Shown here: piece by piece, positions 1 through 64,000 of the stretch
Layout: every line of letters begins with the position of its first letter
Numbering within the stretch: position 1 is the first letter of the stretch
Made by a program: the position numbers and the translations under genes
NCBI RefSeq assembly: GCF_018860365.1
Contig: NZ_JAHKPO010000015.1
Span: 1-64,000, forward strand
Length of the DNA: 64,000 nucleotides
From: Arenibacter algicola
Lineage (GTDB): Bacteria > Bacteroidota > Bacteroidia > Flavobacteriales > Flavobacteriaceae
Direction of reading: 5' to 3'
Notes under the pieces: model-generated
What the model saw: the letters and a program-made list of their open reading frames with translations, nothing else
Databases searched by the model: none
Told to the model about the DNA's origin: nothing

Positions 1-30
1 CTTATTTTAGGACGGGACAGCCATAGTAAA

Positions 31-60
31 AAAAAGGCCCTAATTTCTTAGGGCCTTTTT
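31..60. terminator. Bidirectional rho-independent terminator
   Basis: A perfect 13-bp inverted repeat (AAAAAGGCCCTAA / TTAGGGCCTTTTT) encloses a 4-nt loop and is flanked by A and T runs, so it can terminate in either direction. On the minus strand it lies just past the stop codon of the cyclophilin-FKBP gene. No gene is visible between base 1 and this hairpin. Confidence 0.9.
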
Positions 61-78
61 TTTATAGGAATGGGGATC

Positions 79-1011
79 TTATCCTATCCCCATTAATTCA
101 ACGTCAAATATAAGGGTGGCATTTGGTGGAATAACCCCTCCAGCGCCTGCACTTCCATAGGCCAAATTAGAAGGAATTACAAACCTGGCCTTGTCCCCAA
201 CCTTCAATAGGCCGATGCCTTCATCCCATCCTGGAATTACCTGGCCTACACCTAATTGAAAACTAATAGGTTCCTTCCTCTTATAGGAAGAATCAAAAAC
301 TTGACCGTTCAACAAAGATCCTTCATAATGCACGGAAACATTTTTTCCGCTGACAGATTTGGCTCCCTTTCCCTCTTGAACAATTTTATATCTAAGTCCG
401 CTTTCAGTTTCGTTAAAGCCTGCGGCTACCTTATCCAATTCAGCAGCTAGTTTTTTCTTTTCCTCGGCAAGTCTTTTTTCCCTTGAACCCTCAAAAGTCC
501 TAAAAGCTTCTACCGCATTCCATTTATCAGCTTCTTCACCTATTCTTTCTATGGTTAAACTTTCTATTTTATCACCTTGTTTAATAGCATCCACAACATC
601 CTGACCTTCTACTACGCGCCCAAAAACGGTATGCTTGTTATCTAACCAAGGAGTAGCTACATGCGTAATAAAAAATTGGGTTCCATTTGTTCCTGGACCG
701 GCATTGGCCATGGATAGTACACCAGGTCCGTCATGAGTAAGGTCTGGATGAAATTCATCATCAAATTTATAACCTCCGTCACCCGTCCCAGTTCCCAGTG
801 GACAGCCACCTTGAATCATGAAATCCGGAATAACCCTATGGAATTTTAATCCATCGTAATAAGGCTTACCTTGAGCTTTGATACTATTTTCTAGATTACC
901 TTCCGCCAAGGCTACAAAGTTACCCACAGTCCCAGGGGTTTTATCATGGGTAAGCTTTACCAGTATTTCTCCTTTCGAAGTATTGAATTTTGCGTAAATT
1001 CCGTCTTGCAT
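79..1011 (-). CDS. Peptidyl-prolyl isomerase, cyclophilin-FKBP fusion (cytoplasmic form)
   Basis: This 310-residue protein joins two unrelated proline isomerase folds. Residues about 5-160 are a cyclophilin domain, recognisable from [13 protein letters not shown], the [10 protein letters not shown] stretch and [11 protein letters not shown], which includes the Trp that contacts cyclosporin in the family. After a Lys/Glu-rich helical linker (about 165-200), residues 210-310 form an FKBP domain with [23 protein letters not shown] and the AYG...[13 protein letters not shown] ending. There is no signal peptide, so it should act in the cytoplasm in protein folding. A second fusion with the same order, but with a lipoprotein signal, lies at 44824-45930. 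The start follows a TACCTTTG -7 box. The assignment is firm; the client proteins are unknown. Confidence 0.93.
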
Positions 1012-1034
1012 ATCGCTGTTTTTTAATTAGTCCG

Positions 1035-1042
1035 CAAAGGTA
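1035..1042 (-). promoter_or_regulatory. -7 promoter element of the cyclophilin-FKBP gene
   Basis: Read on the minus strand this is TACCTTTG, a perfect match to the Bacteroidota TAnnTTTG element. It ends 23 nt before the ATG at 1011. No clear -33 TTG was found at the usual spacing. Confidence 0.55.
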
Positions 1043-1165
1043 AGGATAAGTTTTCTGTTTATAAAAAGCTCTGTAGATTAGAAAACATTAATCTAGCCTC
1101 TTACAAGCATTATACACAATAAACTTCCTTCCGCCAGGTCCTATGCCTATCGTTAGAGGCAGTAA

Positions 1166-2539
1166 CTATTTAATGCCATATTGATCAAAGAGGTAGATTA
1201 AACTGGCCATAGAGGCAGCTCCAAGTTCCAATTCCCTTTTATTTACATGGGCAAAGGTATCGTTTGCAGAATGGTGATGATCAAAATACCGCTGACTGTC
1301 AGGTCTTAATCCCGCTAAAACAATATTATCATTTTTTAACGGTCCAATATCCGCTCCACTCCCGCCTTTTACAAACAGATGTACCAAATAGGGTTCAAAC
1401 AAACTTTTCCAACCCTCGACCTGCTTAAAATTGGCCTGATTGCAATCAAAAGAAAATCCACGAGGCGTAAAACCACCGGAATCACTTTCGAGGGCAAAAA
1501 TATGTTTCTCATTATTTTTGGACGCCTGCTCCGCATAGGTGGTACCGCCACGAAGCCCGTTTTCCTCGTTCATAAAGAGCACCACACGTATGGTGCGTTT
1601 AGGCCTATATCCTGTAGCCTTTAACAACCTCAGTACTTCCATGCTCTGCACACATCCGGCACCATCATCATGTGAACCATCACCCAAATCCCAGGAATCC
1701 AAATGTCCTCCCACTACCAAAATTTCATTTGGATAGATACTCCCTTTTATTTCCCCAATTACATTATAGGAATCTACATCTGGCAATATTTTACAATTTT
1801 GTCTAAAGAAAAAATTTATGCCCGGATTAAGTTTCAAGGTAGCACTTAGCAGTTCTGCCCCATTGGTACTTATGGCCGCAGCGGGAATCCTGCTTTCCAT
1901 TGGTGTGTCTCCATAACTCATAGCACCCGTATGGGGAAAATCGTCCAATCTAAGGTTCAACGATCTTACAATAACCCCTACAGCCCCGTATTTGACCGCT
2001 TCTGCCGCACCTGAATATCGTTGGTCCCCGCAGCCCTTGTAGGACATAAAGGTGTTAATATTGGTTGGGTCCATGGCTTTATTAAAAAATACGATCTTAC
2101 CTTGAATTTTCTCTTTCCCCAATACTTTTAAGCCTTCGATCCCCTGCACCTCTACAACCCCGGCCTTTATACCGCCAAAGGGGGTTGCTACAGATCCGCC
2201 CAAAGCGCAAATAGGAACATTGTTGGTCAATCCGGGATCGCTCTCTATATAAGCAAATTCCGGTGTTCCCCTCACCCATTTTGGGACTTTAACGGGCTGA
2301 AGCCAAACGCGGTCCAACCCCATGGTATCCAGAACTTTTTTTGTGTAATCCACGGCCTTCTGTGCCTGTAAAGAACCTGAAAGCCTTCCTCCAATCTGAT
2401 TGGATAAATAATTTAACCAAGCATAGCCCTTTCCATTGGTAAGGGCCGTATTGTATATTTCATTAATTTGTTTTTGATCATTGTCCTGCGCTTCAATCTG
2501 AGTTGTAATTAGTAAAAATACCAGCAATAAATACCTCAT
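1166..2539 (-). CDS. Secreted M28-family zinc peptidase (carboxypeptidase Q-like)
   Basis: A 457-residue exported metallopeptidase. A hydrophobic signal peptide ending near QIEAQ (residues 1-18) is followed by a PA-like insert and an M28 catalytic domain. The metal site is visible: H279 in GGHLDSWD, D291 or D292 in GSHDDGAG, the E325-E326 pair in FMNEENG, the Asp of ALESDSGG and a C-terminal HHSANDT histidine. The family removes N- or C-terminal residues from short peptides, so periplasmic peptide degradation is the likely role. Its ATG overlaps the TGA of the upstream polyphosphate kinase by 4 nt (ATGA), implying translational coupling, although no functional link between the two is obvious. 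Family is secure; exact substrate specificity is not. Confidence 0.92.
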   Translation of the reverse strand: MRYLLLVFLLITTQIEAQDNDQKQINEIYNTALTNGKGYAWLNYLSNQIGGRLSGSLQAQKAVDYTKKVLDTMGLDRVWLQPVKVPKWVRGTPEFAYIESDPGLTNNVPICALGGSVATPFGGIKAGVVEVQGIEGLKVLGKEKIQGKIVFFNKAMDPTNINTFMSYKGCGDQRYSGAAEAVKYGAVGVIVRSLNLRLDDFPHTGAMSYGDTPMESRIPAAAISTNGAELLSATLKLNPGINFFFRQNCKILPDVDSYNVIGEIKGSIYPNEILVVGGHLDSWDLGDGSHDDGAGCVQSMEVLRLLKATGYRPKRTIRVVLFMNEENGLRGGTTYAEQASKNNEKHIFALESDSGGFTPRGFSFDCNQANFKQVEGWKSLFEPYLVHLFVKGGSGADIGPLKNDNIVLAGLRPDSQRYFDHHHSANDTFAHVNKRELELGAASMASLIYLFDQYGIK

Positions 2540-3414
2540 TCGTTTTCCAGTTGTTTTTTATATTGTTCTAAATTAGCTTTTATTTTATCATCCAGTTCCG
2601 GTTCCCTTATATCTTTGTATTTTTTTAACTCTTCATATAAAATAGAAGCAACTATTAAGCGGGCAGCCTTTTTGTTGTCCGAAGGAATAACAAACCAAGG
2701 GGCATGCGGTTTTGAAGTATTGTTAAGTGCATCTTCATAGCATTTTTGGTACTGATCCCATATAAGTCTTTCCTTTAAATCCCCAGGGGAGAACTTCCAA
2801 TTTTTCTTCCTTAATTCCAACCTGCGTAATAAGCGTTGTCGCTGCTCTTCTTTGGACAAATGCAGAAAAAATTTAAATATAATAGTTCCATTTTCTGCAA
2901 TATGGCGTTCAAAATTATTTATTTGCTCAAAGCGTTTGTCCCAAAAACTTTGATCTATGTCATCTACACTATGGATCCCAGGAATATGTTCGTTCATAAT
3001 GTATTCCGGATGCACCCTGGTTACCAAAACATTCTCGTAATGTGTGCGGTTAAAAACCCCAAATTTTCCCTTGGCAGGCAGGGCAATATAATGCCGCCAA
3101 ATATAGTCGTGCTTTAATTCCAATTCTGTTGGCACCTTAAAACTGTGGACTACCACTCCCCTGGCATTAAAATCTTTGAATACTTCCCTGATCAAGCTAT
3201 CTTTCCCTGCAGTATCGGTACCCTGTAAACAAATTAAAACGCTGTATTTACCATGGGCATACATGGTATCCTGAAACTCCCCCAGCTCTATCCTAACGCT
3301 TTCCAGCGCTTTCCTTAATTTTTTGTCCAAGGACTCCAAATCTTCCCTTGTATTTAAATCTGCTAATTTAATTTCGCTATCAACCCTATAAGTCGCTGCT
3401 TCTATGTTCTTCAT
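2536..3414 (-). CDS. PPK2-family polyphosphate kinase
   Basis: This 292-residue protein matches the PPK2 family, which transfers phosphate between polyphosphate and nucleotides. The Walker A-like loop GTDTAGKDS sits at residues 65-73, followed by the family motifs HSFKVPT, LKHDYIWRHY, GVFNRTHYENVLVTRVHPE and a lid segment rich in Arg/Lys (RRLELRKKNWKFS). The C-terminal APWFVIPSDNKKAARL region is also typical. It is cytoplasmic. Whether it favours AMP, ADP or NDP cannot be told from this reading. It is the first gene of a two-gene unit with the M28 peptidase. A perfect palindrome lies about 50 bp upstream and could be an operator. Confidence 0.93.
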   Translation of the reverse strand: MKNIEAATYRVDSEIKLADLNTREDLESLDKKLRKALESVRIELGEFQDTMYAHGKYSVLICLQGTDTAGKDSLIREVFKDFNARGVVVHSFKVPTELELKHDYIWRHYIALPAKGKFGVFNRTHYENVLVTRVHPEYIMNEHIPGIHSVDDIDQSFWDKRFEQINNFERHIAENGTIIFKFFLHLSKEEQRQRLLRRLELRKKNWKFSPGDLKERLIWDQYQKCYEDALNNTSKPHAPWFVIPSDNKKAARLIVASILYEELKKYKDIREPELDDKIKANLEQYKKQLENE

Positions 3415-3830
3415 GAATTAGTTTTAGTGCTCCATTATTGAGCAATTAAAAACAAAAAATATATGAAATTTTTCATATTACCTAAAAGATAAGGCTAGAA
3501 TCCCTTAAGTAATAGGAATTATTGGAGATTTCTAAAATATTAACTCTTGTCGTAAGCCATATGCCATTTATAGGGCATTAAATCTGTTTCTGACAATAGG
3601 GAATTGCCTTTACTTTTCCAAAGTAAAATAAGAGACCTTGTGGGACTTTATCGATCATTTATTAGGAAATCCGTAGAAAAAAATAACCGTATATCCATAG
3701 AAAGCTTCAATTGGTCTAAAAAAGTAGTCCATATCTGTACTTCATCGAAAAAATCATGAAAAAATAAAGTCGTAAGATTACCTTTACAAGGTTATATTTC
3801 CCAGTATAACGATAAACTAAAACCTACTTT
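3415..3830. other. 416-bp divergent intergenic region, no gene seen
   Basis: This AT-rich gap separates the minus-strand ppk2 unit from a plus-strand secreted protein. It holds a perfect inverted repeat, ATATGAAA-TT-TTTCATAT at 3461-3478, 47 bp upstream of the ppk2 start. No open frame with family resemblance, no RNA gene and no exact TAnnTTTG element was found; TTACCTTTAC at about 3779-3788 is only a near match upstream of the 3831 gene. Confidence 0.6.
3461..3478. promoter_or_regulatory. Perfect palindrome, possible operator for ppk2
   Basis: Two 8-bp arms, ATATGAAA and TTTCATAT, flank a TT centre. The symmetry suggests binding by a dimeric regulator. Nothing in the sequence identifies that regulator, and AT-rich palindromes arise by chance fairly easily. 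Confidence 0.35.
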
Positions 3831-4520
3831 ATGAGACTTTCCGTTATAACTGTTTGTTCTTTGGCGCTGTTTATTTTTTCATCCTTTAAGAGTAACAAAG
3901 CCTGTGAATACGCCGGTTCCAATATCGGTTACATCCAATCACAAACTGAAAAGGCAATAGCCAACGAAGACATTAACATGTCCAAATATTTTGCCTATAA
4001 AGCGTTGAACGCCATAGTGAAATCCAAGTCCCAATTAGAAGATTGCGGCTGCGAGCATGCCATGGAGCTTATACACGAAAGTTCTGTTAACTTAACCAAC
4101 GCTACCAGGGCTACCTCTCTACCAAGTGTCAAAATATTACTAAAAAAGGCTTTGGATAATGCTTTGGGAAGTATGGAAGCCTTGGACGAACACGACTCCC
4201 ATGATAGCAGGTACAATAATGATGTTCTGGCCATGAACACCAAGACTTCCATAGCTGAAAAAGAATCACATAGACCTCTGGATAAAAATACCCTTGAAAT
4301 CAAAGTGGATATTGCTTTGGAAAAGTTCAAGGAATCTTTGGACAAGGTGGTAGAGTCTGTGGACTGCAAGGAAGCCACGGCATTTGCACAAAACGTGTAC
4401 AATATTTGTGAACAGCAACTTATGAAACCTAATCTTTCCGAAGGCAAAAAATATTACAACTTAAAAACCAAGGAAATTGCTGCCAATGCCCTTAAAAAGT
4501 TGAGCGGTTGCAATAACTAG
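3831..4520 (+). CDS. Secreted helical hypothetical protein
   Basis: I do not recognise this 229-residue protein. It starts with a hydrophobic signal sequence (residues 1-19, VITVCSLALFIFSSF), then runs as predicted amphipathic helices with no obvious catalytic motif. Two similar segments, about residues 25-110 and 148-225, both contain 'alpha-helix plus Cys' patterns (CGC, DCKEA, NICEQQ, LSGCNN), suggesting an internal duplication with conserved cysteines that could pair in the periplasm. The A-rich sequence before the ATG is the usual flavobacterial translation context. It stands alone, converging on the response regulator at 4631. The reading frame is convincing because of length and signal peptide; function is unknown. 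Confidence 0.75.
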   Translation: MRLSVITVCSLALFIFSSFKSNKACEYAGSNIGYIQSQTEKAIANEDINMSKYFAYKALNAIVKSKSQLEDCGCEHAMELIHESSVNLTNATRATSLPSVKILLKKALDNALGSMEALDEHDSHDSRYNNDVLAMNTKTSIAEKESHRPLDKNTLEIKVDIALEKFKESLDKVVESVDCKEATAFAQNVYNICEQQLMKPNLSEGKKYYNLKTKEIAANALKKLSGCNN

Positions 4521-4630
4521 GAATTAGGCTGAAAAATAGATAAATAAAGCGGGATTTATCCCCAAACGGCTAATTATCACCTTTAGCCATAGATACCCAA
4601 TTAGCCCTTCACCATTACAACCAATGTTGT

Positions 4631-5794
4631 TTATTTACTGGCAAAAGATTTTACATCTTCCTCGTTTACCTCATTGCCCCCAAGTATTATAAGGCGCTCT
4701 ACAACATTTCTCAACTCCCTAATATTCCCTGTCCAATCATACCCCTTTAATAGGGAAATGGCTTTTGCCGAAAATGTTTTTGGCGCACTTCCATGCTCGG
4801 AGGCTATTTTTTCGGAGAAATGCTTTATAAGTAAAGGAATATCATCCCTTCTATCGTTTAAGGCAGGAACCTTAATAAGAATTACGGCCAGCCTATGGTA
4901 TAGGTCTTCACGGAACCTTCCGTTTTCTATTTCCTTTTTTAGGTCCTTATTGGTTGCGGCCACTACTCTGACATCTACTTTGATATCTTTATCCGACCCA
5001 ACCCTGCTTATTTTATTCTCCTGAAGTGCCCTGAGTACCTTTGCTTGGGCAGAGAGGCTCATATCCCCTATTTCGTCCAAAAATATAGTTCCACCATTGG
5101 CGGCCTCAAACTTACCGGCCCGGTCCTTTACAGCTGACGTAAAAGCTCCCTTAACGTGCCCAAAAAGTTCGCTCTCTATCAATTCGGAAGGGATTGCCGC
5201 ACAGTTGACCTCTATTAAAGGATTGGCATTTCGTTCGCTTTTTTCATGGATCCAATGGGCCACAAGTTCCTTACCGGTACCATTGGAACCCGTAATGAGG
5301 ACTCTGGCATCGGTTGGGGCCACCTTCTCTATCATTTCCTTAATTACGGAGATTTCTTTGCTTTCTCCGATCATTTCATAGTTTTTACTAACTTTTTTCT
5401 TTAAGATCTTGTTCTCCACTACCAAATCCTTTCTATCCAAGGCATTGCGCACGGTAGTCAACAACCTGTTTAGATCTGGCGGTTTCGAAATATAATCGAA
5501 GGCACCGAGCCTCATGGTATTCACTGCCGTATCCAAGTCTCCGTGCCCGGAAATCATAATAAAGGGGATTTCGGGCTTTATTTTTCTAGCTGCTTCCAAA
5601 ACTTCGACCCCATCCATTTTGGGCATTTTTATATCGCACAGTACAAGATCAAAATCATCTTTTTTTATTGTTTCCAACCCCATCAACCCATCTTCGGCCT
5701 CCTCTACTTTATAGTTTTCATTTTCCTCCGAAAGGATTTTTACCAAAACCCTTCTAATGGCCGATTCATCCTCTATAACTAGTATTCTAGACAT
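4631..5794 (-). CDS. NtrC-like response regulator (REC + sigma-54 AAA+), no DNA-binding domain
   Basis: A 387-residue two-component regulator. Residues 1-120 are a receiver domain with acidic pocket E8/D9, phospho-acceptor D54 (LVLCDIKMP), S82 and K104. Residues about 140-370 are a sigma-54-interacting AAA+ domain: Walker A GSNGTGKE at 169-176, loop GAFTSA at 216-221, Walker B GGTIFLDEIGDM, and sensor II GNIRELRNVVERL. Two departures from NtrC are visible. The L1 loop reads GAFTSA instead of GAFTGA, and the protein stops about 15 residues after the AAA+ domain, so the Fis-type helix-turn-helix is missing. It may act on sigma-54 from solution or have another output. It is the last gene of the minus-strand run from 9838; no histidine kinase is adjacent. 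Confidence 0.9.
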   Translation of the reverse strand: MSRILVIEDESAIRRVLVKILSEENENYKVEEAEDGLMGLETIKKDDFDLVLCDIKMPKMDGVEVLEAARKIKPEIPFIMISGHGDLDTAVNTMRLGAFDYISKPPDLNRLLTTVRNALDRKDLVVENKILKKKVSKNYEMIGESKEISVIKEMIEKVAPTDARVLITGSNGTGKELVAHWIHEKSERNANPLIEVNCAAIPSELIESELFGHVKGAFTSAVKDRAGKFEAANGGTIFLDEIGDMSLSAQAKVLRALQENKISRVGSDKDIKVDVRVVAATNKDLKKEIENGRFREDLYHRLAVILIKVPALNDRRDDIPLLIKHFSEKIASEHGSAPKTFSAKAISLLKGYDWTGNIRELRNVVERLIILGGNEVNEEDVKSFASK

Positions 5795-5805
5795 AATTAA
5801 GTATT

Positions 5806-6684
5806 TTAAATTCCAATTCTAAAACCTGTTCTAAAATAGAAACTAGGCTGATCGTTCAATGTAAAAATATCATTTCGGTCTTCATCCCTCAGCACACCTG
5901 CCTGAAACAAGGTATGGCCGGCATAGCCATAAAAGAAAATATTTTTGGCCACCGCATATTGGTATCCCAATGTAAACAAAGCAACCGAGGTGGAAATGGA
6001 AGAGGCAACACCAGAATCCGAGCTAATCACCGTATTCTGTAAATTTACGTAATATCCATCCAAAATAAACTCCGTTTGCAGCATATGATTATCGTTAAAA
6101 AAGTACTTCATACCACTTTTTGGAGCCCCCACCACATATGCCCAATTGGGATGAAACCTCTTTTCAAAATAGACCAAGGGCAAAGGCACTCTAATGGCTA
6201 CCGTTGAGTTATAGGCTATTCCCAATACCAAGCGTGTTGGTTTCTCAATTTTTGGTCTATCCCGAAGCGCCCCTATGGTCATGTTCACGGAGACATCCCC
6301 TTGACCAATATCGTTGGTCAAAGTTGACGATAAACGAGGTGTTAACACCCCAACAAAGCGCCAGTCCGTATTGTATTGCAATATGTAGGCCATATTTAAA
6401 TCGGCCACGTGAAATGTTTCTGTGATTACATCGTCATAAGGTGTTCTACGATTTAGATCGTATTCAATGCGGTTGTATTCGCCCCCGACAATAATATTGT
6501 CGTTCTTCCCCACTTTAATTGGCACGTTGGCCACCAATTTAATTCTGGACAACTTTGCTTCAGCCGTATTTCTGGGCATTAGCATATACTCCAACCTAAA
6601 AACATCCGGTGTTTGGGCAAGACAAAAATTGATCGACAATAAGAATCCCAATATGAATTCCCTACCCTTTATTCTAATTCCCAT
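5806..6684 (-). CDS. Outer-membrane beta-barrel protein, DUF6268-like
   Basis: A 292-residue protein with an N-terminal signal peptide (FILGFLLSINFCLAQ) followed by alternating hydrophobic and polar residues, many Tyr/Phe and a final aromatic-rich strand ending in FRTGFRIGI, as in outer-membrane barrels. It resembles the Bacteroidota DUF6268 family; I am moderately sure of that name. An open frame reaches 6747, but that would overlap the mscS gene by 74 nt and put a hydrophilic stretch before the signal peptide. The ATG at 6684 (or 6693) gives a normal signal peptide and only a short overlap with the mscS stop, so I prefer it. It sits between an inner-membrane channel and a response regulator, so an envelope role is likely. 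Confidence 0.75.
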   Translation of the reverse strand: MGIRIKGREFILGFLLSINFCLAQTPDVFRLEYMLMPRNTAEAKLSRIKLVANVPIKVGKNDNIIVGGEYNRIEYDLNRRTPYDDVITETFHVADLNMAYILQYNTDWRFVGVLTPRLSSTLTNDIGQGDVSVNMTIGALRDRPKIEKPTRLVLGIAYNSTVAIRVPLPLVYFEKRFHPNWAYVVGAPKSGMKYFFNDNHMLQTEFILDGYYVNLQNTVISSDSGVASSISTSVALFTLGYQYAVAKNIFFYGYAGHTLFQAGVLRDEDRNDIFTLNDQPSFYFRTGFRIGI

Positions 6685-7570
6685 TCCCAACATCCTTTTT
6701 TTCGACTTGCATTGTTTGAATTGGACGGGATTGAAACATATGCACATCCCTTTGAGGAAAAGGAATACTTATATTATGTTCCCTAAATTTAGCATCAATC
6801 ATATACCGCATAGCACTTTTAATTTTTGGATCTCCATAACTGTCATTAATGAAAAAATTGATGGAAAACAATAATGCAGAATCCCCAAAGTCTTCAAAAA
6901 GAACAAATGGCTTGGGATTTTTTAAGACCCCTTTCTGTTCACTAGCGATATTTTCCAAAATTTTAGTCACCAAAACAACATCGCTTCCATAGGCCACTCC
7001 AACCTTAACGTTCTCCCTAGTACTTTTATGATTTTGAGTATAATTATAAATGCTATCCGTTAAAAATTGATGGTTGGGAATTATAATTACCTTGTCATCC
7101 CTTGTAAGTGCCCTCGTAGTCCTTAATCGTATTTCAAACACCTGTCCTACTTTTTGATTTACCTCCACAATATCCCCAACGCGCAAGGACTGATCTGTTA
7201 TAATCAGAATACCGGAGATGATGTCCTGGAACAAATATTGAAGGGCAAATCCCAAACCAACAAACAGTGCCGCCGACGCGGTCAACAAGACGGTGAGATT
7301 AACCCCGGAGGTATGCAGAATAACCAACACCACAAATATGTAGAACAAGTATCTTAAAAATCCAAAAACACTGATAAACTTATTCTTGTCCTCTTCAGGC
7401 AACTTTGCAGTGACCAGTTTGTGAACCAGTTTTAGGAAAAAGTTTACTACAATTATTGAAATAATTATGGTTAAAAAGGTAGCTGCCGTTATATCCACCT
7501 TATCCCCATTCCAAATTTTATAGCTTAGGAATTCATTCAAGCCATTAAAAAAATTCTTTAGTTCTTCCAT
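6674..7570 (-). CDS. MscS-family mechanosensitive ion channel
   Basis: A 298-residue small-conductance mechanosensitive channel. Three hydrophobic helices occupy roughly residues 25-50, 68-88 and 92-125; the last is the pore helix followed by the signature LGFALQYLFQDIISGILII. The cytoplasmic beta domain carries VGDIVEVNQKVGQVFEIRLRTT and DKVIIIPNHQFL, and the C-terminal domain has FFINDSYGDPKIKSAMRYMI and ISIPFPQRDVH. Members open on membrane tension to release solutes during hypo-osmotic shock. The start ATG is 1 nt from the stop of the ABC permease, and its 3' end overlaps the next gene, so it lies inside an operon. Confidence 0.93.
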   Translation of the reverse strand: MEELKNFFNGLNEFLSYKIWNGDKVDITAATFLTIIISIIVVNFFLKLVHKLVTAKLPEEDKNKFISVFGFLRYLFYIFVVLVILHTSGVNLTVLLTASAALFVGLGFALQYLFQDIISGILIITDQSLRVGDIVEVNQKVGQVFEIRLRTTRALTRDDKVIIIPNHQFLTDSIYNYTQNHKSTRENVKVGVAYGSDVVLVTKILENIASEQKGVLKNPKPFVLFEDFGDSALLFSINFFINDSYGDPKIKSAMRYMIDAKFREHNISIPFPQRDVHMFQSRPIQTMQVEKKDVGNGN

Positions 7571-7571
7571 A

Positions 7572-8915
7572 CTAATATTTCAGCCATTTAAGCAAATCCC
7601 TATAAGAAGGCTTTTTTCCGTACATCAATATCCCTACCCTATATATTTTGGCCGCCAGCCATACAATACCGATAAAAGTGATAATTAATAGTAGAATAGA
7701 AACCACAACCTCCCAAATTGGCACCCCTCCTTCACCGATACCGCCCGGTAGACGCATGAGCATTACAATAGGTGATGTTAAAGGAAATAATGAGAATCCT
7801 ACAGCAATAGGGCCATGAGGGTTATTAAAGACAGAAAAGAAACCTACATAAATGGCCAACATTAATGGCAATATAATTGGAAAAATAAACTGTTGTGTAT
7901 CTGTCTCGTTGTCTACCGCAGCCCCTATTGCCGCATATATTGAGCTATATATTAGGTAGCCGAGGACAAAATAGATCACAAAAAAACAAATAAGCATTAT
8001 CCAAGGTATCCTAAAAAGTTCGTTCGCATATAATTGCATGGCAGAATCTGATGCTGCCACATAGGCAGCCCCCCCTATTAAACCAGGTGCATTAGTTGCC
8101 CCGGAATTAAGGGCGGATGGATCAATGTCGAAAACAAGAATCAATACACCGAACATTACAAAAGCCGAAATAATCCAGATAGCAAATTGGGTTACTCCGG
8201 CCAAGGAGGTCCCAATAATTTTTCCCAGCATAAGCTGAAAGGGTTTCACTGAAGAGATAATTACTTCTATTATCCTAGTTGTTTTTTCCTCTATCACACT
8301 GCGCATAACAAATCCACCATAAATAATGATGAACATCATGATCAGGTACCCAAATGCCCCACCTATAAACGCCTTGATTTCGGTTATTCCCTTCAGGTTC
8401 TGTTCCCCGGTAAAGGTAGCAGTCTTGATTTCAAAATTATTGCCCACACTCTCGAAATCGGATACCGACACCCCTAGTTCCTGTAATCGCTGCAAACGTA
8501 AACGGTCTTCGAACACATCTTCCAAATTATCCAATAAAGAAGAACCCGGAGCATCCTTGCTGTAAAAGAAAGACCTGCTTGCCACTTGTTCCAAGTCCTG
8601 TTCATTGGGAATGTAAAGCAAGCCATAAAATCCCATTTTCTGAATAGAGTCCTTCGCCGCCTCCAAGCCAATATCCTTAAACTTTACATACGAAGTGCTT
8701 TCCGTTCCCTGAAAATCTGTGGAAAAATAATTGCTTTCATTTAATATGCCAATAGTCCTTATTTCGTTATCATTGATCTTGGTCAGATACACAATAAGAA
8801 CTACCATTCCCACCATGAGGATCGGACTCAAAAAAGTCATGACCACAAATGATTTATTTCGAACTTTTGCTAAATATTCGCGTTTTATGATGAGCGATAA
8901 CTTACCCATAAACAT
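7572..8915 (-). CDS. ABC-2 type transporter permease (NatB-like)
   Basis: A 447-residue inner-membrane permease. One transmembrane helix near residues 22-46 is followed by a large extracytoplasmic domain (about 50-180) and then five or more C-terminal helices, the topology of NatB/YhaP-type ABC-2 permeases. The sequence RSVIEEKTTRIIEVIISSVKPFQLMLGKIIG, here cited only by its start at about residue 206, is the family hallmark. Its start codon overlaps the stop of the ATPase gene by 1 nt (TAATG); a second in-frame ATG two codons on (8909) is equally plausible. The pair probably exports ions, lipids or small molecules; the substrate is not evident. Confidence 0.9.
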   Translation of the reverse strand: MFMGKLSLIIKREYLAKVRNKSFVVMTFLSPILMVGMVVLIVYLTKINDNEIRTIGILNESNYFSTDFQGTESTSYVKFKDIGLEAAKDSIQKMGFYGLLYIPNEQDLEQVASRSFFYSKDAPGSSLLDNLEDVFEDRLRLQRLQELGVSVSDFESVGNNFEIKTATFTGEQNLKGITEIKAFIGGAFGYLIMMFIIIYGGFVMRSVIEEKTTRIIEVIISSVKPFQLMLGKIIGTSLAGVTQFAIWIISAFVMFGVLILVFDIDPSALNSGATNAPGLIGGAAYVAASDSAMQLYANELFRIPWIMLICFFVIYFVLGYLIYSSIYAAIGAAVDNETDTQQFIFPIILPLMLAIYVGFFSVFNNPHGPIAVGFSLFPLTSPIVMLMRLPGGIGEGGVPIWEVVVSILLLIITFIGIVWLAAKIYRVGILMYGKKPSYRDLLKWLKY

Positions 8916-9838
8916 TATTTGGATTGAACGGTTCTTATAAATATGTCGTTTGCTGATGGAATTGTCTCCATAAAATTGTTGACATTTGCCTTGCCCGATA
9001 AATGGGATAGAAAGGGACCTGTATCATCAGAGGGCAATTGCACCGTAAAATTTAGTTGCAATCCATCGTCTACATATTCCGAAGATAGAATTTCAAATTT
9101 ATCCTTTAGATCCTCCAAGAGTCCGTTGGCGCTTTGTATACCTAGTCCTACCTTATAAATATTATTCCTATATGCTTTTTTTATATCACTAAGTTTGCCA
9201 TCCAATATTTTCTCGGACTTGTGTACCAAGGCAATATACTCGCATAATTCCTCCACAGATTCCATTCGGTGCGTAGAAAAAATTATGGTGGTGCCTTTAT
9301 CCCTTAATTGAAGGATTTCATCTTTAATAAGATTGGCATTTATAGGATCAAAACCGCTAAAGGGCTCATCAAAGATCAGAAGTTTTGGCTCGTGTAAAAC
9401 TGTAACAATGAATTGGATCTTTTGAGCCATGCCCTTGGAGAGTTCCTGTATTTTCTTATTCCACCAATCCCCGATCTCCAGTCTATCGAACCAATATTTT
9501 AACCTGTTTTTGGCATCGGCCTTGGACAGTCCTTTTAACTGGGCAAGATATAGGGCCTGCTCCCCCACTTTCATACTTTTATAAAGTCCCCTTTCCTCGG
9601 GCAAATATCCAATCATAGAAATATGTTGGGCCTGCAAAGGCTTGCCATCAAAGAAAATTGCCCCATGATCCGGATAAATTATTTGATTAATTATCCGTAT
9701 CAATGTGGTTTTCCCAGCTCCATTGGGTCCCAGCAGACCGTAGATACTATTTTTGGGAATTTCCAATGAAACTTTGTTGAGAGCTATATGGCTCCCAAAC
9801 TGCTTGGAAACCTCATTAGCGACCAATATATTATTCAT
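8915..9838 (-). CDS. ABC transporter ATP-binding protein (NatA-like)
   Basis: A 307-residue ATPase. Walker A is GPNGAGKT at residues 37-44, the ABC signature is LSKGMAQKIQ, Walker B is LLIFDEPFSG and the switch histidine is in IIFSTHRMES. The roughly 80-residue C-terminal extension is common in NatA/CcmA-type subunits that partner ABC-2 permeases. It is the first gene of the minus-strand run ATPase-permease-MscS-barrel-regulator. A TATCTTTG -7 box ends 14 nt before the ATG. The assignment as an exporter ATPase is firm; transported substrate unknown. Confidence 0.93.
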   Translation of the reverse strand: MNNILVANEVSKQFGSHIALNKVSLEIPKNSIYGLLGPNGAGKTTLIRIINQIIYPDHGAIFFDGKPLQAQHISMIGYLPEERGLYKSMKVGEQALYLAQLKGLSKADAKNRLKYWFDRLEIGDWWNKKIQELSKGMAQKIQFIVTVLHEPKLLIFDEPFSGFDPINANLIKDEILQLRDKGTTIIFSTHRMESVEELCEYIALVHKSEKILDGKLSDIKKAYRNNIYKVGLGIQSANGLLEDLKDKFEILSSEYVDDGLQLNFTVQLPSDDTGPFLSHLSGKANVNNFMETIPSANDIFIRTVQSK

Positions 9839-9852
9839 GTATGCAATTTCCC

Positions 9853-9860
9853 CAAAGATA
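9853..9860 (-). promoter_or_regulatory. -7 element of the natA-like operon
   Basis: Minus-strand TATCTTTG matches TAnnTTTG exactly and ends 14 nt before the start codon at 9838. Confidence 0.6.
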
Positions 9861-10053
9861 TATAATTGCTATTTAAGAGATAGGCCGGAAATTTATAAAT
9901 TATACTTTTTCACATTATTTAACTATGACAATATTATGAACCGCGGACTACGTAAAATTTCGAAATAAGAAATGCCAAAATACCCTATGCTACAAATAAA
10001 AAATCTTGATAGAAATGGGTTTCAGCAAAAAAACTTACCAAGTTCAACGCTGA

Positions 10054-10400
10054 GATTCCGCCAAGGGGCGGGATTAGTTCAACCAACCATGTTTACTGCG
10101 CTCCTTCGGAGTTTTCGGACATCCCTACTAAGAGATCCCGCCAAAGGGCGGGATTAGTTCAACCGGCCGTGTTTACTGCGCTCCTTCGGAGCTTACGGAC
10201 ATCCCTACTAGGAGATCCCGCCAAAAGGCGGGATTAGTTCAACCATCCAACTTTAATTCGCTTCCCTGAAGCTCTTAAAGTCAGGATTTCACTAACAAAA
10301 CCCACCCGGCATAACGTTAAGATCCCGCCAAAGGGCGGGATTAGTTCAACCAACCGTGTTTATTGCACCCCTTCGGGGCTTATAAAAACGGGGTTTCACT
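10054..10400. repeat. Four-copy intergenic repeat array with two hairpins per unit
   Basis: Units begin at 10054, 10135, 10214 and 10321, so spacings are 81, 79 and 107 bp. Each starts with the hairpin GATCCCGCC-aaa-GGGCGGGATT (first copy slightly altered) and continues TAGTTCAACC. Copies 1, 2 and 4 then carry a second hairpin around cCTTCGg (for example GCTCCTTCGGAGC); copy 3 has diverged there. Copies 3 and 4 are also followed by a shared TTTCACTAA...ACAAAACCCACCC segment. This is the structure of REP/BIME-like elements or a family of small structured RNAs. No transposase is adjacent. What spreads the element is not visible in this window. Confidence 0.85.
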
Positions 10401-10437
10401 AAAAAACAAAACCCACCCTTAACGAATCAAGGATGGG
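10401..10437 (-). terminator. Terminator of the grpE-dnaJ unit
   Basis: On the minus strand CCCATCCTT and AAGGGTGGG form a 9-bp stem (one G-U pair) with an 8-nt loop, followed by TTTTGTTTTTT. It lies about 90 nt after the dnaJ stop codon. Confidence 0.8.
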
Positions 10438-10526
10438 AAAAAAAATTGCTATGAAAAAGAAAATAATACTGGTTTCCCAATATTATCTCAAATATACGTT
10501 TTTTATTTAAAACCGTAATCGCTCTT

Positions 10527-11651
10527 CTAGGAGAACATATCCTTGACCTTTTCGAAGAAAGATTTATCCGATTTCTCGGGTCTAGGCTCAAAATTTTCGT
10601 TGTTCTGCATACGCTCGAAAAAATCCTTTTGCTCCTTATTTAATTCTTTTGGTGTCCAAACATTTACGTGCACCAATAAATCTCCACTGCCATAGCCGTT
10701 TAAACTGGTAATACCTTTTCCTCTTAACCTTAAGATTTTACCGGACTGAATCCCAGCTTCCAATTTAATCCTTACCTTACCTCCAACGGCATCAATCTCT
10801 TTAGAGGTACCTAAAACTGCTTCAGAAATACTAATATAAAGGTCGTAATGAAGATTATCCCCTTCGCGCTTTAGCGTATCGTGCTCTTCTGTCTCAATGG
10901 CCACCAATAAATCCCCGGGAACTCCATTTCCTGGAGCATCGTTTCCTTTGTTGGGTACTTTTAACTGCATACCATCCTCTACCCCAGCAGGAATATTGAT
11001 ACTCACGGTTTCCTCAGAAACCTTTAGTCCATTGGCATCCGCATCACTAGGTTTCTTATCAATAATTTGTCCACTTCCCCCACAGGCACTACAGGTAGCT
11101 GCGGTCTGCATTCTTCCGAGAATTGTATTGGTTATTTTGGTTACCTGTCCACGACCTCCACAGGTCCCGCAGGTTTGATAGGTTACCCCTTCTGCCTGAA
11201 CTTTTCTCCTTACTTTTATTTTCTTTTCAACCCCATTCGCTATTTCCTCGAGGGTCAACTTAACCCTGATTCTTAAATTGCTTCCCTTTACACGTCTTTG
11301 GCCACCACCGCCACCAAATCCGGAAAAGCCACTAAAGCCTCCACCGCCAAAGGCACCGCCGAAAATATCACCGAACTGGCTAAAAATATCATCCATATTC
11401 ATGCCACCGCCGCCAAATCCGCCGCCGCCCTCAAAGGCTGCATGACCATACTGGTCATAACGTGCTTTCTTATTAGGGTCGCTTAATACTTCATAGGCTT
11501 CGGCCGCTTTCTTAAACATTTCCTCTGCCTTGGCATCACCAGGGTTCTTGTCAGGATGGTACTCGATTGCCTTTTTCCGGTAAGCTTTCTTTACTTCAGC
11601 CGCTGTAGCATTTTTCCCAATGCCCAAGATGTCATAATAATCCTCCTTCAT
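10527..11651 (-). CDS. dnaJ: Chaperone DnaJ (Hsp40) with a single zinc centre
   Basis: A 374-residue type I Hsp40 co-chaperone that delivers substrates to DnaK. Residues 1-70 are the J domain with the HPD motif (EYHPDKN). A Gly/Phe-rich segment follows at about 75-115, then a cysteine-rich region, the C-terminal peptide-binding domains and a short tail. Normal DnaJ has four CxxCxGxG repeats forming two zinc centres. Here only two are present, CGTCGGRG and CSACGGSG, corresponding to motifs 2 and 3; motifs 1 and 4 are missing, so only zinc centre II remains. I believe this is a flavobacterial lineage trait rather than damage, since the rest is intact. It lies 9 nt downstream of grpE, and no dnaK is in the window. 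Confidence 0.96.
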   Translation of the reverse strand: MKEDYYDILGIGKNATAAEVKKAYRKKAIEYHPDKNPGDAKAEEMFKKAAEAYEVLSDPNKKARYDQYGHAAFEGGGGFGGGGMNMDDIFSQFGDIFGGAFGGGGFSGFSGFGGGGGQRRVKGSNLRIRVKLTLEEIANGVEKKIKVRRKVQAEGVTYQTCGTCGGRGQVTKITNTILGRMQTAATCSACGGSGQIIDKKPSDADANGLKVSEETVSINIPAGVEDGMQLKVPNKGNDAPGNGVPGDLLVAIETEEHDTLKREGDNLHYDLYISISEAVLGTSKEIDAVGGKVRIKLEAGIQSGKILRLRGKGITSLNGYGSGDLLVHVNVWTPKELNKEQKDFFERMQNNENFEPRPEKSDKSFFEKVKDMFS

Positions 11652-11660
11652 AAAATATTT

Positions 11661-12233
11661 TTAATTTCCAACAACCACTTTTGGATGGCGTATAATTTTA
11701 TCACCCAGTTTAAAACCTTTTTCTACTACATCTACTACCTTTCCTTTCAACTTTTTACTAGGAGCTGGAATTTGGGTGATAGCATCGTGAATTTCCGCAT
11801 CAAAAGCGTCACCTTGCTTGACTTCAATTTCTTGCAGACCTTTATTTTTTAAGGTTTCCTTGAATTTATTGCTTATTAATTCTACGCCCTTGAACATTTC
11901 CTGATCCTCCGATTTGGTAATTTCCTTTAATGCACGGTCAAAATCATCAATAACTGGCAGTAATGACACAATAACTTCTTGGCCTGCCGTTTTAAACAAA
12001 TCCATTCTTTCCTTGGATGTACGTCTTTTATAATTCTCAAATTCTGCAAAAAGACGTAAAAACTTGTCCTTTTCCTTATTCAGATCTTCCTGCAATTGCT
12101 CTTCCTGGCTAAGTTCTTCTCTTTGATCAAAGTCCCCGCCCCCGGTAGATGAACCGTCTTGTTCCGATTCTTGATTCTCTATATTGTTCAGAACATCATC
12201 TTCCATCTCTTCTGTTTTATTTTCGTTGCTCAT
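11661..12233 (-). CDS. grpE: Nucleotide exchange factor GrpE
   Basis: A 190-residue GrpE, which stimulates ADP release from DnaK. An acidic, Gln/Glu-rich disordered N-terminus (1-55) leads into a long coiled coil (about 55-110; FAEFENYKRRT and LLPVIDDFDRAL are family motifs) and the C-terminal beta domain with DAEIHDAITQ, GKVVDVVEKGFKLGDKIIRHPKVVVG. The dnaJ start follows 9 nt after its stop, so the two are co-transcribed. A TACTTTTG -7 box lies 36 nt upstream. I see no CIRCE or sigma-32-type element in front of it. Confidence 0.96.
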   Translation of the reverse strand: MSNENKTEEMEDDVLNNIENQESEQDGSSTGGGDFDQREELSQEEQLQEDLNKEKDKFLRLFAEFENYKRRTSKERMDLFKTAGQEVIVSLLPVIDDFDRALKEITKSEDQEMFKGVELISNKFKETLKNKGLQEIEVKQGDAFDAEIHDAITQIPAPSKKLKGKVVDVVEKGFKLGDKIIRHPKVVVGN

Positions 12234-12269
12234 TTAAAATACATTTATATACTTCCGAATTTCAAATGG

Positions 12270-12277
12270 CAAAAGTA
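12270..12277 (-). promoter_or_regulatory. -7 element of grpE-dnaJ
   Basis: Minus-strand TACTTTTG fits TAnnTTTG and ends 36 nt before the grpE ATG. A housekeeping-type element here suggests heat-shock control, if any, acts through another mechanism. Confidence 0.5.
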
Positions 12278-12315
12278 CTGCCAATTCTTTAAAAATGTCA
12301 TAATGTCATTAAACT

Positions 12316-12347
12316 TTATAAAAAAACATCCGCCAATGGCGGATGTT
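12316..12347 (-). terminator. Terminator of the TIGR01777-family gene
   Basis: A perfect 10-bp stem, AACATCCGCC / GGCGGATGTT at 12325-12347 with a 3-nt loop, is followed on the minus strand by a run of seven T. It lies 33 nt after the stop codon at 12380. Confidence 0.85.
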
Positions 12348-12379
12348 CAGAACTCAAAAAACTATTATGATTATTATGC

Positions 12380-13342
12380 CTATGAAAAAAACTCATTCCG
12401 GTAGAGCGCATCCATAGCCCTATACTCTCCTTTGTCCAAATAAATATTTTCCAATGCCCTGCAAATATTGGGATATATAAAATCAAAACCCGAATCTTCA
12501 ATTTTTTTACTACTTACACGCTGACTGGCAAATAACAAATAGGACATTTCACCTAAAACCAAACGCATCAGTGTTCTTGGAATATTGGGCAGAAACAAAG
12601 GTCTTTGCAAAACTCTTGCAATTTCCTTGGTAAGCTTAACATTGGTCACCGGATTTGGGGCCACCGCATTATAAATTCCCGTTAGGTCATTTGAAATTAC
12701 ATGTAGAAATAACCGGCCTAGATCTTGAAGATGAATCCAAGATTGCCATTGATTGCCCGAACCCATGGCAGCCCCCATATAATATTTTACGGGCTTGGCC
12801 ATTTCCGGCAATGCTCCTCCTTTATCGGACATTACCAATCCTATCCTAATCTTGGCAGTTTGGATATTCAATTTTTCAAAGGCATCTACCTCTTTCTCCC
12901 AAATAGATACCACCTCGCCCAAGAAACTATCATCTATATCTTCTACATCTTCCCTATAATATTGGGAAAGGGAATTGGGGTAAATCCCTATTGCTGAAGC
13001 AGACACTATTGTTTTAATACTATGCGCTCCTACTTTGGATATAGCCCCCAACAAAGTTCTCAGGGATTTTACCCTACTGTTAAGTATCTTTTTTTTATTG
13101 CTTCGTGTCCATCTCTTAGATATGCTGGACCCTGCTAGATTGATTATTGTAGTTACCCCATTGAAGCAATTTGCATCTATTTCATCTTTTTCCGGATTCC
13201 AGTAAAAGCCATTAAAATCCGTCTGGGAAACGATTTTATCCTTATTGGTGGTCAAGTAATTTACCGAGATATTGTTTTGTTTGCACAAATTCACAATTTC
13301 ACTCCCCACCAAACCTGTTGCACCTGTTATCAAAACCTTCAT
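12380..13342 (-). CDS. NAD(P)-dependent epimerase/oxidoreductase, TIGR01777 family
   Basis: A 320-residue short-chain dehydrogenase-like protein. The Rossmann nucleotide-binding motif ITGATGLVGSEI is at residues 4-15, and the family marks include GFYWNPEKDEID, the segment INLAGSSISKRW, and SASAIGIYP where Tyr is the expected catalytic residue. The C-terminal 45 residues (PRTLMRLVLGEMSYLLFASQRV) match the DUF1731 tail of the YfcH/TIGR01777 group. The reaction of this family has not been established as far as I know. It appears to be a single-gene unit ending at a strong hairpin. Confidence 0.9.
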   Translation of the reverse strand: MKVLITGATGLVGSEIVNLCKQNNISVNYLTTNKDKIVSQTDFNGFYWNPEKDEIDANCFNGVTTIINLAGSSISKRWTRSNKKKILNSRVKSLRTLLGAISKVGAHSIKTIVSASAIGIYPNSLSQYYREDVEDIDDSFLGEVVSIWEKEVDAFEKLNIQTAKIRIGLVMSDKGGALPEMAKPVKYYMGAAMGSGNQWQSWIHLQDLGRLFLHVISNDLTGIYNAVAPNPVTNVKLTKEIARVLQRPLFLPNIPRTLMRLVLGEMSYLLFASQRVSSKKIEDSGFDFIYPNICRALENIYLDKGEYRAMDALYRNEFFS

Positions 13343-13472
13343 ACCCTTGCTTTCTTTCTATCAACTTTGATATAAATATATGGGTTTTTAGGATTTAAAT
13401 GATTGAATTTAGTTTAGGTTTAACAGTCCAAGTCCTTGAGATGTGAAGTAATCCATAATAATAGTACAACAA

Positions 13473-14138
13473 TTAAGAAACCTTTAAGGCTCTCAGCATT
13501 TCCCTTTTCCCTGGAGGCCCTGGTAAACGTTCCACAACAAACCCTACAGCCTGCATAGCTCTCCTAACACTTCCTTTGGCCGAATAGGTAACCAACACCC
13601 CATCTTTTTTCAATGCCTTGAACATAATGGCAAAAACTTCCTCGGTCCAAAGTTCTGGTTGCACCCTGGCACCAAAGGCATCGAAATAAATCAGATCAAA
13701 CAGATTAACGTCTGAAATTTCCTTAAAATCGATCTGCTGTTTTATCAGTGAAAAATTGGCCGATATTGGATGTGATTGCTCCCAAGAAGTTTGGTGCATA
13801 TTAAAAAAATGCTGTTCAAAATCCTTTGCATCCAGTGCCCCACTATAGTTTAACTGCTCCAGTTCTTCAGGGAGTACTGGATAAGCCTCTACACCTTTAT
13901 AAGCTATATCCAAACCTAGCTTTTCAGATTCCACCAATGTTATAAGTGCATTCAAGCCCGTTCCGAAGCCTATTTCCAAAATAGACAATTGTCGGTCACG
14001 GAACAAGGACAAACCGTGCTTTATAAAAACATGATAAGCTTCCTGTACAGCACCGTGAATTGAATGGTACTGTTCGTTCCAATCTTCGATCTGAATGGTT
14101 TTGGAACCATCTGCGGTAGTTATGATTTTCCTTTTCAA
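13473..14138 (-). CDS. mnmD: tRNA (5-methylaminomethyl-2-thiouridine34) methyltransferase, MnmD type
   Basis: A 221-residue SAM-dependent methyltransferase equivalent to the N-terminal half of MnmC (DUF752). The SAM-binding motif LEIGFGTGLNA lies at about residues 49-59. Other family marks are the N-terminal EQYHSIHGA, FDLIYFDAFGARVQPELWT and the C-terminal GFVVERLPGPPGKREMLRA. It completes the last methylation of mnm5s2U at wobble position 34. The oxidoreductase half of MnmC is absent, as in other stand-alone MnmD proteins. It begins 1 nt after the stop of the DUF4920 gene, so the two are co-transcribed. Confidence 0.9.
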   Translation of the reverse strand: MKRKIITTADGSKTIQIEDWNEQYHSIHGAVQEAYHVFIKHGLSLFRDRQLSILEIGFGTGLNALITLVESEKLGLDIAYKGVEAYPVLPEELEQLNYSGALDAKDFEQHFFNMHQTSWEQSHPISANFSLIKQQIDFKEISDVNLFDLIYFDAFGARVQPELWTEEVFAIMFKALKKDGVLVTYSAKGSVRRAMQAVGFVVERLPGPPGKREMLRALKVS

Positions 14139-14139
14139 A

Positions 14140-14643
14140 TTATTCTTTTATCAGTATTCCATCTGCCTCAAAAGCATATTTTTTCTCAACCTTTATTATA
14201 GCAGCAATTTCCTCTTCAGATTTTCCCCCATCACGGGCAAAATGTCTTTGGTCCGTTATACTCATTTCTTCAACAAAGGCCAAACCATTTACAATAACCT
14301 CTTTTCCCACTAATTCCTGTGGTACAAAGAAACCATAGTCCTTAAATTTAACCATGCTTACTTCGCCATTCCCCAATTGCAATTTCATCCAACATCCTTT
14401 TGCCTTACAAACCTCCGTTACCAGACCGGAAAACTTGGATACAAGCCTATCTGCTTTGGACATTTTTTCATAATTCCCAAGCATTTCCCCACTACTTAAG
14501 GCGTCGGAATCGTCAAATTGAGTTCCAAAATATTCATAACTCTCGTCAATTAAGGATGTCTTGGTCGGCACCAACGTCTTATTTTGCGCCACACTAGCCG
14601 AAAACACCATAAAAATCACAATCAAAATGTTAAATTGCCTCAA
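14140..14643 (-). CDS. Secreted DUF4920-domain protein
   Basis: A 167-residue exported protein with a signal peptide (LIVIFMVFSASVAQ) and the DUF4920 domain, seen in YFGTQFDDSDALS, the CKAKGCWMKL cysteine pair and the block KDYGFFVPQ...GKEVIVNGLAF. DUF4920 proteins are small Bacteroidota envelope proteins of unknown function whose paired cysteines could bind a metal or form a disulphide. It lies just ahead of mnmD with a 1-nt gap, which probably reflects convenience of transcription rather than shared function. Confidence 0.87.
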   Translation of the reverse strand: MRQFNILIVIFMVFSASVAQNKTLVPTKTSLIDESYEYFGTQFDDSDALSSGEMLGNYEKMSKADRLVSKFSGLVTEVCKAKGCWMKLQLGNGEVSMVKFKDYGFFVPQELVGKEVIVNGLAFVEEMSITDQRHFARDGGKSEEEIAAIIKVEKKYAFEADGILIKE

Positions 14644-14748
14644 AATATTCAGAATTTAAATCACTTTACAAAACTGGGTATTTTTAGACGAAAAAAGAAG
14701 TACTACTAATGATATTTGCTTAATTTTATTGCTTTAAATTAAATCTCT

Positions 14749-15822
14749 ATGCAAACTGTTTCAAATTCAATAATAGTTGAGAAAGTTAAAGACTCGAAAA
14801 TTGATAAAGTAGATTTTGATAATTTATCGTTTGGGAAGTATTTTACAGATCACATGATGGTCTGCGATTATAAGAATGGCGCTTGGGAAACACCAAAAAT
14901 AGTTCCCTATCAACCCATTACGCTTGACCCATCCGCTAAAATTTTTCATTACGGACAATCTGTTTTTGAAGGAATGAAGGCCTATAAGGACAAAGATCAA
15001 AATGTCTGGCTCTTTCGTCCTTTGGAAAACCAAAAACGGATCAACATATCGTCCAAAAGACTTGCCATGCCGGAATTCCCTGAAAATTACTTTATGGACG
15101 GTTTAACGGCACTTTTGAAATTGGATCATAAATGGATTCCAACTGCCGAAGGAAGCTCCTTATATATTAGACCTTTTGTATTTGCGTCTGGATGCGGATT
15201 CCATGCTTCCCCCTCGGACGAATACAAATTTATTATTGCCTGTTCCCCATCGGCCTCCTATTTTGCTGGGAAGGTAAAAGTTTTGATAGAGGAGAAATAT
15301 TCAAGATCGGCGAATGGTGGTGTAGGTTTTGCAAAGGCCGGTGGTAATTACGCCGGACAGTTTTACCCTACACAGTTGGCAGTTGAAAAGGGTTATAACC
15401 AAGTAATTTGGACCGATGACAACAGCCACGAATATATTGAGGAGGCTGGTGCCATGAATATTTTTGTTCGAATAAATGATACTTTAATTACCAGTCCTAC
15501 GAGCGATAGAATATTGGACGGTATAACCAGAAAGAGCATTATAGAGATTGCCAAAGACGAAAACATAGCGGTAGAGGTTAGAAAAATTACAGTAAAGGAG
15601 GTTGTTGAAGCTTCAAAAAACGGTAGTCTTAAAGAAATGTTCGGAGCAGGTACCGCTGCGGTAATCTCCCCTATCGCCACTTTTGGTTACCAAGAAAAGG
15701 ATTATGACCTTCCGGAAATAAAAGATAGTTACGCCTCCATTTTAAAGAAGCGTATTACAGACATACAATATAACAAGGCCGAAGATAAATTTGGCTGGAG
15801 ATATCAAGTGGATATCAAGTAA
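14749..15822 (+). CDS. ilvE: Branched-chain amino acid aminotransferase
   Basis: A 357-residue fold-type IV PLP enzyme that interconverts Leu, Ile and Val with their 2-oxo acids, using glutamate/2-oxoglutarate. Motifs include HYGQSVFEGMKAYK near residue 65, LYIRPFVFASG, and the PLP-binding lysine in GFAKAGGNYAG (about residue 193), followed by WTDDNSHEYIEEAGAMNIF and the phosphate-binding GTAAVISPI. The length fits the eukaryote-like BCAT2 subgroup. It is monocistronic, ending at a strong terminator. Confidence 0.96.
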   Translation: MQTVSNSIIVEKVKDSKIDKVDFDNLSFGKYFTDHMMVCDYKNGAWETPKIVPYQPITLDPSAKIFHYGQSVFEGMKAYKDKDQNVWLFRPLENQKRINISSKRLAMPEFPENYFMDGLTALLKLDHKWIPTAEGSSLYIRPFVFASGCGFHASPSDEYKFIIACSPSASYFAGKVKVLIEEKYSRSANGGVGFAKAGGNYAGQFYPTQLAVEKGYNQVIWTDDNSHEYIEEAGAMNIFVRINDTLITSPTSDRILDGITRKSIIEIAKDENIAVEVRKITVKEVVEASKNGSLKEMFGAGTAAVISPIATFGYQEKDYDLPEIKDSYASILKKRITDIQYNKAEDKFGWRYQVDIK

Positions 15823-15842
15823 TATTAAATTTACACCTATAG

Positions 15843-15884
15843 AAAGCCCTTCTTCTGTAATAAATAGATGAAGGGCTTTTTTTT
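15843..15884 (+). terminator. ilvE terminator
   Basis: Arms AAAGCCCTTC (15843-15852) and GAAGGGCTTT (15870-15879) pair perfectly over 10 bp and are followed by a run of T. The hairpin starts 21 nt after the ilvE stop. Confidence 0.92.
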
Positions 15885-15916
15885 TGATTCAATTGTACAT
15901 CCCAAAATTCGATGCC

Positions 15917-16306
15917 CTATTTTTTATCCAAAATGTCTACCAAGTTGGGCTTAAAATAATTGGGCCCTTTAAGCACTTTTCCATCCTCCCTATAAATAGG
16001 TTTGCCATCTTCTCCCAATTTACTCATATTGCTCCGTTGTATTTCCTCGAAAACTTCCTCAATTTTATATTGCATACCATGTTCCAGTATAGTTCCACAC
16101 AATATATATAACATATCACCAAGGGCGTCCGCCACCTCAACTACATCGTTGTTGGTTGCAGCCTCCAAATATTCCTTATTTTCCTCGTCCATCAAATTAA
16201 ACCGAAGTAAATTCTTATCCTTGCCCAAATCTGCCCTGATCTCTTTGGAAACACCCAACCCAAACGAATTATGAAACAATTCTACCGCACTAAGTTTACT
16301 TTTCAT
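15917..16306 (-). CDS. MazG-like nucleoside triphosphate pyrophosphohydrolase
   Basis: A 129-residue all-alpha protein of the MazG/PRA-PH superfamily. The magnesium-binding pattern is visible as EENKEYLEA (EExxE-like, about residues 41-49) and VEVADALGDMLYI (ExxD-like, about residues 56-68). These enzymes release pyrophosphate from NTPs and often clean up non-canonical nucleotides; the C-terminal GKPIYREDGKVLKGPNYFKPNL is characteristic of a small stand-alone subfamily. The actual substrate is unknown. It is transcribed towards ilvE. Confidence 0.85.
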   Translation of the reverse strand: MKSKLSAVELFHNSFGLGVSKEIRADLGKDKNLLRFNLMDEENKEYLEAATNNDVVEVADALGDMLYILCGTILEHGMQYKIEEVFEEIQRSNMSKLGEDGKPIYREDGKVLKGPNYFKPNLVDILDKK

Positions 16307-16324
16307 TATTGTAATTATTTAAGT

Positions 16325-16332
16325 TAGATTTG
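16325..16332 (+). promoter_or_regulatory. -7 element of the 62-residue membrane protein gene
   Basis: TAGATTTG matches TAnnTTTG and ends 15 nt before the ATG at 16348. It overlaps a TTG at 16330 that could otherwise be taken as an upstream start codon, which argues for the ATG. Confidence 0.55.
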
Positions 16333-16347
16333 CGTAAAAATATAAAT

Positions 16348-16536
16348 ATGTTCAGTACCGGACAATTAATTTTTGCAGGTCTTTTCTTTGTCGCTTTTGT
16401 AGTAATTACTGCGATATCCTATCAAAAAGACAAAAAATTACATGAAAAAAATTACAAAGGCGTTAAATGGGTAGGACTTTTCTTCACATTATTCATAGTA
16501 ATATTATTCCTTATTAAATATTTCCTTAAAAATTAA
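16348..16536 (+). CDS. Small two-helix membrane protein
   Basis: A 62-residue protein of unknown function with two hydrophobic helices (about residues 4-22 and 41-58) separated by a charged loop, SYQKDKKLHEKNYKG. Both ends would lie on the same side of the membrane. The open frame begins at a TTG at 16330, but that codon overlaps the -7 element, so the ATG at 16348 is the likely start. Small proteins of this kind are common in flavobacteria. It is a probable real gene given promoter, hydrophobic pattern and position in an otherwise empty interval. Confidence 0.65.
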   Translation: MFSTGQLIFAGLFFVAFVVITAISYQKDKKLHEKNYKGVKWVGLFFTLFIVILFLIKYFLKN

Positions 16537-16617
16537 CATTTATTTTTGCTTCCCCATAAAAAGAACACCCTCATATAACAAATTGGACTTTTAGAACGTT
16601 TAATGTACGAAATGACG

Positions 16618-16625
16618 TAATTTTG
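16618..16625 (+). promoter_or_regulatory. -7 element of the 58-residue membrane protein gene
   Basis: TAATTTTG matches TAnnTTTG and ends 27 nt before the ATG at 16653. Confidence 0.5.
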
Positions 16626-16652
16626 CGTTAAGTAACTAAATCACTTAGTTGT

Positions 16653-16829
16653 ATGGTAACTTTTTTCAGTATTTTATTAGTTCTTATTGGCATAAACGCA
16701 TTACTTTTTTTAGTTAGTTTTAACAGTAGCCCCAAAAAGAAAGAAAAGTCCGTCAAAAGTATTTCAGAATCTACTACAGTAATCTTCCCCCTAGATTTAA
16801 TTAACTCGAAATATAAGAAGGCAGTTTAA
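16653..16829 (+). CDS. 58-residue single-pass membrane protein
   Basis: A very short frame coding 58 residues: an N-terminal hydrophobic helix (about residues 3-23, FFSILLVLIGINALLFLVSF), a stretch of Lys/Ser, then a polar C-terminus ending KYKKAV. It has no family I can name. Support comes from the exact -7 element, the hydrophobic helix and its location in a 437-bp interval between two genes on the same strand. The short length means this could still be chance. Confidence 0.5.
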   Translation: MVTFFSILLVLIGINALLFLVSFNSSPKKKEKSVKSISESTTVIFPLDLINSKYKKAV

Positions 16830-16973
16830 TTCTTGTCTAAAAGAAAATTAATGCACCTTTGCCTAAATACTATTTTATGGTAGTATTTACAATTACACTA
16901 TGCCCATTATTGAGACCTTTATATATATGATATATTTTATTTACCTTGACCAAGGAATAAAAGCAATATGTAA

Positions 16974-17342
16974 ATGAAGCAGTTTCTACTCGTCTTTCTT
17001 GGAGGGGGCCTAGGTAGCGGCTTACGGTTTTTAATAAGCAAAACATTCAATAATACTTTTCATAATTTTTTTCTCGGCACTTTTATAGCGAATATATTAG
17101 GTTGCCTGCTTATTGGTTTTATCTTAGGACTTTCTATTAAAAACAATTTCCTTACAGCCAATCAGACCTTATTATTAACTACAGGCTTCTGTGGTGGCTT
17201 CACTACTTTTTCAACTTTTGCCCTGGAACAACACTCCTTTCTAAAAACCGGGGACCTCATCAACTTTGCTGCTTATACCCTTGCCAGTCTTGTAATTGGA
17301 ATCCTTGCCGTAGCTATGGGATTCTGGTTTTCCAAGTTATAA
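16974..17342 (+). CDS. crcB: Fluoride channel CrcB/Fluc
   Basis: A 122-residue, four-helix membrane protein of the Fluc family, which exports fluoride through a dual-topology dimer. Typical sequence marks are GGGLGSGLRFLIS at residues 8-20, TFIANILGCLLIGFI around 39-53 and TTGFCGGFTTFSTFALE around 77-93, the last holding the Phe residues that line the pore and the central sodium site. The 144 bp upstream contain nothing that resembles the fluoride riboswitch. It appears to be a single-gene unit ahead of the nitrogen cluster. Confidence 0.95.
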   Translation: MKQFLLVFLGGGLGSGLRFLISKTFNNTFHNFFLGTFIANILGCLLIGFILGLSIKNNFLTANQTLLLTTGFCGGFTTFSTFALEQHSFLKTGDLINFAAYTLASLVIGILAVAMGFWFSKL

Positions 17343-17519
17343 ACTCCCATCAAAATCTTTTAACACATTTATTGACCTTTCTATTTATTTTGGTGGAATT
17401 GGTCATTTTCCTGCATTATCAATAGTAAAACACCAGAAAAGACGCGATTTTTTCAGTTTTTGACCAAAACAAGTGTTAAAAGTTTTAACAAATCAACATA
17501 ATAATCTTTATGAATCACT

Positions 17520-17617
17520 ATACCCTTAAAATAAATGGGGCATTTTTATATAAAATGTAATTCTAACGCATATACCCCCTAAAAAATAGGGGGGTATGCA
17601 TTTAATATATATTTTTG
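17520..17617 (+). promoter_or_regulatory. P-II/amt promoter with two putative operators
   Basis: The -7 box is TATTTTTG at 17610-17617, followed by TCT. Upstream is a perfect inverted repeat ATACCCCC-N9-GGGGGGTAT at 17572-17597, and exactly 52 bp before it a degenerate copy, ATACCCTT-N9-GGGG, at 17520-17540. The proximal site begins 38 bp before the -7 box and covers the place where a -33 element should be, suggesting an activator or a repressor. The same two-site layout occurs before the type II glutamine synthetase at 39166. Confidence 0.75.
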
Positions 17618-17639
17618 TCTCATAAATAATAAATCAATT

Positions 17640-17978
17640 ATGAAAAAAATCGAGGCAATTATTAGGAAGTCAAAATTTGATGACGTAAAAAAAGCGTTAC
17701 ATCAAATTGGAGTAAACTTTTTTAGTTACTGGGACGTAACGGGAGTTGGAAATGAAAAAGAAGGTCATGTCTATAGAGGCATTTCCTATAGTACATCCGA
17801 CATTCAACGCAGGTATCTTTCCATTGTAATATCGGACGATTTCTTGGAGACTACCGTAAACACTATTCTGGAAACAGCGTATTCCGGCAACGTAGGTGAC
17901 GGTAAAATTTTCGTTTCCGAAGTTTTGGAAGCCTATCGCATCAGAACAAAAGAAAGCGGAAAAGCAGGAATTAACTAA
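17640..17978 (+). CDS. glnK: P-II nitrogen regulatory protein (GlnK type)
   Basis: A 112-residue P-II signal protein, a trimer that senses ATP/ADP and 2-oxoglutarate and controls ammonium uptake and assimilation. MKKIEAIIRKSK opens the fold, the T-loop runs from about 37 to 55 with VYRGISY, where Y50 is the likely equivalent of the uridylylated Tyr51, and GNVGDGKIFVSEV (about 82-95) is the nucleotide-binding B-loop. The T-loop is divergent after that Tyr (STSDIQRR). It sits 30 nt before an ammonium transporter, the classic glnK-amtB arrangement. No uridylyltransferase is in the window, so modification cannot be assumed. Confidence 0.95.
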   Translation: MKKIEAIIRKSKFDDVKKALHQIGVNFFSYWDVTGVGNEKEGHVYRGISYSTSDIQRRYLSIVISDDFLETTVNTILETAYSGNVGDGKIFVSEVLEAYRIRTKESGKAGIN

Positions 17979-18008
17979 AAAAATTAAGAACCAACAAACA
18001 ACAACAAC

Positions 18009-19259
18009 ATGGACGTAGGATTATTTACAGCAAATAACGTTTGGATGATGATATGTACGGCTCTCGTATTCTTCATGCATTTAGGATTTTCACTTTTGGA
18101 AATCGGACTAACCAGACAAAAAAACACAATCAACATTTTATTTAAGAACGTATTCATCATTTGTATAGGATTACTCCTATATTATATAGGAGGATTTAAC
18201 CTTATGTATCCAGGTGATTTCAACGGCTATCTTGGTTTTGCAGGATTCGGCCTTGAAGCCCCCATACTCCCAGATGGTAGTTTGGACCTTACCTATAGTG
18301 AAGGATATACCTATTGGACAGACTTTCTTTTCCAAGCGATGTTTGCCGCAACAGCTGCTACCATTGTTTCTGGAGCAGTAGCAGAACGTATTAAACTAGG
18401 CGGATTCATGATATTCACCATAGTATATGTAGGTCTGGTATATCCAATTGTAGGATCTTGGCAATGGGGTGGCGGATTCCTTTCCACACTAGGTGGTGAA
18501 GATGGAGGTTTCCATGATTTCGCAGGATCTACCTTGGTACATTCCGTTGGAGGATGGGCAGCTTTAATTGCCATATATATATTAGGACCAAGAATTGGTA
18601 AATTTAACGAAGATGGCACACCAAATGCAATTCCAGGACACAACATTCCTTTGGCAGCAGCAGGGGTACTTATTCTTTGGTTAGGCTGGTTCGGCTTTAA
18701 TGGAGGATCGGTATTATCTGCAGATCCAGCTGGGACTTCAATAGTATTGGTTACAACTTGTTTGGCAGCAGCTGCAGGTGGTATAGGATCTTTTATTTTA
18801 TCTACAGTTCTTTACAAAAACTATGACCTTACCATGATGTTGAACGGTATCTTGGGCGGTTTGGTAGGAATTACAGCCGGAGCTGACTTAATGTCTCCTT
18901 TCGAGTCCATCCTTATAGGTCTAATTGCAGGTGCAGTTATTGTATTGGGTGTTGCCTTGGTGGACAAATTAAAACTGGACGATCCAGTTGGAGCAGTTGC
19001 AGTGCACCTTATCTGTGGTATCTGGGGTACTTTGGCAGTAGGAATCTTTGGAGTTAAAGCTGGTGTAACACAATTTTTATATCAGTTAACAGGAGTAGCT
19101 GCAGCTGGTGTTTTCTGCTGTGTTACTGCATTTATCATTCTTTTCGCAATCAAGAAAACTTCTGGTATCAGAGTTTCCAAAGAAGAAGAATTGGAAGGCT
19201 TGGATTTACATGAGCACGGAATGGATGCTTATGCCGACTTCAGAATGAACCAACACTAA
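18009..19259 (+). CDS. amt: Ammonium transporter
   Basis: A 416-residue Amt/MEP/Rh-family channel with about eleven transmembrane helices. Recognisable parts are FMHLGFSLLEIGLTRQKN, the motif DFAGSTLVHSVGGWAAL holding a pore histidine (about residue 178), GWFGFNGGS, the NGILGGLVGITAGADL block and the second pore region VGAVAVHLICGIWG. It moves ammonium into the cell and is blocked by the P-II protein encoded 30 nt upstream. The N-terminus starts directly with a hydrophobic helix, with no cleavable signal. A strong hairpin follows the stop. Confidence 0.96.
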   Translation: MDVGLFTANNVWMMICTALVFFMHLGFSLLEIGLTRQKNTINILFKNVFIICIGLLLYYIGGFNLMYPGDFNGYLGFAGFGLEAPILPDGSLDLTYSEGYTYWTDFLFQAMFAATAATIVSGAVAERIKLGGFMIFTIVYVGLVYPIVGSWQWGGGFLSTLGGEDGGFHDFAGSTLVHSVGGWAALIAIYILGPRIGKFNEDGTPNAIPGHNIPLAAAGVLILWLGWFGFNGGSVLSADPAGTSIVLVTTCLAAAAGGIGSFILSTVLYKNYDLTMMLNGILGGLVGITAGADLMSPFESILIGLIAGAVIVLGVALVDKLKLDDPVGAVAVHLICGIWGTLAVGIFGVKAGVTQFLYQLTGVAAAGVFCCVTAFIILFAIKKTSGIRVSKEEELEGLDLHEHGMDAYADFRMNQH

Positions 19260-19275
19260 TAAACAAAACAAAAGG

Positions 19276-19316
19276 TAACGGAGCGTTTTGCAGAACGCTC
19301 CGTTAATAACCTTTTT
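19276..19316 (+). terminator. Terminator of the P-II/amt operon
   Basis: Arms TAACGGAGCGTT (19276-19287) and AACGCTCCGTTA (19294-19305) pair over 12 bp around TTGCAG, then a short spacer leads to a T run. It separates the ammonium transporter from the porin gene. Confidence 0.9.
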
Positions 19317-19376
19317 TCATCACAATACTCAATAATTAGCTAACATCCTTAGACAAAGGATACAAACAATTGAATT

Positions 19377-20444
19377 ATGAAAACGATTATTTATACAAAA
19401 TACGTAAAAAATTTACTATTACTAGCATTTGCCCTTGCCTCAACAGTAACTTTCGCCCAAGAAGACGAAGAGGAAGCCAAGAAATTTAGCCTAAGCGGAA
19501 GTGTTGATGCCTACTACAGAACTAACTTAAATGGTGACAACGGTTTTGACGATACTTCTGGCCTACCTAATGCCGCTCCTGGATCTTCATTTGCCAACTT
19601 GCCTGGTTTTGCTTTAGGAATGGCCAATGTGATTGCCGCTTACGAAGGAGAAGATGTTGGGTTTGTAGCCGACCTTGTTTTTGGACCTAGAGGAACAGAT
19701 GCTATTTTTGCTTCTCCTTTATATTCAGCTACCGGAAACATTGTAAACCAATTGTATGTATACTGGAATTTAAGCGAATCGGTTAAATTGACATTCGGTA
19801 ACTTTAACACCTTCTTAGGTTACGAAGTAATATCCCCTGTTGCCAATTTTAACTACAGTACATCCTACTTGTTTTCTTACGGTCCTTTCTCCCACACTGG
19901 GTTGAAAGCAGACTTTGCCCTATCTGATGATTTTAGCTTAATGTTGGCGATCATGAACCCAACCGATCAAACTGAATTGAATCCTACAGAGAAATATGCT
20001 TTCGGTGCTCAATTGGGATATAGTGGTCAATTCCTAAACTTCCTTGCTGATGACGGGGCATTTGAAATTGACTTCACAGGTGGATTTGATTTATCAGAAT
20101 CATTCTTTTTAGGAGTCAATGCGGCCCTTTACGATAATGATGATATTGGTTTTGCCGGTGTAGCTCTTTATCCACAATACGCTACTTCTGATAACTTTAC
20201 CTTAGGATTAAGAGGTGAATATTTCACAGAAACAGGAGACTATGGCGCCATTGGAACTGGGGTTGAAGATTCCAGTGTTTTTGCAGTAACTCTTACAGGT
20301 AGCGCCACAATAGGCAATTTAATAATCAAGCCTGAGTTGCGATTGGATAGTGCATCAGATGATTCCTTTAATTTTCTAGATTCGGATTTGGCCCCACAAA
20401 AGAGCTTATCCTCATTTGTACTAGCAGCCGTTTACTCTTTCTAA
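19377..20444 (+). CDS. Outer-membrane beta-barrel porin (OmpL/Bbp2-like)
   Basis: A 355-residue protein with a signal peptide ending at TVTFAQ (about residue 28), an acidic stretch EDEEEAKK, then repeated amphipathic strands and a C-terminal aromatic residue (VLAAVYSF), all as in outer-membrane porins. The opening SLSGSVDAYYRTNL and the later KLTFGNFNTFLGYE, ...SPVANFNYSTSY resemble the Bbp2/OmpL family. It follows the amt gene but is separated by a terminator, so it may have its own promoter or be transcribed by read-through. A role in letting nitrogen compounds through the outer membrane is an inference from position only. Terminated by a strong hairpin. Confidence 0.85.
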   Translation: MKTIIYTKYVKNLLLLAFALASTVTFAQEDEEEAKKFSLSGSVDAYYRTNLNGDNGFDDTSGLPNAAPGSSFANLPGFALGMANVIAAYEGEDVGFVADLVFGPRGTDAIFASPLYSATGNIVNQLYVYWNLSESVKLTFGNFNTFLGYEVISPVANFNYSTSYLFSYGPFSHTGLKADFALSDDFSLMLAIMNPTDQTELNPTEKYAFGAQLGYSGQFLNFLADDGAFEIDFTGGFDLSESFFLGVNAALYDNDDIGFAGVALYPQYATSDNFTLGLRGEYFTETGDYGAIGTGVEDSSVFAVTLTGSATIGNLIIKPELRLDSASDDSFNFLDSDLAPQKSLSSFVLAAVYSF

Positions 20445-20466
20445 AAAAATTGAGTTTATTATTTAT

Positions 20467-20491
20467 AGCCCCGCTTAATGCGGGGCTTTTT
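20467..20491 (+). terminator. Porin gene terminator
   Basis: AGCCCCGC-ttaat-GCGGGGCT (20467-20487) forms an 8-bp GC-rich stem followed by TTTTATTTT. It ends between two convergent genes. Confidence 0.92.
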
Positions 20492-20495
20492 ATTT

Positions 20496-21137
20496 TCATT
20501 CCTTTTTAAACGCCTTCACCCCTGCTGTAATCTCAATATCGAGCCTATTCTGCTTGGGAACCAACGGACAGGAATATTTTGGATTGTAAGCACAGTATGG
20601 ATTATAGGCCTTATTAAAATCCAAAAGAATTGTATCTCCTGTGGGAATGGTCAAGTCTAAATATCTTCCCCCACCATAAGTTTCCTCCCCATTGGTAAGG
20701 TCCGCAAAGGGCAAAAACAAATAATCCCTGTATTTCTCCTGTTGCATCAATTCCTGATTTTGATAAACTTCCAATTTATGGGTACGTCCTTTTAGACTAA
20801 AAGTTATAATCCCAAAAACAACCTCCTCCGTCTGTCGTTCTGTAGTGGTCGGCATCATAAAAGGTAAGGCCTCGGGGGTCCGAGTGAATTTTGCGATAAT
20901 CCTATAGGTGGTATCCGGCTCATAAAAATCCAAAGTTGTAAAATCCTTTCTAAACCTATCCGGCAAGGGCGAGGTTTCAGGATCCTTGAATTCTTCATTC
21001 ATTTTTTTCTGAAATTGCACAATATCCTCCATGGCCCCGGACTCCAGTTCCACCGTATTCTTTTCCTCTTGATCATGGTACCTCTTTTCCTTACAGCTCA
21101 ATGACAATAAGAATAAAACCAAAAATAATTGCTTCAT
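20496..21137 (-). CDS. DUF1684-domain lipoprotein
   Basis: A 213-residue lipoprotein of the DUF1684 family. The N-terminus MKQLFLVLFLLSLSCKEK has a lipobox (LSLSC). The domain's hallmark is at the C-terminus: YLFLPFADLTNGEETYGGGRYLDL, DFNKAYNPYCAYNPKYSCPLVP and the ending ITAGVKAF; the longest pieces are described by their ends. The frame is open to 21167, but starting there puts ten extra residues before the signal, so I use the ATG at 21137. The conserved Cys/Tyr cluster suggests a binding or catalytic site, not yet characterised as far as I know. Confidence 0.88.
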   Translation of the reverse strand: MKQLFLVLFLLSLSCKEKRYHDQEEKNTVELESGAMEDIVQFQKKMNEEFKDPETSPLPDRFRKDFTTLDFYEPDTTYRIIAKFTRTPEALPFMMPTTTERQTEEVVFGIITFSLKGRTHKLEVYQNQELMQQEKYRDYLFLPFADLTNGEETYGGGRYLDLTIPTGDTILLDFNKAYNPYCAYNPKYSCPLVPKQNRLDIEITAGVKAFKKE

Positions 21138-21394
21138 TTTCCTACTTTTGGCATAAAAATACAACATCCATTTTTCTGAATAAAAGAATTTTGGATAGCA
21201 ACCCTACCTTAGGCCGGTTTATGAAGTAAATCCGAAACTATTAATGGAAGTTTTTTTGTAAAAAAGTTTAAATCTAAAAAATAGTTACCCTCGCCCTTGT
21301 CCGTTTCCCTGAAATCGGAACTAAATATGTGATGAGGAATGACACTAGGAATCAATAGCCTTCAACAAGCCATAATTACCCCTAGGACAGTTAC

Positions 21395-22807
21395 TTATTC
21401 TTCAATGGTTTCGTAACGGGCATCTTTTAAGTATTTGGCCACAATGTCATTGAATTCGGGGGTTATACGTAGCAAAGCGGTATTTTCCAAACCATATAAT
21501 TCAACTTTGTCCGTATATCCTTTCTTTAATAATTCTTCCAAATAAAACAGGGAGGTTCCGTAATCCTCCATTCTAGCACTATTCGATATTATTTTGAGGT
21601 AATAGCTATGGTCCAAGGGATCCGTTATCGTCTTTAGCATCCAAAGCAGACTCAGAACTTCCTGATCTACCTGACTTCCGGAATTTACTATATCTATATT
21701 ATCTTCGATCAGTGCATTTACATAACCCAAAAGACGTTTTCCCATTTCTCTTTCCGCCTCTATTTTACTGTTATCGTATTTCTTCAACTCACCCATTTGA
21801 TAAATCCACCAACCCAAATTATTATAATTATAGGTTGCTAAATCCTCCTCCAAATAATATACATAATCCTCCTTAATAAATGACTCCTTCAATAAAGTGT
21901 TGTTCTCATTGCGTGTCATGGTCTTAAAAAGCTTATCTTTTTTAAGTTCACGCTTTATTTTTTTAAGGGAATCCGTATCCTTCAAGACCCTATATACGGA
22001 CATAACTTCATCCAATAAATTATCGGCCTGAATTAATCTGTTGGATCTAATCAAAAGATTGATTTCCTCCAAATTTTGGGCATACGTATCATTTATATAA
22101 ACCTCATCATTCTCCGATTGCCCTTTAGCCATGGCTGACAAAGTGAAAATTTCCAAGGCCTTTCCAAGATATTTGGTATCTGGCCATTCATGCCCCCCGT
22201 TAAATACCAATAATTGATTGGGAAATTTTAAACGCCCCATAAGGGACTTCCCAACCAACATTTCCGGATAGGCATAATCCTCCTTTCCTACAATACCTAT
22301 AAAATGAAATAAATTGTTCGTATCCAATATATCCATATTGGGATATACGGCGCCGCAGGAAATTACGCCAGCTATACCTCTTACAAAAATAGGTAGCACT
22401 GATGCAAATCTGGCACCACTATCAAAGCCGGCACTATAGGTTCTATTCTTATGAATGGGCAACAGTCCAATAATATCATTGAACATTCTTCCTGTAATCA
22501 GGATATTCTGGGAAGTGGTCAAAGAATCATTTACATTGTTTGGTGCCGCAAGAATATACCCATGCTTTTCCGCCGCCCCCTTGAACATACGTATGGCCCT
22601 TTTTCCTTGACCTTCCATATCAAAAACAAAAAGTATGGGCCAATTCCTATCCATTTCAAAGCTGGTAGGTAGAAATAGGGAATAACTTTCAGATATGGAA
22701 TCCTTTACCACAATTGAATCGATTACGACACCTTTTTTCAAGGTCATCTGTTGTGAACTACCCAATAAACCGACTCCAAGAAACAGAAATAATATTATTT
22801 TTCTCAT
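21395..22807 (-). CDS. Secreted alpha/beta-hydrolase-like protein with Asp at the nucleophile position
   Basis: A 470-residue exported protein with an N-terminal signal peptide (LFLFLGVGLLGSSQQ). Residues about 30-240 resemble the esterase/depolymerase type of alpha/beta hydrolase: WPILFVFDMEGQG near 56, YILAAPNN near 84, the elbow SAGFDSGARFA and GHEWPDT holding a candidate catalytic His. The nucleophile elbow, normally GxSxG, is GFDSG at 127-131, so Ser is replaced by D129. The C-terminal half (about 240-470) is helical, TPR-like in character, ending with a region of short helices. It may be an inactive or altered enzyme. Position gives no functional clue. Confidence 0.7.
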   Translation of the reverse strand: MRKIILFLFLGVGLLGSSQQMTLKKGVVIDSIVVKDSISESYSLFLPTSFEMDRNWPILFVFDMEGQGKRAIRMFKGAAEKHGYILAAPNNVNDSLTTSQNILITGRMFNDIIGLLPIHKNRTYSAGFDSGARFASVLPIFVRGIAGVISCGAVYPNMDILDTNNLFHFIGIVGKEDYAYPEMLVGKSLMGRLKFPNQLLVFNGGHEWPDTKYLGKALEIFTLSAMAKGQSENDEVYINDTYAQNLEEINLLIRSNRLIQADNLLDEVMSVYRVLKDTDSLKKIKRELKKDKLFKTMTRNENNTLLKESFIKEDYVYYLEEDLATYNYNNLGWWIYQMGELKKYDNSKIEAEREMGKRLLGYVNALIEDNIDIVNSGSQVDQEVLSLLWMLKTITDPLDHSYYLKIISNSARMEDYGTSLFYLEELLKKGYTDKVELYGLENTALLRITPEFNDIVAKYLKDARYETIEE

Positions 22808-23015
22808 AGAATTATTGTCATCAAATATCTAGCCAAATTAATATAATATTTCGGCCATTCCGAAACGCCATAGATACTGTTAACCGTTATTACAGCTAAA
22901 AATACTTCCAGCTCTTTGCACCTAGGCGTTACAATACATTAAATTAAATAATAAAAATATAGCACCAAAGCTATCAACCTCTTTTAATTACAATTTACCT
23001 GTTATATAGCTACTA

Positions 23016-23468
23016 TTACGCCTCTCTTTTTTTAATGGGCGCGTTGGACACTACATCGGATAGAATAATATGGGTACGCGTCTCCCCATATTGAATAAGC
23101 TTGTCTATAAATTTTTCCAAATGAAATTGATCTTTTAAGACCACCAACATTATAATATTTTCATTGCCCGTAATCCTATAACAATTAACTACTTCTTCAT
23201 AAGTGTTTACAATATCCAAGAAAGGCCGTAACTTCCCCATAAAGGCACGCAGCGTAATTATAGCTTTTAATTGATAACCGGTATGTGAATGGGACACCAC
23301 AGCTTTGTAACCTGAGATAACCCCGATGTCTTCCATTTTCTTCACTCTTTCGGCAACCGCAGGGGGTGTTAAGCCCACTTTTCGGCCAATATTGGCAAAA
23401 GATTCCCTGGCATTTTCCTGAAGTAATTTTAAAATCTTCCAATTAAGGACATCAATCTTTGTATTCAA
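23016..23468 (-). CDS. Lrp/AsnC-family transcriptional regulator
   Basis: A 150-residue feast/famine regulator. An N-terminal winged helix-turn-helix (residues about 5-55, LDVLNWKILKLLQENARESFANIGRKVGLTPPAV, cited by its limits) precedes a RAM/effector domain with YKAVVSHSHTGYQL, NCYRITGNENIIMLVV and the final ILSDVVSNAPIKKREA. Such proteins form octamers and respond to amino acids. It is divergent from the four-helix protein gene at 23587, 118 bp away, which is therefore a candidate target along with its own promoter. Ligand is not predictable here. Confidence 0.93.
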   Translation of the reverse strand: MNTKIDVLNWKILKLLQENARESFANIGRKVGLTPPAVAERVKKMEDIGVISGYKAVVSHSHTGYQLKAIITLRAFMGKLRPFLDIVNTYEEVVNCYRITGNENIIMLVVLKDQFHLEKFIDKLIQYGETRTHIILSDVVSNAPIKKREA

Positions 23469-23586
23469 AACTAAATGGATTAAAATTATTAACTTTCAAT
23501 AGCTAAAATACAATTTTACTTTGTTATATAAACTCCAATTTGCTAATTTCGACGTAATTTTATATAATAGAAGTTGTTATAAAAAG

Positions 23587-23979
23587 ATGCCTTACAAAAA
23601 CTTAAGTACGATTCCGATTTATCGCAAATCCTTGGATCTTTTACAGATGAGCAGGGAAATTGCTTCGTACCTATCCTACAACAAGGATCTGCTTAAATTA
23701 TATCAATCTAACAGCCATAGGGATATTATGGTAGATTCCCTATTAACTGATTCTATTTTAATTCCGCAACAAATTGAAGCAGCCGAACGCTCCGAGTGCT
23801 ATGCTGCCCGAATGAGAAGTGCCACCTTTATCAATGTTATCATAAGAAATATAAGTTCTTATTGTACCGGTTTGGAAAAAGATGGGGTTAAGGAAAAGGA
23901 ATACTTAAATCTTTTGAGAAGCGAAATTAAAAGTTTCAGAAGGTTGTACAAGGTGTGGAGACGATCTATTAGGAGCTAA
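23587..23979 (+). CDS. Small helical hypothetical protein
   Basis: A 130-residue, strongly alpha-helical protein with many basic residues towards the C-terminus (KSFRRLYKVWRRSIRS). I considered a relation to the four-helix-bundle family found with 23S rRNA insertions, because of the opening pattern and the length, but the match is not clear. The open frame extends back to 23521, but those residues look non-coding and the ATG at 23587 begins the conserved-looking part. It is divergently arranged with an Lrp-type regulator. Function unknown. Confidence 0.6.
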   Translation: MPYKNLSTIPIYRKSLDLLQMSREIASYLSYNKDLLKLYQSNSHRDIMVDSLLTDSILIPQQIEAAERSECYAARMRSATFINVIIRNISSYCTGLEKDGVKEKEYLNLLRSEIKSFRRLYKVWRRSIRS

Positions 23980-24074
23980 TCCTTTCTGCTTATTTCCCTG
24001 TATTTTTAATTCATAAGAATCTTATATTTTACCCATAATCGACCTTAAAACCAATTGAGTCCATATCCGCTCAG

Positions 24075-27000
24075 CTACATATTCCTCCTGTACTGACCCC
24101 CTACAGCAAACAACGCATCTGTAATTTGCCCCAAGGAACAGAACTTGGTAACCTCCATCAACTTTTCAAAAATATTCTCGTTTCTAACCGCTATTTCCTG
24201 TAACTCCTTTAATTGGGTATTGGCAGTCACCCCCATCATAGCATGTAAATTTTCCAAGGTACCTATTTGGGCCTGTTTTTCGGACTCTGTAGCACGTATA
24301 ACTTCTACTGGCAAAATTGTTGGCGAACCTTTGGAGCTCAGAAAGGTGTTTACTCCTATAATTGGAAATTCCCCGTTGTGCTTTAACGTCTCATAGTAAA
24401 GGCTCTCCTCCTGAATTTTGGATCTCTGATACATTGTTTCCATGGCTCCCAGTACACCCCCACGTTCTGTAATACGGTCAAACTCCAATAACACGGCTTC
24501 TTCCACAAGATCTGTCAACTCTTCAATTATAAAGGAACCCTGTAAGGGGTTTTCATTTTTTGTCAAGCCCAACTCTTTGTTTATGATCAATTGAATGGCC
24601 ATAGCTCTACGAACGGACTCCTCTGTTGGAGTGGTTATTGCCTCATCATAGGCATTGGTATGCAAAGAATTACAATTGTCATAGATAGCATATAGCGCCT
24701 GTAATGTAGTACGGATATCATTAAAATCTATTTCCTGGGCGTGTAAGCTTCGCCCAGAAGTTTGGATATGGTACTTTAACATCTGCGCCCGGGGATCAGC
24801 TCCATACTTAAGATGCATTGCCTTTGCCCATATGCGCCGCGCAACCCTTCCAATTACGGCATATTCCGGGTCTATCCCATTTGAAAAGAAAAAGGATAGG
24901 TTGGGACCAAATTTATTGATATCCATCCCCCTACTTAAATAATACTCCACATAGGTAAAACCGTTAGACAGCGTAAACGCCAATTGGGTAATGGGATTGG
25001 CCCCTGCCTCTGCAATGTGATACCCGGAAATGGAAACCGAATAAAAATTGCGTACTGAGTGCTGAATAAAATATTCCTGAACATCCCCCATTAGTCGGAG
25101 GGCAAATTCCGTTGAAAAAATGCAGGTATTTTGAGCCTGATCTTCTTTTAGGATATCTGCCTGCACCGTACCCCTTACCGTATTGAGAGTCTTCTTTTTA
25201 ATTTCGGCATATACACTTTTGGACAAGACCTGGTCTCCCGTAATACCCAATAGCATTAAGCCTAAACCGTTATTTCCTTCCGGTAACTCTCCCCTGTATT
25301 TTGGCCTAGGGACACCTTTTGACTCGTATAATGCAGCTATTTTCCCATCTACCTCATTTTCCAGCCCATTTTTTAAAATATATTTCTCACAATTCTGATC
25401 AATAGCGGCATTCATAAAATAACCCAACAACATGGGCGCAGGACCATTGATGGTCATACTAACAGAGGTAGTGGGGCTGCATAGATCAAATCCGGAATAC
25501 AATTTTTTGGCATCGTCCAAACAGCAGATGGAAACCCCTGCGTTGCCAATTTTTCCGTATATATCAGGCCTATAATCCGGATCCTGACCATACAGGGTTA
25601 CCGAATCGAATGCCGTGGATAAACGCTTGGCCGGCAATCCCAAACTAACATAATGAAAACGCCTGTTTGTACGTTCAGGGCCACCTTCCCCCGCAAACAT
25701 TCTTGTAGGATCTTCTTCTGTTCTCTTAAAAGGATAGAGTCCGGCTGTATAAGGAAATTCACCAGGTACATTTTCTTGGAGAATCCAACCCAAAATATCG
25801 CCCCATGCCCTGTATTTTGGAAGTGCCACTTTTGGAATATCGGTTTGGGCCAGTGATTTTGTATGAGTTTCCAATTTTAACTCTTTTCCCCTTACCTTAA
25901 AACTAAAGATTGGAGTTTTGTACTGTTGAACCTTTTTTTCCCAATTTAGGATCAGTTCCCAATTATGGGAATCCAGATCCATTTTTATCTCATCGAACTC
26001 TTTGAACAGGAGCAACAATAATTGTTTTTTATCCTCAGGTAGGGATAACTCTAAAATTGCTTCCGTATTTAACCCTTCTTTTAGGAGAAATTTATTAAAA
26101 TCTACCTTGGCATCCACCCTGCAAATAGCTTGTATAGTCTTAAAAATACCGTATAACTTTTGGGCCAACTCGGCTTGATGAAGCACCTTTTTATCATAGG
26201 CCCGATTGTTGTCGGCTATTTCGGACAGATAACGTGTACGCGAAGGAGGAATTATATAAACCTTCTCTTCATCGCCATTTCCTATTTGGAATTGGGAATT
26301 TAAGGCTGTTCCGGTTTTTGAAACCAATTTATCCATTACGGACTTATACAAACGATTCATGCCCGGGTCATTAAATTGTGAGGCTATTGTCCCAAAAATA
26401 GGTAGCTCATCCTGATCAGCCTCCCAAAGTCCATGATTGCGCACATATTGCTTTTTCACATCCCTTAAAGCGTCCAGAGCCCCTCTTTTATCGAACTTAT
26501 TAATAGCTACGATATCCGCAAAATCCAACATATCTATTTTTTCCAGCTGGGTGGCCGCCCCAAATTCGGGTGTCATAACATATAAGGAAACATCACTGTG
26601 TTCAATAATCTCGGTATCCGATTGGCCAATTCCCGAAGTTTCCAAAATAATCAAATGGAACCCTGCCACTTTTAGAACCTGAACTGCCTCGTCTACGTGT
26701 TTGGACAATGCCAAATTGGACTGCCTAGTAGCCAACGATCTCATATAGACCCGGGAATTGTTGATGGCGTTCATGCGTATCCGATCTCCCAACAAAGCAC
26801 CCCCCGTTTTCCTTTTGGATGGATCAACAGAAATTATCCCGATGGTTTTAGCTGGGAAATCCAATAGGAATCTTCTGACCAATTCATCTACCAAACTAGA
26901 TTTTCCAGCACCTCCCGTCCCCGTAATTCCAAGTACCGGCACGGTACTTTTCAATTCAGCCAAATCCGAAAAATCCTTTAGAAAATCCTCATGCCTATTT

Positions 27001-27533
27001 TCGGCCAAGGTAATCAGCCGCGCTATGGCATTTACATTCTTTTCTTTTAATAATTGGACCATTGACCGCCCCTCTGGAATTTCCAAAGAAGGAACGGGAA
27101 AATCACTTTGCCTAACCAAATCATTTATCATTCCCTGTAGCCCCATGGTCCTGCCATCATCCGGAGAATATATTCTGCTTATCCCATAATCCATTAATTC
27201 TTTTATCTCCGCAGGAAGAATTACCCCTCCACCACCTCCAAAAATCTTAATATGGTCCGCACCCCTATCCCGTAAAAGATCGTGCATATACTTAAAATAC
27301 TCCATGTGCCCTCCCTGGTATGAAGTAATGGCAATGGCATTTACATCTTCCTGTATGGCACAATCAACCACCTCGGACACACTACGATCGTGACCCAAAT
27401 GAATTACCTCCACACCGGTAGACTGAATAATACGCCTCATCATATTAATCGCCGCATCGTGACCATCAAACAAGGATGCTGCCGTAACTATACGAACTTT
27501 ATTTTTAGGAATATATGGTGGCTTCTGCTTCAT
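24075..27533 (-). CDS. icmF: Fused isobutyryl-CoA mutase IcmF (B12 domain + G-protein chaperone + mutase)
   Basis: This 1152-residue protein fuses the three parts of an adenosylcobalamin mutase system. Residues about 12-140 bind cobalamin (the DGHD motif at 23-26 contains the cobalt-ligating histidine). Residues about 198-420 are a MeaB-like GTPase chaperone with Walker [10 protein letters not shown] at 206-214 and NKFDK at 346-350. Residues from about 570 to the end form the acyl-CoA mutase TIM barrel, with [50 protein letters not shown] and the C-terminal helical region. The domain order and the [22 protein letters not shown] block, mentioned only by part, match IcmF, which interconverts isobutyryl-CoA and n-butyryl-CoA. 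Some family members also act on isovaleryl- or pivalyl-CoA. It is monocistronic, and no mutase partner gene is nearby. Confidence 0.95.
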
Positions 27534-27759
27534 AACTTCAATACTAATTCCCTTTTATCGATTTAATAAAATACCCGTATTCACAATCACTGCTCCATGC
27601 GATTATTCAAGGAATTGGATTAGGGAGGCGCACTCTTTTTAATAGACAAAAAAAGGACCATTATTTGGGTGCAATTTAACGAAAACGCAAAAATTATAGC
27701 AATAAAATTAGAATTTTATAAAAATACCCCTCAACCTGAGTACTTCATTCCTAAAATCC

Positions 27760-27767
27760 TAATTTTG
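27760..27767 (+). promoter_or_regulatory. -7 element of purU
   Basis: TAATTTTG matches TAnnTTTG and ends 20 nt before the TTG start at 27788. A four-codon mini-ORF (27777-27791) lies between. Confidence 0.6.
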
Positions 27768-27776
27768 CGACCTAAA

Positions 27777-27791
27777 ATGATTAAACTTTGA
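27777..27791 (+). other. Four-codon leader mini-ORF overlapping the purU start
   Basis: ATG ATT AAA CTT TGA begins 10 nt downstream of the -7 box. Its TGA overlaps the TTG start codon of purU in the string TTGA. Ribosomes stopping here could restart directly on purU. A single-base error inserting or removing one T would instead merge the two frames into a normal ATG-started gene, so the read should be confirmed. Confidence 0.4.
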
Positions 27792-28639
27792 AGACAACTA
27801 TCCTCATTAATTGCCCCGACCAATCCGGAATTATCAGTTCGGTAACCGGATTTATACATAGAAAAGGTGGCAATATTATTTATATTGATCAGCACGTAGA
27901 TAAAGAAGCGGGTGTGTTTTTCATGAGACTGGAAAGCGATTTTGAAAAGAACATTCCAGCTGTGAAAAATTTGAAGCAAGAGTTTGAAAATGAATTGGCC
28001 CTACCCTACCAAATGGAGTGGAGTTTGTATTTGGGATCCGTAAAACCTAAAATGGCCCTTTTTGTTTCCAAATACAATCATTGTTTATACGATTTATTAA
28101 GCAGGTACAATTCAGGTGAATTGGAGGTTGATATACCCTTCATCCTAAGCAACCACAGTGATTTGGAATATGTGGCCAAACAATTCGATATTCCATTTTT
28201 TCATGTACCTGTAACAAAAAGCACAAAAAGTGAGGCCGAAAACCAGCAATTGGCACTTTTGAAAGAATATCAAATAGATTTTATAGTACTGGCTAGATAT
28301 ATGCAAATTGTAACCAGCAAGGTTATTGACAACTATCCCAATAAGATCATCAACATACACCATTCCTTTCTTCCGGCCTTTGCCGGTGCAAAGCCATACC
28401 ATGCCGCCTTTGAGAGGGGGGTTAAAATTATAGGTGCCACCAGTCATTACGTTACCGAAGAATTGGATGCCGGTCCTATTATAGAACAGGATGTTACCAC
28501 TGTGACCCATGCGCATAGCATCAAGGACTTTATAACCAAGGGAAGGGATTTGGAAAAAATTGTACTATCCAGGGCCGTAAAGCTTCACATTAGAAGGAAG
28601 ACAATGGTCTACAACAACAAAACCGTAATTTTCTCGTAG
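27788..28639 (+). CDS. purU: Formyltetrahydrofolate deformylase
   Basis: A 283-residue enzyme that hydrolyses 10-formyl-THF to THF and formate, supplying formate for purine synthesis and balancing one-carbon pools. Residues 1-85 are an ACT-type regulatory domain (ILINCPDQSGIISSVTGFI). The C-terminal formyltransferase domain has ALFVSKYNHCLYDLL, VARYMQIVTSKVI (here LARYMQIV), the catalytic IHHSFLPAFAGAKPYH and GATSHYVTEELDAGPIIEQD. An in-frame stop lies two codons ahead of TTG 27788 and no ATG is available before the conserved block, so TTG is the start. The start overlaps the stop of a mini-ORF. Confidence 0.93.
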   Translation: MKTTILINCPDQSGIISSVTGFIHRKGGNIIYIDQHVDKEAGVFFMRLESDFEKNIPAVKNLKQEFENELALPYQMEWSLYLGSVKPKMALFVSKYNHCLYDLLSRYNSGELEVDIPFILSNHSDLEYVAKQFDIPFFHVPVTKSTKSEAENQQLALLKEYQIDFIVLARYMQIVTSKVIDNYPNKIINIHHSFLPAFAGAKPYHAAFERGVKIIGATSHYVTEELDAGPIIEQDVTTVTHAHSIKDFITKGRDLEKIVLSRAVKLHIRRKTMVYNNKTVIFS

Positions 28640-28695
28640 CCCCAAGTACTAAATCCCTATAGCATAAGTTATAGTTGTAACTCTAAAATTTTAAA

Positions 28696-29397
28696 ATGAA
28701 AAAAATCTTATTAGCCGTAATCCTATTTCAATTTATTGGATGTTCGGAATTACAACAGGTAGTGAATCAATTACCCCAAGGAGGTACCATTGGCAATGAC
28801 GAAATTGCAAACGGATTAAAGGAAGCCCTTAATATGGGAATCGATAAACAGGTAAGTAAACTTACCGCAACCGATGGCTTTTTTGGTAACGAACTGGTAA
28901 AAATTATGCTGCCCGAGGAATTACAGAAAGTAGACAAAACCCTCAGGGACATTGGCCTGTCCAGCCTAGCCGATGAAGGCCTAAAAATACTGAATAGGGC
29001 CGCAGAGGATGCCGTTGGTGAAGCGACCCCCATATTTGTCAACGCCGTAAAGGGAATGACCTTTACCGACGCCAAAAACATTCTTTTGGGATCGGACAAT
29101 GCAGCAACCATATACCTTACCAATGCTACACAAACAGAACTCTACAATAAATTTAACCCTGTGATCAAAAACTCCTTTGAAAAGGTGGGGGCAGATAAGA
29201 TCTGGAACAACCTAATTACGAGATACAATAACATTCCCCTTACCAATAATGTAAATCCGGATCTTACAGATTACGTTACCCAAGAGGCCTTGAATGGGGT
29301 ATTTACGATGATTGCCGTTGAAGAAAAAGAGATTAGGAACAAGGTTTCTTCAAGAACCACGGAGGTGTTGAAAAAAGTTTTTGCCCTACAGGATTAA
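28696..29397 (+). CDS. DUF4197-domain lipoprotein
   Basis: A 233-residue protein with a lipoprotein signal (MKKILLAVILFQFIGC, lipobox FIGC). Most of the mature part is the DUF4197 helical domain: IANGLKEALNMGIDKQV, GFFGNELVKIMLPEELQKV, LNRAAEDAVGEATPIFVNAV and GMTFTDAKNILLGSDNAAT. DUF4197 proteins are found in the envelope of Bacteroidota and Proteobacteria, with no established activity. It follows purU by 56 nt and may be co-transcribed with it. Confidence 0.9.
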   Translation: MKKILLAVILFQFIGCSELQQVVNQLPQGGTIGNDEIANGLKEALNMGIDKQVSKLTATDGFFGNELVKIMLPEELQKVDKTLRDIGLSSLADEGLKILNRAAEDAVGEATPIFVNAVKGMTFTDAKNILLGSDNAATIYLTNATQTELYNKFNPVIKNSFEKVGADKIWNNLITRYNNIPLTNNVNPDLTDYVTQEALNGVFTMIAVEEKEIRNKVSSRTTEVLKKVFALQD

Positions 29398-29670
29398 AAA
29401 TGAACAATTTATGGGCTTTTTACGCAATTAATCCTAAAAATTTACGTTACACTTAAACAAGCAGACATTACAACCTTTAATTTGCCTAGAAAAGCGATAC
29501 AGTTATATCTAAAGAATTTGAGTTAGTATTTTTTGAGTTAGTTAGTTTAAAACCGGTGGGAGCACCGGTTTTTTTGTGCAGTATACTATTTACAAAGAAC
29601 CCACATCCATTTGGATTTAACAACAATGTCAGATCCAATATCAACTATTCCCTTAAAGGATAAGTTTAAA
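29398..29670. other. 273-bp interval with an isolated terminator-like hairpin
   Basis: After the DUF4197 stop there are about 150 bp of AT-rich sequence, including the direct repeat TGAGTTAGT at about 29518 and 29534, before the hairpin at 29549-29572. No protein gene is credible. The distance leaves room for a small RNA ending at the hairpin, but no clear promoter was found. Confidence 0.5.
29549..29576 (+). terminator. Terminator hairpin downstream of the DUF4197 gene
   Basis: AAAACCGGTG-ggag-CACCGGTTTT forms a perfect 10-bp stem (29549-29572) followed by more T. It is 150 nt past the DUF4197 stop codon, unusually far for a simple gene terminator. Confidence 0.85.
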
Positions 29671-30450
29671 TTATTTTACCAAAAGATACTGTATGACCGT
29701 ATCATTAAAAAACCGTGGCTGCTCCACATTTACAACATGTCCACAGTTTTGGACCACTATCAGTTCGGCACTTTTATGATCCAACACAATTTGTTTAATT
29801 GTGGGCAAGAACAAATAGTCCTCTGCCCCCATTACGTAAAGCGTAGGAATTTTTATATCTACCGTTCTAAAAAAGTGGAGCAATGGATTAATCTCCGAGG
29901 TTAACTTGAACCATCGGATAAATTCCTTTTGGTACAATTTTTTCGCCTCGCGAACAAAAAGTAATCGCGATTCCTTATGGTTCTTATTCGGCATAATTAC
30001 AAAGGCAAAAAATTTGTACAGCCATAAATAAGGGACTATGGATTTTAAAATAACCCCAAGTCTCATCAATATTTGAGACCTTAGGTTTAATTTCATAATG
30101 GCCCCTCCCATAATCATGCTCTCCACCCGATGGGGGTGCTTCTCTGCTAAATTTCGGATCAAGATTGTGCCCAGGGAAATTCCAATAAAATGAGATTTTT
30201 CAATCTTTTCAAAATTGATCACCTCCAATATATCCTCAGTTATATTATCAAAAGTATACTTGTTCTTAAAGGCATCCTTTAGATGTATCTTAGAATTGCC
30301 ATGCCCCCTTAGATCCAATAAAAGCACATTAAAATGCTTTTTAAATTCCCTAAGCTGCTTGTACCAAATAGTAGAGCTACCTCCTGCACCATGCACAAAA
30401 GTCACCCATTTGGTAGAGGTATCATGGCTATGTATATTATAACTTATCAA
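29671..30450 (-). CDS. Alpha/beta hydrolase
   Basis: A 259-residue single-domain alpha/beta hydrolase. The oxyanion segment is FVHGAGGSS (residues 18-26), the nucleophile is Ser in GISLGT (about residue 95), the acid is the Asp of MGAEDYLF (about residue 223) and the catalytic histidine is in NCGHVVNVEQP near the C-terminus. LDLRGHGNS marks the family. It lacks a signal peptide and should be cytoplasmic. The substrate cannot be told, and neighbours give no help. Confidence 0.9.
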   Translation of the reverse strand: MISYNIHSHDTSTKWVTFVHGAGGSSTIWYKQLREFKKHFNVLLLDLRGHGNSKIHLKDAFKNKYTFDNITEDILEVINFEKIEKSHFIGISLGTILIRNLAEKHPHRVESMIMGGAIMKLNLRSQILMRLGVILKSIVPYLWLYKFFAFVIMPNKNHKESRLLFVREAKKLYQKEFIRWFKLTSEINPLLHFFRTVDIKIPTLYVMGAEDYLFLPTIKQIVLDHKSAELIVVQNCGHVVNVEQPRFFNDTVIQYLLVK

Positions 30451-30614
30451 TATTCATTTTTTATAAATGTAGTGTAAATTCCAATACTCTTGATAGGGCT
30501 CAAATAAATCAAAATATACTCTCCAACATTGCCACAAGGTTAAAAAATAGACAAATTACCTGATTATTAGATAAATGCACTTTCAGATAGCTCCCCTTAA
30601 ACCTTGTTTCTAGT

Positions 30615-30622
30615 TATATTTG
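30615..30622 (+). promoter_or_regulatory. -7 element of the 65-residue protein gene
   Basis: TATATTTG matches TAnnTTTG and ends 15 nt before the ATG at 30638, supporting expression of the small frame. Confidence 0.5.
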
Positions 30623-30637
30623 TAAGAAAAAAATTAT

Positions 30638-30835
30638 ATGGAAAATCAATATTGTAAAGTTGGCTCGGTATCCCCAATGATCAACAGTTCAAAAGAAATA
30701 AGCTTTTTGGAATGTCAATACCAAAGTTTCATGGACAAGGCGACCAGTAAAAAATATTCCGATTCAAAACTTGCCGAATTTTTTGAATTGAAAGCTTCAA
30801 AAATCCAAAAAATCATTCAAACCCTGACACATTAG
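30638..30835 (+). CDS. Small hypothetical protein (65 residues)
   Basis: A short frame with no recognised family, no signal peptide and no membrane helix. The second half (YQSFMDKATSKKYSDSKLAEFFELKASKIQKII) looks like two amphipathic helices; it is named here only to show that character. A TATATTTG element sits 15 nt upstream and the frame ends 5 bp before the convergent pyrF stop, fitting neatly between neighbours. Probably a real small cytoplasmic protein. Confidence 0.55.
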   Translation: MENQYCKVGSVSPMINSSKEISFLECQYQSFMDKATSKKYSDSKLAEFFELKASKIQKIIQTLTH

Positions 30836-30840
30836 AAAAC

Positions 30841-31659
30841 TTAGCGTTTTTTAAGTTCCACACTCATTTCCTGTTGCAATTCTTTTGCCTTTTCGGCAGA
30901 AGCCTGCGCAAAATTTTCTTGGTCCGAGGCATAAATAATCCCCCTGGATGAGTTTACCAAAAGACCTACATTATCGCTCATCCCATATTTGCACACTTCA
31001 GCTAAGCTGCCTCCTTGCGCCCCTACTCCCGGAACAAGAAGAAAACTATTTGGAATAATATTTCTTATTTCAGTCAAAAAAGTCGCCTTGGTCGCACCAA
31101 CTACATACATTAGATTTTCGGAATTTTCATAAGTTTTTGAAATCTCCAGTACCTGCTTGTACAGCTCCTTTCCGTCTACCATTTTTGTTTGAAAATCGAA
31201 CGCCCCCATATTGGAAGTTAGTGCCAGTAATATGGTATGTTTATCCTTAAAAGCTAAAAATGGCTCCACGGAATCCCTTCCCATATAAGGTGCAATAGTT
31301 ACAGAATCGAATCCCAAATCCTCAAAAAAGGCTTTGGCATAACGGGTGGAGGTATTACCAATATCTCCACGTTTGGCATCTGCAATTGTAAATATTTCGG
31401 GGTAGTTGCTATTTAAGTAGTTGATGGTTTTCTCCAAAGCCTGCCATCCTTTTATCCCATAAGCCTCATAAAAGGCGGTATTGGGCTTATAGGCAACACA
31501 TAAATGGTGTGTGGCATCAATTATAGCCTTGTTAAAAGCAAAAATGGGATCTTCCTCTTGTAATAGATGCTTTGGAACCTTATCCAAGTCCGTATCCAAC
31601 CCAATACAAAGAAAGGATTCCTTTTTTCGAATCTCTCCAACTAAAAAATCAGTGGTCAT
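30841..31659 (-). CDS. pyrF: Orotidine 5'-phosphate decarboxylase
   Basis: A 272-residue OMP decarboxylase of the longer type II (PyrF) group, converting OMP to UMP in the last step of pyrimidine synthesis. FLCIGLDTD lies at residues 16-24, the catalytic Asp-Lys-x-x-Asp pattern appears as [12 protein letters not shown] (about 93-104), and later parts include [28 protein letters not shown] and the phosphate-binding [10 protein letters not shown]...[10 protein letters not shown]. It starts 5 nt after the prfA stop, so the two are co-transcribed. Confidence 0.96.
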
Positions 31660-31664
31660 AGGAA

Positions 31665-32741
31665 TTAAAATATCTCAGAGGCCTCCTTTAATTTCTCCGT
31701 ATTCTCAACCAAACTCAATTCGTCTATGATACGTTGAATATCGCCATTAATAATGTTTTGTAGGTCGTAAAGCGTTAATCCGATCCTATGGTCTGTTACC
31801 CTCCCTTGTGGGTAATTATAGGTTCTAATTTTAGCCGAACGGTCACCACTACTTACCTGTGAATTTCTCTTGGCGGCATCTTCCTCCTGTTTTTTGGCCA
31901 ATTCCATATCATACAATCGCGAGCGTAGTACCCTAAAAGCCTTTTCCTTGTTTTTGTGCTGTGATTTCTGATCCTGACACTGTGCCACCAAACCTGTTGG
32001 TATATGGGTTAGACGTACTGCCGAATAAGTAGTGTTAACGGATTGACCTCCTGGTCCGGAAGAACAGAAAAAATCTATCCGCACGTCCTTGGGATCTATC
32101 TGCACATCAAAATCCTCGGCCTCTGGAAGCACCATTACCGTAGCGGCACTGGTATGGACCCTTCCTTGGGTTTCGGTCTGTGGAACACGCTGAACCCGGT
32201 GTACCCCTGCTTCAAACTTAAGGGTACCATAAACATCCTCGCCAGTAACCTCGAACTGAATTTCCTTATATCCGCCACTTGTACCTTCACTTAGGTCGAT
32301 TACATTCGTTTTCCATCCTTTGGACTCGCAATATTTGGTGTACATTCTGAAAAGATCGCCCGCAAAAATACTGGCTTCATCCCCTCCTGTACCAGCTCTA
32401 ACCTCCACTACTACGTTTTTGGAATCTTCTGGATCTTTAGGAATCAGCATCAATTTAATCTCTTCCTCCAATTTGGGCAATTTTTCCTTGGCCTCCTCCA
32501 ACTGCATTTTGGCCATATCCACCATTTCAGGATCACTGCCATCGGAAAGAATCTCCTCTGCCTCAGATATGTTATTGGTATACTCCAAATAAAGATCCCT
32601 CTTATCTACCAGTTGTTTTAAATCCTTATATTCCTTATTTAGTGCCACATAACGCTTTTGATCAGCGATAATACCAGGCTGAATTATAAGGTCCGAAACC
32701 TCATCAAAACGTTGCTTTACTATGTTTAATTTATCTATCAT
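31665..32741 (-). CDS. prfA: Peptide chain release factor 1
   Basis: A 358-residue class I release factor recognising UAA and UAG. The GGQ peptidyl-hydrolysis motif appears in [20 protein letters not shown], the codon-recognition domain includes [12 protein letters not shown], and the C-terminal block [22 protein letters not shown] is typical. The frame is open to 32786, but the family begins at [14 protein letters not shown], so the ATG at 32741 is right. It leads a two-gene unit with pyrF and diverges from the mini ABC transporter. Confidence 0.97.
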
Positions 32742-32773
32742 ATACAATCTACACTTGGACTGCGAATTTACGA

Positions 32774-32781
32774 TAATTTTG
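32774..32781 (+). promoter_or_regulatory. Promoter of the two-gene mini ABC transporter
   Basis: TAATTTTG (TAnnTTTG) ends 27 nt before the ATG at 32809. A TTG at 32755-32757, 16 bp upstream of the -7 box, could serve as the -33 element. Confidence 0.55.
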
Positions 32782-32808
32782 TACATTTAAGCATATCCTA
32801 TTCAATAG

Positions 32809-33132
32809 ATGAATTCAATTTTCAATTTTAGAACCTTTCAATTGAGTTTCCACTTTGCCAAGCCTTACCTTTGGATATCCTTTCTTATTACCGTTTTTAT
32901 GCTATTTAGCGGGAGTGTTATTTTTAAGATATCCCACCTAAACACCATGATCCTGAGTTCCAAGATATTGTTCTACCTAGGGGTCTTCCTGACGTATTTT
33001 GACATTGGATTGCGAAAGCGTTTAACGTTTTATCAAAATTTCGGCCTGTCCAAAACAGTCCTTATCCTAATTTCATTTCTCTTAGACACCTTCATAACCC
33101 TATTATTCATTAAACTCGTCCGTTTATTTTGA
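32809..33132 (+). CDS. Small membrane protein, putative mini ABC transporter subunit
   Basis: A 107-residue protein with three hydrophobic helices (about residues 20-42, 50-67 and 83-102) and a basic loop, DIGLRKRLTFYQNFGLSKT. I know no family name. Its TGA overlaps the TTG start of an ABC ATPase in the string TTGA, so the two are translationally coupled and probably form one complex. It is too small for a full ABC permease, and multimers or an accessory role are possible. The proposed function rests on linkage alone. Confidence 0.7.
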   Translation: MNSIFNFRTFQLSFHFAKPYLWISFLITVFMLFSGSVIFKISHLNTMILSSKILFYLGVFLTYFDIGLRKRLTFYQNFGLSKTVLILISFLLDTFITLLFIKLVRLF

Positions 33133-33776
33133 CCTTGGAAATAGACAGCGTTGATTTGGAGTTTGATGGAAAAAAGGTTCTGTACGGCATTTACATAAAG
33201 TCGGAACGCGGAAAAGTTACCGGAATCCTCGGAAGAAATGGCAGTGGAAAAACTTCCTTGTTGAGAATATTATTTGGGGATCTACAGCCTAAATACAAGA
33301 ACATCCGTACTAATGGAAAGTGCCTGCCCAGACCTTTGTACCGAACAGAAAAAATAGGTTACCTACCCCAATATTCACTTTTGCCAAAGCATTTAAATAT
33401 TAACCGTGCATTTAAGCTATTCAATGTTTCATGGGAGCAGTTCCTTAACCTTTTCCAGAGTTTTAAGATATATAACAAGAAAAGGATAAAAGACTTATCC
33501 AGTGGGGAAATTAGGGTTATTGAAGCTTACTTAGTTCTCATGTCCAATAAGGAAATTATACTTTTGGACGAACCCTTTTCATTCATTGCACCAATATATG
33601 TGGAGAAATTCAAGGCCCTTATCCGCCAGGCAAAGAAAAGGAGTATTATAATCCTGACCGATCATTTTTACAATGATATTTTAGCTGTCAGCGATACGGT
33701 CTATCTTCTTAAAAATGGTTGTTCAAAAAAAATAGAAGACAAGGCAGAACTTAAGAGAGAAGGCTATATTAATTAA
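33129..33776 (+). CDS. Stand-alone ABC ATPase
   Basis: A 215-residue ATP-binding cassette. Walker A is GRNGSGKTS at about residues 35-43, the Q-loop is LPQYS, the signature is the shortened LSSGEIRVIEAY, Walker B is EIILLDEPFS and the switch His is in ILTDHFYND. The Walker B aspartate and following glutamate are both present, so it should hydrolyse ATP. It starts at a TTG whose bases overlap the stop codon of the 107-residue membrane protein gene; no upstream ATG exists in frame. No ordinary permease is adjacent. Substrate unknown. It converges with apbE, 3 bp apart. Confidence 0.88.
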   Translation: MTLEIDSVDLEFDGKKVLYGIYIKSERGKVTGILGRNGSGKTSLLRILFGDLQPKYKNIRTNGKCLPRPLYRTEKIGYLPQYSLLPKHLNINRAFKLFNVSWEQFLNLFQSFKIYNKKRIKDLSSGEIRVIEAYLVLMSNKEIILLDEPFSFIAPIYVEKFKALIRQAKKRSIIILTDHFYNDILAVSDTVYLLKNGCSKKIEDKAELKREGYIN

Positions 33777-33779
33777 GGC

Positions 33780-34766
33780 TCAATTGAATAAGATACCGCT
33801 GCTTTTGTGCATTTTATTATTACTGTCCACAATAATGGCCTCGGTCCCCTTTAATTGGTTTATCAGTGCCATTCCCGAATCAACTCCAAGTACAAAAATA
33901 GCCGTGGCCAACGCATCTGACCATTCGGCGGTTTTGGAAAAGACCGATACACTATTTATTCCTGAAATAGGGTTTCCGGTCCGGGGATCAAGTATATGGG
34001 AATATTTCTTACCGTCAAATGTGATAAATTTATCATAACTCTCGGAAGTAGCTACAGAAGATTCCAGAACGGGCAGCCACGAAAATATCTTGTCCTTGCT
34101 CAGCGGATTTGCAATGCCGATCAACCACTTTTCCCCGGTAGCCTTGGTACCCCATGTAGTTAGATCACCGGAGGCATTGATAACCCCTGCGCTAACCTGC
34201 TTCCCCACCAAAAGTTCTTTGGCCTTATCGGCCGCATAACCCTTTGCTATACCGCCTAGACCGATCTTCATCCCTTTGAATTGCAGGAATACCGTACGAT
34301 CTTCCTCGTTCAGGATAATTTTTTTATACCCCACCTTGCTTACGGATTGTTTAATTTCCTCCTTGCTAGGCTTATATTTCATGGAACCATCAAACTTCCA
34401 GATCTTGTCCAACCCGGCAAATGTAATATCAAATGCACCATTGGTTATTTCAGAAATCTGGTTTGCCCTTTCAATTAGCTTAAACAGCTCTACACTTACC
34501 TTAACAGGCTTTATTCCGGCATTTTTATTGATTTTTGAAGTTTCCGATTCCTCGTCCCATGAAGATATCAGTTTTTCTATTCTTTTAATTTCAGAAACAG
34601 CCTCTTCAATATTTATATAGCCTATTTCCTCATTATCGGCTACTACGGTAATATCAAATTTATCGCCCATTAAGTTCACCGATCGCTGAACGGTAACATA
34701 CTTAAGCTCCTGGGCATGGCCTATTAGGACCATACAACATATTAAAAAAGAAAATAAAACCCTCAC
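33780..34766 (-). CDS. apbE: FAD:protein FMN transferase ApbE
   Basis: A 328-residue exported flavin transferase which attaches FMN covalently to Thr/Ser of target proteins such as NqrB/NqrC-type subunits. The signal peptide is residues 1-18 (VLFSFLICCMVLIGHAQ). Domain marks include RIEKLISSWDEESETSKIN, NGAFDITFAGLDKIW, MKIGLGGIAKGYAADKA, VINASGDLTTWG and SHILDPRTGNPISG. The acidic metal site Asp of WSDALATAIFVLG is present. A nearby Rieske protein suggests an electron-transfer setting, but no known ApbE target is in the window. Confidence 0.95.
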   Translation of the reverse strand: MRVLFSFLICCMVLIGHAQELKYVTVQRSVNLMGDKFDITVVADNEEIGYINIEEAVSEIKRIEKLISSWDEESETSKINKNAGIKPVKVSVELFKLIERANQISEITNGAFDITFAGLDKIWKFDGSMKYKPSKEEIKQSVSKVGYKKIILNEEDRTVFLQFKGMKIGLGGIAKGYAADKAKELLVGKQVSAGVINASGDLTTWGTKATGEKWLIGIANPLSKDKIFSWLPVLESSVATSESYDKFITFDGKKYSHILDPRTGNPISGINSVSVFSKTAEWSDALATAIFVLGVDSGMALINQLKGTEAIIVDSNNKMHKSSGILFN

Positions 34767-35020
34767 CCTAGAACAAGATTAAACATTGAACATTTTTTCT
34801 TATTGCCTAGAATAATTGTATTGTAATTGCAGGGCCCGGATATACTTAATGTAAACCCAAAAACATTAACCGCAAGGGCACTACCTGACTTGAGAATTGT
34901 GTGCGACTTCCTACTGCAAAAAGACAGCAAAGAAAATGGCCATAAGACATAAAACAAGAGTCCGAACAATGATTTTAAGGAAAATCCCATGTAAGCAAGT
35001 AGGTTAAAAATCAGTTTTGA
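34767..35020. other. 254-bp interval between apbE and the Rieske gene
   Basis: Contains one 75-codon open frame on the minus strand (34763-34990) that I doubt is a gene, because it has no family resemblance and an unnatural residue mix. No hairpin terminator or exact promoter element was found. Confidence 0.45.
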
Positions 35021-35464
35021 TTATTCAAAAACACGCAGGATCTGCCCGTCTAACTCCGTTTTAAATATTTTAAGGGGCTTTGATGGATCATTGCCAATTT
35101 GATTTAAAGGGGTACCGGTCTGACTAAAGGTAGAACCATGCGTGGAACACTTGAAATAGCCACCATTATCCGTTTTAAAACTTATCCCATCGGTCTGTTG
35201 ATGACTACAGATTTGGCTTGCTGCCACAAAATCACCTTCCAAGTTTTTTACAACGACCACATAATTCTTTATTATAAAATCGCCATTGTTTTGCAATTTG
35301 GCACCTTCTGCCGAACTTAAATCAATGGTAAAATCGACCCCCGTTGGCACGGGTTTAGGATCTATAACTTCATCACTATCTGATGAACAACCATGTAAGC
35401 AGGGAAAAGCAAGGGCAAATGCCGCTCCGGTACCTAAAGTCCTTAAAAACTGCTTTCTTTCCAT
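35021..35464 (-). CDS. Rieske [2Fe-2S] lipoprotein-like protein
   Basis: A 147-residue Rieske protein. The cluster ligands are visible as ICSHQ (Cys and His, about residues 85-89) and FKCSTHGSTF (Cys and His, about 104-113), the standard CxH...CxxH spacing. The N-terminus MERKQFLRTLGTGAAFALAFPCLHGC has a basic, Tat-like start and a possible lipobox ending in HGC. It is probably held on the outer face of the inner membrane in electron transfer. No cytochrome b is adjacent, so it is not an ordinary bc1 subunit; small stand-alone Rieske proteins are frequent in flavobacteria. Confidence 0.9.
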   Translation of the reverse strand: MERKQFLRTLGTGAAFALAFPCLHGCSSDSDEVIDPKPVPTGVDFTIDLSSAEGAKLQNNGDFIIKNYVVVVKNLEGDFVAASQICSHQQTDGISFKTDNGGYFKCSTHGSTFSQTGTPLNQIGNDPSKPLKIFKTELDGQILRVFE

Positions 35465-35513
35465 AACGTAATTTCTTTATAAAACAACGTAGGAAAAAGG
35501 GTATTCGTATACC

Positions 35514-36692
35514 TTAATACACAAAGGTGCCGTACTCGCTTTTAATTGTGAGCTTTTTAACAGAATTCTCTTCCACCCTACCTACAATTTGGGCTGAAAC
35601 CCCAAAGCCTTCCGAAATGGCAATAAGGTCTTCCGCAATAGCAGGATTTACATACAATTCCAACCTATGTCCACAATTAAAAACTTGGTACATTTCCTTC
35701 CAGTCGGTCCCCGATTGTTCTTGAATTAATTGGAACAACGGAGGAACGGGAAATAGGTTGTCCTTAACAATATGGAGGTTATCTATAAAATGAAGAATTT
35801 TGGTCTGTGCACCCCCACTACAGTGTACCATTCCATGAATATCTTTAGCACTGTATTTACCTAGAATTTTTTTTACAATGGGGGCATAGGTACGGGTTGG
35901 GGATAAAACCAATTTCCCCGCATCCAAAGGAGCATTGGGGACCTTATCGGTCAACTTCACCTTACCTGAATACACCAAATCTTCCGGCACTGCCGCATCA
36001 TAACTTTCAGGATACTTTTCTGCCAAGTATTTGGCAAAAACATCATGTCTGGCAGAGGTAAGCCCATTGCTTCCCATACCTCCGTTATATTCCTTTTCAT
36101 AGCTGGCCTGTCCTGAAGAAGATAAGCCAACAATTACATCTCCAGCTTCTATTTTGGCATTATTGATTACCTCACTCCTTTTCAATCTGGCCGTTACGGT
36201 TGAATCAACGATAATGGTGCGCACCAAATCCCCAACATCTGCCGTTTCCCCTCCCGTTGATCTTATCGTAATCCCGTGTTTTTCCAAATCCTCTATCAAC
36301 TCTTCCGTACCATTGATTATGGCTGATATGACCTCTCCAGGAATTAAATTCTTATTTCTTCCTATGGTAGAGGACAACATAATATTGTCCGTAGCCCCAA
36401 CGCAAATAAGATCGTCCACATTCATGATCAGGGCATCTTGTGCTATTCCCTTCCACACGGAAATATCACCTGTCTCCTTCCAATACATGTAGGCCAATGA
36501 GGATTTAGTTCCGGCACCATCGGCGTGCATCACCAAACAGTACTCATCATCATTGGTCAGGTAATCGGGTACAATTTTGCAAAAAGCCTTGGGAAACAAG
36601 CCCTTATCTATGTTTTTTATGGCATTGTGCACGTCTTCCTTGGAAGCAGAAACCCCTCTTTGATCGTATCTTTTGCTATTGGATGAGCTCAT
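35514..36692 (-). CDS. purM: Phosphoribosylformylglycinamidine cyclo-ligase (AIR synthetase)
   Basis: A 392-residue PurM, which closes the imidazole ring of AIR in step five of purine synthesis. Family marks: SKRYDQRGVSASKEDV at the N-terminus, CLVMHADGAGTKSSLAY, ALIMNVDDLICVGA, GGETADVGDLVRT, VGLSSSGQASYEKEYNGG and a Gly-rich MVHCSGGAQTKI. It is 40-50 residues longer than Escherichia coli PurM, which I believe is usual in Bacteroidota. Frames open to 36740, but MSSSNSKRYDQRG is the conserved start; a TATTTTTG -7 box ends 16 nt before that ATG. Confidence 0.95.
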   Translation of the reverse strand: MSSSNSKRYDQRGVSASKEDVHNAIKNIDKGLFPKAFCKIVPDYLTNDDEYCLVMHADGAGTKSSLAYMYWKETGDISVWKGIAQDALIMNVDDLICVGATDNIMLSSTIGRNKNLIPGEVISAIINGTEELIEDLEKHGITIRSTGGETADVGDLVRTIIVDSTVTARLKRSEVINNAKIEAGDVIVGLSSSGQASYEKEYNGGMGSNGLTSARHDVFAKYLAEKYPESYDAAVPEDLVYSGKVKLTDKVPNAPLDAGKLVLSPTRTYAPIVKKILGKYSAKDIHGMVHCSGGAQTKILHFIDNLHIVKDNLFPVPPLFQLIQEQSGTDWKEMYQVFNCGHRLELYVNPAIAEDLIAISEGFGVSAQIVGRVEENSVKKLTIKSEYGTFVY

Positions 36693-36708
36693 GAATAAAA
36701 GTTTGCGA

Positions 36709-36716
36709 CAAAAATA
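36709..36716 (-). promoter_or_regulatory. -7 element of purM
   Basis: Minus-strand TATTTTTG, 16 nt before the ATG at 36692 and just past the terminator of the type III glutamine synthetase gene. Confidence 0.6.
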
Positions 36717-36727
36717 GGAGAATCCAC

Positions 36728-36755
36728 AAAAAAAGCCCACTAATTGTGGGCTTTT
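36728..36755 (-). terminator. Terminator of the type III glutamine synthetase gene
   Basis: Minus strand AAAAGCCCAC / GTGGGCTTTT (10 bp, 5-nt loop) followed by a T run, 27 nt after the stop at 36782. Confidence 0.92.
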
Positions 36756-36781
36756 AATACAATAATTTCTAAATGACCAAT

Positions 36782-38968
36782 TTATTTAATGAACAATAGT
36801 TCCCTATATTTGGTTAGAGGCCAATATTCGTCGCCTACCAATTGCTCCAGTTTATCGCAATGGTACCTTATTTCATCAAAATAAGGCCTCACATTATCGC
36901 AATAAGCAATGGCCTTTTTATTGATGTCGGTCATATTATTGGCTATCTTTCTTTCGTCTACCATAGCATCGGTCTTAATTTTGATGGCACGAATATGCTC
37001 GGAAATTCGCTCAACAACATCCAACTGACTTTCTGACATTTTTTTGTGGGCGGCACCATAAATTTCTTTTAGACCTATCACATTTTTTATCAATTTATTC
37101 TGATATTCCACTGCAGCAGGAATAATATATGCATAAGCCAACTCATTAAAGACCCTACCTTCTATTTGAATATGCAGGATATACTCTTCCAATTCCACCT
37201 CTTGTCTAACCCTAACCTCAATTTCGCTCATGACATTCATGGACTTGAACAGCGCCAAACTTTCTTTTGAGGTAAGTATCTGCAGGGCCTTGGGGGTATT
37301 TTTGTTATTGCTCAAGCCTCGGGATTTGGCCTCATTTTCCCATGCTTCACTGTAACCATCGCCCTCGAACCTAATTCTTTTGGAAGTTTTTATATATTCC
37401 CTAAGGACATTAAAGATAGCCTCATCCTTTTTAAGACCTTTTTTATCCACCAGTTGATCTACCTCCTTTTTAAAAGCCATAAGTTGCTTGGCAACAATGG
37501 TATTTAATATCGTCATAGGTTTGGCACAATTGGATTTGGAGCCTACGCCCCTCATCTCGAACTTGTTTCCTGTAAATGCAAAAGGGGAGGTACGATTGCG
37601 ATCGGTATTGTCCAGAAGAATTTCTGGAATCTTACCTACCACGTTCAACTTTAATTCCGTCTTTTCCTCAGGCGACAACTTCCCTTTGGTCACTCCTTCC
37701 AATTCATTTAAGACCTCATTCAGCTGTTCCCCTATAAAAATGGACAAGATAGCTGGAGGTGCCTCATTGGCCCCCAATCTATGGTCGTTTCCTGCAGAAG
37801 CAATGGAAGAACGCAATAATTCCTCATAATTATCCACCGCCTTTATAGTGTTCACGAAAAAAGTTAAAAACTGGAGATTTTTCATGGGAGTAGAACCAGG
37901 ACTAAGCAGATTAACACCGGTATCCGTGGACAAAGACCAATTGTTGTGCTTACCAGACCCATTTATACCCCTAAAAGGCTTTTCATGAAAGAGTACTTTA
38001 AAAAAATGCTTATCAGCAATCTTTTCCATGACATCCATGAGCAATAGATTGTGATCTACGGCCAGATTGGTTTCTTCAAAGATAGGAGCCAACTCAAATT
38101 GATTGGGAGCTACTTCATTATGTCTGGTTTTTACGGGAATCCCCAGTTTAGTACATTCCCTTTCCAAATCTTTCATGAAATTCAATACGCGATTTGGAAT
38201 AACTCCAAAGTAGTGATCGTCCAACTGTTGGCCTTTTGCCGCGGAATGGCCTACTAACGTACGGCCTGCCAAACTAATATCTGGTCGGGAAAAAGCCAAT
38301 GACTTGTCTATTAAGAAATACTCCTGTTCCCAGCCTAAGGTGGCGTATACTTTGGTTACATTTTTATCAAAGAATTTAGCTACTGCAGTCGCGGCTTCAT
38401 CCATGGCATTCAATGCCCTTAAAAGTGGAGCCTTATTGTCCAAGGCCTCCCCGGTATAGGCTACAAAAACGGTTGGTATACATAGGGTGGTGCCATAAAG
38501 AAATGCCGGAGACGTTGGATCCCAGGCCGTGTAGCCCCTGGCCTCAAAAGTATTACGTATCCCCCCGTTTGGAAAACTGGAGGCGTCCGACTCTTGCTGC
38601 ACCAACTGGCCACCACCGAACTTTTCCATCACTCTTCCTTCTGGCGAAAAATCAAAAAAAGCATCATGTTTCTCGGCTGTGGTTCCTGTAAGCGGTTGAA
38701 ACCAATGGGTGTAATGTGTTGCACCCATGGATATTGCCCAGGTCTTCATCCCTTCCGCTACTTGATCGGCAACTTTTCTGTCTATTTTAGCACCGGACAC
38801 GACGGCTGCCTTTACCCTGTCATAAGCATCCTTGGTCAAGTATTGTAACATACGTTCCTCATTGAACACATTCATCCCAAAATATTCCGAACGTCTGCCG
38901 GTTTCCTCCACATCTATTTCAGTTCTGGCATGACTGCTTGCTATGGCCTTAAATCTTTGATTTGACAT
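36782..38968 (-). CDS. glnN: Type III glutamine synthetase
   Basis: A 728-residue GSIII, which makes glutamine from glutamate, ammonia and ATP; GSIII forms large double-ring dodecamers and is typical of Bacteroidota and some cyanobacteria. Features seen include THWFQPLTGTTAEKHDAFF, the glutamate/metal-binding YATLGWEQEYFLIDK, NRVLNFMKDLE, VKTRHNEVAPNQFELAPIFEETN, INGSGKHNNWSLSTDTG and DNTDRNRTSPFAFTGNKFEMR. The open frame reaches 39085 but the added residues are non-conserved and hydrophobic, and the -7 box lies inside them; the ATG at 38968 gives the normal length. It is divergent from a type II enzyme. Confidence 0.97.
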   Translation of the reverse strand: MSNQRFKAIASSHARTEIDVEETGRRSEYFGMNVFNEERMLQYLTKDAYDRVKAAVVSGAKIDRKVADQVAEGMKTWAISMGATHYTHWFQPLTGTTAEKHDAFFDFSPEGRVMEKFGGGQLVQQESDASSFPNGGIRNTFEARGYTAWDPTSPAFLYGTTLCIPTVFVAYTGEALDNKAPLLRALNAMDEAATAVAKFFDKNVTKVYATLGWEQEYFLIDKSLAFSRPDISLAGRTLVGHSAAKGQQLDDHYFGVIPNRVLNFMKDLERECTKLGIPVKTRHNEVAPNQFELAPIFEETNLAVDHNLLLMDVMEKIADKHFFKVLFHEKPFRGINGSGKHNNWSLSTDTGVNLLSPGSTPMKNLQFLTFFVNTIKAVDNYEELLRSSIASAGNDHRLGANEAPPAILSIFIGEQLNEVLNELEGVTKGKLSPEEKTELKLNVVGKIPEILLDNTDRNRTSPFAFTGNKFEMRGVGSKSNCAKPMTILNTIVAKQLMAFKKEVDQLVDKKGLKKDEAIFNVLREYIKTSKRIRFEGDGYSEAWENEAKSRGLSNNKNTPKALQILTSKESLALFKSMNVMSEIEVRVRQEVELEEYILHIQIEGRVFNELAYAYIIPAAVEYQNKLIKNVIGLKEIYGAAHKKMSESQLDVVERISEHIRAIKIKTDAMVDERKIANNMTDINKKAIAYCDNVRPYFDEIRYHCDKLEQLVGDEYWPLTKYRELLFIK

Positions 38969-38983
38969 AAATACATTTTTTGA

Positions 38984-38991
38984 CAAAAATA
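38984..38991 (-). promoter_or_regulatory. -7 element of glnN
   Basis: Minus-strand TATTTTTG followed by TC, the same -7 sequence as the P-II and type II synthetase promoters. It ends 15 nt before the ATG. The shared inverted repeat at 39035-39056 is centred about 56 bp upstream of it. Confidence 0.65.
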
Positions 38992-39034
38992 ACAATTCAT
39001 TAAAATAATCTACATAAAATACATATTTAATAAT

Positions 39035-39131
39035 ATACCCCCAAAAAAATAGGGGTCTCCGAAAAAATATCAACATTATAATCATTTAACCCACTAAAAA
39101 ATGGCATATGTGTTGAAAATTATTATTTTTG
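39035..39131 (+). promoter_or_regulatory. Type II glutamine synthetase promoter with two putative operators
   Basis: An inverted repeat ATACCCCC-N9-GGGGT is at 39035-39056 with the same arm and spacer length as at 17572. Exactly 52 bp downstream a weak copy (TAACCCAC, TAAAAAAT spacer, GG) is at 39087-39104. The -7 box TATTTTTG at 39124-39131 follows 37 bp after the weak copy begins. Because the region is shared with glnN, the strong site could serve both directions. Confidence 0.72.
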
Positions 39132-39165
39132 TCTGCGTTAATAATAAAAATCAACAATACATATT

Positions 39166-40179
39166 ATGAGCAAGTCTAAATTAGAATACATTTGGTTGGA
39201 TGGGTACGAGCCCACACAAAACATGAGGAGTAAAACTAAGGTTGAGGAAAATTTCAGCGGTAAACTGGAAGATTGCCCAATATGGTCCTTTGATGGAAGT
39301 TCAACCCGACAGGCTGAAGGAGGATCTTCTGACTGTGTGTTAAAGCCAGTAGCCATTTATCCTGATCCACATCGCATCAACGGCTATTTAGTAATGACAG
39401 AAGTTATGAATGCCGATGGTACTCCCCACGTATCCAATGGTAGAGCCACAATCGAAGATGAAGACAATGATTTCTGGTTTGGATTTGAGCAAGAATATTT
39501 CATAATGGATACAAGAACAGAACTTCCTTTAGGTTTTCCTAGAGGCGGGTATCCAAAACCACAAGGTATGTACTACTGTTCTGTTGGTGGTCTAAATACT
39601 CATGGGCGTGACTTGGTAGAAGAGCATGCAGATGCCTGTATCGCTGCCGGTTTAAACTTTGAAGGAATTAACCAAGAAGTTGCCTGTGGACAGTGGGAAT
39701 TTCAATTATTCGCCAAAGGTGCCAAAAAAGCAGGTGATGAAATTTGGGTTGCAAGATATCTATTGGATAGATTAACCGAAAAACATGGTTACTATATAGA
39801 ATACCACCCGAAACCTCTAGGTGATACCGATTGGAACGGTTCTGGTATGCACGCCAACTTCTCCAACACTACTTTGAGAACTTGTGGTTCAAAGGAAGTC
39901 TACGAAAAAATATGTGAAGCCTTCCGTCCAGTTGTAAAAGAGCACATTGCCGTTTACGGTGAGTTCAACGATCAACGTTTGACAGGAAAACACGAAACTG
40001 CTTCTATTAATGACTTTAGCTATGGTATTTCCGATAGAGGTGCCTCTATTAGAATCCCTATCATTACAGTACAAAAAGGCTGGAAAGGTTGGTTGGAAGA
40101 TAGAAGACCAGCTTCCAATGGTGATCCATACAAAATAGCAGGAAGAATTGTTAAAACGGTTAAATCCGTTAAAATATAA
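39166..40179 (+). CDS. glnII: Glutamine synthetase, eukaryote-like type II (GSII)
   Basis: A 337-residue GS of the short type II kind best known from eukaryotes, Rhizobium and actinomycetes. It forms decamers and makes glutamine from glutamate and ammonium. The N-terminal beta-grasp has YIWLDGYEPTQNMRSKTK and PIWSFDGSSTRQAEG; the catalytic domain has WFGFEQEYFIMD (metal glutamates), GINQEVACGQWEFQ, DWNGSGMHANFS (ammonium/glutamate site), RLTGKHETASINDFSYG and GASIRIPI. Its promoter carries the same two-site motif as the P-II operon, so both are probably under nitrogen control. No adenylylation loop is expected in this type. Confidence 0.96.
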   Translation: MSKSKLEYIWLDGYEPTQNMRSKTKVEENFSGKLEDCPIWSFDGSSTRQAEGGSSDCVLKPVAIYPDPHRINGYLVMTEVMNADGTPHVSNGRATIEDEDNDFWFGFEQEYFIMDTRTELPLGFPRGGYPKPQGMYYCSVGGLNTHGRDLVEEHADACIAAGLNFEGINQEVACGQWEFQLFAKGAKKAGDEIWVARYLLDRLTEKHGYYIEYHPKPLGDTDWNGSGMHANFSNTTLRTCGSKEVYEKICEAFRPVVKEHIAVYGEFNDQRLTGKHETASINDFSYGISDRGASIRIPIITVQKGWKGWLEDRRPASNGDPYKIAGRIVKTVKSVKI

Positions 40180-40209
40180 AGAGTAAAAAAATAATTGTTG
40201 ATTATTTTT

Positions 40210-40247
40210 ACCGACCGTTCCTTTTGAGAAAGAGGGGCGGTTTTTTT
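40210..40247 (+). terminator. Probable glnII terminator
   Basis: An imperfect hairpin, ACCG...CCTTTT against AAAGAGG...CGGT, followed by seven T, 31 nt after the stop codon. The stem has internal mismatches. Confidence 0.6.
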
Positions 40248-40254
40248 ATTTAAA

Positions 40255-41874
40255 TTATTTTATGATGGCACCTTCGTTACGCAGCGGAGTGTTCATCCAA
40301 AAATCACTATAATTATCAGGTTTAATAATGGGTTGGTCCTGAAATATAGGCCAATTTTTGTCCATATAAAGATGCTTGTCAGGATATTTCACTACCGGTT
40401 TGTGTTGCTGAACAAAAAATTCCCTGAATTGCATTAAGGAATACGTCTCGGAGTAATCCAACTTGTTCCCATCCATATCTATAATGTTATCCATGACTAT
40501 CCGAAAATCATCTTTGGCTATTTCTCCTGGTTCTTTGTAAAAAACCTCCAAGGCCTGATCTCCAAGGTTCATCTTGGGATACAACTGTACGGTTGCACTA
40601 TCCGCAAGAACAACCTTCTCGATATCTATACCCTTACCCTTATAACTAATATTGTAATTTTTGTCCTTAAGCACCTTGAAATGCAAGGGCACCCTGTTGA
40701 ATGCAATTTCAAATCGCTGGTTTTCAAAGTCTATAAGCACGTTCTTGGCGGTAAAAAGCGGTGGTACTTTTACCTCAAATTTATTACTAAAGGAAATGTA
40801 ACTGGGAAACATTTTGTCATCCTGTTTCTTGTACTCCACTACAGTTCGGTAGAGCAATCTATCCTCTATTTTTTTACTGGTCTTCCTTATTTTTCTTGTC
40901 CCCAATAAAGCGTCATAGGTGGCGTATTCCAATTTAACGATTTCAAAGTTATCCTTTGAAATATAAATCTTGCCCCGGACCATAAACTTCCAATTGTGCT
41001 TATATATGTCTATAACATACAATGCTTTACCGTCCAAATAAGTATCATCTTCCAGAGAAAAATCATGGTTCTTTAAAAAATCGGTATCCAAATGATCAAC
41101 AAAGGTATAAGAAAAGGTGTTATAATTCCTAATGGCATCCATGATACGTAAAATTACAAACTCATTGCCCCCGTAACTTTTTAAAAAAGCTTTAGGGATA
41201 GTTTTGGTCTTGTATTCGCCATAGTCATATAGCCTTTCACTTAAAGAATCAATTGGAAAGTTCATGTTTCTGGAGTACTCATAAATCCTTGTATTGGAAT
41301 CCTCATAATCAGAAGTCCCGAAACCCTTATCAAAAACCTCAACAATCGCCTCATTCAAATTGGTATAACCTCCTGATTTCCATTGGTAATCCCTGTAGTA
41401 GCCAACGTAGGACTGGGGATTAAAGGGGTAATTCAATGGAATATTCTTGATAGCCTGGCCAATAATCTCCTCTGCAGAAATAGGCTTTTCATTATTTCCA
41501 GCATTTCTTCCTTTTCCTCTTTTTTTGGAAGCCTTTAATGTTACCTCATCCAATTGGATAAGCATGGGATTTAAATACAACCTATTGAGCTTATCCTTAA
41601 TTAAATCGCCAATTATAATTTCTCTGGAATCATAACCCATAGAGGTAATCTCCAAAGTGTCATTAAGGTCCCTAAATTTAAGAGGAATCCTAAAACTGCC
41701 GTCATTGTTGGAAATTACCCCCACCGCCCTATTCTTGACCCTAATACTGGCAAAAGATATAGGCTCTATGGTTTCGGCATCGAGGAGCATTCCACTTACA
41801 AATTCGCTTTCTTGGCCATGACCAACCGTACAAAAGAAAATTAAGAAAGCTATAATGTTCAATCTTATCCCCAT
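40255..41874 (-). CDS. Envelope protein with N-terminal CarboxypepD_reg-like domain
   Basis: A 539-residue exported protein. After a signal peptide (FLIFFCTVGHGQ) comes an N-terminal carboxypeptidase regulatory-like domain (about residues 25-115, VSGMLLDAETIEPISFASIRV...SMGYDSREI), the beta-sandwich found in front of many Bacteroidota TonB-dependent proteins. The remaining 400 residues contain SYVGYYRDYQWKSGGYTNLNEA and a beta-rich portion similar in style to DUF5686/outer-membrane associated proteins, but no clear barrel or plug. Substrate unknown. It converges on the glnII gene and stands alone. Confidence 0.8.
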   Translation of the reverse strand: MGIRLNIIAFLIFFCTVGHGQESEFVSGMLLDAETIEPISFASIRVKNRAVGVISNNDGSFRIPLKFRDLNDTLEITSMGYDSREIIIGDLIKDKLNRLYLNPMLIQLDEVTLKASKKRGKGRNAGNNEKPISAEEIIGQAIKNIPLNYPFNPQSYVGYYRDYQWKSGGYTNLNEAIVEVFDKGFGTSDYEDSNTRIYEYSRNMNFPIDSLSERLYDYGEYKTKTIPKAFLKSYGGNEFVILRIMDAIRNYNTFSYTFVDHLDTDFLKNHDFSLEDDTYLDGKALYVIDIYKHNWKFMVRGKIYISKDNFEIVKLEYATYDALLGTRKIRKTSKKIEDRLLYRTVVEYKKQDDKMFPSYISFSNKFEVKVPPLFTAKNVLIDFENQRFEIAFNRVPLHFKVLKDKNYNISYKGKGIDIEKVVLADSATVQLYPKMNLGDQALEVFYKEPGEIAKDDFRIVMDNIIDMDGNKLDYSETYSLMQFREFFVQQHKPVVKYPDKHLYMDKNWPIFQDQPIIKPDNYSDFWMNTPLRNEGAIIK

Positions 41875-41896
41875 ACGCCAAATATGCTATCGTATT

Positions 41897-42838
41897 TTAG
41901 GTTATAGTTAAATATACAAATACAACGTACACAGCCAAAAGGATTACTCCGTCCTTCCACCCTAACCTAAGTCCTTTGGGCAAAAACACTAGGGGAAGGA
42001 TTAAAAAGGATGTACCCAACATCCAAAAAATATCGTTGGTCAGCAAGCCTTGATCCGATACTTTAATGGGCGTTATCATTGACGTAATACCCAAAACAGC
42101 CAATAGATTAAAAATATTGGACCCTATAAGATTTCCTAAAGAAATGGCCTTTTCCTTCTTTAACACTGCGATTACAGAGGCAGCCAATTCTGGAATACTG
42201 GTCCCGATAGATACTACGGTTACCGCAATTACCCGCTCACTAACACCATAAAAAGTAGCGAGCCCTACGGCACCCTTAATCAATAGTTCAGAACCTCCCC
42301 AAAGAGCAAGTCCGCCCAAGCCCAAAAACAGCACCGTTTTATATAATGGCAACGGAACATCATCCTCAGGCAATTCATCTACAACCGCAGTTTTCTGAAA
42401 GCGCAAGAGATATACCAAGAAAATAAAGAGCACAATCACCATTACAAAACCCTCATATCTTTGTAACTCTCCATCAAAATAAATAAAACCAAAAAACAAT
42501 AGGGATGCCAGCATCATAACCGGCCAATCCGTAGTATAAAAACTCTTTCTAACCTCTATACTTCCCAGAATAACGGTTATCGCCAGTACCAGACCCAGAT
42601 TGGCAATATTGGAGCCTACAACATTACCCAGCGCCAAATCCGGAAAGCCCTCCAAAGCAGCATTTATGCTAACGATCAGCTCGGGCGCAGAGGTCGCAAA
42701 GGAAACCACTGTCATACCTATAACAATCTTTGGTATATTAAGTTTTAATGACAAGGCCACTGCCGCCTTTAAAAGCCAATTTCCTCCCGCAATCAACAAT
42801 ACCAGTCCTAAAACAATAAAAAGTATATCCAGCATCAA
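41897..42838 (-). CDS. Calcium/sodium antiporter, YrbG-like
   Basis: A 313-residue cation exchanger with ten predicted helices in two inverted halves. Each half holds the alpha-repeat signature: GMTVVSFATSAPELIVSINAA with GNVVGSNIANLGLVL in the first, and VTVVSIGTSIPELAASVIAV with GNLIGSNIFNLLAVLG in the second. The acidic residues of PEL motifs coordinate calcium. The family swaps Ca2+ (or K+) for Na+ across the inner membrane. A TATATTTG -7 element lies 12 nt upstream; the gene appears monocistronic. Confidence 0.95.
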   Translation of the reverse strand: MMLDILFIVLGLVLLIAGGNWLLKAAVALSLKLNIPKIVIGMTVVSFATSAPELIVSINAALEGFPDLALGNVVGSNIANLGLVLAITVILGSIEVRKSFYTTDWPVMMLASLLFFGFIYFDGELQRYEGFVMVIVLFIFLVYLLRFQKTAVVDELPEDDVPLPLYKTVLFLGLGGLALWGGSELLIKGAVGLATFYGVSERVIAVTVVSIGTSIPELAASVIAVLKKEKAISLGNLIGSNIFNLLAVLGITSMITPIKVSDQGLLTNDIFWMLGTSFLILPLVFLPKGLRLGWKDGVILLAVYVVFVYLTIT

Positions 42839-42850
42839 AAAGTTTTCCTA

Positions 42851-42858
42851 CAAATATA
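42851..42858 (-). promoter_or_regulatory. -7 element of the antiporter gene
   Basis: Minus-strand TATATTTG matches TAnnTTTG and ends 12 nt before the ATG at 42838. Confidence 0.55.
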
Positions 42859-43240
42859 ACCAAGAATCCGACTTTTTTCAGCAACATAACTGCCTTTCAA
42901 AAAAAATCAAGAAATACAGCTTAACTTCCTAAAAACATCTCCGACAATAATGGAAATCCATTAAAAAAGTTCAATTTCAAATCACCTTTGGCAATTTGAT
43001 AAGAATAAAAACGAGAAACCATTGACACTTAATCGCAAATTGTCTCCTGATGAGAATTTTCGGAAAGCCTGTTTTACAGGGCGACCCATACAACTCTTGA
43101 CTACGCCCAATAAGCATAAAGCTCCCTATTTAGCAGCCACTACACGCCTAACAAAGCACCTTTCTTTTTATGCGGGACACCTAGGTTTACGCGCAATTTA
43201 AAAATAGATTTTTCAAACAATGCCATATATTATTAAATTG

Positions 43241-43248
43241 TATCTTTG
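43241..43248 (+). promoter_or_regulatory. -7 element of nrnA-gldI-PPIase operon (predicted leaderless)
   Basis: TATCTTTG ends exactly 5 nt before the ATG at 43254. With the usual -7-to-start spacing of this phylum, transcription would begin at or next to the initiator codon. Confidence 0.6.
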
Positions 43249-43253
43249 CGCGC

Positions 43254-44270
43254 ATGAATTTAGAGATTATAAAGGCAATAAAAGGGTTATTGGAGAAGCC
43301 CCAGAAAATTGTAATTATACCGCACAAAAATCCGGACGGAGATGCTATTGGTTCCACTTTAGGGCTTTGGCACTACCTGAAGGGCAAAGGTCAGGATGCT
43401 ACCATCATTGTTCCCAATGATTTTCCCAAATTCTTAAAATGGATGCCGGGAAACGAGCAAATAGTCAATTTTGAAAGAGACTCCTCAACCGCTAAATCCC
43501 TTATAAACAGTGCTAGCGTAATATTTACTTTAGATTTCAACCACTTGGGAAGGATTGGGCAACTACAACCTTTATTAGAAAGTTCTACGGCCACATTTGT
43601 GATGATAGATCATCATCAGGAACCAGATAATTACGCCAAAATTACGTACTCCGATGTTAGCATGAGTTCTACATGTGAAATGGTTTACAATGTAATTGAA
43701 GGACTAAACGAAGTGGAAAGCATCACCCCCGACCTTGCAATTTCATTATACACCGGTATCATGACCGATACCGGATCTTTTAAATATTCTTCCACCACCA
43801 GTAGGACTCATACGGTTGTTGCCAAATTAATAGAGAAAGGAGCCAAAAATACGGAAGCACACAACAAGGTTTACGACACCAACACCCCTAGTAGATTGCA
43901 TCTTTTAGGTTGCGCTTTAAAAAACATGGTCATCCTAGAGGAATTTTATACCGCATTTATCACCTTATCTCAGGACGAATTGGACACCTACGATTACAAA
44001 AAGGGAGATACGGAAGGCTTTGTTAATTACGGTTTAACCTTGGAAGGAATTGTTTTTGCGGTTATTTTCATTGAAAATCGGGAGGAAGGAATTATCAAGA
44101 TCTCTTTTAGATCTGAAGGTGATTTTTCTGTAAATGAATTCGCTAGAGCCCATTTTAATGGAGGCGGACACACGAATGCGGCAGGTGGACGAAGCGATGT
44201 TTCCATGGAAGAAACAATAAGCCAATTTAAGTCCCTACTACCCCAATATAAAGATGATTTAAACGCATGA
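43254..44270 (+). CDS. nrnA: Bifunctional oligoribonuclease/pAp phosphatase NrnA
   Basis: A 338-residue DHH/DHHA1 phosphoesterase that degrades nano-RNA and converts pAp to AMP. The DHH domain (about residues 15-200) shows IIPHKNPDGDAIGSTLG (metal-binding Asp-Gly-Asp), FTLDFNHLGRIG, MIDHHQEPDNYA (the DHH triplet) and YTGIMTDTGSFKYSSTTSRT; DHHA1 (about 230-330) ends with FARAHFNGGGHTNAAGGRSD. The start lies 5 nt after the -7 box. Its last codon overlaps the gldI ATG by 4 nt, so nrnA leads an operon with gldI and a lipoprotein PPIase. Confidence 0.95.
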   Translation: MNLEIIKAIKGLLEKPQKIVIIPHKNPDGDAIGSTLGLWHYLKGKGQDATIIVPNDFPKFLKWMPGNEQIVNFERDSSTAKSLINSASVIFTLDFNHLGRIGQLQPLLESSTATFVMIDHHQEPDNYAKITYSDVSMSSTCEMVYNVIEGLNEVESITPDLAISLYTGIMTDTGSFKYSSTTSRTHTVVAKLIEKGAKNTEAHNKVYDTNTPSRLHLLGCALKNMVILEEFYTAFITLSQDELDTYDYKKGDTEGFVNYGLTLEGIVFAVIFIENREEGIIKISFRSEGDFSVNEFARAHFNGGGHTNAAGGRSDVSMEETISQFKSLLPQYKDDLNA

Positions 44271-44812
44271 AACACCTAATATTTCTTTTGCTTATTATCG
44301 CCTTTTATAGCTGTAATGGACCTGAACCACGTAAGCCGGTCAAAGTTAAAACCGGAAGTATTTTACAAAAATCGGTGGAACGGAATAAGGACCTATTGGC
44401 AAAGGAAGAAAAACAAATCATGGAAATCATTAAAAATGACTCCTTGAACACCTATTTCTCCAGTGGCATCGGTTCTTGGTACCATTATATTGACAAGAAC
44501 GACCAGACCGATTATTACCCCAAAACAGATGACCTGGTTACACTGCAATACAATGTTATGACTTTTAACAATGACACCATATACTCCAAAGAGAATATTG
44601 GAACCATAACTTATAAAGTAGATAAGCAAGACCTTTTTCCAGGCTTGAGAAATAGTATAAAACTTTTAAAGGAGAAGGAAAGTGCAACGTTTTTATTTCC
44701 TTCCTCCCTATCCTACGGTTATCACGGGGACAATAACAAAATTGGGGTAAATGTCCCCATTAAATCCACCATTACCATTTTAAATATAGATAAACAAAAA
44801 GAAAACAATTAA
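44267..44812 (+). CDS. gldI: Gliding-motility lipoprotein GldI (FKBP-type isomerase)
   Basis: A 181-residue lipoprotein matching GldI of flavobacterial gliding motility: lipobox in IAFYSC (residue 16), a helical spacer with KSVERNKDLLAKEEKQIMEII, and an FKBP-type domain beginning YYPKTDDLVTLQYNV. The isomerase region ends with LKEKESATFLFPSSLSYGYHG and VPIKSTITILNI. GldI is thought to fold envelope motility or T9SS proteins. The 4-nt overlap with nrnA and 11-nt gap to the next PPIase define one operon of folding factors. Confidence 0.92.
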   Translation: MKHLIFLLLIIAFYSCNGPEPRKPVKVKTGSILQKSVERNKDLLAKEEKQIMEIIKNDSLNTYFSSGIGSWYHYIDKNDQTDYYPKTDDLVTLQYNVMTFNNDTIYSKENIGTITYKVDKQDLFPGLRNSIKLLKEKESATFLFPSSLSYGYHGDNNKIGVNVPIKSTITILNIDKQKENN

Positions 44813-44823
44813 AACTAATTACA

Positions 44824-45930
44824 ATGAAGAAAATTTATTTATTATTGGCAGTAGTATCCATAGCATTTTCCAGCTGCAAGTCCAGTAAGCATGCTGATTT
44901 GGGAGATGGTATTTTTGCGGATATTACCACTACCAAAGGTGAAATCCTCCTTAAATTGGAGTACCAAAAGACTCCTTTGACCGTTGCCAATTTTATATCC
45001 CTGGCCGAAGGAAACAATCCTTTTGTTACCGACAGTCTAAAGGGCAAAAAATATTATGATGGTATTATCTTTCATAGAATTATAAAGGACTTTATGATTC
45101 AAGGTGGAGATCCAACCGGAACGGGTATGGGAAATCCTGGATATAAATTTAAGGATGAATTTAACGATTCCCTTACACACAATAAGGCAGGTATCCTATC
45201 CATGGCCAATTCCGGACCTACCACGAACGGAAGTCAGTTTTTCATTACCCACAAGGAAACTCCCTTTTTAAACGGCAGACATACTGTTTTTGGTGAAGTT
45301 GTTAAAGGAATGGACGTTGTTGATTCCATTGCCAATGTTAAAACGGCTGAAGGCGACAGACCGGTTACGGATGTGGTTATGAACACCGTTGAAATTATTA
45401 GAAACGGTAAAGAAGCCAAAAAATTTGATGCCGTAAAAGTAATGAGCGCTTACTTTGCCGAGGCAGAGGAAAAAGCCAAGGCAATGGAAAAAATGAAAAC
45501 CGATTTCGTTGCCCAAATTACAGCAGAGGAAGGTAAAGCAGAAGAACTACCATCCGGGCTTAAAATACTTACCCTAACTGAAGGCAATGGAGAAAAACCC
45601 AAAGTGGGGCAAAAGGTTAACGTACTGTATGCCGGATATCTATCGGACGGATCACTTTTTGACAGTAACTACGAAGAGATCGCTAAAAAATATGGAGTTT
45701 ATCAGGAGGCCAGAAAACAAGGTCGCGGTTACGAAGCCATTCCAATGGACTACAGCCCGGAAGCCAGGATAATTCCAGGGTTTAAGGAAGGCCTTATGCA
45801 GATGAAGGTAGGCGACAAGGTTCGTCTGTTTATTCCATCCCATTTAGGTTATGGTGAGGCTGGATATGGTCCTATTCCGCCAGATGCCAAATTAATTTTT
45901 GATTTGGAAATTACTGGAATAGCCCAATAA
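44824..45930 (+). CDS. Lipoprotein cyclophilin-FKBP fusion isomerase
   Basis: A 368-residue homologue of the protein at 79-1011 but with a lipoprotein signal (MKKIYLLLAVVSIAFSSC). The cyclophilin part (about 30-195) contains IFHRIIKDFMIQGGDPTGTG, TTNGSQFFITHKETPFLNGRHTVFG, where Phe replaces the Trp seen in the cytoplasmic version, then a long Lys/Glu helix, then FKBP (about 250-368) ending in IPSHLGYGEAGYGPIPPDAKLIFDLEI. An insertion near residues 295-315 (KYGVYQEARKQGRGYEA) distinguishes its FKBP loop. It is membrane-anchored in the periplasm, co-transcribed with gldI. Confidence 0.93.
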   Translation: MKKIYLLLAVVSIAFSSCKSSKHADLGDGIFADITTTKGEILLKLEYQKTPLTVANFISLAEGNNPFVTDSLKGKKYYDGIIFHRIIKDFMIQGGDPTGTGMGNPGYKFKDEFNDSLTHNKAGILSMANSGPTTNGSQFFITHKETPFLNGRHTVFGEVVKGMDVVDSIANVKTAEGDRPVTDVVMNTVEIIRNGKEAKKFDAVKVMSAYFAEAEEKAKAMEKMKTDFVAQITAEEGKAEELPSGLKILTLTEGNGEKPKVGQKVNVLYAGYLSDGSLFDSNYEEIAKKYGVYQEARKQGRGYEAIPMDYSPEARIIPGFKEGLMQMKVGDKVRLFIPSHLGYGEAGYGPIPPDAKLIFDLEITGIAQ

Positions 45931-45950
45931 TTATATTCCAAAAGATATAA

Positions 45951-45996
45951 AATCCTTGTTGGCCTCTTTATTAGGGATCAACAAGGGTTTTTTTTA
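45951..45996 (+). terminator. Terminator of the nrnA-gldI-PPIase operon
   Basis: AATCCTTGTTG (45951-45961) pairs with CAACAAGGGTT (45979-45989), one G-U pair, and is followed by a T run. Confidence 0.85.
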
Positions 45997-46087
45997 TTAC
46001 TTATTTAAATATAGCGGTACATTTCAGAACTAAAAAGCATCAGGGCGAAAAAGAATTACCCCCTTTGACCCAATCCTGGAGAAAAAT

Positions 46088-46549
46088 CTATTTATAGTTT
46101 TGTGATTTAAACTTTAAAGTCGCCTTTAATATATCTTTCTGGGAAATTTGCCCGACCAACTTACCATTTTCCACTATCGGAAAACGTCTACGCTTTTCGT
46201 TCAAAAACTTATTGGCCGCATCAAAAATATTCATATTGCCGTCAATAGTTTCCACATTTTTTATCATGTGTCCTTCCACGGTTAAATTAGAGCTTGGTAG
46301 ATTATGGTATCTGTTTTCGCTTATGTACTTAATACAATCGCCTTCAGAAATCATCCCTATCAATTCATTTCTATCATTCACTACCGGACCACCAGAAATT
46401 TTATACTTCAATAAGGCCACTACTACTTCTTCAACAGATTGTTCAGGTCTAAAAGTAATCAGTTTTCTGGTCATATAATCACATACCCTAAGTGGTGCTT
46501 CTTCACTGGGTTGTTGAACTCTAGGACCTTGAAAACTTTTGATTCCCAT
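46088..46549 (-). CDS. CBS-pair domain protein
   Basis: A 153-residue protein of two tandem CBS motifs (about residues 22-78 and 88-148): VCDYMTRKLITFRPEQSVEEVV...GGPVVNDRNELIGMISEGD, and VEGHMIKNVETIDGNMNIFDAANKF...RRRFPIVENGKLVGQISQKD. CBS pairs bind adenine nucleotides and signal energy state. There is no fused enzyme domain, so it is a stand-alone sensor; partner unknown. Monocistronic. Confidence 0.92.
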   Translation of the reverse strand: MGIKSFQGPRVQQPSEEAPLRVCDYMTRKLITFRPEQSVEEVVVALLKYKISGGPVVNDRNELIGMISEGDCIKYISENRYHNLPSSNLTVEGHMIKNVETIDGNMNIFDAANKFLNEKRRRFPIVENGKLVGQISQKDILKATLKFKSQNYK

Positions 46550-46601
46550 CTTGACTTTCTTATGATTCTCTTAAATATAAGAAATTTAATCTTCTTAACC
46601 T

Positions 46602-46636
46602 AAAAAAAAACACCTCCATATTTTTAAAACGGAGGC
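46602..46636 (-). terminator. pepD terminator
   Basis: On the minus strand GCCTCC and GGAGG pair around an AT-rich loop, followed by nine T. It lies about 77 nt after the pepD stop and before the CBS gene. Confidence 0.75.
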
Positions 46637-46712
46637 ATTTTCAACAAGCTAAATAATTGTTTTACAGCCTTGTACATCTTACACCTTATATGGCTCTCAG
46701 GCCATGGTCTAT

Positions 46713-48173
46713 CTATTTTTTGGGGATTTCAGAGAGTATTTCCAAAATGAACTTCCAAAATTTTTGCAACGAAGATATACTGGCACGTTCATCGGGAGAA
46801 TGGGCGCCTTTAATAGTTGGTCCAAAACTTATCATATCTACCTCAGGATAATTCTTTCCCAAAATTCCACATTCCAAACCTGCGTGACAGGCAACTACCC
46901 TGGGCTGCTCATTAAAAAGCTCCCTATATTTTGTACGTAAGACTTCCAAGATAGTCGAATCAGGATTGGGATTCCAACCAGGATAATCTCCACTTAACGT
47001 CACCTCATACCCGGCCTTTTCAAAATTAGCCTGTAAGTTCTTGGCCAATTCCATTTTACCGTCCTCTACAGATGACCTGGTTAGACATGCTATTTTTATT
47101 TCACCATCGCCTACCTCCACTCTAGCAATATTATTGGATGTCTCTACCAAGTCCTTCATGGTTTTGCTCATGGCATAGACGCCATTATGAGCGTTCTTAA
47201 TAGCTCCCGTTAAAGCTTGCTGGTCATTGGGCTCCATTACCATTTTTGAAAGATGCGCAGGTTCACAAACAATTTTAAGATTAGGCTCTGTGGCTGCAAA
47301 TTCCTTCTTTAAATTATTGGACCAATCTTTAAACAAGGCATCCAACTTATTGGAATCCGATGCTTTTATCGCTACCCAGGTGGTGCTTTCCCTTGGAATT
47401 GCATTTCGCAATCCTCCACCGTCAATTTTAGAAATCCTTAACCCAAGTTGCTCCTGCCCCATTATCAATAAAGTATTCATGATCTTATTGGCATTACCCA
47501 GTCCTAAATGAATATCCATTCCACTATGACCTCCGGACAGTCCTTTTACCAATATTTTGTAGGCAGCGTAGCCCTCGCCCAAAGGAATCTCCCTATATAC
47601 TCCTTTCGCCGTAATATCTACACCTCCAGCACAACCAATATCAATTTCATCGTCATCCTCTGTATCAAGATTCAACAGAATATCACCTTTCAACAATCCT
47701 CCCTTTAATCCCTTGGCCCCCGTCATTCCAGTTTCTTCGTCGATCGTGAACAGGGCTTCCAAAGGAGGATGGGAAATATCCTTGCTCTCCAGCAATGCCA
47801 TAATAGTAGCTACCCCAAGGCCGTTATCGGCCCCCAAAGTGGTACCTTTTGCCCTTACCCAATCTCCGTCAATATACATCTCTATGCCCTGGGTATTAAA
47901 ATCGAAATCGGTATCAGCATTTTTTTGGTGTACCATATCCAAATGCGACTGAAGAATTACCGTCTTCCTATCTTCCATACCCACAGATGCAGGCTTCTTA
48001 ATGATTACATTTCCCACAACATCCTTGGTAGTTTCCAGACCAAGGGTCTTTCCAAAGTCCAACATAAATTGTGTTACCCGTTCCTCATGTTTGGATGGTC
48101 TTGGAACAGCATTTAGATCTGCAAATTTATTCCAGATATTTTTGGGCTCTAGAACTCTTATTTCCTTATTCAT
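46713..48173 (-). CDS. pepD: Cytosol non-specific dipeptidase (aminoacyl-histidine dipeptidase)
   Basis: A 486-residue M20-type metallopeptidase cleaving dipeptides including those with His. Landmarks: VILQSHLDMVHQKN (metal His/Asp), TTLGADNGLGVATIMAL (bridging Asp), FTIDEETGMTGAKGL (catalytic Glu pair), SGGHSGMDIHLGLGNA for the lid and CHAGLECGILG near the end. Length and order match PepD. It is cytoplasmic, with a TATTTTTG -7 element 18 nt upstream and a terminator downstream. Confidence 0.96.
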   Translation of the reverse strand: MNKEIRVLEPKNIWNKFADLNAVPRPSKHEERVTQFMLDFGKTLGLETTKDVVGNVIIKKPASVGMEDRKTVILQSHLDMVHQKNADTDFDFNTQGIEMYIDGDWVRAKGTTLGADNGLGVATIMALLESKDISHPPLEALFTIDEETGMTGAKGLKGGLLKGDILLNLDTEDDDEIDIGCAGGVDITAKGVYREIPLGEGYAAYKILVKGLSGGHSGMDIHLGLGNANKIMNTLLIMGQEQLGLRISKIDGGGLRNAIPRESTTWVAIKASDSNKLDALFKDWSNNLKKEFAATEPNLKIVCEPAHLSKMVMEPNDQQALTGAIKNAHNGVYAMSKTMKDLVETSNNIARVEVGDGEIKIACLTRSSVEDGKMELAKNLQANFEKAGYEVTLSGDYPGWNPNPDSTILEVLRTKYRELFNEQPRVVACHAGLECGILGKNYPEVDMISFGPTIKGAHSPDERASISSLQKFWKFILEILSEIPKK

Positions 48174-48191
48174 ATTTATAATTTATGAAGT

Positions 48192-48199
48192 CAAAAATA
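48192..48199 (-). promoter_or_regulatory. -7 element of pepD
   Basis: Minus-strand TATTTTTG, 18 nt before the ATG at 48173. It is 33 bp from the facing -7 element of the DUF3810 gene. Confidence 0.6.
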
Positions 48200-48232
48200 C
48201 AGATAGAAAAACAACCATGCTAGATTATTGGC

Positions 48233-48240
48233 TATTTTTG
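48233..48240 (+). promoter_or_regulatory. -7 element of the DUF3810 gene (predicted leaderless)
   Basis: TATTTTTG ends exactly 5 nt before the ATG at 48246, the same distance as at nrnA and at the RNA methyltransferase gene. Confidence 0.6.
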
Positions 48241-48245
48241 GCTTG

Positions 48246-49313
48246 ATGAAAACTAAAATTAAGAATCTTATTGCCCTTTTATTGGTTCCACAAATAATCT
48301 TGATAAAATGGCTAGGGCAATACCCTGAATTTATAGAAACCTATTACAGTAAAGGGATATACCCTGTTATATCCGGATTTTGGCGCACCTTAATGGGTTG
48401 GGTTCCCTTTTCTGTAGGTGACATACTGTACGCGCTTCTAATTATTTTGGGAGTGCGCTATATCATTGTGAACAGAATGGCCATTAAAAAAAACCTGTTG
48501 GGGTTTATCAGAGACATTGCAATGGTCTTATCCGTGGCCTATTTTACATTTCATCTCTTATGGGGATTAAATTATTACAGGCAACCCATTTCGAAATCCT
48601 TGGAACTGGGCGAAAAACACAGCCAGCAAGACCTGGAAAATTTTGTGGCCCAACTGGTGCTAAAAACCAATGAAATCCAATTCAGGATTACTGCTGATAC
48701 CAGTAAAATAGTTCAAGTTCCCTATTCCAAAAAAGAAATTATGGACCGTACCATAGAGGGTTATGAATCCTTAAAAAATAAAATCCCTCTTTTTGCCTAC
48801 CATCGCCCCAGTTTAAAAAATTCCATATTCAGCGTCCCTTTAAGCTATATGGGTTATGGCGGCTATTTAAATCCGTTTACCAATGAAGCCCAGGCCAATA
48901 GTGAACTCCCGAATTTTAGATTCCCCGTCATATGCGGTCATGAGATAGGCCATCAATTAGGATTTTCCGCAGAAAATGAAACCAATTTTATTGGTTATTT
49001 GGCAACGGTTAGCAATGAAGATATTTATTTTAAATATTCGGCATACGCTTATGCCCTAAGTTATTGTCTAAATGATCTTGCCAGTCGGGACCAGGAGGAG
49101 TTTAAACAACAATACAACAAACTTAATCCCGGTGTAAAGAAGAATTATAAGGAAGTGGCCGAATTTTGGGAAGCACATGAAAATCCTATGGAGCCCGTTT
49201 TTAAATCTATATTCAATACTTTTCTAAAAGCCAACAATCAAAAAGACGGAATAAAAAGCTATAATGCCGTAGTGACCCTTTTGATCAATTATTACCGAAA
49301 TAACCCAATCTAG
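48246..49313 (+). CDS. DUF3810 membrane-anchored zinc-peptidase-like protein
   Basis: A 355-residue protein of the Bacteroidota DUF3810 family. Three hydrophobic stretches occur near residues 5-25, 45-85 and 95-115, and the C-terminal domain contains VICGHEIGHQLGFSAENETNF, an HExxH zincin motif with a following Glu. SVPLSYMGYGGYLNPFTNEAQ is also typical. A membrane-associated metallopeptidase is likely, substrate unknown. Frames open at 48228, but that ATG lies inside or before the -7 box; ATG 48246 is preferred, so the mRNA may be leaderless. Confidence 0.88.
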   Translation: MKTKIKNLIALLLVPQIILIKWLGQYPEFIETYYSKGIYPVISGFWRTLMGWVPFSVGDILYALLIILGVRYIIVNRMAIKKNLLGFIRDIAMVLSVAYFTFHLLWGLNYYRQPISKSLELGEKHSQQDLENFVAQLVLKTNEIQFRITADTSKIVQVPYSKKEIMDRTIEGYESLKNKIPLFAYHRPSLKNSIFSVPLSYMGYGGYLNPFTNEAQANSELPNFRFPVICGHEIGHQLGFSAENETNFIGYLATVSNEDIYFKYSAYAYALSYCLNDLASRDQEEFKQQYNKLNPGVKKNYKEVAEFWEAHENPMEPVFKSIFNTFLKANNQKDGIKSYNAVVTLLINYYRNNPI

Positions 49314-49491
49314 TGGACAAGCTATAACGGTTTGCCATCCCATTATGCATAAATGGCCAATGCATAGCAGAATTTTTTATTTATCTTCAAAATCCAAGAC
49401 TGATTTTTATGGCATAATAAGTTTAAAACATATTGATATTCTTATGGGATATATTATTTTTAAACCCATTTAATAAAGAATATATTGAAAT
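49314..49491. other. 178-bp interval, nothing clear
   Basis: AT-rich sequence between the DUF3810 and amidohydrolase genes. TATTTTTA near 49457 is a near match to a -7 element; no hairpin terminator was found. Confidence 0.4.
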
Positions 49492-52440
49492 ATGAGAATA
49501 CAATTTTATGTGCTTATTACACTTTTCTGCGGGTTATCACTTTCTGCCCAAGACTACTTTCCAAAAAATGACGGTGTTAAAGCGGAAAATAACAATTTTA
49601 CAGCATTCATTAATGCCAAGATCCATATAACCCCAAACAAGGTATTGGACAGGGGTACATTGCTTATTCAAAAGGAAAAAGTAATAGAGGCAGGAAAAAC
49701 AGTACAACTTCCAAAAAACACAATATTGATCGACTTAAATGGAAAATCAATTTACCCTTCATTCATTGATATCTATTCCAATTTTGGGGTAGAGAAACCC
49801 AAACCAGCAACTTCTGGGGGGCGTTCTGCACAGTATGGACCCTCAAGGGAAGGATATTACTGGAACGATCATATAATGCCGGAAAACGATGCAATTTCCA
49901 AATTTAACTATGACAATAAAAAAGCGAAAGAATTACGGGAAGCCGGTTTTGGGGTTGTAAATACCCATATACAGGATGGAATTGCCCGTGGAAACGGTGC
50001 CCTTATTTCATTGAACGATATAGGCAATGATTCGGATAGGGTTCTGGCCGATAAATCGGCACAATACTTTTCAATGACCAAAAGCGTTGCCAAACGGCAA
50101 GCCTATCCCACTTCCTTAATGGGCACCTTGGCATTATTGAGGCAAATGTACTTTGATGCAGATTGGTACGCCCAAGGGAATGTAACCACCAAGGATCTTT
50201 CCTTAGAGGCTCTGAACACCAACAAAGGACTAGTTCAGATATTTGAAGCCAAGGACAAAGACAATGTATTAAGGGCGGATAAGATTGGGGATATGTTCAA
50301 TATCAATTATACCATCCTTGCAGGAGGAAATGAATTTGAAAGCGTAGCGGAAATAAAAGCCACAAATGCCTCCTTGATCGTTCCAATTAATTTTCCCGAT
50401 CCCTATGACGTTTCCGACCCATATTTGGCGGAATATGTAAGCCTGGAAGATATGCGCTTTTGGAACCAGGCACCCACAAACCCTAAAGTCCTTGAAGAAA
50501 ACCACATCACTTTTAGCCTTACACTTCACGATCAGAAATCTACCTCCTCTTTCAGAAAAAATTTATTAAAGGCTATTGAGTACGGCCTATCCAAAACTAA
50601 AGCTTTGGAAGCACTTACCACGATTCCCGCACAGATCTTGGGCAAATCCAATATAATCGGCTCCTTACAAAACGGTAGTCAGGCTAATTTTTTAATCACT
50701 TCCGGGGACATTTTCGACAAGGAAAGTGTTCTCTATGAAAATTGGGTGCAGGGCCAGAAGCATATTATCAATAACAAGGAACTTAAGGATATCCGTGGAA
50801 ACTACAATTTAGCGGCCGGAAAAAAAATGTATCAATTATCAATTACCGGAGAATTGGACAAACCCAAGGCCGAGATTAAGGAAGGAGAAGATAAATTGAC
50901 TTCCAAAATTAATTATGAAGACCATTGGCTTACCCTTTCCTTCAATACCAAAGAAGGTGACCAGGCATTTAGATTATCAGCAATGGCAACTTCTGCCTCA
51001 GACAATCTTGAAGGCAAGCTTTTGCTGCCCGATGGTACCGAAACCACTTTTAATGCCACTAGGACCTCAGCATTTTCCGAAAAGGAAAAAGATGGAGCCA
51101 AGGAAACACCAGTAGTAGTACCTATTGCTTTTCCCAATATTGGTTACGGCTATTCGCAGCAACCCAAACAAGAATCCATGCTGTTCAAAAATGCCACGGT
51201 TTGGACCAGTGAGGATATGGGTATTCTAGAACAAACAGACGTACTTGTTAAAAACGGTAAAATTGCTAAAATAGGGAAAGACCTTAAATCCATCGGGGCT
51301 ACGATAGTAGACGCCACGGGGAAACACCTTACCGCCGGCATTATCGATGAACATACGCATATTGCCGCTTTGTCCATTAATGAATCAGGTCAGAATTCCT
51401 CTGCGGAGGTAAAAATGGAGGATGTGGTAGACCCGAAACACATTGGAATTTATCGTGATTTGGCCGGTGGTGTAACCTCCGCCCAACTTCTGCACGGTTC
51501 TGCCAATCCTATTGGCGGACGATCGGCTATCCTAAAATTAAAATGGGGTGCCGGTGCGGATGGGATGATTTATAACAACTCTCCCAAATTTATAAAGTTT
51601 GCCCTTGGTGAAAATGTAAAACAATCCAATTGGAACAGTTTTAGTAGATTTCCACAGACCAGGATGGGGGTGGAACAAACATTTATCAATTATTTCCAAA
51701 GGGCAAAAGAATATGATATCAAGAAAAAAAGTGGGCAGCCCTACAGATTTGATGAAGAGATGGAAACCTTAGCTGAAATAATTAACGGGGAACGTTTTAT
51801 AAGCTGTCATTCCTATGTTCAGAGCGAAATTAATATGCTCATGAAAGTTGCGGAAAAATTCGACTTTAAAGTAAATACATTTACCCACATATTGGAAGGT
51901 TACAAGGTAGCCGATAAAATGGCAGAACATGGTGTAGGGGCATCTACCTTCAGTGATTGGTGGGCCTATAAATACGAAGTAAATGATGCCATTCCGTACA
52001 ATGCAGCCATCATGCAAAGTCAGGGCATTACCGTTGCCATAAACAGTGATGACGCTGAAATGTCCAGACGATTAAACCAGGAAGCTGCCAAAACTGTCAA
52101 ATATGGCGGGATGACAGAATTAGAGGCATGGAAAATGGTCACTATAAACCCTGCCAAGCTTTTGCATATAGACCATAGGGTGGGAAGTATCAAAGAAGGA
52201 AAAGACGCGGACCTGGTACTTTGGAGCAATAACCCGCTATCCGTTTATGCCAAGGTGGAAAAAACAATAATCGAAGGAGCTGTATACTTCGATCTGGAAA
52301 AGGACAAACAACAAAGGGAAGCCATAAGAAAAGAAAAAGCCTTACTTATCAACCTTATGCTAAAAGAGAAGGACAATGGCAGCCCTACCCAGGAACCGAA
52401 GAAAAAAAACCAAGAGGAATTACACTGTGACAGCCTTTAA
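49492..52440 (+). CDS. Secreted two-lobed amidohydrolase, N-lobe degenerate
   Basis: A 982-residue exported protein with a signal peptide (YVLITLFCGLSLSAQ) and two imidazolonepropionase-like amidohydrolase lobes in tandem. In the N-lobe (about 40-460) the metal motif expected at the end of the first strand reads SIYPSFIDIYSNFG, with no HxH, so it is unlikely to bind metal. The C-lobe (about 565-960) has the full set: H621 and H623 in DEHTHI, H773 in CHSYVQ, H799 in FTHILEG and D853/D854 in NSDDAEM. A beta-rich spacer joins them. Probable role: hydrolysis of periplasmic amides or cyclic amides; substrate unknown. It precedes a related gene by 13 nt. Confidence 0.88.
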   Translation: MRIQFYVLITLFCGLSLSAQDYFPKNDGVKAENNNFTAFINAKIHITPNKVLDRGTLLIQKEKVIEAGKTVQLPKNTILIDLNGKSIYPSFIDIYSNFGVEKPKPATSGGRSAQYGPSREGYYWNDHIMPENDAISKFNYDNKKAKELREAGFGVVNTHIQDGIARGNGALISLNDIGNDSDRVLADKSAQYFSMTKSVAKRQAYPTSLMGTLALLRQMYFDADWYAQGNVTTKDLSLEALNTNKGLVQIFEAKDKDNVLRADKIGDMFNINYTILAGGNEFESVAEIKATNASLIVPINFPDPYDVSDPYLAEYVSLEDMRFWNQAPTNPKVLEENHITFSLTLHDQKSTSSFRKNLLKAIEYGLSKTKALEALTTIPAQILGKSNIIGSLQNGSQANFLITSGDIFDKESVLYENWVQGQKHIINNKELKDIRGNYNLAAGKKMYQLSITGELDKPKAEIKEGEDKLTSKINYEDHWLTLSFNTKEGDQAFRLSAMATSASDNLEGKLLLPDGTETTFNATRTSAFSEKEKDGAKETPVVVPIAFPNIGYGYSQQPKQESMLFKNATVWTSEDMGILEQTDVLVKNGKIAKIGKDLKSIGATIVDATGKHLTAGIIDEHTHIAALSINESGQNSSAEVKMEDVVDPKHIGIYRDLAGGVTSAQLLHGSANPIGGRSAILKLKWGAGADGMIYNNSPKFIKFALGENVKQSNWNSFSRFPQTRMGVEQTFINYFQRAKEYDIKKKSGQPYRFDEEMETLAEIINGERFISCHSYVQSEINMLMKVAEKFDFKVNTFTHILEGYKVADKMAEHGVGASTFSDWWAYKYEVNDAIPYNAAIMQSQGITVAINSDDAEMSRRLNQEAAKTVKYGGMTELEAWKMVTINPAKLLHIDHRVGSIKEGKDADLVLWSNNPLSVYAKVEKTIIEGAVYFDLEKDKQQREAIRKEKALLINLMLKEKDNGSPTQEPKKKNQEELHCDSL

Positions 52441-52453
52441 AATTAAAATTAAG

Positions 52454-53752
52454 ATGAAAAATATTAGAAACACAATAGCACTTGTCCTTTTGTCATTTAC
52501 TATTAAAGGAACCGCACAACAAACCCCCGCCAGTACACAGAAGGAAGCCATAAGCATTGAAGGCGCTGTAGCCCATTTGGGAAATGGCGAGGTTATAGAG
52601 AACTCCCTTATCATGTTCGAAGGTGGAAAAATTTTCTTTGTAGGGGATGCCAAAACAAGAATTGCCAGAAAGGGAACTATTATAAATGCCAACGGAAAAC
52701 ACATTTACCCTGGTTTCATTGTCACCTGCGCCTCCTTGGGCCTGATAGAGGTAGACGCTGTTAGAGCTTCCAATGACAAGGATGAAATTGGGGAATTGAT
52801 ACCCCATGTACGGAGCTTAATCGCCTATAATGCAGAATCCAAAGTTGTGGAAAGTATGCGCCCAAATGGGGTACTCCTGGGACAGATATCCCCTAAGGGA
52901 GGCACCATTTCAGGAACCTCATCCGTTATGCAATTTGATGCTTGGAACTGGGAAGACGCAGTGGTAAAGGCGGATGACGGTATACATCTATCGTGGCCAA
53001 ATAGCTTTAAACTAGGTCCTTCCACCGAAGGCCAGGGCCGTAGACATAAACCCAATGAAAATTACACCAAGGAAAAGGAGAAAATAGTAAGCTTTTTTAA
53101 AAATGCCCTGGCCTATGGAAAAAGTAAAGCACCAGAAATTAATCCGGCATATGCCGCTACCCAAGGCTTGTTCAACGGAACACAAAAGCTTTATGTTTAT
53201 GCCGACGGTGAAAAGGAAATATTGGATGCTATTACCAATACCAAAAATTTAGGAGTCCAGGAAGTTGTTTTGGTAGGTGGATATCATTCCTATAAAATCA
53301 CCGATTTCTTAAAACAGAATCAAATATCCGTATTGGTAAGGGCTCCCCACAACCTACCGTCTTCTGAAGATGACGACTATGACCTTCCCTATAAACTGCC
53401 CAAAATACTATCCGATAGCGGACTATTGGTAGCTATGCAAAACACGGACGCGAAAAATTTTCAAAACAGAAACCTGCCGTTTTATGCCGGACAGCTCGTT
53501 CAACAAGGACTTTCCCGTGAAAAAGCACTCCAAATGATTACACAAAATCCGGCGAAAATTTTGGGAATAGACGAGGTCTACGGAACCCTGGAAGTAGGTA
53601 AAAGTGCCACACTATTTATTTCTGAAGGCGATGCGCTGGATATGAGGACCAACCAATTGAGTAGGGCCTTTATTGACGGAAGGGATATTTCATTGGAAAC
53701 ACACCAAACGGAATTATGGAAAAGATATATGGAAAAATATAACGGAAAATAG
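52454..53752 (+). CDS. Secreted amidohydrolase-like protein lacking metal ligands
   Basis: A 432-residue exported paralogue of the amidohydrolase N-lobe. Signal peptide NTIALVLLSFTIKGTAQQ; domain with AVAHLGNGEVIENSLIMFEGGKI, IYPGFIVTCASLGLIEVDAV where HxH should be, and EKALQMITQNPAKILGIDEVYGTLEVGKSATLFIS near the end, cited by its limits. None of the metal His/Asp are present, so catalysis of the usual type is improbable. It could be a partner subunit for the 982-residue enzyme, whose N-lobe is equally degenerate. Frames open at 52376, overlapping the upstream gene, but ATG 52454 begins a proper signal peptide. Confidence 0.85.
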   Translation: MKNIRNTIALVLLSFTIKGTAQQTPASTQKEAISIEGAVAHLGNGEVIENSLIMFEGGKIFFVGDAKTRIARKGTIINANGKHIYPGFIVTCASLGLIEVDAVRASNDKDEIGELIPHVRSLIAYNAESKVVESMRPNGVLLGQISPKGGTISGTSSVMQFDAWNWEDAVVKADDGIHLSWPNSFKLGPSTEGQGRRHKPNENYTKEKEKIVSFFKNALAYGKSKAPEINPAYAATQGLFNGTQKLYVYADGEKEILDAITNTKNLGVQEVVLVGGYHSYKITDFLKQNQISVLVRAPHNLPSSEDDDYDLPYKLPKILSDSGLLVAMQNTDAKNFQNRNLPFYAGQLVQQGLSREKALQMITQNPAKILGIDEVYGTLEVGKSATLFISEGDALDMRTNQLSRAFIDGRDISLETHQTELWKRYMEKYNGK

Positions 53753-53774
53753 TCCAAGATTTAAAAACTAAAAA

Positions 53775-53810
53775 AAAGGGGCTAGAAAACAGTTTGTTTC
53801 TAGCCCCTTT
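53775..53810. terminator. Bidirectional terminator between convergent genes
   Basis: AAAGGGGCTAGAAA (53775-53788) and TTTCTAGCCCCTTT (53797-53810) pair over 14 bp with an 8-nt loop, flanked by A and T runs. It serves both the amidohydrolase pair and the convergent lipoprotein gene. Confidence 0.95.
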
Positions 53811-53826
53811 TCCTTTATAAGGAGTA

Positions 53827-54630
53827 CTACTCTTGTACTTTCCCTTCTACAAATATTCCATTTTCAGGCTTCGCAAAGAAACTTATCGGTTTAGCCTGTC
53901 CGCTAAACGCTATCGCTTCAAAAACAACCGGTTTTCTCGGCTCTTTAATCGTGCGCCCCTCGGAACTGTACCAAGTCAATTCTTTGGGAACTTTTAGGCC
54001 ATTTACGTCCGTCCAATCGTGATAACCTATCCAACTTACTTTATCGGAACGTTCACCACTTCTATAACTCACTGTATATCCAAGCCAAGCCATTTTAAAG
54101 GTCTGGGGGTCATAATGTAAGAAATACTCATCCTTATAAGAGGTGCCTATTCCCGAATTGAATCGAACTGCAATACCGGGATAATTAACCCCTTCATATA
54201 CCAAATCCTCCGTTTCATCATAAACAATACCCTTATCCCCCAAAACAAAAGGCATATTAAAAAAATAAGACCTAAGGTTGTGATAAAACACTGGATCGCC
54301 CTTAAACGCATTTTCTTCGTTAAGCAACCATACCTTATCACCGTCAAAACCAAGGGAATAAGCTGGTCCGTCCACCCTATCCATTCTGGTTTGTAAATCA
54401 ATGGTATGAAGCTCTTCCCCTTGCTTAAAAACCAAACTCTTCTTGTTTTTCCAATTCGCCAACCCGCCATGAGCCTCAAAAACCTTAATTAACTGCTCTG
54501 GATATCGTTCCAGATCAACCCTTGATTCTGTCCTAGGTTCGGCCATTTCCACTTCGGCTTCCTTTGTTTTGTTTTCCATTTTACAGGATAGCGTACTAAC
54601 CAGTAGCACCACTACAATTACATATTTCAT
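53827..54630 (-). CDS. Lipoprotein, DUF6503-like
   Basis: A 267-residue lipoprotein (signal VVVLLVSTLSCK, lipobox TLSC) with a beta-rich mature domain. The opening LIKVFEAHGGLANWKNKKSLVF, FNSGIGTSYKDEYFLHYDPQTF and DVNGLKVPKELTWYSSEG resemble the Bacteroidota DUF6503 group, which looks related to LolA/LppX-type lipid-binding folds. I am fairly but not fully sure of the family. It diverges from the RNA methyltransferase gene. Confidence 0.75.
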   Translation of the reverse strand: MKYVIVVVLLVSTLSCKMENKTKEAEVEMAEPRTESRVDLERYPEQLIKVFEAHGGLANWKNKKSLVFKQGEELHTIDLQTRMDRVDGPAYSLGFDGDKVWLLNEENAFKGDPVFYHNLRSYFFNMPFVLGDKGIVYDETEDLVYEGVNYPGIAVRFNSGIGTSYKDEYFLHYDPQTFKMAWLGYTVSYRSGERSDKVSWIGYHDWTDVNGLKVPKELTWYSSEGRTIKEPRKPVVFEAIAFSGQAKPISFFAKPENGIFVEGKVQE

Positions 54631-54689
54631 CTTACTTATTTTAGTTGCCCCATTGGTCGTATTACTATAATTAAGTTAACATAATATAT

Positions 54690-54697
54690 TATTTTTG
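54690..54697 (+). promoter_or_regulatory. -7 element of the RNA methyltransferase gene (predicted leaderless)
   Basis: TATTTTTG ends exactly 5 nt before the ATG at 54703. Confidence 0.6.
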
Positions 54698-54702
54698 CAC
54701 CA

Positions 54703-55512
54703 ATGAGCTATATAAAAGAGATTAGCAGTATCCATAACCCCTTAGTAAGGAGCACAATATCTTTAAAGGAAAAATCCCGTGAACGAAAAAAAAATGGGCT
54801 TTTTGTTATTGAAGGCATCAAAGAGTTACAGCTCGCAATTAAGGGACAATATACTTTAAAGACTATTCTTTTCTATCCCGAGCTCGTTACCGGCGAGGCT
54901 ATTATGGAATTAGTACATGGAATTTCACCTACACCAGAAATAATTGCCATATCAAAGGATATATTTCAAAAATTGGCGCATAGGGAAACCACTGAGGGCA
55001 TATTGGCCATAGCAGTGGCCCGGGAGCATTCCCTGGAGTCGTTAAAATTTAAAAACGACAGTCCACTTATTTTAGTGGCGGAAGCTCCTGAAAAACCAGG
55101 CAATATTGGCGCCCTCCTTCGTACCGCCGATGCTGCCGGCCTGGATGCCGTAATTATAGCCAATCCGAAAAGCGACCTATACAACCCAAATATAATCCGC
55201 TCGAGTGTTGGATGTGTTTTCACTACCAATATAGGTATGGGATCCACACCCGAAATTATCCAGTTCTTAATTAGTCGCAATATCAACATCAACTGTGCAG
55301 CACTAAGTGCCTCCAAGCCATATACAGAAATAGATTTTACCAAAGGCACGGCAATTGTGGTGGGAACAGAGGCTACCGGGCTATCCGAACAATGGCTGAA
55401 CAAGGCAACCCAAAATATTATAATTCCCATGCATGGAGAAATAGACTCCATGAACGTCTCCGTATCCGCAGCAATACTTATCTTTGAGGCAAGGAGGCAA
55501 AGGGGATTATAA
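54703..55512 (+). CDS. SpoU/TrmH-type RNA 2'-O-methyltransferase
   Basis: A 269-residue SPOUT methyltransferase. An N-terminal substrate-binding domain (about 1-100; KNGLFVIEGIKELQLAI) precedes the knotted catalytic domain with motif 1 EAPEKPGNIGALLRTADAAG, motif 2 AIVVGTEATGLSEQWL and motif 3 IIPMHGEIDSMNVSVSAAILIFE. It modifies ribose in rRNA or tRNA; the exact target (RlmB, TsnR or TrmH-like) cannot be assigned. It begins a plus-strand run towards the Ste24 protease gene. Confidence 0.92.
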   Translation: MSYIKEISSIHNPLVRSTISLKEKSRERKKNGLFVIEGIKELQLAIKGQYTLKTILFYPELVTGEAIMELVHGISPTPEIIAISKDIFQKLAHRETTEGILAIAVAREHSLESLKFKNDSPLILVAEAPEKPGNIGALLRTADAAGLDAVIIANPKSDLYNPNIIRSSVGCVFTTNIGMGSTPEIIQFLISRNININCAALSASKPYTEIDFTKGTAIVVGTEATGLSEQWLNKATQNIIIPMHGEIDSMNVSVSAAILIFEARRQRGL

Positions 55513-55575
55513 AGAAAAAACAGGCATCCACAAAACTGCAACATAAAACAATATTGAAATCCATTAATTTTTTAA

Positions 55576-56808
55576 ATGAACAGTAACATCCTATTTTATA
55601 TCATCATAGCCATTTTGTTGATTCAGTTTTTAATTGAAACTGTGCTGGAATATTTAAATGCCAAACGCTATACGGATGTTGTCCCAAGTGAACTCAACGA
55701 CGTTTTCGACCAAGAGGAATACAGAAAATCACAGGAGTATAAGAAAACCAACTATCGTTTTGGGATGGCAAGCTCTGTCTTCTCCTTAAGCCTAACCTTA
55801 ATTTTTCTAATTTTTGGGGGATTTGAATGGATAGATACCATTGCCAGGAGCTTTAGCGACAACCCTATTCTGATTGCACTTATTTTTTTCGGAATAATTA
55901 TGATAGGCAATGATATTGTTACAACCCCCTTTTCTTACTACCACACCTTTGTAATTGAGGAAAAATTTGGCTTTAACAAAAGTAGCAAAAAATTATTCTG
56001 GACAGATAAAATTAAAGGTTGGATTATGATGATGATCATCGGGGGAGGAATACTGTCATTGATCATTTGGTTTTTTCAATGGGCGGGCACCAACTTTTGG
56101 ATTTATGCCTGGGCTCTCATAGCCGTTTTTTCACTTTTCATGAACCTGTTTTATAGTAAACTGATCGTGCCCCTTTTCAACAAACAAACTCCCTTGGCAG
56201 AAGGTAGTTTAAAAAGCAAAATAGAAGCTTACGCCAAAAACGTGGGATTTGAATTAAAGAATATATTTGTGATAGATGGATCAAAAAGATCTACCAAGGC
56301 CAATGCCTATTTTTCTGGATTTGGCAAAGAAAAGAGAATAACCCTGTATGATACCTTGATCAACGACCTGGAAGAAGACGAAATTGTAGCGGTGCTTGCA
56401 CATGAAGTGGGACATTACAAAAGAAAACACATCATCTTCAATTTATCCGCCTCTATTTTACTTACCGGTCTCACCTTATTTATCCTTTCAATTTTTATAA
56501 ATAATCCGGAGGTATCTTTGGCTATTGGCGTTTCGCAACCTAGTTTTCATGCAGCGCTTATAGGTTTTGGAATCCTATACAGTCCTATTTCGGAAATAAC
56601 AGGATTGATCATGAACGCCATGTCCAGGAAATTTGAATATCAGGCAGATGACTTTGCTAAAAAAACTTTTGCCCCCAAACCTCTGATTACGTCCTTGAAA
56701 AAATTATCCAAGAACAGCCTAAGTAATCTTACACCTCATCCTGCTTATGTTTTTATGCACTATTCACACCCAACCTTGATGTCCAGAATTCAAAACTTAA
56801 AGGCATAA
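55576..56808 (+). CDS. M48-family zinc metalloprotease (Ste24/CAAX protease type)
   Basis: A 410-residue integral membrane metalloprotease with seven or so helices. The zinc motif is VLAHEVGHYKRKH (HExxH) in the fourth quarter, and the third ligand is in MNAMSRKFEYQADDFAKK. The segment VGFELKNIFVIDGSKRSTKANAYFSGFG is the family hallmark, named by its ends. In bacteria the group is involved in membrane protein quality control; CAAX processing is not expected. It lies 42 bp before the (p)ppGpp synthetase gene. Confidence 0.94.
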   Translation: MNSNILFYIIIAILLIQFLIETVLEYLNAKRYTDVVPSELNDVFDQEEYRKSQEYKKTNYRFGMASSVFSLSLTLIFLIFGGFEWIDTIARSFSDNPILIALIFFGIIMIGNDIVTTPFSYYHTFVIEEKFGFNKSSKKLFWTDKIKGWIMMMIIGGGILSLIIWFFQWAGTNFWIYAWALIAVFSLFMNLFYSKLIVPLFNKQTPLAEGSLKSKIEAYAKNVGFELKNIFVIDGSKRSTKANAYFSGFGKEKRITLYDTLINDLEEDEIVAVLAHEVGHYKRKHIIFNLSASILLTGLTLFILSIFINNPEVSLAIGVSQPSFHAALIGFGILYSPISEITGLIMNAMSRKFEYQADDFAKKTFAPKPLITSLKKLSKNSLSNLTPHPAYVFMHYSHPTLMSRIQNLKA

Positions 56809-56849
56809 TTTTTGTTGTCTACTATCATAGTTTGTGCTATTTTTAATTT

Positions 56850-59057
56850 ATGATGACCGAAGCTGCAATAGAGAAAGAAAACAAGGAAATAGCGAAGCAA
56901 TATAAGGAACTGCTGCGCATAAGCTATCAAAGTCTTACCGATGAGGATAAGAAATTGATACGCTCTGCCTTTGATATTGCCGTAGATGCCCACAAAAACC
57001 AAAGAAGGAAATCGGGAGAAGCATATGTTTTCCACCCCATAGCGGTAGCAAAAATTGTGGCTTCCGAAATGGGTTTGGATGCGGTTTCCATAGCATCTGC
57101 CCTACTCCATGATGTTGTTGAGGATACCGAATACACCCTAGCGGACATAGAACGCCTGTTTGGCGAGACCGTTGCTCGGATCGTAGACGGACTCACTAAG
57201 ATTGCCCACCTGAAAAAGGATATGAACATTTCCCAACAGGCGGAAAATTTTAGAAAAATGCTCCTTACCCTTAATGACGATGTAAGGGTTATCATTATAA
57301 AGATAGCAGACCGATATCACAATATGCTCACTATGGATTCCATGCCAGAGCATAAACAAGTGAAGATAGCCTCTGAAACCCTGTACATATACGCCCCATT
57401 AGCGCATAGAATAGGGCTCTACAATATTAAAACGGAACTGGAAGACCTTAGTCTTAAATACACTGAACCAGATGTTTACGAAGATATTTTAGGTAAGATT
57501 GAAGAGTCCAAAGAAGAACAACAGGCCTATATCGATGCTTTTTCCGGAGTAATAAGCGACTCGCTGGATAAAGAAAATCTCAATTACTACATTAAGGGCC
57601 GAATGAAATCTATATTCTCCATTCGCCGAAAAATGAAGGTTCAGAATGTATCCTTCGATGAGATTTATGACAAATTTGCGATTCGGATCATATACAAATC
57701 GGACCGGCACAACGAAAAGTTTTTGGCCTGGAAAATATATTCCATTGTTACTGATCACTTCACCCCTAACCCTGTTCGCTTACGGGATTGGATTTCCTCT
57801 CCCAAATCTACAGGTTATGAAGCCTTACACATCACTGTAATGGGCCCAAAGGGCAAATGGGTAGAAGTTCAGATCCGTAGTGAAAGAATGCACGAAATAG
57901 CCGAAAAAGGCTATGCCGCGCATTTTAAATACAAGCACGGCAATCAAAAAGAACAGGGAATTGAGGAGTGGCTCAACAAACTACAGGAAGCTCTGGAAAA
58001 TGCAAATACCAATGCGGTTGATTTTGTAGAAGAGTTTAAACTAAACCTTTATTCCAAAGAGATTTTTGTATTCACGCCCAAAGGAGAATTAAAATCCCTA
58101 CCTAAAGGAGCCACCCCTTTAGATTTTGCTTTCAATATACATACCGAAGTGGGCATGCATACCCGTGGGGCCAAAGTAAATGGCAAACTGGTTCCCTTAA
58201 ATACTACCTTGCAAAGTGGTGACCAAGTGGACATTCTCACCTCCGACACGGCCAAACCCAGTCAAAGTTGGTTGGATTACGCTACTACGGCAAGGGCCAG
58301 GTCTAAAATAAAATCCTCCTTAAGGGAAGAAAAGAAATCTACGGCTATGGAGGGCAAAGAAGTCCTTAGACGTAAATTAAAATCCCAGAAAATCACCCTT
58401 AACGAGGATACCATAAATAAGTTGGTCGTCTATTTTAAGCTCAAGACCAGCTTGGACCTGTTCTATAGAGTGGGCATAGGGGCCATTGACAATCAGATGC
58501 TAAAGGATTTTGCGGCCTCCTATAGTAACGCGTTCATTACTTTCTTTAAAAATAAGATAAAGAGAACCCCGGTTCCGGAGGATATCCACAAGGAAGAAAT
58601 TACCTCAAAATATGACACTCTTGTCTTTGGAAAGGAAGAAGACAAGTTGGAGTATAAATTATCCCAGTGTTGCAATCCCATACCAGGTGACGAGGTATTC
58701 GGATTTGTTAGTGTAAACGATGGAATTAAGGTGCATAAGAAAAACTGTCCCAATGCCATTTCCCTGCAGTCCAACTATGCCTATAGAATCATCTCGGCCA
58801 AATGGATCGATTCTTCCCAAGAAGAATTTACCGTGGAAATAATGCTTACGGGGATAGATAATATAGGTTTGATAAGTGAAATTACCGAGGTAATCTCTGG
58901 CAACTTACATGTGAATATGAGGAATATTAATTTTAGTACGGATGGCGGAACATTCTCGGGAAGAATCACCCTTGTTGTAAAAAACAATGCTATCCTTAAA
59001 AAAGTTATAGATAATCTAAAGCGCATTAACGGCATCGATAAAGTATCCAGAATTTAA
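56850..59057 (+). CDS. rsh: Bifunctional (p)ppGpp synthetase/hydrolase, RelA/SpoT family
   Basis: A 735-residue long RSH enzyme. Order: HD hydrolase (about 50-200; SGEAYVFHPIAVAKIV, LLHDVVEDTEY with the HD pair), synthetase (about 240-370; GRMKSIFSIRRKM, YDKFAIRIIY, WISSPKSTGYEALHITVMG), TGS (about 400-465; VFTPKGELKSLPKGATPLDFAF), a conserved helical/Cys region with LSQCCNPIPGDEV, and a C-terminal ACT domain. Both active sites seem intact, so it can make and destroy the alarmone. A second ATG lies directly after the first. Followed by fur and purA. Confidence 0.96.
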   Translation: MMTEAAIEKENKEIAKQYKELLRISYQSLTDEDKKLIRSAFDIAVDAHKNQRRKSGEAYVFHPIAVAKIVASEMGLDAVSIASALLHDVVEDTEYTLADIERLFGETVARIVDGLTKIAHLKKDMNISQQAENFRKMLLTLNDDVRVIIIKIADRYHNMLTMDSMPEHKQVKIASETLYIYAPLAHRIGLYNIKTELEDLSLKYTEPDVYEDILGKIEESKEEQQAYIDAFSGVISDSLDKENLNYYIKGRMKSIFSIRRKMKVQNVSFDEIYDKFAIRIIYKSDRHNEKFLAWKIYSIVTDHFTPNPVRLRDWISSPKSTGYEALHITVMGPKGKWVEVQIRSERMHEIAEKGYAAHFKYKHGNQKEQGIEEWLNKLQEALENANTNAVDFVEEFKLNLYSKEIFVFTPKGELKSLPKGATPLDFAFNIHTEVGMHTRGAKVNGKLVPLNTTLQSGDQVDILTSDTAKPSQSWLDYATTARARSKIKSSLREEKKSTAMEGKEVLRRKLKSQKITLNEDTINKLVVYFKLKTSLDLFYRVGIGAIDNQMLKDFAASYSNAFITFFKNKIKRTPVPEDIHKEEITSKYDTLVFGKEEDKLEYKLSQCCNPIPGDEVFGFVSVNDGIKVHKKNCPNAISLQSNYAYRIISAKWIDSSQEEFTVEIMLTGIDNIGLISEITEVISGNLHVNMRNINFSTDGGTFSGRITLVVKNNAILKKVIDNLKRINGIDKVSRI

Positions 59058-59067
59058 ATTTTAACTG

Positions 59068-59075
59068 TACATTTG
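59068..59075 (+). promoter_or_regulatory. -7 element of the Fur-family gene
   Basis: TACATTTG matches TAnnTTTG and ends 23 nt before the ATG, downstream of the rsh stop codon. Confidence 0.55.
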
Positions 59076-59098
59076 TACCCTAACGCTGGGTAAATGCT

Positions 59099-59554
59099 AT
59101 GGGCGAAAATAAGAATCAAGAAATAGTTAAAAATGTCTTCACCACTTTCCTGGAGGAAAATGGTCACAGAAAAACACCTGAGCGCTACGCAATCTTACAG
59201 GAAATCTACGACAGCGAAGAACATTTTGATATAGAATCGCTCTATATCACCATGAAAAACAAGAATTATCGCGTAAGCAGGGCCACACTGTATAACACTA
59301 TTGAGCTTCTCTTGGAGTGCAAATTGGTAAGAAAACATCAATTTGGAAAAAATCAGGCCCAATACGAAAAATCTTATTTTGACAGGCAGCACGATCATGT
59401 AATCCTTACGGACACCGGTGAGGTCATGGAATTTTGCGATCCACGTATTCAAAGTATAAAAAAGACCATTGAGGAAGTTTTCAATATTAAGATCAACACT
59501 CACTCGCTCTATTTTTACGGAACAAAAAATAAAGAAGAGAACACGAATAATTAA
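59099..59554 (+). CDS. Fur-family transcriptional regulator without the structural CxxC
   Basis: A 151-residue metal- or redox-responsive repressor. A winged helix (about 10-85; [42 protein letters not shown], cited by limits) is followed by the dimerisation domain with the metal-site [22 protein letters not shown]. The Cys pair that normally holds structural zinc (for example CLDCG in Fur) is replaced by ILTDTG, and only a single later Cys remains. It sits between rsh and purA, 16 nt before the latter. The metal sensed (iron, zinc, manganese, peroxide) cannot be inferred. Confidence 0.92.
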
Positions 59555-59570
59555 TCCAATTACATAAATA

Positions 59571-60842
59571 ATGGCAGTAGATTTACTACTAGGACTCCAA
59601 TGGGGAGATGAAGGAAAAGGGAAAATAGTTGATGTTTTAACAAAAAACTATGACATAATTGCACGTTTCCAAGGTGGACCAAATGCTGGCCACACATTAG
59701 AATTTGATGGTATAAAACATGTTTTGCATACCATTCCTTCAGGAATTTTCCATAAAACCGCGGTGAACATTGTTGGCAACGGGGTGGTAATAGACCCAGT
59801 TATCTTTAAAAAGGAGCTGGATAATCTTAAAAAGTTCAATCTAGATATTAAATCAAAATTATTTATCTCTAGAAAGGCCCACTTAATTCTGCCCACCCAC
59901 CGGTTACTGGATGCTGCTTCGGAAACCGCCAAAGGCAAGGCCAAAATTGGATCCACTCTAAAAGGTATTGGCCCGACCTATATGGACAAAACCGGAAGGA
60001 ACGGAATGAGGGTAGGCGATTTGGAATTCTCGGACTGGAAAGAAAAATACAGGATACTGGCCAACAAACACGAGGCCATGATCAGCTTTTACAATGTAGA
60101 GATTCAATATGACCTAAAGGAATTGGAGGCCGACTTCTTTATGGCGGTAGAAGAACTAAAAAAATTAACCTTCATAGATAGCGAAGAGTATATTTTCAAT
60201 GCTCAGAGGGAAGGTAAAAAAATATTGGCGGAAGGCGCACAGGGATCCCTATTGGATATCGATTTTGGAACCTATCCTTTTGTAACCTCATCCAATACTA
60301 CGGCAGCGGGAGCATGTACAGGATTGGGAGTGGCACCAAATAAAATAGGTAGCGTATTGGGTATTTTCAAAGCGTATACCACTCGTGTAGGCAGTGGTCC
60401 TTTCCCTACAGAACTTTTTGATGAGGACGGTGCAACCATGGGCAAGGTCGGCAACGAGTTTGGCGCAACCACAGGTAGACCAAGACGATGCGGATGGTTA
60501 GACCTGGTAGCACTTAAATACGCCGTTGAAATTAATGGGGTTACGGAATTGATGATGATGAAGGCGGACGTGCTTAGTGGTTTTAAAACTCTAAAAGTTT
60601 GTACGGCATACAACTATAAAGGAAAACAAATTAAACATTTACCCTATAGCATAGAACCGGAATATGTGACCCCGGTATACACGGAAATGAAGGGTTGGGC
60701 AAAGGATTTGACCAAAATGAGCAAGTCCGATGAACTTCCGGACACCTTAATGGATTACATAAAGTTCTTGGAAAAAGAACTGGAAGTCCCCATTAAGATT
60801 GTTTCGGTAGGACCAGATAGGACCCAGACCATATATCGATAA
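59571..60842 (+). CDS. purA: Adenylosuccinate synthetase
   Basis: A 423-residue enzyme that joins IMP and aspartate using GTP, the first committed step to AMP. The phosphate-binding loop GLQWGDEGKGKIVD starts at residue 7, followed by RFQGGPNAGHTL, GVVIDPVIFKKEL, the IMP loop GSTLKGIGPTYMDKTGRNGMRVGDL and the Asp-binding TTGRPRRCGW, with a C-terminal SVGPDRTQTI ending. It is complete. It lies 16 nt downstream of the Fur-family gene and is terminated by a strong hairpin. Confidence 0.97.
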   Translation: MAVDLLLGLQWGDEGKGKIVDVLTKNYDIIARFQGGPNAGHTLEFDGIKHVLHTIPSGIFHKTAVNIVGNGVVIDPVIFKKELDNLKKFNLDIKSKLFISRKAHLILPTHRLLDAASETAKGKAKIGSTLKGIGPTYMDKTGRNGMRVGDLEFSDWKEKYRILANKHEAMISFYNVEIQYDLKELEADFFMAVEELKKLTFIDSEEYIFNAQREGKKILAEGAQGSLLDIDFGTYPFVTSSNTTAAGACTGLGVAPNKIGSVLGIFKAYTTRVGSGPFPTELFDEDGATMGKVGNEFGATTGRPRRCGWLDLVALKYAVEINGVTELMMMKADVLSGFKTLKVCTAYNYKGKQIKHLPYSIEPEYVTPVYTEMKGWAKDLTKMSKSDELPDTLMDYIKFLEKELEVPIKIVSVGPDRTQTIYR

Positions 60843-60849
60843 CAAAAAG

Positions 60850-60873
60850 GCCATCTTAAAAGATGGCTTTTTT
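60850..60873 (+). terminator. purA terminator
   Basis: GCCATCTT-aa-AAGATGGC (60850-60867) followed by TTTTTTGTT; the stem starts 7 nt after the stop codon. Confidence 0.92.
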
Positions 60874-60930
60874 GTTATTGGTGTTTTACTAAAACTATCC
60901 CAAACTATATTATCCTCCCTCAAAATATAC

Positions 60931-60938
60931 TATTTTTG
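60931..60938 (+). promoter_or_regulatory. -7 element of the OstA-like gene
   Basis: TATTTTTG ends 16 nt before the TTG start at 60955. Confidence 0.6.
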
Positions 60939-60954
60939 ACCAAAATTTTAAACA

Positions 60955-62970
60955 TTGCTTAAGTCCATATTATTCTTATTTATTGTATTCATTTGTTGGA
61001 ATGGCCGGGGCCAGGAGCCCAAGACGGAGGTTAAACAAATAAACATTGTTTATGGGGCCAACTTCACCAAAGATGAAAAACAATATCCCGGAGCAGCCAT
61101 CTTTAGCAAGGATGATCGGCAAGTGCAATTTGAACACGAAGGAGCGGATCTATGGTGCGATATTGCCATCTATTATCAAAAAGAAAATAAACTCAAGGCC
61201 ATTGGGAACATTAAATTGCAACAGGGAGATTCCGTACAATTGACCAGCGGCAAAATTGATTATGATGGCAACCTAAACCTTGCCAAGGCCTGGGAAAATG
61301 TGGTATTGAACCATACCAGTATGACGCTTACCACGGACACCTTGCGGTTTGACCGGGAAAAACAAGAGGCTTTCTATGAACATAACGGAACAGTAGTTGA
61401 TTCCTCCAATACGCTTACCAGTAAAATAGGGCGCTACTTTACACAACTTAAAAAATCCCAGTTCTTGCAAAGTGTGAACCTTGTGAACCCAGAATTCAAT
61501 TTGGTCTCAAAGCAGTTGGATTATTATACCGAGTCCAAAAATGCCTATTTGTACGGTCCATCCACCATTACCGGAGAAACCTATAAAATGTACTGTGAAC
61601 GTGGGTTCTATGACACTAAAATCGAAAACGGATACGGAATCAAGAATACCCGTATAGACTATAATAACCGTATTATTACAGGGGATAGCTTATATTTTGA
61701 CAAAAAAACGGAATTTGCCTCCGCAACGAACAATATTACCATAAGGGACACCATAAACAATGGATTGATCAGGGCGCACTATGCAGAAGTATATAAGGCC
61801 AAGGATTCCGTTTTTGCCACCAAAAGGGCAGTATCTATCAATCTGGTAGAGCAGGATTCCCTATATATGCACGGTGATACCCTAATGATCACGGGCAAGC
61901 CGGAACAACGTATCCTAAGGGCATTCAGGAATGCCAAATTCTACAAGACCGATTTAAGCGGTAAGTGCGATTCCATCCATTTCAACCAAAAAACTGGTAT
62001 TACCGAATTAATTACCAATCCGATTATTTGGAACGGCGAAAATCAGATGACCGGGGACAGTATCCACTTACTTTCCAACCTGGAAACGGAAAAATTGGAT
62101 TCCTTAAAAGTTATCAATAATGCCTTTATTGTTTCTTTGGATACGGTGGGCAAAGTAGGCTACAATCAGGCGAAGGGCAAGGATCTATTCGGAAAATTTA
62201 TAGACAATAAACTAAGTCTTATCGACCTTGTAAAAAACACCGAGGTGATCTACTACATGTACAATGATGATCAGGAACTTATTGGAATAGACAAGACCAT
62301 ATGTAGTGCCATTAGAATGACCCTCGCCAATAATGAGATTGAGGATATTACCTTTATTACCAATCCTGATGGCGATATTTTCCCGGAAAAGGAACTCCCT
62401 GAAAACAGTAGGCTATTGAAAGGTTTTATTTGGCGTGGAAAGGAAAGGATTCTTAGCAAGGACGATATCTTTGATGAGGACGACAACAACATTAAACTAG
62501 TTACCATTCGAGGAGTGGAAAACCCTATAGATTTGGACGTGGAGCCAGAGGAGGCCCAAGAGGATCAAAGGAAACGGGATTCCATAAATTCTTCAAAGTT
62601 ATTGCCTCCCAATCCTTTGAAGAAAATGGAACCAACCAAAAAAGATCAACAGAAAAAGGAGCCCAAACCCAGCGTTTCTGAATCAAAAACAGAGGTACGT
62701 TACGAGGAGGGCGACAAAGAGGACGGTCTGGATCCCGGTTACTATTTAATAGCGAACGTTTTTGAGGTGAAGGAAAATTATGAGAAATTCATGAAAAGCC
62801 TAACTAAAAAAGGTTTAAAACCCCAACACTTTTTACGAAATTTCAACCAATACCACTATGTCTATTTAGAGCGCTATAACACCTGGGAAGAAGCGCTCCA
62901 ATCGCGCAACGACAATTTTAATGGTAATTACATGGAAGAAACCTGGATTTTAAGGATCCTTGACAAATAG
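60955..62970 (+). CDS. OstA/LptA-like envelope protein with C-terminal SPOR-like domain
   Basis: A 671-residue exported protein. A signal peptide (LFLFIVFICWNGRGQ) is followed by OstA/LptA-type beta repeats (about 25-500; for example GADLWCDIAIYYQKENKLKAIGNIKLQQGD, named by its ends, and repeated TLRFDREKQEAFYEHNG-style units) thought to act in lipopolysaccharide transport. Residues 535-590 are a Pro/Lys/Glu-rich linker, and residues about 595-670 (GYYLIANVFEVKENYEKFMKSLTKKGLK...) look like a SPOR peptidoglycan-binding domain. The start is TTG, because an in-frame TAA lies two codons before it and the -7 box fits; no ATG is available. The next gene follows after 5 nt. Confidence 0.85.
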   Translation: MLKSILFLFIVFICWNGRGQEPKTEVKQINIVYGANFTKDEKQYPGAAIFSKDDRQVQFEHEGADLWCDIAIYYQKENKLKAIGNIKLQQGDSVQLTSGKIDYDGNLNLAKAWENVVLNHTSMTLTTDTLRFDREKQEAFYEHNGTVVDSSNTLTSKIGRYFTQLKKSQFLQSVNLVNPEFNLVSKQLDYYTESKNAYLYGPSTITGETYKMYCERGFYDTKIENGYGIKNTRIDYNNRIITGDSLYFDKKTEFASATNNITIRDTINNGLIRAHYAEVYKAKDSVFATKRAVSINLVEQDSLYMHGDTLMITGKPEQRILRAFRNAKFYKTDLSGKCDSIHFNQKTGITELITNPIIWNGENQMTGDSIHLLSNLETEKLDSLKVINNAFIVSLDTVGKVGYNQAKGKDLFGKFIDNKLSLIDLVKNTEVIYYMYNDDQELIGIDKTICSAIRMTLANNEIEDITFITNPDGDIFPEKELPENSRLLKGFIWRGKERILSKDDIFDEDDNNIKLVTIRGVENPIDLDVEPEEAQEDQRKRDSINSSKLLPPNPLKKMEPTKKDQQKKEPKPSVSESKTEVRYEEGDKEDGLDPGYYLIANVFEVKENYEKFMKSLTKKGLKPQHFLRNFNQYHYVYLERYNTWEEALQSRNDNFNGNYMEETWILRILDK

Positions 62971-62975
62971 AACAA

Positions 62976-64000
62976 ATGAAAGAGGATTATTTTAAGTACC
63001 AGGCACAAACTTCTTCACACCCTTTGGCTTTGGAAATTTCACACGCCAAGGGAAGTTATATTTACGACACCAAAGGAAGGGCACATCTCGATTTTGTTGC
63101 CGGAGTATCCGCGTGCAGCCTGGGACATTGCCATCCAAGAGTGGTAAATGCCATTCAGGATCAAGTACAGAAATATATGCACGTAATGGTCTATGGCGAA
63201 TACATTCAGGAACCCGCCGTTGCCTATACCAAGTTGCTGGCAAGCCTTCTCCCTGCACCGTTGGAAACCACCTATTTGGTGAATTCCGGGACGGAAGCCA
63301 TTGAAGGGGCATTAAAATTGGCCAGAAGGTTTACAGGGAGAAGTCAAATTTTATCAGCCAAGAATGCTTACCACGGAAATACCATGGGAAGTTTAAGCAT
63401 TATGGGCTATGAAGAGCGTAAAAGTGCTTTTAGACCACTTATCCCAGATGTTGGTTTCATTCGTTTTAATTCCGAAGAGGATTTATTAAAAATAACGGAA
63501 AGAACTGCGGGAGTAGTTTTGGAGACCATTCAAGGTGGAGCCGGTTTTATTTTACCGGAGAACGGGTACTTAAAAAAGGTAAGGGAACGATGTACCGCTA
63601 TGGGAGCCATGCTAATCCTTGATGAAATACAACCTGGATTTGGGCGCACCGGAAAGTTGTTCGCCTTTGAGCACTATGATTGTGTTCCGGATATTCTGGT
63701 TATTGGAAAGGGAATGGCCGGTGGTTTGCCGGTAGGCGCATTTGTAGCTTCCCACCACATGATGCAATCACTAATAGAGAACCCTAAACTAGGTCATATT
63801 ACCACCTTTGGAGGCAATCCTGTAATTGCTGCGGCCTGTCTAGCAACCCTGCAGGAAATAACCGAAAGCAAGCTTATTCAGGAATCCTTGGAAAAGGAAG
63901 CACTTTTTAGAAAACTTTTGCAGCAACCATTAATAAAGGAAATTCGAGGTAAAGGATTGATGTTGGCTTTAATAATGGAAAAACCTGAAGTGGCCAATGA
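62976..64000 (+). CDS. Class III aminotransferase, acetylornithine/ornithine type (cut at window end)
   Basis: The window ends inside this gene; 341 codons are present from an ATG 5 nt after the OstA-like stop. Family motifs include GRAHLDFVAGVSACSLGHCHPRV, TTYLVNSGTEAIEGALKLARRFTG, AYHGNTMGSLSI, LDEIQPGFGRTGKLFAFEHYD and the PLP-lysine site VIGKGMAGGLPVGAF. These match the acetylornithine/ornithine/aspartate family of fold-type I aminotransferases. Which substrate it prefers cannot be set without the C-terminus and genome context. Probably co-transcribed with the OstA-like gene, though functionally unrelated. Confidence 0.93.
   Translation, partial: MKEDYFKYQAQTSSHPLALEISHAKGSYIYDTKGRAHLDFVAGVSACSLGHCHPRVVNAIQDQVQKYMHVMVYGEYIQEPAVAYTKLLASLLPAPLETTYLVNSGTEAIEGALKLARRFTGRSQILSAKNAYHGNTMGSLSIMGYEERKSAFRPLIPDVGFIRFNSEEDLLKITERTAGVVLETIQGGAGFILPENGYLKKVRERCTAMGAMLILDEIQPGFGRTGKLFAFEHYDCVPDILVIGKGMAGGLPVGAFVASHHMMQSLIENPKLGHITTFGGNPVIAAACLATLQEITESKLIQESLEKEALFRKLLQQPLIKEIRGKGLMLALIMEKPEVAN

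Follow-up and report, generated by a model that had tools for sequence, protein, structure and literature searches.

A conserved two-site module before PII, ammonium transporter and glutamine synthetase genes: a candidate nitrogen operator of Flavobacteriales

Several bacterial groups control nitrogen assimilation through dedicated regulators. In cyanobacteria, NtcA, a member of the Crp family, binds the operator GTA-N8-TAC. In Bacilli, GlnR and TnrA belong to the MerR family and recognize the box TGTNAN7TNACA, while AmtR of Corynebacterium is a TetR-type regulator. At tandem Crp promoters, an activator dimer sits over the upstream promoter element and is assisted by another dimer bound five helical turns farther upstream. 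Flavobacteriales rank among the main degraders of algal material in the sea. Because they grow on polysaccharides poor in nitrogen, control of this element should be central to them. Among the open-access papers listed in our searches, judged by titles and the start of abstracts, none describes a flavobacterial nitrogen operator or regulator. The passages on nitrogen and glutamine in the Flavobacterium psychrophilum transcriptome paper (PMC9723704) mention no nitrogen regulator or operator, and the word ammonium does not occur in its main text, supplements aside.

We analyzed a 64,000-nucleotide stretch of Arenibacter algicola DNA (the window). A first-pass annotation of this sequence had described a two-site operator at the PII/amt promoter that is repeated at a glutamine synthetase promoter, and each of its sequence observations was reproduced in the window. 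The pattern ATACCCCC-N9-GGGG occurs exactly at 17572 and 39035 and nowhere else in the window. The weaker copies start at 17520 and 39087, in both cases 52 bp away from the strong copy, and the -7 element TATTTTTG starts at 17610 and 39124, which is 38 and 37 bp, respectively, after the start of the proximal site. At PII/amt the strong copy is the proximal one, whereas at the type II synthetase (GSII) it is the distal one. The features are as follows.

17520..17544, no strand: distal (weak) operator of the PII/amt promoter (motif match and match to the sequence-only model R3, described below; kept in relatives)
17572..17597, no strand: proximal (strong) operator of the PII/amt promoter, ATACCCCC-TAAAAAATA-GGGGGGTAT, centre at about -39
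17610..17617, plus strand: -7 element TATTTTTG of the PII/amt promoter (sequence match)
17640..17978, plus strand: PII signalling protein of the glnB/glnK family (Pfam PF00543, 3.6e-22)
18009..19259, plus strand: ammonium transporter Amt (PF00909, 6.8e-117; TIGR00836 above cut-off)
19377..20444, plus strand, as PII/amt: putative porin (BBP2; PF07642, 3.7e-64)
36782..38968, minus strand: glutamine synthetase type III (GSIII), 728 aa (PF12437, 3.7e-76)
38984..38991, minus strand: -7 element TATTTTTG facing GSIII, the second TATTTTTG of the region
39035..39058, no strand: strong operator between the synthetase genes, at about -90 (distal) relative to GSII and at about -67 (nearer) relative to GSIII
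39087..39111, no strand: weak operator, proximal for GSII (about -38; motif match, relatives)
39124..39131, plus strand: -7 element TATTTTTG of the GSII promoter (sequence match)
39166..40179, plus strand: glutamine synthetase type II, 337 aa (PF00120 and PF03951)

The PII/amt transcription start is predicted near 17622, because the flavobacterial element TAnnTTTG occupies -12 to -5 (PMC9723704, PMC6847099). From the same register, the proximal centre should lie at about -39 (-38 to -40) and the distal centre at about -91. The corresponding starts are predicted near 39136 for GSII and near 38979 for GSIII. In the 17520 operator the CCC-N11-GGG core spans 17523-17539, and its centre is at about -91 relative to the predicted start. 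The 39087 operator is without this core and retains the left half alone; among relatives, the upstream half (ACCC) is likewise the best-kept part of the GSII proximal site. The synthetase operators stand between the divergent GSIII and GSII genes, so that the strong 39035 copy is nearer to GSIII. The first-pass annotation had not noted the divergent gene, which accounts for the reversed order of strong and weak copies at GSII. The GSIII open frame extends to 39085, and its likely start is 38968, since homologues have about 728 aa. In most species of the genus, a TAnnTTT lies 67-68 bp from the strong operator on the GSIII side, and the strong site is about 67 bp from the predicted GSIII start, three turns farther than at GSII. 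The best NCBIfam match of GSII was GlnII (NF041605, 2.3e-112), which was under the cut-off of that model. The porin homologue is the first gene of a module-controlled operon in some relatives. Between the two promoters, at 24075-27533 on the minus strand, the window also encodes a 1152-aa protein in which B12-binding, MeaB-type GTPase and methylmalonyl-CoA-type mutase parts are fused.

We then compared the two promoter regions with the sites of described nitrogen regulators. GTA-N8-TAC had no exact match in either region; the best near-matches (2 and 1 mismatches of 6) were at 17425 and 39000 on the plus strand, away from the repeats. The sigma-54 consensus TGGCAC-N5-TTGCW was matched at best with 3 of 11 mismatches at PII/amt and 2 of 11 at the synthetases. 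For the NtrC consensus TGCACCA-N3-TGGTGCA, no match in either region had fewer than 6 mismatches out of 14. The GlnR/TnrA box TGTNAN7TNACA was absent from all four operators and had one exact match elsewhere, at 17474. This match is a perfect inverted repeat, TGTTA-AAAGTTT-TAACA, at 17474-17490, 5' of the distal PII/amt operator. The repeat is retained in part of the genus, L006-L008 and L011 reading TGTTAATTATATTAACA, and no repeat of this type was seen in the PII upstream regions examined from more distant relatives.

Statistical support was assessed with three models. A single pattern with up to two mismatches had 8 matches in the window against a shuffled mean of 5.3, and 17 of 100 shuffles reached 8, which is not significant. 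R3, a sequence-only model built from 17 modules that come from other genera as far as their labels tell, was run on the 64-kb window with filters off and recovered both modules, at E values of 2.6e-14 (17520-17618) and 3.8e-10 (39034-39132); its best match away from them had an E value of 0.0052. Thus the pair with its -7 element exceeds chance, whereas the single loose repeat does not. R3 was also run on 56 further loci. For other species of the genus, 16 of 17 PII loci matched at 3.3e-14 to 2.5e-9, the remaining locus (L019) giving 4.2e-4 and 1.3e-3, and 16 of 17 GSII loci matched at 8.9e-7 or better, with 3.1e-4 for L040. The host gltB locus (L118) matched at 5.1e-5, and nothing below 0.1 was found in 21 control loci around host regulator genes.

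The host genome (5.75 Mb, 31 contigs) was searched with the other two models. R1, a single-site model whose own rows include three window sites, ranked these same three sites first to third (E values of 3.0e-4, 6.3e-4 and 0.051), and the 39087 copy was absent from its host-genome matches. Across 24 host loci, single-site matches fell inside genes or before genes that were not recognized as nitrogen genes, with the exception of the window sites and a third gltB site. One weak single-site match (L114, G000 C4:147010, E value of 3.1) was located 3 bp before an open reading frame that appears AraC-like by eye. R2, a two-site model, was trained on PII and GSII promoters alone, the window's own modules being among its rows. 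At E<1e-5 it listed only three host modules, those of PII/amt, GSII/GSIII and gltB, under strict filters that lose weak matches. This result agreed with the expectation that the motif is not common away from nitrogen genes, and the gltB module is outside the R2 training set. In the host gltB region (about 4800-4940 of L118, G000 C14), three operator-like sites follow one another at intervals of about 53 bp, as judged by eye; they lie some 170-300 bp before the start codon, with no -7 element in the usual register. The host gltB promoter does not fit the PII/GSII register.

To follow the module in relatives, we sought PII in 60 genomes, found a match in 33 and read 30 loci. The pair stood directly before PII in 24 of the 30. 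In five of the other six (G023, G025, G031, G034 and G036), a module preceded a porin gene that opens the same operon, and in G019 the contig breaks off about 90 bp before PII, too close to the gene for a judgement. For GSII, the pair was present in 27 of 30 loci read, and no pair was visible in G043, G050 and G056. The module is therefore conserved before orthologous genes, as the first-pass annotation had anticipated, with a second site that is sometimes weak (matrix scores of 0.6 for the GSII locus L050 and 4.7 for the PII locus L027). A matrix was trained on the sites of 51 promoters, once the nine loci in which no sites could be seen had been removed by visual inspection. The two best sites were 50-54 bp apart in all 51, although the scan imposed no spacing. 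Among 61 modules in a scan that admitted 49-56 bp, with a few loci counted in both orientations, spacings of 52 bp (22 modules) and 53 bp (19) were followed by 51 (9), 54 (7), 55 (3) and 50 bp (1). The 52-bp distance claimed earlier is thus exact in the window and the commonest in relatives, where it is not fixed but ranges over 50-55 bp.

R2 had a match at E<=0.01 in 54 of the 60 relatives and at E<=5e-4 in 22 of 198 genomes of the phylum. Of these 22, 18 belong to the same family, for which 19 genomes were listed, one belongs to the same order and three lie outside the order; the last three matched at 2.3e-4 to 2.6e-4 with no nitrogen gene nearby. A strict matrix scan of 43 PII loci, most of them flavobacterial, recovered modules in 16; L331 and L344 in this set may not be Flavobacteriales. 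Some of the 27 misses arose because the module precedes the porin or falls under the threshold. No PII locus reached this threshold among 37 from groups outside the order, and the mirrored matrix had no match in 80 PII loci.

We then identified the genes behind the module. For this purpose, 74 R2 loci were chosen from the match lists, leaving aside most of the PII and GSII loci already known from the first 60 genomes, and a locus was called nitrogen-linked when a nitrogen-linked gene started within 600 bp downstream. Gene names were assigned by Pfam and NCBIfam for representatives and by BLAST for the others, and urtA and urease were assigned by eye. Overall, 57 of 74 loci were nitrogen-linked: 28 of 30 at E<1e-5 and 38 of 41 at E<1e-4, compared with 19 of 33 above this value (1e-4 to 2e-3). 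By interval, the counts were 13/14 below 1e-8, 9/10 to 1e-6, 6/6 to 1e-5, 10/11 to 1e-4, 7/13 to 3e-4 and 12/20 to 2e-3. Five of the 28 linked loci with E<1e-5 were PII or GSII promoters from genomes outside the training set. For two of the 57 (L263 and L270) the link depends on nothing but the porin homologue, and urtA was queried with the sequence of that locus itself.

In Flavobacteriales, the nitrogen genes preceded by the module were gltB, alanine dehydrogenase, urtA, both synthetases (GSII and GSIII) and amt, the last either alone or within a porin-amt-PII operon. GSIII modules also occurred in genomes without GSII, and alanine dehydrogenase modules were found in five genomes. The comparison with gltB and urea genes that the first-pass annotation had proposed yielded gltB modules in the host and its relatives and a urea transporter module once, before urtA in G211, beside urease genes. 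The two non-nitrogen matches at E<1e-5 (G052 and G037, one genus) both preceded a related outer-membrane protein gene. This gene, behind the strong R2 matches of L138 and L143, is a possible further regulon member. In L142, L147 and L150, which represent three genera, a BlaI/BlaR-like pair (by eye) adjoins a calcium/sodium antiporter gene and GSIII; as a candidate regulator it has nothing but this proximity in its favour.

The anatomy of the operator was analyzed in 40 non-redundant sites scoring at least 18. A CCC-N11-GGG core was present in 36 of them, with N10 readable in 30 and N12 in 28, as CCC or GGG runs longer than three permit several spacer readings. The spacer of the core is A/T-rich and its sequence varies while CCC and GGG persist. 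In 49 of the 51 promoters, TAnnTTT began 36-39 bp past the proximal site, in a scan that left its position unrestricted, and it was present in 59 of 61 modules when the scan admitted 33-39 bp only. In addition, 18 of the 61 modules have the A-rich element (C/G)ATAAAAAT, always 15-17 bp upstream of the proximal site, against a mean of 0.33 and a maximum of 3 in single-letter shuffles of the spacers, which do not keep dinucleotides. The element was absent from the other 43 modules and from both window modules.

These results support the proposal that the pair is a nitrogen control site of an uncharacterized flavobacterial regulator, a reading drawn from sequence comparison, and we infer that the site responds to nitrogen and is bound by dimers. 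The modules are probably the operators of a nitrogen-assimilation regulon of Flavobacteriales with the layout of a two-dimer activator. In this proposal, one dimer of a single regulator would bind each repeat. The proximal dimer, centred at about -39, would cover the position of the -33 promoter element and touch RNA polymerase, and the distal dimer at about -91, five helical turns away on the same DNA face, would add to the effect of the proximal one. Where it is present, (C/G)ATAAAAAT occupies about -66 to -58 and may serve as a docking place for the alpha subunit of the polymerase. One pair between the divergent synthetases could serve GSII from -38/-90 and GSIII from about -67. Since the layout is that of an activator, nitrogen shortage would be expected to turn these genes on.

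The sign of control is judged from the position of the sites alone, which makes activation likely and repression a good deal less so. A repressor acting on the same regulon is the alternative that survives best, although we regard it as improbable. In that case, dimers on both repeats would shut the promoter when glutamine is plentiful, and the 52-bp distance would reflect cooperative binding or a small loop. The proximal repeat lies over the -33 region, where a bound protein could block the polymerase, and two-site repression through loops is well known. GlnR of Gram-positive bacteria, moreover, is described as a repressor (PMC9249791). On the other hand, activator promoters such as those with tandem Crp sites show this layout, in which one site is centred at -39, a second lies at about -91 and an A-rich element stands in between, and the strong site of GSIII, at about -67, is too far upstream for a direct block.

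Which protein might bind the activator-like pairs was approached by comparing six regulator families (Lrp, Rrf2, TetR, Crp, MerR and XRE) with the presence of the module, on the assumption that one regulator serves the whole order. None of the six followed the distribution of the module cleanly. Three of them remained as candidates, each unlikely on its own. A Crp/Fnr-family regulator, as a flavobacterial counterpart of NtcA, is the least unlikely of these. The layout resembles class II and tandem Crp promoters, and both G044 and G057, whose repeats before GSIII are near-perfect, encode a single Crp-type protein. However, G045 (92% complete) has no Crp match above the cut-off and yet has two sites 53 bp apart before GSIII (L275). 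In Crp/Fnr proteins, a recognition helix of the E-xxx-R type reads TGA or TTGA half-sites and not CCC; by eye, 13 of the 24 proteins read, including those of G044 and G057, have such a helix. The odd-length CCC-N11-GGG also differs from the even symmetry of Crp-type sites. A protein of about 350 aa in L167 (G024) appears by eye to fuse a response-regulator receiver domain to a Crp-type DNA-binding protein, and two Crp-type matches of the host genome, C27:54275 and C27:35041, have an open-frame length similar to it.

A MerR-type regulator that works like GlnR/TnrA is somewhat more doubtful. CCC-N11-GGG shares the 17-bp geometry of the box TGT-N11-ACA, but the letters of the half-sites differ. 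A MerR match was found in all 31 Flavobacteriales tested, in open frames of 109-174 aa, those read being mostly near 110 aa. Because the same protein also turns up in module-less genomes and in other classes, finding it is hardly informative. An XRE-type regulator of about 250-280 aa, with a second part that is S24-type by eye, is the least probable of the three. HTH_3 in frames of 246-281 aa was found in nine of nine module-bearing genomes versus one of seven module-less genomes (one-sided Fisher, 0.0009), and in G044 and G057 one XRE gene lies near the GSIII module with one gene between. Against this, the proteins do not form one orthologous group, the host and G045 members being different; the module-less genomes are mostly small, so that many regulators would look absent from them; and with six families tried, one match of this kind is less surprising.

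The other three families were rejected. Lrp/AsnC was tempting because Lrp genes lie near the alanine dehydrogenase modules of G028 and G031, but it was dismissed because no PF01037 match was found in G042 (99% complete) or G045 (92%). G042 has an R2 match at 6.8e-5 with one clear repeat before GSIII, and G045 has two clear repeats. The type-2 site of IscR, CC-xx-YA, resembles the CCC-type operator; no Rrf2/IscR match above the cut-off was found in five module-bearing genomes (G026, G044, G045, G055 and G057). For TetR (AmtR-like), no orthologue was common to the module-bearing genomes tested, G045 and G055 having one protein each from different groups, in a comparison where 3 of 39 loci yielded no open reading frame. 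Between PII and the synthetases, no DNA-binding family of Pfam was matched by the open reading frames scanned, which were 12 of those present and 20496-21167; 2 of the 12 matched no family at all. In the loci read, where part of the genes were identified, no regulator gene was seen immediately following a two-site module, as autoregulation might place it.

Finally, a non-operator explanation, in which a conserved promoter stretch or DNA-shape element looks alike through common descent, fits the flanks that species of one genus largely share, but it is very hard to reconcile with a module common to the non-homologous promoters of gltB, ald, urtA, amt and GSIII in different genera, or with spacers that differ while CCC and GGG stay constant.

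The preferred reading is thus the activator pair of a Flavobacteriales nitrogen regulon, which would be a global regulon of a known kind with an operator of its own that appears to be new. More tentatively, and with slightly less than an even chance, Flavobacteriales may have a global nitrogen-control system of their own: an undescribed regulator from a family new to this role would activate from CCC-N11-GGG pairs at -39/-91 with an alpha docking element between them, through the unusual flavobacterial primary sigma factor, and would serve two synthetases through one site. A defined operator and a common gene list make the regulator accessible to DNA-based protein capture.

Compared with the described systems, the module would share with NtcA the global control of amt, glnA and PII and an operator near -40 that replaces the upstream promoter element, but the operator here is CCC-N11-GGG and two copies stand about 52 bp apart. 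GlnR/TnrA likewise control glnA, amt, glnK, gltB and urea genes through a 17-bp inverted repeat, often as two boxes; the spacing of 11 agrees, whereas the half-sites of the window are CCC and GGG. NtrC and sigma-54 of Proteobacteria use helically phased paired sites before glnA and glnK-amtB, while the promoters described here bear the -7 element TATTTTTG of the flavobacterial primary sigma factor. AmtR controls amt, glnK and gltBD, with a different operator. Tandem Crp promoters of E. coli differ in operator and sigma factor, but they have the arrangement proposed here: their two dimers bind near -41 and -92, a distance of about 52 bp, and the alpha subunit docks between them.
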